In this document: positions 1 through 20,508 of the stretch, one piece after another | How the letters are laid out: the number at the start of each line of letters is the position of its first letter | How positions within the stretch are numbered: the first letter of the stretch is position 1 | Source: a virus | Reading direction: 5' to 3' (one strand) | Virus record (IMG/VR): IMGVR_UViG_3300007538_000246 | Location: 1 to 20,508 of that record | DNA length: 20,508 nt | Notes under the pieces: model-generated | Databases searched by the model: none | Seen by the model: only the letters and a program-made list of their open reading frames with translations | What the model was told of the DNA's origin: nothing | Position numbers and translations under genes: made by a program

Positions 1-137
1 ATCACAACATTCCCAGCGACCGAAACGTAAATCGCGCGCGGTCTGATTGCCAAATCCTCATCAGCAGGCGTGATGGCGAAATGACGATTGGCCGGGCCGC
101 TGATCCCGGTTGCGGTGCTTTCAAAGATGTCAATCAT
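1..137 (-). CDS. Spike base protein, RCAP_Rcc01079-like (partial, C-terminus off the window)
   Basis: Only the first 45 codons are in the window; the gene runs off the left edge. The ATG is preceded by a GAGG ribosome-binding sequence. The N-terminus has the layout I know from the spike-base family of Rhodobacter capsulatus GTA and related phages: a short 'GISGPANR' segment, then 'AITPADEDLAI', then an 'RAIYVSVAGNV' strand. In that family the protein anchors a spike or fibre that binds host surface polysaccharide. It is the last visible gene of the tail module, downstream of two small fibre-associated genes. Family assignment rests on a remembered pattern over a short stretch, so it is probable rather than certain. 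Confidence 0.7.
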   Translation of the reverse strand, partial: MIDIFESTATGISGPANRHFAITPADEDLAIRPRAIYVSVAGNVV

Positions 138-162
138 GGCGAGCCTCTATGTGGTTTGGTGC

Positions 163-191
163 ATCATAGCACAAGCCGTCACGCCCTGAAA
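163..191 (-). promoter_or_regulatory. Possible promoter before the spike-base gene
   Basis: In the 57-base gap on the minus strand there is TATGAT with an upstream TGC (extended -10 form), 17 bases after a weak TTTCAG. The core GTGCTATGAT resembles the GTGCTATATC found before the portal and protease genes. The -35 match is poor, so support comes mainly from the -10 and its recurrence. Confidence 0.3.
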
Positions 192-194
192 GCG

Positions 195-542
195 TCACGC
201 AGGATATGGAAACCTTGCGCGGATCTCCTCGCGCTTGGCCAGCCATTCGGCCTCGGTGCTTTCGCCTGCTTGCCATTGGAAGAACAGGGGGTCGGCCTCG
301 GCCTGATATGCGGCTTGACGTTTGGCTTCAGCGATAGTTCGCAGTTCATCATCAGTTGGCGCTGGCGGCTCTGGGGGCGCAACATACGGCGCGGCGGCGG
401 CTTTGGCAGCGTTGAACACCTCCGCCCCAATAGGCTCGACATCATTCGGATCAGCGGTGAATGGTATCCAGCCATAGACGGGATGATTGATCTCGCAGTC
501 AATCGCGCCAGATGCTGTGAAGATAGGGTTGCGATATTCCAT
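195..542 (-). CDS. Small tail/fibre-associated protein, unknown function
   Basis: A 115-residue protein starting 'MEYRNPIFTASG', with a Pro/Ala-rich linker at about residues 48-62 and a charged helical C-terminal half ending 'KREEIRARFPYPA'. I recall similar short proteins near tail-fibre genes of alphaproteobacterial phages, where they are often called hypothetical or fibre-assembly proteins, but I cannot assign a function. The start overlaps the stop of the upstream gene in a TGATG junction, so the two are likely translationally coupled. The Trp-rich 'FFQWQAGESTEAEWLAK' segment is the most recognisable part. A chaperone for the neighbouring fibre proteins is possible but is only inference from position. 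Confidence 0.75.
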   Translation of the reverse strand: MEYRNPIFTASGAIDCEINHPVYGWIPFTADPNDVEPIGAEVFNAAKAAAAPYVAPPEPPAPTDDELRTIAEAKRQAAYQAEADPLFFQWQAGESTEAEWLAKREEIRARFPYPA

Positions 543-991
543 CAGCTAATCCTCAGCCAAAGGGTTGCGCCAAAAATGGTGGTCAATGGAAGTTCTCCAC
601 CCCCGCCCGTTTCGGTGTGGTCATAAAATCCCATGCATCGCCAAGTCCCTGACAAAGCAGACCCAACAGAAAATTGTGCGGTTGATTGTGATGCTGACAC
701 AGAAAAAACTGCGCTAGTCGGGACTAATTGACTGCCTGCTCTAGTTGACCCAAAAACAACATTAGATGCTGTCGTAGATCGTGCGAAAACATAAGTCCCA
801 ATTCCGCCAGCGCTTTGGTTTGCTATCCTGTCTGCCACGGTTGATACGGGAAGCGCGGCAGGTTGAATCGGTGGCGCGCCCGCGTCACCATTAGCAATTG
901 CAATAGGGTTGTCTCGCAGCGCCTGAATGGTCGTGGCAAACGGAAGCGCCCCAACCGAAACAAGCGCGTTGTCAATGTTCGTCCATGCCAT
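542..991 (-). CDS. Tail tip / fibre-associated protein, unknown function
   Basis: A 149-residue protein. The N-terminus 'MAWTNIDNALVSVGALPF' followed by 'LRDNPIAIANGDAGAPPI' is a recurrent start of short tail-fibre-like proteins in proteobacterial phages. The middle is Ser/Thr/Ala-rich and looks like beta structure, and the C-terminus has a GGGG motif in 'HTETGGGGELPL'. A GAGGTGAAAC ribosome-binding region lies just before the ATG. It follows the hub-like gene after an 8-base gap and is coupled to the next gene. It is probably a virion surface component at the tail tip; this is inferred from position and the N-terminal pattern. No enzymatic motif is seen. Confidence 0.75.
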   Translation of the reverse strand: MAWTNIDNALVSVGALPFATTIQALRDNPIAIANGDAGAPPIQPAALPVSTVADRIANQSAGGIGTYVFARSTTASNVVFGSTRAGSQLVPTSAVFSVSASQSTAQFSVGSALSGTWRCMGFYDHTETGGGGELPLTTIFGATLWLRIS

Positions 992-999
992 GTTTCACC

Positions 1000-2829
1000 T
1001 CATAGCCATCGGAACGGCAGTGTGTTGCCCGCTCCATCTGTTCCACTTGCATCGACCCACGCGCCAACCTCGGTCGTGGGGGCCGTTTCGTCATCCGCCA
1101 CCCAGACCCAGAACACGCCGCCGCTCTCGTTATCCTCGGCCATGAACTGATATTCACCGCCCTGCGTGACCGTCTCGGCGCTCGTGATCAGCCAATTGGC
1201 AACGCGGATAGACCCGTCTGGATTAACATACAGGAAGTGCGAGACATTCGCCACGTCCCCGGTCCAGATGCTTTCGATGTCTTTCGCCGTGAGACGGAAT
1301 TGGATGTGCTTGCGAACATCCCGAAACTTCAGCAGCCATGCATTTGATAGCGACGATGCAATCACGTTGCTGTTGATCCAGCGGCAGAAAATTTCTTTCG
1401 GCTTGGCCTCGCCATATTGCCGCTCTGCCTCGGCGTCGATCCGAACCTCGGCAAGCGAATAGCTAAATTTGTCGCGCGGGTTCAGGGTCGGATTGCGAAG
1501 CCCGTAATAAACATAAACCTGCGAAGCCCGATCTTTCGGCACTTCCTCAATCACGAAGCTGTCCGCAATGATGTCGGCTTCCTGAGTGATTAGCACAGGC
1601 GCAGGAACGGGCCTCTCAGCCCGAAGTCTGATCTTCTGCACCCTCTCATCCCACCAGATGTAGGATAGCCCCTGCTGGGCCAATTCTCCGACCAGTTGCT
1701 GCACGGGAACAGGATCAGCGATGTGAGATGTGAAGTTATAGATCAGACGATAGGTGTTGAACTCATCATCCCAGTCGGTCTTGGTGATGTAGACAGCCGG
1801 AATGCCGCCGTAGTTGACCAGCAGATCATAGATGATGTCCGAGAACGGTTGGGCCTCATAGCTGAGAACTTCCTGCACGCGGTCGAATTGATTGTGCGCC
1901 GCTGCGGTCGTATTCAGCACCCCTCGCGTCAGGCCAGTGAATAGAACATTCGAACCGGATAGCGACCTACCAGTATAGGCGATGATCTCGTTGTTGATAC
2001 GAATCCTGCCCGACGCTGGATAATCCGCAACGACAGCCCCGGCCACAGAAAGCGATGTTGCCACGTTGGTGATGTTCGCCGCCAGAGATCCGGGCGAAAG
2101 CCTTGGGGCCGTCACTTCAGTATCCGTCACCTTCCGCAGGATGTCCTTTGCAACGATGCGAACCTGCGACCGGGATGCGTCGATCTTCTCAATCGAATAT
2201 TCCCGCTTGATCATCTCATCCAGCGACTGCCCGAAATAGCCGTCATAGATGTTCAGGATGTAGCCCGTATGGAACGGGTTGCGCGCGAGCCACTTGGTCC
2301 AGAAACTGCCCTGCGTGATCGGGTCATAGCTGCGATCTGCCAGATAAGGGTCAAGCCCCACGTCGTTGAATGGGAAGTCCTTAATCGCCACATTAGTCAC
2401 GGCACGGATGCCAAGCGGTGACATGTTGTCATCGCCCCCGGCCACGTTCAAGACGGTCGGCGCGGTATCCACGGCTAGTAGGGCAGGGATTGCAAGCGCT
2501 GGGTTGAATGCCTCTGACGTCGGAGCGACAGTAAAACCCTCGCCCAGAAGGGGGCTATCCGTCTCATCCAGAAGGTCAACATCAGTCTCGTCAAGCAAAG
2601 CCCCCGTAATCGGGCCGCTATATTCCAGAGCATTGGACCCCGGAGCCACAAAACGAAGCGTTACTTGCTCTGACAGATCAAGCGCCGTGATGAACTTGCA
2701 AGTCTTGTCGGTGTTGTAACACGGAATGCCAACGGCTTCGCACGCGCCAACGCCAAAGGTGCGAGAGCAAAGCGGCTGCACGATCTCGACGATCTGCAAA
2801 GGCTCGCGGGTGAAGTCTGCGTTGCTCAT
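1000..2829 (-). CDS. Large tail tip / baseplate hub-like protein
   Basis: A 609-residue protein, the largest after the tape measure, in the position where siphophages encode the tail hub. The first ~45 residues contain four cysteines spaced C-x8-C-x6-C-x6-C ('LCSRTFGVGACEAVGIPC' then 'YNTDKTC'), a pattern I recall from the start of hub-like proteins in many proteobacterial phages. It may bind metal or an iron-sulfur cluster, as some hub proteins do, but that is inference. Residues ~75-100 hold a short repeat (LLDETD twice, then LLGEG). The middle is beta-rich and Asn/Asp-rich; the C-terminus is Trp-rich. No lysozyme or peptidase motif is evident. The start overlaps the upstream stop as TAATG. 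Alternatives are a Dit/Tal-like hub or a tail-fibre anchor. Confidence 0.75.
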   Translation of the reverse strand: MSNADFTREPLQIVEIVQPLCSRTFGVGACEAVGIPCYNTDKTCKFITALDLSEQVTLRFVAPGSNALEYSGPITGALLDETDVDLLDETDSPLLGEGFTVAPTSEAFNPALAIPALLAVDTAPTVLNVAGGDDNMSPLGIRAVTNVAIKDFPFNDVGLDPYLADRSYDPITQGSFWTKWLARNPFHTGYILNIYDGYFGQSLDEMIKREYSIEKIDASRSQVRIVAKDILRKVTDTEVTAPRLSPGSLAANITNVATSLSVAGAVVADYPASGRIRINNEIIAYTGRSLSGSNVLFTGLTRGVLNTTAAAHNQFDRVQEVLSYEAQPFSDIIYDLLVNYGGIPAVYITKTDWDDEFNTYRLIYNFTSHIADPVPVQQLVGELAQQGLSYIWWDERVQKIRLRAERPVPAPVLITQEADIIADSFVIEEVPKDRASQVYVYYGLRNPTLNPRDKFSYSLAEVRIDAEAERQYGEAKPKEIFCRWINSNVIASSLSNAWLLKFRDVRKHIQFRLTAKDIESIWTGDVANVSHFLYVNPDGSIRVANWLITSAETVTQGGEYQFMAEDNESGGVFWVWVADDETAPTTEVGAWVDASGTDGAGNTLPFRWL

Positions 2830-3617
2830 TACGAAGTCAATTCCGCCGAAAACATATACAGAGCCTGATGGTCCACAGGTCCAGCGCCGATAGACTGGAC
2901 GTTATAGTTCGCGGTAATACCTGTGCTATTCAAAGTAACGGATGTCGCGTTTACGCTTGTCACACCAGAAAATGTAACAGATGGGGTGGCGCGCATTGTG
3001 ACAGGGTGCGGGTAATGCCTAGCGTCCACCCAACCGGAATCGCCAGCATCCCATCGCGACCTTAGATTAATCTGCTGATAGAACCTTTGGCACAATGCCA
3101 ATTCTTGCCCGAGTGACCGCAATTCAAACGGCGTTGCGGTTATGCCCGCCTCTAGCTGAACATCGGTAAAAGTGCCGGACGAAAACACTACAACGACATT
3201 TGCATTTGCCGTCAGCGTAAAGGTTTCGCCCTTTGCCCGCGCAGTCCCGTTGACCGTAACTGTAGCGTCACCATCCCAGTTCAAAACATAAGAGCCGCCG
3301 ACGATATTCGCGCCCTCAATTACCTGCCCGACGCCACCTGTTGCGGTCATAACGCGCCGTGCATTGGTGCCCGTAAATGAAAGGCTTTCGCCTGACGTGA
3401 CCACAAACCACCGATCAAGCGAAAATTGATTTGCCCCTGTTGTTGCTGTGCCGCTGACATATCCGCGCTGATTAATACGGCCAGAGCCGTTGATGATCAG
3501 ATTGCGACCGGACAATGATCTAGCAGGAATGCGCCTACTATTGCTATCAACAACGGCATATAGCAGATCATCTGCGTCAAGGATTGTTGCTAACGGAAGA
3601 TCGGTAATTTTAGGCAT
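2829..3617 (-). CDS. Tail fibre / receptor-binding protein with carbohydrate-binding-type domain
   Basis: A 262-residue protein. Residues ~37-52 read 'GRNLIINGSGRINQRG' followed later by 'FSLDRW', the hallmark of phage fibre proteins with a jelly-roll carbohydrate-binding fold. The domain ends near residue 165 with 'VQLEAGITATPFELRSLGQE', also typical, followed by 'LALCQRFYQ'. A C-terminal beta-rich region rich in Thr, Val and Asn follows. The N-terminal ~35 residues ('ITDLPLATILDADDLLYAVV') look like a virion-attachment segment. A GGAG ribosome-binding sequence lies 8-9 bases before the ATG. It sits between a Dit-like gene and the hub-like gene, an uncommon place for a fibre gene. It likely recognises host glycans; this is inferred from the family. 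Confidence 0.85.
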   Translation of the reverse strand: MPKITDLPLATILDADDLLYAVVDSNSRRIPARSLSGRNLIINGSGRINQRGYVSGTATTGANQFSLDRWFVVTSGESLSFTGTNARRVMTATGGVGQVIEGANIVGGSYVLNWDGDATVTVNGTARAKGETFTLTANANVVVVFSSGTFTDVQLEAGITATPFELRSLGQELALCQRFYQQINLRSRWDAGDSGWVDARHYPHPVTMRATPSVTFSGVTSVNATSVTLNSTGITANYNVQSIGAGPVDHQALYMFSAELTS

Positions 3618-3621
3618 GTGA

Positions 3622-4410
3622 TCACTCCAAGTATCCAGTGATTGAAAGCGAAACCTGCATCAAATTCTTGATGCCCATGTTGCTAGGCGTCGGGGTGTCG
3701 TCCGTCCAGCACCATGCCACGCTTTCCGGCATCTTCGAAGGGTTTTGGATCAGCCCGAAAGGCGTCTGAGGCAGGGACAACGAGAACGGCTCAAAGTTGG
3801 CGCGATACCAATCCGCTGTGAGATGCGCCCAGTTCATCTGCGTGCGCCGCGCCTGCCGCTGGATCGTCCGCCCAAGCCACTGCCCGGTTTCGCTCATGCT
3901 GTGCCGCGTCTCGACGATCCGGTTGAGGCCTATCGGTTCAACCCCGCCAAAAACGGCCTGCTGCATTTGCAGCGCCTTGCCCGCGCGGATGATGCCGACT
4001 GTAGCCGTTTCAGGAGCGCCAGAGATGGACAGCCGAACCTCGCGCACGCTATATGCAACGCCCGCGTCGTTGAACATCACGGCGATGGTGGAGTTGTCAG
4101 TCGGGGTCACGGTTGCCCGCGTTGTGAAGGCACCGCCAACTGTAGCCGCTGTTTGCACAAGGATCGTCGCCCCGGCCAGCGAATGCGCCGCGATGAAAAC
4201 CGTATCCACATCAGCGTCAGCCGCCGTCTGGATCGTCCAATCACCAGATGTCGCACCGAGTTCCCACCGCTGAAAAGTATAGTCATTCGCCGCCAGCGCA
4301 CCGCCTGTGCCGTCTGCCGTGATGGTCCCGGTGATCGGCGCATATAAGATCCGCGCATGGGTCAGTGGCTCATTGCTGCTAACGGCGTATCCGCTTGTCG
4401 ATAAGGTCAT
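3622..4410 (-). CDS. Tail protein directly after the tape measure, possibly distal tail (Dit-like)
   Basis: A 262-residue protein lying immediately after the tape measure gene, with an ATGA overlap (4407-4410). In siphophages this slot usually encodes the distal tail protein that joins tube to tip. The N-terminal half is Thr/Ala/Val-rich and looks like beta sandwich; the C-terminal half has a helical basic segment 'LGRTIQRQARRTQMNW' and then 'WYRANFEPFSLSLPQTPF'. The domain order is plausible for a Dit-like or tip protein, but I do not recognise a named family from sequence alone. The following fibre gene starts after a 4-base gap. The role is inferred mainly from gene order. Confidence 0.7.
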   Translation of the reverse strand: MTLSTSGYAVSSNEPLTHARILYAPITGTITADGTGGALAANDYTFQRWELGATSGDWTIQTAADADVDTVFIAAHSLAGATILVQTAATVGGAFTTRATVTPTDNSTIAVMFNDAGVAYSVREVRLSISGAPETATVGIIRAGKALQMQQAVFGGVEPIGLNRIVETRHSMSETGQWLGRTIQRQARRTQMNWAHLTADWYRANFEPFSLSLPQTPFGLIQNPSKMPESVAWCWTDDTPTPSNMGIKNLMQVSLSITGYLE

Positions 4411-6473
4411 GATACAGTCGCCCTGATCAGAGTTGAGCCGTCACGCTGCGATTGGTTGATTGCCCCGACAATTTGACGCACGAGACGATCAGAGATGCCG
4501 AAAGGATCATTTGTGACGCTGAAGTTGAGCGTCTGTGATGCCTGCGGGGCCGCTGCGGACGCTGGGGCTGCCGCCGCCGTTGCTGTTGCGCCACCAGTAG
4601 ATGCCACAGCACCGCCGCTCTTGTTGACGCCCTTGATGGCGCTGACAAACCCGATGCCCTTAGCAAGCACCGTAGCTGCGGCAGCGAGGTTTTGGGGGAA
4701 GGGCAGCTTCAACGCCTCAGCCGCACCCTGATATGCGCCGATCAGGGCTTGGGCTGCACCGAACACCTTGGCAACTTTCAGCGCCTTTTCATTCGTCTGG
4801 CCCATCGCATTGAGGATTTCAGCGCCAGCGCCCAGAACGGTGTGAAGATCAGCCGCCGCGCCCAGTTCGCGAATGCGTGACAGGCGGTCTTGATGTTCCT
4901 TGGCAAGCCGTTCAATCGCCGCCTGCTTTCCACCAATAGCTGCCAACTCCGCATCGGTTGCGCTGTCAATCAACGCCTGCCCCTCGGCATACCATTGCGC
5001 CACGGTTTCCCGCTCGGTCATCAGCCCTTCCATGAGGGTTTCAAGGCGGGTTGCAAGCTGCTCGCGCAATGCCTCATTCGGATCAACGCCGCCACCGCCA
5101 GCATCGTCGCCCGTGATAAACTCTCCACCCATGCTCGCAAGCAAGGCGTCAGTGGCCGTTGGGTTGACTGTGCCGCGTCCGCTTGATGTGTATCTGCGCG
5201 GCGGGATCAGACTTCCTTCCGGCGTCAATCCTGTTCCTGTTGTAACTCCGGGCCTGCCACCGGGCAATTCCTGCCTAAGTTGAGTTGCAAATCCAAGCGC
5301 AAGCGCAACGGCTTGCCCAAGGCGCGTCACTTGGCTAGTCACGCCAGATATGTCGATGCCTTTGAAGTCTGCAAACTGCGCAATCAGGGCTGCAACACGG
5401 CCCTGCAATTGCTCCATTTTGGCGCGGAAATCTTCGGCGTCGATTTCTCCATCTTCCAGTTCTTGACGGGCTTTTTTCATTTCACCGATAAAGCCGCGAA
5501 GAACCTCGGATGCCCCAATCTCGCCAATGTCGTCAAGCCGATCTGCAAAGTTCGTAAGCCGACCTTCAGCCAATATGGTCTGCTGGTTCAGGGCGTTCAT
5601 GCCATTGCTGACGCCCTTAACCTCGCTTTGCAAATCTGCAAGGCTGCCACCAGCTTTGATGATCTCATTAACCAGATCCGCACCCAAAACCTGACGGGCT
5701 TTTTCAATGCTGCCGAAAAACTCCTCAAGTGTAATTCGTGCGCCGACGACCTTGGCGGCAAACTCAACAAGCCCGTTTGCTACCCGTTCAATTGACGGCG
5801 CAACTGCCCCAGCCATTTGATTGCCAAGACCAGTAAAAACCATTCCCAGACGCCCGACAGCATCATTGGCCCGCTCGACGCCTTGCGCAACATCCTGCGC
5901 CACCGCGATGCCAAAACGCTGTTGGAACGCCGCTGCATTCGCTGCCGCCGCGCCATATCCATTGAGCATGTTGATTGCATCACGGCCAGAGCGTCCAAAA
6001 ACCTCCATCGCCATCGCGGTCTTTTCCGCCGGGTCTGTAATCTTGTTCAGCGCATCAGCGATCTTGGCAAACTGCGCATCAGGCTCCAGCCCCTGCAAGT
6101 CACGCATTGACAGGCCAAGCCGCCCGAAGGCATCAACCTGTGCCTGTGTGCCTTGTCCCAGTTCCACGATGTTGCGCTGCATCAGGCCAAGCATCGATGA
6201 CAGCTTGCCCGTCTCAACGCCAGCTTCACCAGCCACAAGGCTCATCTTCTGAAACGCGGCTGTGGTCAAGCCAAGGCTGCGCGCCTGCTTGGTCAGAACG
6301 TCGATGTTGGCAAGGCTTTCTTTGGTCAGCGCCACCATAGCAACGCCAACAGCGGCAACACCAGCAGCACCCACCTTGGCAAACTTGGCAATTGCTGCCT
6401 GCGCCCCGGTCAGCCCTTTAGTAAGGCCATCCGTTTCGGCTCCGATCTTGACTGAAAGAGGCGGCAAAGCCAT
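4407..6473 (-). CDS. Tail tape measure protein
   Basis: A 688-residue protein with the TP901-type tape-measure core: the start 'LPPLSVKIGAETDGLTKGL', a hydrophobic Ala/Val segment at about residues 33-50, then 'ARSLGLTTAAFQKMSLVAGE' and 'MEVFGRSGRDAINMLNGYG'. Long helical stretches follow, with charged heptad-like regions near residues 260-365 and 480-545, a Gly-rich linker, and an Ala-rich stretch near the C-terminus. Tape-measure length sets tail length in siphophages, so this size suggests a tail of roughly 100 nm by the usual proportionality of about 0.15 nm per residue. The start overlaps the stop of the frameshifted tail chaperone (TAATG at 6471-6475), which fits translational coupling. 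No peptidoglycan hydrolase motif is seen. Confidence 0.95.
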   Translation of the reverse strand: MALPPLSVKIGAETDGLTKGLTGAQAAIAKFAKVGAAGVAAVGVAMVALTKESLANIDVLTKQARSLGLTTAAFQKMSLVAGEAGVETGKLSSMLGLMQRNIVELGQGTQAQVDAFGRLGLSMRDLQGLEPDAQFAKIADALNKITDPAEKTAMAMEVFGRSGRDAINMLNGYGAAAANAAAFQQRFGIAVAQDVAQGVERANDAVGRLGMVFTGLGNQMAGAVAPSIERVANGLVEFAAKVVGARITLEEFFGSIEKARQVLGADLVNEIIKAGGSLADLQSEVKGVSNGMNALNQQTILAEGRLTNFADRLDDIGEIGASEVLRGFIGEMKKARQELEDGEIDAEDFRAKMEQLQGRVAALIAQFADFKGIDISGVTSQVTRLGQAVALALGFATQLRQELPGGRPGVTTGTGLTPEGSLIPPRRYTSSGRGTVNPTATDALLASMGGEFITGDDAGGGGVDPNEALREQLATRLETLMEGLMTERETVAQWYAEGQALIDSATDAELAAIGGKQAAIERLAKEHQDRLSRIRELGAAADLHTVLGAGAEILNAMGQTNEKALKVAKVFGAAQALIGAYQGAAEALKLPFPQNLAAAATVLAKGIGFVSAIKGVNKSGGAVASTGGATATAAAAPASAAAPQASQTLNFSVTNDPFGISDRLVRQIVGAINQSQRDGSTLIRATVS

Positions 6474-7047
6474 TAGATCGTCCCTTCGTCCATAAACCCT
6501 AGCAGATCGTCAATGTCCGAAGACGTGAGTTTGCCAGCGAACTTTCCAGTCTCGTTTCCATCCGGGGTTTTCATTTCAACCTCCAACAGAAACTCCGGCA
6601 GCGTCATGTCCCAAAACTCACTAGGCGGAAGGTCTATAGCCCTTGCCAACTTATACAGCGCGTCCCAGTCAAGCGGCTCAATCTCGCCCCCGCTTACGCC
6701 GCCTTGCTGGGGGCGTCCGGCTTTTTTTCATTCGGCTCCGGCATGATGCAGGAACACAACGCAGACTTGAGCGCTTGCAAATCATCGACTTCCATCGAAA
6801 CGATAACCGCCAGCGCCTCGTCCTCGGTCATCTTTCCACCGCTGGCCGTCACCATCTCCGAGAGGATGAAAGCCATATCAGGCATAGAGCCTGCCGATGT
6901 TTGCAGGAAAAACATCACTTCGACCAGATTAAAGCGCGGGTTTTCGGCCTTGCCCTTCATCTCAATCCGACGCAACAGCCTATTTGACGGGGTGATTACA
7001 TAATCAGCCCCGCCAATGTTCAGGCTCACATCACGGAAAACACCCAT
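6473..7047 (-). CDS. Tail assembly chaperone, -1 frameshift fusion (gpGT-like), join 7047-6721 and 6721-6473
   Basis: After a -1 shift at A AAA AAG, base 6721 is read twice and translation continues 82 more residues to a TAA at 6473-6475, giving a 191-residue fusion. The -1 frame has a TGA just upstream of the slippery site and no ATG until well inside the extension, so it has no good start of its own. The extension contains 'EPLDWDALYKLARAIDLPPS' and then 'EFWDMTLPEFL', the pattern of the GTA/phage tail-chaperone T domain (small helical protein with 'LGLSPxEFW'-like core). In lambda-type tails the GT form bridges the tape measure and tail-tube subunits. The extension's stop overlaps the tape-measure ATG. 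Confidence 0.88.
6673..6728 (-). promoter_or_regulatory. Programmed -1 ribosomal frameshift signal (slippery heptamer plus hairpin/pseudoknot)
   Basis: The minus strand has seven A then G (6728-6721), giving A AAA AAG in the zero frame. Five bases later a perfect 7-bp stem forms between CGCCCCC (6715-6709) and GGGGCG preceded by G (6691-6685), with a 17-base loop. Loop bases GCGGC (6702-6698) can pair with GCCGC (6677-6673) downstream, making an H-type pseudoknot. The zero-frame stop lies in the loop. Heptamer, spacing and structure all match known -1 frameshift sites. Confidence 0.88.
6694..7047 (-). CDS. Tail assembly chaperone, short form (gpG-like)
   Basis: A 117-residue helical protein directly upstream of the tape measure, the position of lambda gpG and its equivalents, which coat the tape measure during tail assembly. 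It begins 'MGVFRDVSLNIGGADYVITP' and has an acidic, helical C-terminal half. Its last codons contain the slippery sequence A AAA AAG (Glu-Lys-Lys), after which the zero frame ends within 8 codons at a TAA that lies inside the loop of a predicted hairpin. Most ribosomes should make this short form. The ribosome-binding sequence is weak; a 3-base gap to the tail-tube gene suggests coupling. Position and frameshift structure together make the assignment firm. Confidence 0.9.
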   Translation of the reverse strand: MGVFRDVSLNIGGADYVITPSNRLLRRIEMKGKAENPRFNLVEVMFFLQTSAGSMPDMAFILSEMVTASGGKMTEDEALAVIVSMEVDDLQALKSALCSCIMPEPNEKKPDAPSKAA

Positions 7048-7050
7048 GCG

Positions 7051-7440
7051 TTAAACCGCCGTGAACGTGACAGTGCCGCTCGACTGGATGTTTGCCGTGA
7101 ACGTCACCGCGTCCGCCTGCTCGCCGCCCAGCGTCATAGCCGAGAGGAACCAGTCGCCAGTGAAAGAACCGATGCCGTCAATCTCAACGGTATATGCTGC
7201 CAGAAGGCCAGACGCCGCACCCATTGCCACAGCGATGATCGTGCTATCGGTTAGCACGCCCTCAACGTCAGCGTCCACCGAACGAACGCCGACATCTGCC
7301 AGCATCGTGCGCCAGCCCGCGTCGTCCTTGTCAGTGATGTCAACAGGCTCGTTGTTGATCGACAGATTGTCAGTCCGAGCGCCTGCGATAGCGGTCAAAC
7401 CCTTTTTGATGCGCATCTTTCTGCCGGATTGTGCAGCCAT
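7051..7440 (-). CDS. Major tail tube protein, short paralogue (TP901-1-type)
   Basis: A 129-residue protein with the compact beta-rich pattern of siphophage tail-tube subunits, starting 'SGRKMRIKKG' and ending 'VTFTANIQSSGTVTFTAV'. It shares about 60% identity by eye with the N-terminal half of the neighbouring upstream gene, including the 17-residue block 'EPVDITDKDDAGWRTML' and 'FLSAMT...GEQAD...VTFTAN'. It lacks the C-terminal Ig-like domain of that paralogue. An AGGAGA ribosome-binding sequence lies 6 bases before the ATG. It is followed after 10 bases by the tail chaperone. It may be the main tube subunit, a minor ring, or an assembly variant; sequence alone cannot tell which. Confidence 0.88.
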   Translation of the reverse strand: MAAQSGRKMRIKKGLTAIAGARTDNLSINNEPVDITDKDDAGWRTMLADVGVRSVDADVEGVLTDSTIIAVAMGAASGLLAAYTVEIDGIGSFTGDWFLSAMTLGGEQADAVTFTANIQSSGTVTFTAV

Positions 7441-7454
7441 TTTAGTCTCCTAAT

Positions 7455-8135
7455 TTACGGGGCCACAGGGCCGACGATGTTGCTGAATGCAACGGTTGAT
7501 CCACGAGAGTTTGTTGCCGTCATACGGGCGCGCACATACTTGCCAGCCTGCCCGACAGCGAGAACGCGGGTTGCCCCTGTTGCGCCGCTGATATCCGCCC
7601 ACGTCGGGGCATTCGGATCTGAAAGCGTGCTTTCCTGCCACTGGGTGGCGTAGGTGATTGTCGCATCGCCCGCCCATGTGCCAGTCGTCCGCGTAAGCGT
7701 CTGGCCCACTGTGGTCGTGCCAGTAACGGCAGGCAGAACGGTGTTATACGGGGCCAGCGAGACGGTCAAAACGCCGCTGCTTTCAAAGTTGGCAGTAAAC
7801 GTCACGGTGTCTGCTTGCTCAGCGCCGAATGTCATGGCCGAGAGGAAGAAGTCGCCCGTGATGTTGGCGATCCCGTCCAGCAGGCAAGCCCCGCTGTCGA
7901 TCAGGAGATTGCCTGCCGCCATTGCTTGAGCAATCGTTGTGCTGCCTTTAAGCACGCCCTCAACATCGCCAGAGACGGAACGAACGCTCACGTCACCAAG
8001 CATGGTGCGCCATCCAGCGTCATCCTTGTCGGTGATATCAACAGGCTCTGCATTGATAGCAAGATTGTCCACGCGAGCACCAACGATGGCCACGCTGTCT
8101 CTGCTGATCCGCATTTTTCGGCCAGAAATAGCCAT
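7455..8135 (-). CDS. Major tail tube protein with C-terminal Ig-like domain
   Basis: A 226-residue protein. Residues 1-~128 are the tail-tube domain, closely matching the next gene. From about residue 133 a bacterial Ig-like domain follows: 'TTTVGQTLTRTTGTWAGDAT', 'QWQES', 'WADISGATGATRVL' and 'YVRARMTATNSRGSTVAFS', the familiar pattern of surface Ig repeats. In lambda gpV and SPP1 gp17.1* similar C-terminal domains decorate the tail outside and are thought to touch the cell surface. A promoter-like sequence lies in the 38-base upstream gap. The ribosome-binding sequence is AAGGGTG. The fold is confident; which of the two paralogues builds most of the tube is unknown. Confidence 0.9.
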   Translation of the reverse strand: MAISGRKMRISRDSVAIVGARVDNLAINAEPVDITDKDDAGWRTMLGDVSVRSVSGDVEGVLKGSTTIAQAMAAGNLLIDSGACLLDGIANITGDFFLSAMTFGAEQADTVTFTANFESSGVLTVSLAPYNTVLPAVTGTTTVGQTLTRTTGTWAGDATITYATQWQESTLSDPNAPTWADISGATGATRVLAVGQAGKYVRARMTATNSRGSTVAFSNIVGPVAP

Positions 8136-8159
8136 GTTTTAACACCCTTCGTTTGCCAA

Positions 8160-8188
8160 GTTATACCACGAGGGCTATGCCAAGTAAA
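8160..8188 (-). promoter_or_regulatory. Candidate promoter for the tail-tube genes
   Basis: On the minus strand TTTACT (8188-8183, 4/6 match to TTGACA) is followed after 17 bases by TATAAC (8165-8160, 5/6 match to TATAAT). The -10 ends 24 bases before the tail-tube ATG. An 8-base direct repeat ACTTGGCA (plus-strand TGCCAAGT at 8154-8161 and 8178-8185) brackets the -10. The stop codon of the upstream gene lies in the spacer. High demand for tube protein makes an extra promoter reasonable. Confidence 0.4.
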
Positions 8189-8603
8189 CAACACGGAAAA
8201 GCATGATGGCCTGCCGCGTCTTGCCGTCAGGATCATCGGTCAGCGTCAGGCTTTCAAACTCTGTCGTGATGTGATCGACGCCCGTGATGGTCATTGGCTG
8301 CCTGTGCATCCGAGAATAAACTGCATCAGCGATGCCCTTGATCTGCAAGTCCGACGATGCCCGCGACCAGATGCTGACCTGCACTACGACCTCGCCGCCA
8401 GTGTCGTCTTTGGTATCATACGGGCCGAAAGTATCATTGCCGATGGTGATGTAGGGGAATTGCGCAGGAGCGCCGCTGTCCGTCGCCTGAGGCACGTCTG
8501 TGAATATTGCTGAAACGCTATACGCAGCAGAGAGAAGCCCCGTCACGGACACGTCGTTGAGACGGGCGTAAATACCAGATTGCAATGCAGCCGCTTTGAT
8601 CAT
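8175..8603 (-). CDS. Tail terminator / tail completion protein (DUF3168-like)
   Basis: A 142-residue protein with the pattern of the DUF3168 (gp17/gpU-like) family: N-terminal helix 'KAAALQSGIYARLN', 'FPYITIGNDTFGPYDTKDDT', 'VQVSIWSRASSDLQIKGIAD', 'VYSRMH' and a final strand 'QAIMLFRVVYLA'. Proteins of this family cap the tail tube and join it to the head. Gene order supports this: it lies after the gp10-like gene and before the tail-tube gene. The start overlaps the upstream stop as ATGA (8600-8603). Confidence 0.9.
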   Translation of the reverse strand: MIKAAALQSGIYARLNDVSVTGLLSAAYSVSAIFTDVPQATDSGAPAQFPYITIGNDTFGPYDTKDDTGGEVVVQVSIWSRASSDLQIKGIADAVYSRMHRQPMTITGVDHITTEFESLTLTDDPDGKTRQAIMLFRVVYLA

Positions 8604-9037
8604 CTTGTCAGCCTCGCCAGTGCGGTTTCCATGCGCTTCCGATATTTAGGACGCGCATCCTCAACAGCCGGAACCCATGCAGGACGCGGCTTGATCTCCT
8701 GCGTTCCAAACTCCAGCCATTCGCCATACTTCACGTCGTTGGAAACCTCCGCAGACATCTTGCCAGTCATCTTGTAAACCGTGGCGCTGGCCAGCCTGCC
8801 CGTATCAGTGGCTGGGGCTTCCCCCGGTGCTGATGCCTGATGCGTGCGGGTCGGATTTGTCTTTTCATATACGATGCCAGTCTTGGGGCCGCGCTGATAC
8901 CGCTTTACGATGTCGCCCCGAACCTCAATAGCCGTGGCTTGGACAACTTGCGCAGCCGCCCGCTCACCCTCTTTGCCCAGCTTCTTGAGCGCCTTGATCA
9001 AATCGTCTGCGCCGTCAATCTCAACCGCCCGTGCCAT
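8600..9037 (-). CDS. HK97 gp10-like head-tail connection protein
   Basis: A 145-residue protein of the HK97 gp10 family. It starts with 'VEIDGADDLIKALKKLGKEG', then has a helix 'AAAQVVQATAIEVRGDIVKR', a Pro/Ala-rich middle with 'HQASAPGEAPATDTGRLASA' (a strong family mark), 'YGEWLEFGTQEIKPRPAWVP', and a basic C-terminal helix. The family is involved in joining or completing the tail at the head interface. It overlaps its neighbours at both ends (TGATG at 9035-9039 and ATGA at 8600-8603). Confident by motif and position. Confidence 0.93.
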   Translation of the reverse strand: MARAVEIDGADDLIKALKKLGKEGERAAAQVVQATAIEVRGDIVKRYQRGPKTGIVYEKTNPTRTHQASAPGEAPATDTGRLASATVYKMTGKMSAEVSNDVKYGEWLEFGTQEIKPRPAWVPAVEDARPKYRKRMETALARLTR

Positions 9038-9381
9038 CAGGTCGCCACCCCGCCCGACAGATCAATCTCCAGCCACTTATCGGCAAACTCCATGTTGTTA
9101 ATTGCCGTGATGTTGTAGGCCTTGCCCCGAATAACAATTCGGTCTGCCTCGGTGATGCTGGCATTGTATCGTGTCGTGATACGCAGCGAAGGTCTGGCCT
9201 CTATCCGATCACTAGCAAATACCTCACGCCCGGTCACGGATTTGACCATTGCCCGCGTTGGTGCGCCTGACAATGCTGCCCACGTTTCGGTCCAGCCGCC
9301 CGCGCCATCGGTCGTGCGGGTCAGCCGCTGCACTGCAATCGCTGTCTGCAACATCCCTGCCGTCATATCGCAGCACTTCAT
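9037..9381 (-). CDS. Phage head closure / head-tail joining protein
   Basis: A 114-residue protein of the SPP1 gp16 / HK97 gp9-like head-tail joining family. It contains 'TAGMLQTAIAVQRLTRTTDG', 'GGWTETWAAL' and later 'DRIVIRGKAYNITAINNMEF', which is the usual pattern of a small beta barrel with a terminal 'WLEIDLSGG' strand. The family closes the portal exit after packaging. I keep the start at 9381 because the ATG forms an ATGA overlap with the upstream stop; a start five codons later ('MTAGML') would also give a normal protein. Confidence 0.88.
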   Translation of the reverse strand: MKCCDMTAGMLQTAIAVQRLTRTTDGAGGWTETWAALSGAPTRAMVKSVTGREVFASDRIEARPSLRITTRYNASITEADRIVIRGKAYNITAINNMEFADKWLEIDLSGGVAT

Positions 9382-10142
9382 GGCAACACCTCGATTGCAT
9401 CGAAACCGATTGAAACATCAGTTGTGGAAGATCCGGTCTTCGCCAGAAAGCCAACATCGCTCAACGCATCAATCCTGATCGGCGGATCAAAGGTAAACTG
9501 TTGTGCGCCGGAAAATTCTGGCAACTCCCACAGCAAAGTCATCGGGCTATAGGGCGCGGAGGTTTGCAGAATATTGGGTCGCTTGAACATCACGATGTTG
9601 GCTTTGTTTGACGCAAACGACTGCACCCTGATGTTTTGAATATAGAAGGCGCGATGCCGAGGGACAGAATAAGCAGCGATTTCACTCTCTCCGCGCGGAA
9701 TATCTGTGTCTTGAATGGTCGCCCAGAGATTGCCAGCCGTATCTTCAATGTTGATCGTGCCGACATGAGACAGCGCCGCCTGCGTGGCATAGGTGCCAGA
9801 AGTCTCCACCATAGCATCAGTCAGCCGCAGAAATAGCGTTTGGGATGTAGCCGATGCAGACGCCCCCGCAGTGACAATGACTTCAGTGACAAAATCACCA
9901 TTAGCATCAAGCCCTGTCAGGCGAATAGAGCGCGCTCCAGCGCCATTGGCAGTATCAGCGGCATTGCCCCCGGCCCGAATCCGCAAGGCCACTACAGCGC
10001 CAGCCTGAGGCGTCCTGTAAACCCCTGAACGGGCAATTGGCACAAATGTCCCGCCAACAGCAGTATTTCGGCCAAACTGGCGAATGGCCCGGCATCCAGA
10101 TGCAAGCCCGCGCGCAACATCAAGGCCGGATGGATATGTCAT
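9378..10142 (-). CDS. Beta-rich virion-type protein of unknown role between connector genes
   Basis: A 254-residue protein, starting 'MTYPSGLDVARGLASG'. I chose 10142 because it makes an ATGA overlap with the upstream stop; a longer reading would add 24 residues overlapping the previous gene. The sequence is beta-rich and Gly/Ala/Thr-rich: 'RSIRLTGLDANGDFVTEVIV', 'INIEDTAGNLWATIQDTDIP', 'HRAFYIQNIRVQSFASNKAN' and 'FDPPIRIDALSDVGF'. Similar 'GLD.NG....E' sheets occur in virion structural proteins of other phages, from memory. It lies between the gp6-like adaptor and head-closure genes, where most siphophages have nothing or a small protein. A head fibre or decoration protein is a reasonable guess but unproven. 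Confidence 0.8.
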   Translation of the reverse strand: MTYPSGLDVARGLASGCRAIRQFGRNTAVGGTFVPIARSGVYRTPQAGAVVALRIRAGGNAADTANGAGARSIRLTGLDANGDFVTEVIVTAGASASATSQTLFLRLTDAMVETSGTYATQAALSHVGTINIEDTAGNLWATIQDTDIPRGESEIAAYSVPRHRAFYIQNIRVQSFASNKANIVMFKRPNILQTSAPYSPMTLLWELPEFSGAQQFTFDPPIRIDALSDVGFLAKTGSSTTDVSIGFDAIEVLP

Positions 10143-10813
10143 ATGCGAGCCGTCCGATAACGATTGATCACAGATGCTGCACCGCTCATTGCCATTGCCT
10201 CGACTGGATCGCACCCATCGCCGCGATGGCTGTAGAAATATGCAGCAAGACTGCGAACTGCCCGCTTCAGCGGTGCCGGAACATCAACAGCAAGCGCGCC
10301 ATATCCTGCATAATAGTCAATCTGGATCGCGTTTGTAGGCCGCAATGCGATAGGCCATGTCGCCCCGCTCTGGAGCGCAAGCCTGCCGGGCTGCTGATTG
10401 GTATCCACGTCAAAGGTATTGCCGACATTGACCACAGCGGATGTGCTGTCCTCGTCAAAAACGGTTACGCTGTCGATTTCAATCAATGGATAACGCGGCA
10501 AGTGAAGATCCGCAGGAGCGCCGTAAAGCATGTTGATATGCCCATCCCGAACCCCGTCCCACCATTCCTGACGCGCACCGGGCCACTGATCGATAGTCAG
10601 CCGCCATTTCTGCCTGATCAGCGACAGCCCGGATGCCTGTTCAATCTCGGCACGCGCCTCGGTGATCAGCGCAGTCAGATAGGTGTCTTCGCTCGTGTCA
10701 TCAATCCGCAGATGCGCTTTCAATTCTGCAAGCGTTACAGGCTCAATAGATGGCTCATCGATGATGACAGAGCCTTCATATTGATACAGATGGACAGCTG
10801 GACGCAGGCTCAT
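10139..10813 (-). CDS. gp6-like head-tail connector (adaptor) protein
   Basis: A 224-residue protein of the phage gp6-like connector family. The N-terminus 'IEPVTLAELKAHLRIDDTSE' followed by 'TYLTALITEARAEIEQASG' is the family's hallmark helix pair. A middle beta region ('LHLPRYPLIEIDSV') and a C-terminal helix 'PAPLKRAVRSLAAYFYSHRG' follow. The protein forms the ring that binds under the portal at the head-tail joint. It overlaps the preceding and following genes by ATGA. Confident. Confidence 0.93.
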   Translation of the reverse strand: MSLRPAVHLYQYEGSVIIDEPSIEPVTLAELKAHLRIDDTSEDTYLTALITEARAEIEQASGLSLIRQKWRLTIDQWPGARQEWWDGVRDGHINMLYGAPADLHLPRYPLIEIDSVTVFDEDSTSAVVNVGNTFDVDTNQQPGRLALQSGATWPIALRPTNAIQIDYYAGYGALAVDVPAPLKRAVRSLAAYFYSHRGDGCDPVEAMAMSGAASVINRYRTARI

Positions 10814-11019
10814 TTCTTGGCCCTCCGGCGCTTTGTCTCAGGGACAGCTTCAACCTTTGTCTCTTCGCGCGGGTCAAACATCCGTTGTGCTGCGTGATCG
10901 GAAAGCGCCCATTCAGCCACTTTGCCAGTCACTATCTCTCCGAAAGAAAATATCTGCACCATCGCACCATCAGGCGCGCAGCGGTATCCGTCTTTTTTGG
11001 TGATTTTTGCTTGGGTCAT
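10810..11019 (-). CDS. Small protein of unknown function between capsid and connector genes
   Basis: A 69-residue protein, hydrophilic, starting 'MTQAKITKKDGYRCAPDG', with 'FSFGEIVTGKVAEWALSDHA' in the middle and a basic tail 'PETKRRRAKK'. No domain is recognised. Two consecutive ATGs occur at 11022 and 11019; GGAGG lies only 2 bases before the first but 5 bases before the second, so I use 11019. Its stop overlaps the connector start (ATGA). Small proteins in this slot of HK97-like phages are often of unknown function. Confidence 0.75.
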   Translation of the reverse strand: MTQAKITKKDGYRCAPDGAMVQIFSFGEIVTGKVAEWALSDHAAQRMFDPREETKVEAVPETKRRRAKK

Positions 11020-11024
11020 CATTC

Positions 11025-11029
11025 CCTCC
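11025..11029 (-). promoter_or_regulatory. Ribosome binding site deciding the start at 11019
   Basis: GGAGG on the minus strand, 5 bases before the ATG at 11019 and 2 bases before an adjacent ATG at 11022. The spacing favours the second ATG. Confidence 0.6.
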
Positions 11030-11042
11030 TGCTCTCAGTGAT

Positions 11043-11064
11043 GGGGCCAGCCGAAGCCAGCCCC
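11043..11064 (-). other. RNA hairpin with UUCG tetraloop in a 56-base intergenic gap
   Basis: On the minus strand GGGGCTGGC, TTCG, GCTGGCCCC form a 9-bp stem closed by a C(UUCG)G tetraloop. Two inner pairs are G-U wobbles in minus-strand RNA but would be mismatches on the plus strand, so the structure belongs to the minus transcript. No T-run follows, so it is not a classic terminator. It could stabilise or delimit the mRNA of the preceding gene; that is inference. Confidence 0.6.
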
Positions 11065-11075
11065 ACTGACAAAGA

Positions 11076-11369
11076 TCAGGTCTGAGGCGCAATGTGCAGA
11101 TGGCTTTGCACAACGACATCTGCCGCACCCGCCTGAAGATAGCGAAGTGTGCCAGTATATCCGACAACAAAAGCGCCGTTGTCTTCGCGCACCGTGGAAA
11201 GCGTGCCAGCAGCAGGAGCGGCAAAGCCGGATGCTGCCGAATCAGACACCAACACACGGGCAGTCGGATCGGTAAGGCCAACAACGATAACGCTGTCCGA
11301 ACCCTGAAGGTCGATGCTGTCGCCATTGTCGCCAACAGACACCTTTACGTTTGAAGCAAGATCACGCAT
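11076..11369 (-). CDS. Small beta-rich protein after the capsid gene, possible head decoration
   Basis: A 97-residue protein following the major capsid gene, a usual place for decoration proteins. It is beta-rich with many Val/Ser/Asp/Ala residues: 'SNVKVSVGDNGDSIDLQG', 'SVIVVGLTDPTARVLVSD', 'APAAGTLSTVREDNGAFVVG', 'ADVVVQSHLHIAPQT'. No family is recognised with confidence. A GGGAG ribosome-binding sequence lies 8 bases before the ATG, and a weak terminator-like hairpin lies upstream, between it and the capsid gene. A decoration role is inferred from position and composition only. Confidence 0.72.
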   Translation of the reverse strand: MRDLASNVKVSVGDNGDSIDLQGSDSVIVVGLTDPTARVLVSDSAASGFAAPAAGTLSTVREDNGAFVVGYTGTLRYLQAGAADVVVQSHLHIAPQT

Positions 11370-11396
11370 CGGTTTTCTCCCTTAAATGCGTTGAGG

Positions 11397-11418
11397 AAAA
11401 GCAGGGCCAGAATGGCCC
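11397..11418 (-). terminator. Possible weak intrinsic terminator/attenuator after the capsid gene
   Basis: In the 59-base gap, the minus strand forms GGGCCA, TTC, TGGCCC (a 6-bp stem with a 3-base loop) followed by TGC and four Ts. The T-run is short and displaced by three bases, so termination would be partial at most, which would let the abundant capsid mRNA exceed downstream expression. Confidence 0.4.
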
Positions 11419-11428
11419 CGCCCGATGA

Positions 11429-12730
11429 TTAGGATGCCGAGAACTCGATCAGCTTGATCGCTTCGAAGTTCACAACGTCGCCGCCCACACGCTTGGTGGT
11501 GTAGAACTCAACATACGGCTTTGCCGAATACGGATCGCGCAGCGTGCGGATGCCCACACGGTCAACGATCTGATAGGCAGAGCGCATGTCGCCAACGGCG
11601 ATGGACAGCGAACCCGTTGCCGGATCAGGCATGTCCTCAAACGCAGCTACAGGGTAGCCCAGCAGCGTTGCAGGCTGACCAGCCGCAATGCCCGGCGACC
11701 ACAGATAGGCACCATCGCTGTCTTTCAGCTTACGGGCCAGCTTCGTCGTGGCGCGGTTCATGAACCACGTCGCGTTTGCACGATACTGCGCCTTCAGGCC
11801 ATACAGAGCGTCGATCAGAGCATCGCCACCGCTGGGGGCAGAAGCGAATGCGCCGTTTGCCCCAGTGTTGATGCGCTCAATCGTGCCCGGCAGGGTGGTG
11901 CCGTCAGCATAGGACAGGAAGCCACGCGGCTTGTTGACGCCATTGCCTGCAACGAATGCAGCGGCCTCATCACGCGCGAACTTCTCTGCCACTTTCTGCG
12001 CCAGCCACGTTTCCAGATTGATCTCGGCGTCGTCGAGGATCTTCTGGGTGGCTTTCGGCTTGGCATACAGTTCGTGGACGGGAATGCGCCACTTGCCAAG
12101 CTGCGGGGTGCCAGTTTCCGAGCGCGCGTCAGTTTCGCCAACCCAACCCGAAGATGCTTCTTCAAGGTCAAACAGGCCTTCCAGCGCGTCGGTGCTGATG
12201 ACTTGGATGGACGCATAGGCGCGCATCGGGGAAGTCTCAAACACTTTGGTGACGATCTGGCCCGACATGTCCGGGTGAACGACATAGCCGCCATCGGGAT
12301 CGTTGCCGACCGACAGTGCTTTCTTTTCGTCAGCGCCGATGATCTCGTCACCCTTGCGCAGGAACGAATTGAATGCCGACTTGTAGCCGTCCAGATCAGA
12401 TGCGCCGAACTGCTCAACACGGGTGCCGCGCGAGCGTGCTACCATGTTTGCCCAGTGCATCGCCTTGGCGTCGAGGTTGATCTCGTTGCCGTTCTCATCG
12501 GTCACAGTGCGGTTCTGGCGCTTGATCGACAGCTCGAACTGGTCGAGGCGTGACTGCTTGGCGTCCATTTCCTTTTCGATCTTGGCGATCTTTTCGTCCA
12601 GCAGCGGGTCTGCCGCGCCTTTCGATTCGATCTCCTTGATGCGCTGATCGTTGGCTTCTTTGAAAGCCTCAAAACCGCGCTTCACGCCGTCAACGGCCTC
12701 GGCCAGTTGTTTTGCGTCAAAGTCACTCAT
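11429..12730 (-). CDS. Major capsid protein, HK97-type with N-terminal scaffold domain
   Basis: A 433-residue protein. Residues 1-~75 form a charged coiled-coil scaffold ('delta') domain, with 'LDEKIAKIEKEMDAKQSRLD' in its heptad region. The mature capsid follows: 'KKALSVGNDPDGGYVVHPD' at about 136-154 is the family signature, then the E-loop region and 'SMRLYR'-like spine equivalents, 'TWFMNRATTKLARKLKDSDG' at about 320, and 'VAAFEDMPDPATGSLSIAVG' towards the end. The scaffold domain is normally removed by the prohead protease encoded just upstream, with an ATGA overlap at 12727-12730. No covalent cross-link lysine can be judged here. Confident. Confidence 0.96.
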   Translation of the reverse strand: MSDFDAKQLAEAVDGVKRGFEAFKEANDQRIKEIESKGAADPLLDEKIAKIEKEMDAKQSRLDQFELSIKRQNRTVTDENGNEINLDAKAMHWANMVARSRGTRVEQFGASDLDGYKSAFNSFLRKGDEIIGADEKKALSVGNDPDGGYVVHPDMSGQIVTKVFETSPMRAYASIQVISTDALEGLFDLEEASSGWVGETDARSETGTPQLGKWRIPVHELYAKPKATQKILDDAEINLETWLAQKVAEKFARDEAAAFVAGNGVNKPRGFLSYADGTTLPGTIERINTGANGAFASAPSGGDALIDALYGLKAQYRANATWFMNRATTKLARKLKDSDGAYLWSPGIAAGQPATLLGYPVAAFEDMPDPATGSLSIAVGDMRSAYQIVDRVGIRTLRDPYSAKPYVEFYTTKRVGGDVVNFEAIKLIEFSAS

Positions 12731-13833
12731 TGGAAAATCTCCTTCAGCTGAGTGAGTTGCAGATGAAGGGCTTTTAAGCCCTCGCTATCAACCTGCTCGG
12801 CTACATCGTCCCGATGAGCGGCAAGGCCGTTGAAGCCGTCAGCCGCAATGGCCTTGGCTTCGCTCTGAGTGAAGCCCACGTCCCGTAAGGCTTTCTCAAA
12901 TTCTCGAATTGTCGTGATAGATTTGACAGCCGTTATCTTGGCGTCAGGCAGCATCGGGAATGTCACGAGCGATACCTCGAACAGATCCACCTCCATCAAC
13001 TTGCGGATGCGCCCTGCGCCCTCTGGCACGGCTTCAATGGTGCGGTATCCAATCGACATGCTGTCAATCGCGCCTGCGCGCATCAGGGCCATAGCTTCGG
13101 CTCCCTTCTGCACGTCCTTCAGGATGCGCCCCTTGACGTAAAGGCCGCGCTCATCCTCACGGATTTCATCCCATACACCGATGGGCTGTGCCATGTCGTG
13201 CTGCCAGAGCATCTTGACCTTGCGGCCCGATCCGATGGACTTGGCAAACGCGCCGCGCTCTACAACATCCATTCCCTGATCAACGATGCCGAAGACAGAG
13301 GCATAGCCCTCGAAAACGCCATCCTGATCCGGCTCTTTCTTGATCTCGAAACCGACTGCCTTGTGTTCGACTTGGCTCATGTGCTTTGCATCCTCTTGCC
13401 TGCCGATGCGCTCGGCCCACGTCCTGCCCGGATCACCGCCCCAAAGATCCCACGCGATGCGCCATGCAGTAGGCCCACCATCAGGTTCTTTGTCGTTGTA
13501 ATGATCAGAGCGGTTTGTGCCGTGACGGGCGAAGAAAGACCGCATCCGCGCCACGGTTTCGTCAGATAGGTTTGCCCGGTTGGCAATGTCACGCGCCCGC
13601 GCAACGCCCACCTCAGTGCCGCCACGCCCGTATTCCTTGCGCCATTCCAAAGCCCGCGCGGCAACCTTGGCCATCTCGTCAGTCGGCTTGTAGCCCTCGG
13701 CCTTCTCGCCCCAGAGCGAGTTACAGACTGCGAAACGCTGATCAGCATCGGGAAAATCCGCAACTGCCTCTGCATCGCTCATGCAGCGGTCAAGGAACTC
13801 ATCGCGGGTCTCGTCTGCGCTTGGTGTCGGCAT
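12727..13833 (-). CDS. Prohead protease, HK97-type, with additional N-terminal domain
   Basis: A 368-residue protein. The HK97-type protease begins near residue 155 ('EHKAVGFEIKKE'), with catalytic-type His in 'LWQHD' (about H212) and Ser in 'DSMSIGY' (about S260), followed by 'EVDLFEVSLVTFPMLPDA'. Residues ~1-146 form a separate domain: 'RDEFLDRCMSDAEAVADFPD', 'VCNSLW', then 'ALEWRKEYGRGGTEVGVARA' and 'GPTAWRIAWDLWGGDPGRTW', a module I know from several phage head-maturation proteins. An internal ATG at 13380 with AGAGGA upstream could also make a protease-only form. I use ATG 13833; a TTG at 13905 would run into the terminator and is unlikely. It cleaves the capsid scaffold domain. Confidence 0.93.
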   Translation of the reverse strand: MPTPSADETRDEFLDRCMSDAEAVADFPDADQRFAVCNSLWGEKAEGYKPTDEMAKVAARALEWRKEYGRGGTEVGVARARDIANRANLSDETVARMRSFFARHGTNRSDHYNDKEPDGGPTAWRIAWDLWGGDPGRTWAERIGRQEDAKHMSQVEHKAVGFEIKKEPDQDGVFEGYASVFGIVDQGMDVVERGAFAKSIGSGRKVKMLWQHDMAQPIGVWDEIREDERGLYVKGRILKDVQKGAEAMALMRAGAIDSMSIGYRTIEAVPEGAGRIRKLMEVDLFEVSLVTFPMLPDAKITAVKSITTIREFEKALRDVGFTQSEAKAIAADGFNGLAAHRDDVAEQVDSEGLKALHLQLTQLKEIFQ

Positions 13834-13842
13834 GTTGCCTCT

Positions 13843-13878
13843 GCAAATTTGCAAACAGATATAGCACGGTTTGCAAAC
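13843..13878 (-). promoter_or_regulatory. Candidate promoter/operator before the protease gene (paired TTTGCAAAC)
   Basis: Two TTTGCAAAC copies (plus-strand 13848-13856 and 13870-13878) lie 22 bp apart, the second inside the palindrome GTTTGCAAAC and the first inside the 12-bp palindrome TGCAAATTTGCA (13843-13854). Between them the minus strand has GTGCTATATCT, an extended -10-like element also found before the portal gene. The -10 lies 24 bases upstream of the protease ATG. The -35 (TTGTGG) is weak, so a bound activator or repressor is possible. Sites of the form TTTGCAAA are known targets of short-chain acyl-CoA regulators (PrpR/PccR type), though the spacing differs. Confidence 0.5.
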
Positions 13879-13903
13879 TGCCACAACAAGGCGCATGAGC
13901 AAC

Positions 13904-13928
13904 AAAAAAACCGCCCCCGAAGGAGCGG
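13904..13928 (-). terminator. Intrinsic terminator after the HNH gene
   Basis: On the minus strand CCGCTCC, TTCG, GGGGCGG make a 7-bp stem (one G-U pair) with a UUCG tetraloop, followed at once by seven Ts. It begins 8 bases after the HNH stop codon. This is a textbook rho-independent terminator, lying inside the head gene cluster. Confidence 0.9.
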
Positions 13929-13936
13929 ATTAAGGA

Positions 13937-14644
13937 TTATTCAAGCCACGCCCAAGCGTGGCCTAGCTTTATCCTTGAAACCATTGTCGGGGTAATTCCC
14001 CAAGCCTTTGCTATCTCAACGCCGCTGACCTTTCCGATCATTTTTCTGATCTGCCTAACATCGTCTTCCGTCAGCTTGTTTGTGTGGATCGCAGTGCCTC
14101 TGCGCAAAGTGCCATGTATCAGCTTATCGGCTTGGTTTTCTTTTGGCGTCTTCCATGCAAGATGACGCGGGTTCATGCACCCTTCATGGCCCTTTCCGCA
14201 AGTGTGAGCCGCGTGATAGCTTTGATCTGGCGGATTGCCATGCGCCAAGATGCACATGTATCGTGATGCTGCATAATTCTTTCCGCTCACTTGCACTGTT
14301 CCGCGACCCTGAGAAGCCGTTGAAAAAGGCCACTTTAAGCAATTATTACCCTGATATAATACGTTTTTTTCTATCCACCGTATTCCTCTGCGATATCTGT
14401 CAGATGTAGCAAGTGCGTCCCCATTGTTCTTCAGTCGCAGATAATGCTTCTGGCAAAATCCCTTGCTGGAATGGGGCTTATCGCACCCTTCAACTGTGCA
14501 TATTTTGTGTTTGCTTTGCCTGTCAGTCAAGCTAACCGTTGCATCGCCGTGCTTTAGCCATCTCATATAATGCATAGCGCAATATCCCCTTGCGCATCCT
14601 TTTCCTTTAGACGGCCTATCGCATCCATCAGCAGAACAAATCAT
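13937..14644 (-). CDS. HNH endonuclease with two zinc motifs and C-terminal HTH (homing-type)
   Basis: A 235-residue protein inserted between the minor head protein and the protease. The first ~75 residues hold two Cys/His units of the type C-x4-C-xn-C-x2-H (C3, C8, C22, H25 and C49, C54, C64, H67), each ending 'HY.R....G(D/N)'-like. An HNH core follows at about 144-161: 'HAAHTCGKGHEGCMNPRHL', with conserved His, Asn and His plus two zinc-type Cys. Residues ~190-225 form a helix-turn-helix ('VSGVEIAKAWGITPTMVSRI'). The start at 14644 has GGAGG 5 bases upstream; an ATG at 14656 overlaps that site and is rejected. It has its own promoter-like region and terminator and visibly AT-richer flanks. 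A free-standing homing endonuclease is likely. Confidence 0.9.
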   Translation of the reverse strand: MICSADGCDRPSKGKGCARGYCAMHYMRWLKHGDATVSLTDRQSKHKICTVEGCDKPHSSKGFCQKHYLRLKNNGDALATSDRYRRGIRWIEKNVLYQGNNCLKWPFSTASQGRGTVQVSGKNYAASRYMCILAHGNPPDQSYHAAHTCGKGHEGCMNPRHLAWKTPKENQADKLIHGTLRRGTAIHTNKLTEDDVRQIRKMIGKVSGVEIAKAWGITPTMVSRIKLGHAWAWLE

Positions 14645-14649
14645 TTCAA

Positions 14650-14654
14650 CCTCC
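14650..14654 (-). promoter_or_regulatory. Ribosome binding site deciding the HNH start
   Basis: GGAGG 5 bases before the ATG at 14644. The alternative ATG at 14656 overlaps this sequence, so 14644 is favoured. Confidence 0.65.
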
Positions 14655-14669
14655 ATGTGTGAAGGTCAT

Positions 14670-14698
14670 ATAATTTCAGCTTTTTATTTTATTGTCAA
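14670..14698 (-). promoter_or_regulatory. Promoter for the HNH gene
   Basis: On the minus strand a perfect TTGACA (14698-14693) is followed after 17 bases by AATTAT (14675-14670, 4/6 match). The spacer is almost pure A and T, unlike the surrounding GC-rich DNA. The stop codon of the minor head protein is inside the -35. The predicted start lies about 20 bases before the HNH start codon. Confidence 0.6.
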
Positions 14699-15459
14699 TC
14701 CGATGCAACGATGTGGCTCACACCGCAGCGGCAGTTGATAATGTTGCCCGCGCTGCCCGCTGGATCGCCCGGATACATCAGCGCCTCGCCGCCGACGTCA
14801 AATGCCTGATCCATGTCAACGATCTGCCCATTAGCCTGATCGTGATCTGGCCGGGTGCGCTCATCCTCGGCTGCAACCCACTCTTTGCGCAGCTTTATCC
14901 CCGTGGCTCTGGCCGCACCATCCGCGCCGTAGTTTGCCGCGCCATGCGTCTCGGTCCGGGCTATCAACGCGCCGCGATGCCGTGAAATGATGCCGACATT
15001 TCCCGCGATCCGTTTAGCGATTTCGTCAACGCCTTCGCCTGCCTGCTGGCCTCTGGTGATCTGATTGACGATCTGCTGACGGGTTGTTTCCGCAACGCTG
15101 GTAATCCTGCGGCGGATCATCTCAAGCCCGATGTAGTCCAGCGCCAGCCGTCGAAAAAACTCCATGAATGATTTGCGCTCAAGGATCAGGCCCATATGCT
15201 TGCCCTGTCCGACGATGCGTTCACCGAATGCCTCGATGCCAACCTCGGCCATCTGCCGATAGATGTCAGCGATACGGCGCTCATGGTCATCAGGCAATGC
15301 AGGGGCGCGCCTTGTGGCTCTGTAGGCGGCAAGCATGGCTTCACTGGCTCTGCGTATCTCTGCCGCGAGGATGCGCCTGAAACGGCGCTCCATCATCGCC
15401 AAGAGCCGTTGTTGCCTGCGTTGCTCTTTCTGCGGGCTGCTGTCACCGATCCGCTTCAT
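14695..15459 (-). CDS. Minor head protein, Mu gpF-like (SPP1 gp7 family)
   Basis: A 254-residue protein. The N-terminal ~130 residues are helical and basic. The C-terminal MuF domain is clear: 'RTETHGAAN' (about 168-176), 'EWVAAEDERTRPDHDQANGQ' (about 193-212), and 'PGDPAGSAGNIINCRC' (about 230-245). MuF proteins bind the portal and are packaged in few copies in the capsid; they act in assembly or DNA delivery. I use ATG 15459 because a longer reading begins with TTG at 15468. It overlaps the portal gene by 17 bases. The HNH unit begins directly at its stop codon. Confidence 0.94.
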   Translation of the reverse strand: MKRIGDSSPQKEQRRQQRLLAMMERRFRRILAAEIRRASEAMLAAYRATRRAPALPDDHERRIADIYRQMAEVGIEAFGERIVGQGKHMGLILERKSFMEFFRRLALDYIGLEMIRRRITSVAETTRQQIVNQITRGQQAGEGVDEIAKRIAGNVGIISRHRGALIARTETHGAANYGADGAARATGIKLRKEWVAAEDERTRPDHDQANGQIVDMDQAFDVGGEALMYPGDPAGSAGNIINCRCGVSHIVASD

Positions 15460-16705
15460 AGCCCGCAATCCGCGCCATCGCTTTCATGTCAACAGCTTCA
15501 GGCGCGCTGATCGGCTCGGACGCATCAGAAAGCGGCACCTGCCCCAGCCCGACCAAGAGAACGTCTCCGCCTTGGATTGGCTCATAGCCTTTCATGGCGC
15601 GGCGCTCGTTGATCGTCAGATCGGTTGCACGGTCAGCCATACCCCAAAGCGTGTTGCGCTTATCAGCGATGGCCGGGATCTGGTCCAGATCAGGCTTGAG
15701 ATAGACGCCCTGCGGCTCGCCCAGCCATGCGTTCCAATCCTCGCCGATCATGTCCAGAAGCGGCATGACCGTATCTTCCCAGAATGCCAGCCGGGCCTCT
15801 TGGTAATTTGAATAGGTGTTGTCGCCGGGAATGCCGAGAAGCTGGGGTGGCACGCCAAGGGCAAGGCACACATCCCGCGCGGATGAATACTTTGTCTCAA
15901 TGATTCCCATGTCAGCAGGGGAAAGGCCCATCTGCCGCCAATCAAGCCCGCCCTCCAGCAACAGCGGACGTCCACCATTCTGCGCGCCTTGATACTGGCT
16001 TTCCATCTGGGCTTTGAGGCGATTGAATTGATCGTCACTGAGGTCTTTATCGCCTGTCACAACAAGCGCCCCGGAAGGCCGCGCCGAGTTCTGTAGCAAT
16101 GCCTGCATCCACGTCATCGACAGATTGTGCTGATCAATCGCATATGCGCCCGCTTCAATGGGCGACATGCCATACCAATCATCCAGCGGGTTGAACATCC
16201 GCAGATGCCGAACAAGCGAAGAAAGATCAGGATCAACAGGGAAGCGCACCTCGCGCCCGCCGACCTTGTAGATATATTCCTTTGGGAAGCCGTTGGCCCC
16301 CGGCACGATTTTCATGCGATCCGGGCGAAGCTGATACAGTTCCCGCACCTGACCGTTTGCCTCAACTGCTTCCTCATATCCGTTCCCTGCGATCATCAGG
16401 AAGCCGATCTTGGCGCGCATATACTGGGGGCCGGATTGCATCGGGTTGGGATTGTGCAGAAGATCCAGCAACGGATGCTCAATCAATTCTTGCTCGCTGC
16501 GCCAGACAGTCCACTTCACAGATGCCACAGCGTCAGCGATTTTATTGATAGCCTGATATGCCACGACGTTTCGGCGATATCCCTCATCTGCGAACGCAGC
16601 ATAATCGCGATTTGACCAAGCTGCCTGCCCCGGATTGATAACCATTGCAGCGCCTGTTGCGCTTTCTTTGGTTTCGGGCCGTCTGAATAGGCGCGGAAAT
16701 TTCAT
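15443..16705 (-). CDS. Portal protein, HK97-type
   Basis: A 420-residue protein of the HK97-type portal family, normal in length. Family marks in order: 'RNVVAYQAINKIADAVASVK' (about 45-64), 'HPLLDLLHNPNP' (77-88), 'GNGYEEA' (107-113), 'GMSPIEAGAYAIDQHN' (179-194), 'LLQNSARPSGAL' (203-214), 'GVPPQLLGIPGDNTYSNYQEA' around 284-304. Twelve copies form the ring through which DNA enters and leaves. GAGGG lies 6 bases before the ATG, and an extended -10-like element 24 bases before it. It follows the large terminase gene after 51 bases. Confidence 0.96.
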   Translation of the reverse strand: MKFPRLFRRPETKESATGAAMVINPGQAAWSNRDYAAFADEGYRRNVVAYQAINKIADAVASVKWTVWRSEQELIEHPLLDLLHNPNPMQSGPQYMRAKIGFLMIAGNGYEEAVEANGQVRELYQLRPDRMKIVPGANGFPKEYIYKVGGREVRFPVDPDLSSLVRHLRMFNPLDDWYGMSPIEAGAYAIDQHNLSMTWMQALLQNSARPSGALVVTGDKDLSDDQFNRLKAQMESQYQGAQNGGRPLLLEGGLDWRQMGLSPADMGIIETKYSSARDVCLALGVPPQLLGIPGDNTYSNYQEARLAFWEDTVMPLLDMIGEDWNAWLGEPQGVYLKPDLDQIPAIADKRNTLWGMADRATDLTINERRAMKGYEPIQGGDVLLVGLGQVPLSDASEPISAPEAVDMKAMARIAGYEADR

Positions 16706-16729
16706 TTTTGCCCTCGTATCGGTTTCCGA

Positions 16730-16740
16730 AGATATAGCAC
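16730..16740 (-). promoter_or_regulatory. Extended -10-like element before the portal gene
   Basis: The minus strand has GTGCTATATCT, identical over 11 bases to the element before the protease gene (13857-13867) and at nearly the same distance from the start codon (24 versus 23 bases). TGC followed by TATATC has extended -10 form. No convincing -35 lies 17 bases upstream, so promoter status is tentative. Confidence 0.35.
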
Positions 16741-16756
16741 GAATGGAAAAGCGGCG

Positions 16757-17971
16757 CTATAGCGAGCGGATTTTCAAGTCACCCTTGCGCCGGATGAGCG
16801 GGGCCAAGGCATATCTGACCGCATCCCAGCCGTGGTTCTGGGCGTCAACGATCTTGGTAGTAGGGTCGCCAGCATCGTTGACCTTGTAGCTGTAGAGCCT
16901 CGCCTCGCGCTGCATGTTGGTGCAGTCGGGGTGGATCACAATGCGCCGGAATGACCGCAGAAAGGCGATGCCGTCCTCAACGCTGCCCGGCCACTTGTCC
17001 ACGGATGTCGCCATAGGCAGGCCGTGGCGCTTCATGTGACTGATGCTTTCGGGCCGCGCGTTATCCCATCTGCTCACTTGTCTCTCAAAGCCCGGAATCG
17101 CGCTAGTAACTGCTTGCGGCGTATCATCCAGTTCCAGCCCTTTGCGGAACATCTCGCGCCGAATGAATACATCCTCGCCGTTGAGCCAGCATTCGACTGC
17201 CGCAGTCGGATCTTGGGAAAAGCCAAAGTCGCCTCCGAGATATGGGCCGTCCCAATTGTCAGGCTCAAACTCTCGCACGTCAATCTTGTTATGAAAGACT
17301 TGGGCATTGCTGTTTTGCAGATACGCACCTTGCCATATGTGGGCATAGGTTGCCGGATCTAGGCGTTGCTGTTCCCGCTGACGCAGCGTTTCAAGCCCCG
17401 GCGGAAAGAACGGGTTGTCACTGTAGTTGATCTCGGTGATCAACGCATTGGCTGGGGGCGATCTGCGAAACCGATTATCAACCGGGCTGCCCTCTTCACG
17501 CGGGTTCCAGACCGCCCAGAGTTCAGATCGGGGCTGACGAAACACCGTGGCTTCCAGCGCCAGCCATGAGTTCTCCGGGATGTCCTCCGCTTCCTCAACG
17601 ATGGTCAGATCAATCTTTGCCAGCGACTTGATTGACTGCTCATTCCTGCGAAGGCCGCGAAAGATGAACTCTGTGCCGTTCTTGCCCCTGATGTAGTCAA
17701 TGCCGACATCATAGTGGGCAGACAGCCAAGGCACCGTAGAAATGGCGACCTTCAGTTCGGCGTGGAAACTTTCCTTGATGCTGGCCTGAAACTCACGGGT
17801 GCAGAGTATCCGCATCGGCTCTGCGTATCCCCATACAGCGGCCATGAGGGCGGCGCTGAATGACTTAGCCGATCCTCGCCCGCCGTAGAGGGCGCGATAC
17901 TGCACTGAGCCTCTGGGCGGGGTGAATATGCCGATCAGCCGCCGGGGTAGACTAATCTTCGCCGTTGTCAT
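16757..17971 (-). CDS. Large terminase subunit (PBSX-type ATPase/nuclease)
   Basis: A 404-residue protein. The ATPase part has Walker A 'GGRGSAKS' (about residues 30-37) and Walker B 'LTIVEEAED' (about 122-130). The nuclease part has the three acidic positions expected: 'GGDFGFSQDPTA' (D248), 'RWDNARPE' (D303) and 'NHGWDAVRYAL' (D383). It drives DNA into the prohead and cuts the concatemer. A longer reading starts at TTG 17983; ATG 17971 is the better start. It overlaps the small terminase gene by 20 bases. All key residues appear intact, so the packaging motor looks functional. Confidence 0.96.
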   Translation of the reverse strand: MTTAKISLPRRLIGIFTPPRGSVQYRALYGGRGSAKSFSAALMAAVWGYAEPMRILCTREFQASIKESFHAELKVAISTVPWLSAHYDVGIDYIRGKNGTEFIFRGLRRNEQSIKSLAKIDLTIVEEAEDIPENSWLALEATVFRQPRSELWAVWNPREEGSPVDNRFRRSPPANALITEINYSDNPFFPPGLETLRQREQQRLDPATYAHIWQGAYLQNSNAQVFHNKIDVREFEPDNWDGPYLGGDFGFSQDPTAAVECWLNGEDVFIRREMFRKGLELDDTPQAVTSAIPGFERQVSRWDNARPESISHMKRHGLPMATSVDKWPGSVEDGIAFLRSFRRIVIHPDCTNMQREARLYSYKVNDAGDPTTKIVDAQNHGWDAVRYALAPLIRRKGDLKIRSL

Positions 17972-18341
17972 CAGCGGCTTCAATTATGATGCGGCTGGGT
18001 GGCGTCATGCTGCCGTCGCTGGATGTGTGGTCAAGGTCGTGCTTATCCCGCTGCCCAAGCATCTGTTTGCCAAGCCAAACGAGCATTGTGGGGTTCCCAT
18101 CCTGCGCTGCTTTCCACTGAGCACGGCGCAATGATGCCTTGCCTTCGTCGCTGTGCTTTTTATAGAAGTCCGCAAAACCGCCATAGCCTTCCTCCTTCAG
18201 CCTGCGGTCTAGCGTATCAACTGAGCACTCAAACACCCCTGCGCATTCCTCTGCCGTGCATTGGATGCGGACCATGTTGCGCAACTGGTCGATGTCGATC
18301 TCGACGCGAGGCCGACCGCCTTCTGGATCGCCTTTGCCCAT
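17952..18341 (-). CDS. Small terminase subunit (DNA-binding)
   Basis: A 129-residue protein. The N-terminal part has a helix-turn-helix: 'DQLRNMVRIQCTAEECAG' followed by 'FECSVDTLDRRLKEEG'. The middle is 'SLRRAQWKAAQDGNPTMLVW' and 'LGKQMLGQRDKHDLDHT', a typical end of small terminases in proteobacterial phages. It recognises the packaging start and recruits the large subunit. The start overlaps the methyltransferase stop as TAATG (18339-18343), and the large subunit gene overlaps its end. Confident by motif pattern and position. Confidence 0.9.
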   Translation of the reverse strand: MGKGDPEGGRPRVEIDIDQLRNMVRIQCTAEECAGVFECSVDTLDRRLKEEGYGGFADFYKKHSDEGKASLRRAQWKAAQDGNPTMLVWLGKQMLGQRDKHDLDHTSSDGSMTPPSRIIIEAADDNGED

Positions 18342-19636
18342 TATGCGGCCTCCCGCTCGGCTTTGAGTTCGTCGTAGGTTTGGCCAGTGGCTTCAAGGGT
18401 GGCCTGCTCGCCGGTGAAGTCTTGCCACCGCTTGATGATGACGTCGCAGTATTTGGGATCTAGTTCCATCATGCGGCAGTCGCGGGCTGTCTTTTCGCAG
18501 GCAATCAAGGTGCTGCCGCTGCCGCCGAATAGGTCAATCACCTCATCGCCCTGCTTGCTGTTGTTTTGCAAGGCGCGCTGCAAAAGCGATACTGGCTTCA
18601 TGGTTGGGTGAAGCCCTTCGCGCTCAACGGGATGACGCCATATAGTCTGCTCTTTTTGCCCACCATACCAAGTGGGGCTTTTACCTGTTTTGTGGCAATA
18701 CAAAAACGCCTCATAATTTGGCTTGTATTGCGCGCCCATAGCATGAAACCCAACGTTACCCTTATCCCAGATCAACCAATTCCTGACCTCCAACCCGACA
18801 CCAGATAGACCAGCCAAGGTCTCTGCCGATCGGTTTATGGCGAAGAAAATATACATGGCAGCGCCATCTTTTGAGAAAGCAGACGCACAGGATATGCTAT
18901 CAAGGAAAAGCTGCGCTAAATCATCGCCGCGCAAATCGTCTGCCTTGATCATTTCAGCGGAATTCTTGCCAGCCTTTTTGCCTGCTGAATACATGCTGCC
19001 CTTTACGCCAACGAAGCTGACCCCATAAGGCGGATCAGTCAAAACCATATCCGCCTTCCGCCCATCCATCAGCTTATCCACCGCGTCGATGCTGGTGCTA
19101 TCCCCGCACATCAGCCGATGCCGCCCTAGCAGCCACACATCGCCCTCAACGGTGACGGGCTGGTCTGGCACCTCTGGCACGGCGTCCTCATCGGTCAGCC
19201 CTGCGGTTGGCTCCTCTGGGAACAGCGCACCGATCTCGGCTTCGTCGAAGCCCGTCAGCGACAGGTCAAACTCCAAGTCACGCAGTTCTCCAAACTCGAC
19301 GCGCAACATTTCATCATCCCAGCCAGCGTTCAGCGCAAGTTTATTATCCGCAATGACATAGGCCCGCCGCTTGGCTTCGCTCCACCCTGTAGCCGTCATG
19401 CAGGGAACATCCACAATCCCCAGCTTCTGCGCTGCCATGATGCGACCGTGGCCTGCAATGAGGTTGCCTGCCTCGTCGATCAGCACGGGCATAGTCCAGC
19501 CCCATTCCCTGATGGATGCTGCGATCTGCGCCACCTGTGCATCGCTGTGGGTTCTGCTGTTGCGCGCGTATGGGATCAGGTCAGCCACCTTGCGGCGCTC
19601 AACCTTATCTGCGGGCCATTCGATTTTGTCGCTCAT
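18341..19636 (-). CDS. ParB-domain/DNA adenine (N6) or cytosine (N4) methyltransferase fusion
   Basis: A 431-residue protein. Residues ~10-100 are a ParB/sulfiredoxin-like nuclease domain ('SIREWGWTMPVLIDEAGNLI', then 'AGHGR' at about 61-65). From about 165 a methyltransferase follows: 'VWLLGRHRLMCGDST', catalytic 'TDPPYG' at about 200-205, 'GLHPTMKPVSLLQRAL' at about 341-356, and the SAM-binding 'VIDLFGGSGSTLIAC' at about 366-380. The order (DPPY before FGGSG) is the beta class. Such fusions are common in phages and usually protect phage DNA from host restriction; no restriction enzyme gene is nearby. GGAGG lies 4 bases before the ATG. Target site and modified base cannot be told from sequence. 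Confidence 0.94.
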   Translation of the reverse strand: MSDKIEWPADKVERRKVADLIPYARNSRTHSDAQVAQIAASIREWGWTMPVLIDEAGNLIAGHGRIMAAQKLGIVDVPCMTATGWSEAKRRAYVIADNKLALNAGWDDEMLRVEFGELRDLEFDLSLTGFDEAEIGALFPEEPTAGLTDEDAVPEVPDQPVTVEGDVWLLGRHRLMCGDSTSIDAVDKLMDGRKADMVLTDPPYGVSFVGVKGSMYSAGKKAGKNSAEMIKADDLRGDDLAQLFLDSISCASAFSKDGAAMYIFFAINRSAETLAGLSGVGLEVRNWLIWDKGNVGFHAMGAQYKPNYEAFLYCHKTGKSPTWYGGQKEQTIWRHPVEREGLHPTMKPVSLLQRALQNNSKQGDEVIDLFGGSGSTLIACEKTARDCRMMELDPKYCDVIIKRWQDFTGEQATLEATGQTYDELKAEREAA

Positions 19637-19656
19637 ACGACCTCCAATTCCTGCGT

Positions 19657-19685
19657 ATTCTATGCGTTCTGTGCAAATCTAGCAA
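19657..19685 (-). promoter_or_regulatory. Weak candidate promoter before the methyltransferase gene
   Basis: TTGCTA (19685-19680) and TAGAAT (19662-19657) are 17 bases apart on the minus strand; the TAG is also the stop codon of the HTH gene. Matches are 4/6 and 5/6. It would serve the methyltransferase-terminase genes, but the evidence is only this spacing. Confidence 0.25.
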
Positions 19686-19932
19686 CCAATCCCTTTGCAT
19701 GGTCACTTGTTGCCCACCAGAGCGGCTCCATTCCGCCCGTCCTGTTGTCGTCAACGTTGCAGCGACAAATGCCGTATTCATATCTCACCCGGTTGGTGTG
19801 ACCGATGACAGCGTTCTTGGTCAGGTCGATGACCTCCCCTGCTGCTCTGCATGTCCAGCCTTCGTTTTCGACCAGATGCAAGGCCAAGAGGATGCGCTCG
19901 TCGTCTTCACGGGTTCCGCGCTTGGGCTTCAT
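19660..19932 (-). CDS. Small helix-turn-helix protein, GcrA-like motif
   Basis: A 90-residue protein with an HTH at about residues 10-50: 'DDERILLALHLVENEGW' then 'AAGEVIDLTKNAVIGHTNRV'. The NAVIG followed by a basic helix closely resembles the recognition helix of GcrA, the alphaproteobacterial cell-cycle regulator that reads methylated GANTC sites. The rest (Trp pair and two nearby Cys) is unfamiliar. It overlaps the preceding DUF6378-like gene by ATGA. A phage regulator is plausible, and the methyltransferase is its downstream neighbour. Family membership beyond the HTH is not established. Confidence 0.75.
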   Translation of the reverse strand: MKPKRGTREDDERILLALHLVENEGWTCRAAGEVIDLTKNAVIGHTNRVRYEYGICRCNVDDNRTGGMEPLWWATSDHAKGLVARFAQNA

Positions 19933-20201
19933 CGTGCGATTTCCCCTGCGATGGCTGTATATCCGGCGTCGTCAATCGCATTTTCAGAGTTGGTGGGGTT
20001 CCCCTTGGCTCTGGCCTTCTTGAACAGGCTCATCATCTGGGCCACGTCGTAGGCGTCGATAGGGGCTGTGAGGCGCTCGTTAAGCCACCATGTCCAGACT
20101 GCGGCGATCTGTGCGAACGAATCTTCTGCGTCTCCGTGGGTCGCGGCCCGGTCCTTGGTGATATACTGGTTTGCCGTCTCAAGAATTTCTGTTCGGAGCA
20201 T
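19929..20201 (-). CDS. DUF6378-like phage protein, unknown function
   Basis: A 90-residue protein starting 'MLRTEILETANQYITKDRAA'. The 'DRAATHGDAEDSFAQIAAVW' segment followed by 'DAYDVAQMMSLFKKARAKGN' and 'DDAGYTAIAGEIAR' matches the DUF6378 pattern of small phage proteins, as I remember it. No function is known for this family. A longer reading from 20357 would add 52 residues; I reject it because AAGGA lies 10 bases before ATG 20201 and the extra sequence has no protein-like pattern. Confidence 0.8.
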   Translation of the reverse strand: MLRTEILETANQYITKDRAATHGDAEDSFAQIAAVWTWWLNERLTAPIDAYDVAQMMSLFKKARAKGNPTNSENAIDDAGYTAIAGEIAR

Positions 20202-20237
20202 ATTGCAGCCGTCCTTTTGCTGTGGTTTATGGGGTGC

Positions 20238-20325
20238 GGGGCGGCACCGATGTGCATGCGAAACAGTCGAATGCCAGCGGACGCGAGACCGAATTGCGCC
20301 AAACAATTTCAATCTATGCCGCCCC
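20238..20325 (-). repeat. 9-bp inverted repeat in the leader of the DUF6378-like gene
   Basis: GGGGCGGCA at 20238-20246 and its exact complement TGCCGCCCC at 20317-20325 are 70 bases apart, within the 130-base gap between two genes. The gap holds no other gene. The arms could pair in the minus transcript and enclose a loop region, but the loop is long and chance is possible in GC-rich DNA. Confidence 0.4.
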
Positions 20326-20331
20326 ACGATC

Positions 20332-20508
20332 TCACTTATCAAAAGCCCCCTCGTCAATCATCCGCTTTGCATTGAGCACAACCATGGTCCGCCTTGTGTT
20401 TTCCTTTTTGCGTGTGACGCCTCGGAAAAAAGCATTGAGAAACTCAGGGCTGCTCGGCTCGACTACCACGCCCGACAGCTTGGAACAGACCGGGCACTCG
20501 AAGTGCAC
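20332..20508 (-). CDS. Small protein with CPVC motif (partial, N-terminus off the window)
   Basis: The last 58 codons of a gene that begins beyond the right edge. The visible part starts 'VHFECPVCSK', a CxxC pair typical of one half of a zinc ribbon, continues 'EFLNAFFRGVTRKKENTRRT' and ends 'AKRMIDEGAFDK' with a TGA. Codon phase is open to the edge. Only one CxxC is seen, so a second pair, if any, would be off-window. No function can be assigned. Confidence 0.65.
   Translation of the reverse strand: MHFECPVCSKLSGVVVEPSSPEFLNAFFRGVTRKKENTRRTMVVLNAKRMIDEGAFDK

Follow-up and report, generated by a model that had tools for sequence, protein, structure and literature searches.

Introduction

The described systems closest to the locus analysed here are endonuclease genes of T4 and Aeh1. 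T4 mobE lies between nrdA and nrdB and leaves nrdB with a promoter of its own, the ribosome binding sites of T4 I-TevI, T4 segB, and Aeh1 mobE are hidden in hairpins, and seven free-standing endonuclease genes of T4 are promoter-less (PMC2988022). Two further points of reference are the moron, an autonomous transcription unit lying between phage genes (PMC6316719), and, at the level of the protein, I-PpoI with its His-Cys box.

The window, by which we mean the whole stretch of DNA analysed, is a 20.5-kb IMG/VR contig with a minus-strand series of genes for a methyltransferase, the small and large terminase subunits, portal, MuF, an HNH endonuclease, protease, and major capsid (the small terminase subunit is labelled from its position and has no Pfam match). 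We consider it very probable that positions 14694-13904 are a free-standing homing endonuclease gene of the T4 mob/seg type, which follows immediately upon the stop codon of MuF in a head operon of siphovirus-like type. To judge from sequence comparison, this is a kind of unit that is already known, for which the evidence on the insertion point is unusually clean.

The locus resembles that of T4 mobE in having an intergenic HNH gene between co-functional genes, a promoter-like element of the downstream gene between the endonuclease gene and itself, and a diverged flank that would fit co-conversion, and its predicted ribosome binding site (RBS) hairpin has a counterpart in Aeh1 mobE. It differs from T4 mobE in that the host genes are those of a siphovirus-like head operon rather than of nucleotide metabolism, the insert lies at the MuF stop codon and contains a terminator, and homing is predicted. 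With T4 I-TevI it has in common an RBS within a hairpin and a promoter start, here a predicted one, in the 5′ arm of that hairpin; the gene is not in an intron, however, its promoter-like element is sigma70-like instead of a T4 late promoter, and there is no sequence relation. It shares a promoter-like element, an open reading frame, and a terminator with morons, but the gene is an endonuclease gene with signs of self-mobility.

Gene order and relatives

The MuF (minor head protein) gene occupies positions 14695-15468 on the minus strand (PF04233, E 1.1e-18; phrog_2468, head morphogenesis), and the insertion lies at its stop codon. The first gene downstream of the insert encodes a prohead protease of the Peptidase_S78 type with an N-terminal accessory domain (12727-13833, minus strand, ATG at 13833; PF04586, E 4.4e-34), followed by the major capsid gene (11429-12730, minus strand; PF05065, E 9e-83). 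No near match was found when a phage collection was searched with the window, and a scan of genome contigs gave distant relatives only. Scans of IMG/VR proteins yielded about 170 loci in which MuF is followed by a protease, and removal of near-copies left 69 non-redundant MuF-protease gaps, 50 of which are no longer than 200 nt.

Empty and occupied sites

The earlier note had described the HNH gene as inserted, proposing a search for insertion-free relatives and taking its presence in all relatives as evidence to the contrary. Most relatives lack the gene, and only three of the 69 loci have it: the window phage, L213, and L226. The most informative comparison is that of L213 with the empty locus L218, in which the MuF bodies are 92.5% (about 93%) identical and the downstream sequences 98-100% identical. 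L213 has 802 bp that L218 lacks, and alignments made from each side place the extra DNA immediately after the MuF stop codon, from the very next base up to the point where L218 goes on with CCCCCTTTGCC. This segment includes both the HNH gene and a terminator, and the palindromic promoter-like element ahead of the protease gene is identical in the two phages and untouched by the insert. The extra DNA likewise starts at the MuF stop codon in the pairs L194/L226, where L226 has the HNH gene, and L157/L162, although these pairs are less similar than L218 and L213; the insert of L162, relative to the empty L157, contains a LAGLIDADG-like ORF at the same point (PF14528, under the cut-off). The contigs nearly identical to the window all carry the HNH gene, and its own empty state is therefore read from relatives with MuF identities of 69% or less. 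On these alignments, insertion of the HNH gene between MuF and protease is real, and the pair with the terminator inside the insert, together with recurrence of the gene in diverged phages, bears out the earlier note on this point.

The last 60 nt of MuF are only 0.70 identical between L213 and L218, as against 0.925 for the body of the gene. A drop this large occurs in none of 237 other pairs, which are not independent of one another and whose tails are, on average, better conserved than their bodies; the next-largest is in L004/L005, a pair whose gap lengths also differ. In this one pair the divergence at the MuF end fits the signature expected of co-conversion from a donor.

A phylogeny of MuF places the three HNH-bearing phages apart from one another, with HNH-less sisters (L149/150, L218, and L216/219), and its starred branches force three changes. 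This scatter and the L218/L213 pair show a single precise site that is either occupied or empty in close relatives, as is typical of homing endonuclease genes. The HNH proteins of the window, L213, and L226 nonetheless form a clade (96*) within a seven-member clade (99*), all of whose members share the strand of MuF and follow it at a distance of 38-215 nt, even though some of the adjacent MuF proteins share only 35-40% identity with that of the window. In the wider HNH family the upstream neighbour varies, being MuF in 14 of 76 cases and coat, portal, or other genes elsewhere, and the association with MuF is therefore a trait of this clade. The best reading of these patterns is that the clade is specialised for the MuF 3′ end and has repeatedly occupied the site. 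The suggestion that the gene is a recent arrival thus holds relative to the sister phages, but not for the clade as a whole. Comparison of the loci shows the insertion and, in a sister phage, its exact edge, along with the patchy distribution, the site-specialised clade, and the flank divergence.

The HNH gene and its product

The open reading frame of the HNH (His-Me finger) endonuclease extends over 13937-14656 on the minus strand, with a TAA stop at 13939-13937, and matches phrog_59, phrog_5351, and phrog_1872 with E values of about 1e-15. The GGAGG at 14654-14650, which the earlier note had taken as the gene's own ribosome binding site, is present, but translation from the first ATG (14656) would place it within the ORF; because of this the ATG at 14644, five bases past the GGAGG, is the likely start codon, giving a product of 235 amino acids. 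In composition the gene stands apart from its neighbours (48% GC versus 55-60%), with a GC3 of 48% and the lowest-ranking codon usage of the 16 genes.

The predicted protein has two N-terminal Cys/His units, a His-Me finger, and a C-terminal helix-turn-helix (HTH), and the finger residues H151, C153, C160, H165, and N174 are invariant among six relatives. The gene is intergenic and outside any intron or intein, and its nuclease family matches and intact active-site residues agree with a free-standing homing endonuclease. The top four places in a Foldseek search are taken by I-PpoI (E 0.02-0.05, probability 0.95-0.98), a weak match obtained with a model of pTM 0.45, and a VIA-align comparison with 1a74_A gave a Z of 4.8 over 95 residues at 5.7 Å, no better than the values for unrelated entries. 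The Pfam family PF05551 (zf-His_Me_endon) scores 19.4 bits against a gathering cut-off of 27, and since the I-PpoI match is weak and this score is under the cut-off we do not claim membership; a sequence search of the PDB with the HNH protein gave nothing useful. The HNH protein does share the H-x-C...C...H...N arrangement of the active-site loop with I-PpoI and the His-Cys box, from which it differs in being encoded by a phage gene that is not within an intron, and in having extra Cys/His units and the C-terminal HTH.

Putative start and stop signals

The perfect TTGACA, 17-base spacer, and AATTAT reported earlier are indeed present on the minus strand (14670-14698), with TTGACA at 14698-14693, AATTAT at 14675-14670, and a TG before the -10. 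The -35 shares bases with the MuF stop codon (TGA, 14697-14695), again as reported. This is the sole match of at least 10/12 on either strand of the window; between 1.0 and 2.6% of composition-preserving shuffles of the AT-rich gap reach the same quality, and the element is therefore suggestive of an HNH promoter rather than proof of one. Start signals with 17-nt spacing that begin in the last MuF codons are found in the window, L213, and L226 (shuffle p values of 0.012, 0.065, and 0.042 respectively), and no promoter match was found in L229, L228, and L227.

The UUCG terminator with seven Ts is located as described, at 13928-13904 on the minus strand and 8 bases past the HNH stop codon; it consists of CCGCTCC-UUCG-GGGGCGG (13928-13911) followed by T7 (13910-13904). 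The region folds with -15.5 kcal/mol (z -3.0), and one of 200 shuffles does as well. Terminator-like matches as such are not above chance, with seven in an 8-kb stretch where 7.8 are expected, and this one stands out by its GC stem (7 bp), UUCG loop, T7, and position. The inserted stretch of L226 has no GC-rich terminator, and an AT-rich one lies just past its edge. Both the promoter-like element and the terminator of the HNH unit are predicted to function as such.

Two features of the region go beyond the earlier note, namely an RBS hairpin at 14666-14649 and a second promoter-like element at 13886-13848. The hairpin (14649-14666, minus strand; ACCUUCA-CACA-UGGAGGU, 7 bp) sequesters the Shine-Dalgarno sequence, with predicted folding of -6.6 kcal/mol when the 5′ arm is included and 0 when it is not. 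The predicted transcription start, at about 14667-14660, falls within this 5′ arm, and in folding predictions the hairpin is kept in a transcript starting at 14666 and lost in one starting at 14660; the start site could alternatively lie just ahead of the hairpin and leave it whole. RBS hairpins are frequent in leaders of the HNH family (44 of 70, with 14 expected) and are formed by 24 different stems. The window HNH gene may be under RBS-hairpin control like that of I-TevI.

A structured leader in the wider HNH family

Most members of the HNH family have an 82-nt leader with covarying helices (for example L229 3034-3113, L248 3930-4012, L374 2439-2521, and some 50 more), and the one of L374 belongs to Rhizobium phage RHph_N3_2. 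Changes on both sides of a pair occur in 140 cells compared with 43.5 in shuffles, a count that leans towards structure insofar as the alignment was fitted to it; shifting the pairing partner abolishes the signal. An RNA model of the leader finds 55 matches in 45 HNH loci and none in 66 control loci (703 kb). At least 10 matches are outside the seed, and most of these are upstream of HNH genes; two lie upstream of another family with a Cys-rich RFGRL/CRCDCG/SCGCL pattern (L296 6433 and L272 2569). No Rfam family reaches its gathering score against the leader, the best weak match being RF00043 (21 bits, E 0.07). The window HNH gene is missing the first leader hairpin and retains the RBS hairpin alone.

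We would put about equal weight for and against a broader proposal: that the HNH family is controlled by a new leader of about 82 nt, comprising a hairpin with covarying pairs, a conserved CUAACCA, and a covarying hairpin with the Shine-Dalgarno sequence before the start codon, that this leader is also used by a second nuclease-like gene family, and that the window clade came to specialise on the stop codon of MuF, most of its leader being replaced by a promoter and the RBS hairpin. If several phage nuclease genes share a structured leader, translational control as known from T4 would also operate in phages of other bacteria.

Promoter-like elements ahead of the protease gene

Most relatives have a promoter-like element directly upstream of the protease gene, and simple pattern rules assign 50 of the 69 gaps to one of three types: TTGTGA-17-TGATATATT, whose -35 lies on the MuF stop codon, a GTTATGTTATAACATAAC palindrome, and a TGnTATA -10 flanked by TTTGCAAA repeats. 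The window has the third type at 13848-13886 on the minus strand, with a -35-like TTGTGG (13886-13881), TTTGCAAA at 13877-13870, a -10 of TATATC (13863-13858), and a second TTTGCAAA at 13855-13848; this exact flanked pattern does not occur in any of 5000 shuffles of the gap. In IMG/VR a stricter form has 50 non-redundant occurrences; of these, 29 are upstream of a protease gene, and most of the others precede genes that by eye resemble major tail or tail-completion genes. Elements with TTTGCAAA repeats around the -10 were also noted in L008, L087, L306, L312, and other siphovirus-like contigs. PrpR binds TTTGCAAA (PMC3420887). The resemblance of the motif to ScfR/PrpR sites provides a lead towards host ScfR-type regulators; among the records searched for a phage-coded regulator, no HTH_3 match exceeded the cut-off and an M78 peptidase was absent.

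Terminators are found in none of the 50 short gaps but in seven of the 19 long ones, some of these lacking the HNH gene, which indicates that diverse inserts tend to bring a terminator ahead of the older promoter-like element. The presence of the element in most relatives without the insert points to a downstream promoter that is older than the HNH insertion and not newly needed. The assumption that a head operon is normally continuous therefore fails here even without the insert. Similarly, the argument that a terminator within the operon demands readthrough, antitermination, or a new promoter needs correction, since the protease gene has an older promoter-like element of its own; readthrough or antitermination as the sole route to protease and capsid expression is not needed. 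That the capsid genes have such an element helps to explain why the insertion is tolerable.

A model for homing, and alternatives

On the preferred reading, the start signal, gene, and terminator would have moved together as a unit to the point behind the MuF stop codon. The most likely target of the nuclease is the conserved MuF 3′ end, or its vicinity, in genomes that lack the HNH gene; after a cut or nick there, repair from an HNH-bearing genome would transfer to the recipient both the gene and the part of MuF next to it. The promoter, with its -35 in the last MuF bases, is predicted to initiate within the 5′ arm of the RBS hairpin. On transcripts that enter from MuF the hairpin would form and mask the Shine-Dalgarno sequence, and hence the gene's own transcript alone would be translated well, by the logic of T4 I-TevI and mobE. 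The terminator would shield the protease-capsid unit, which would itself start at its own older promoter.

A moron proper, kept as an autonomous unit for its benefit to the phage or lysogen (by cutting competitors, for example) and with no homing, would also account for a complete unit with promoter-like element and terminator, and the gap does take other cargo, seemingly unrelated to homing, behind terminators (272 amino acids in L196, and 252 and 221 in L226). We nevertheless think it improbable, as one HNH clade recurs at the exact point in diverged phages, the flank divergence fits gene conversion, and the architecture is that of an endonuclease; the two readings overlap, in that a homing gene can be a moron by structure. 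The location in a head module with terminase and portal nearby might instead recall the packaging-associated HNH proteins of the HK97 gp74 type, required for terminase function. This is scarcely credible for a gene that lies between MuF and protease and not beside terminase, encodes 235 amino acids that include additional Cys/His units and an HTH, and is of outlying composition, and we have rejected it because nearly all relatives that have this packaging and head module lack the gene.

The signals, rather than the homing, are at issue in a further alternative, in which the homing gene has no working signals of its own and is read from the MuF transcript, the TTGACA being a chance occurrence in an AT-rich gap. 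Elements of this quality are not rare in shuffled gaps (1-6%), the lack of a promoter match in L229, L228, and L227 agrees with such an arrangement, and we also count the promoter-less T4 genes in its favour; on the other hand, the three closest HNH genes each have a 17-nt-spaced element starting from the MuF end, and the RBS hairpin would hide the Shine-Dalgarno sequence on just those read-in transcripts. We give this alternative a modest chance of being correct. In the case of a free-standing homing endonuclease with its own signals, uncultivated siphovirus-like phages would offer a testable homing system in their head operons, for which both a natural pair of empty and occupied sites and a predicted MuF 3′ target are available. 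It would also suggest how an essential late operon may take up selfish genes and yet stay active, namely through entry at a junction whose downstream unit has a promoter-like element to itself, and through the terminator that the genes bring with them.

Other features of the loci

Several other arrangements were seen in these loci. The MuF-protease gap of L172 contains an antisense capsid-family ORF (PF05065, 215 amino acids; 5018-5665, minus strand), and ARAGORN did not find a suspected tRNA in the gap of L007. An HNH_3 gene lies antisense inside the protease gene in L075 (5457-5894, minus strand) and L077 (1142-1609, minus strand), the sense frame being open throughout, similar to the ShiLan insertion with a hidden HNH in a phage methylase, as outlined in PMC11855218. 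L059 has an intein-like insert in MuF (3283-4971) ahead of an NCRC motif, with an antisense ORF of 258 amino acids and a Pfam intein score under the cut-off. The N-terminal domain of the protease (residues ~46-153 in the window) stands as an ORF by itself, located between portal and MuF, in L067-L073, L082, L212, and L217, and is therefore a mobile module. Finally, two adjoining minus-strand genes of the window, 7051-7440 and 7455-8135, have N-termini that are clearly similar by eye (SGRKMRI...DITDKDDAGWRTML) and are apparently duplicated tail genes, the second having an extra C-terminal domain.
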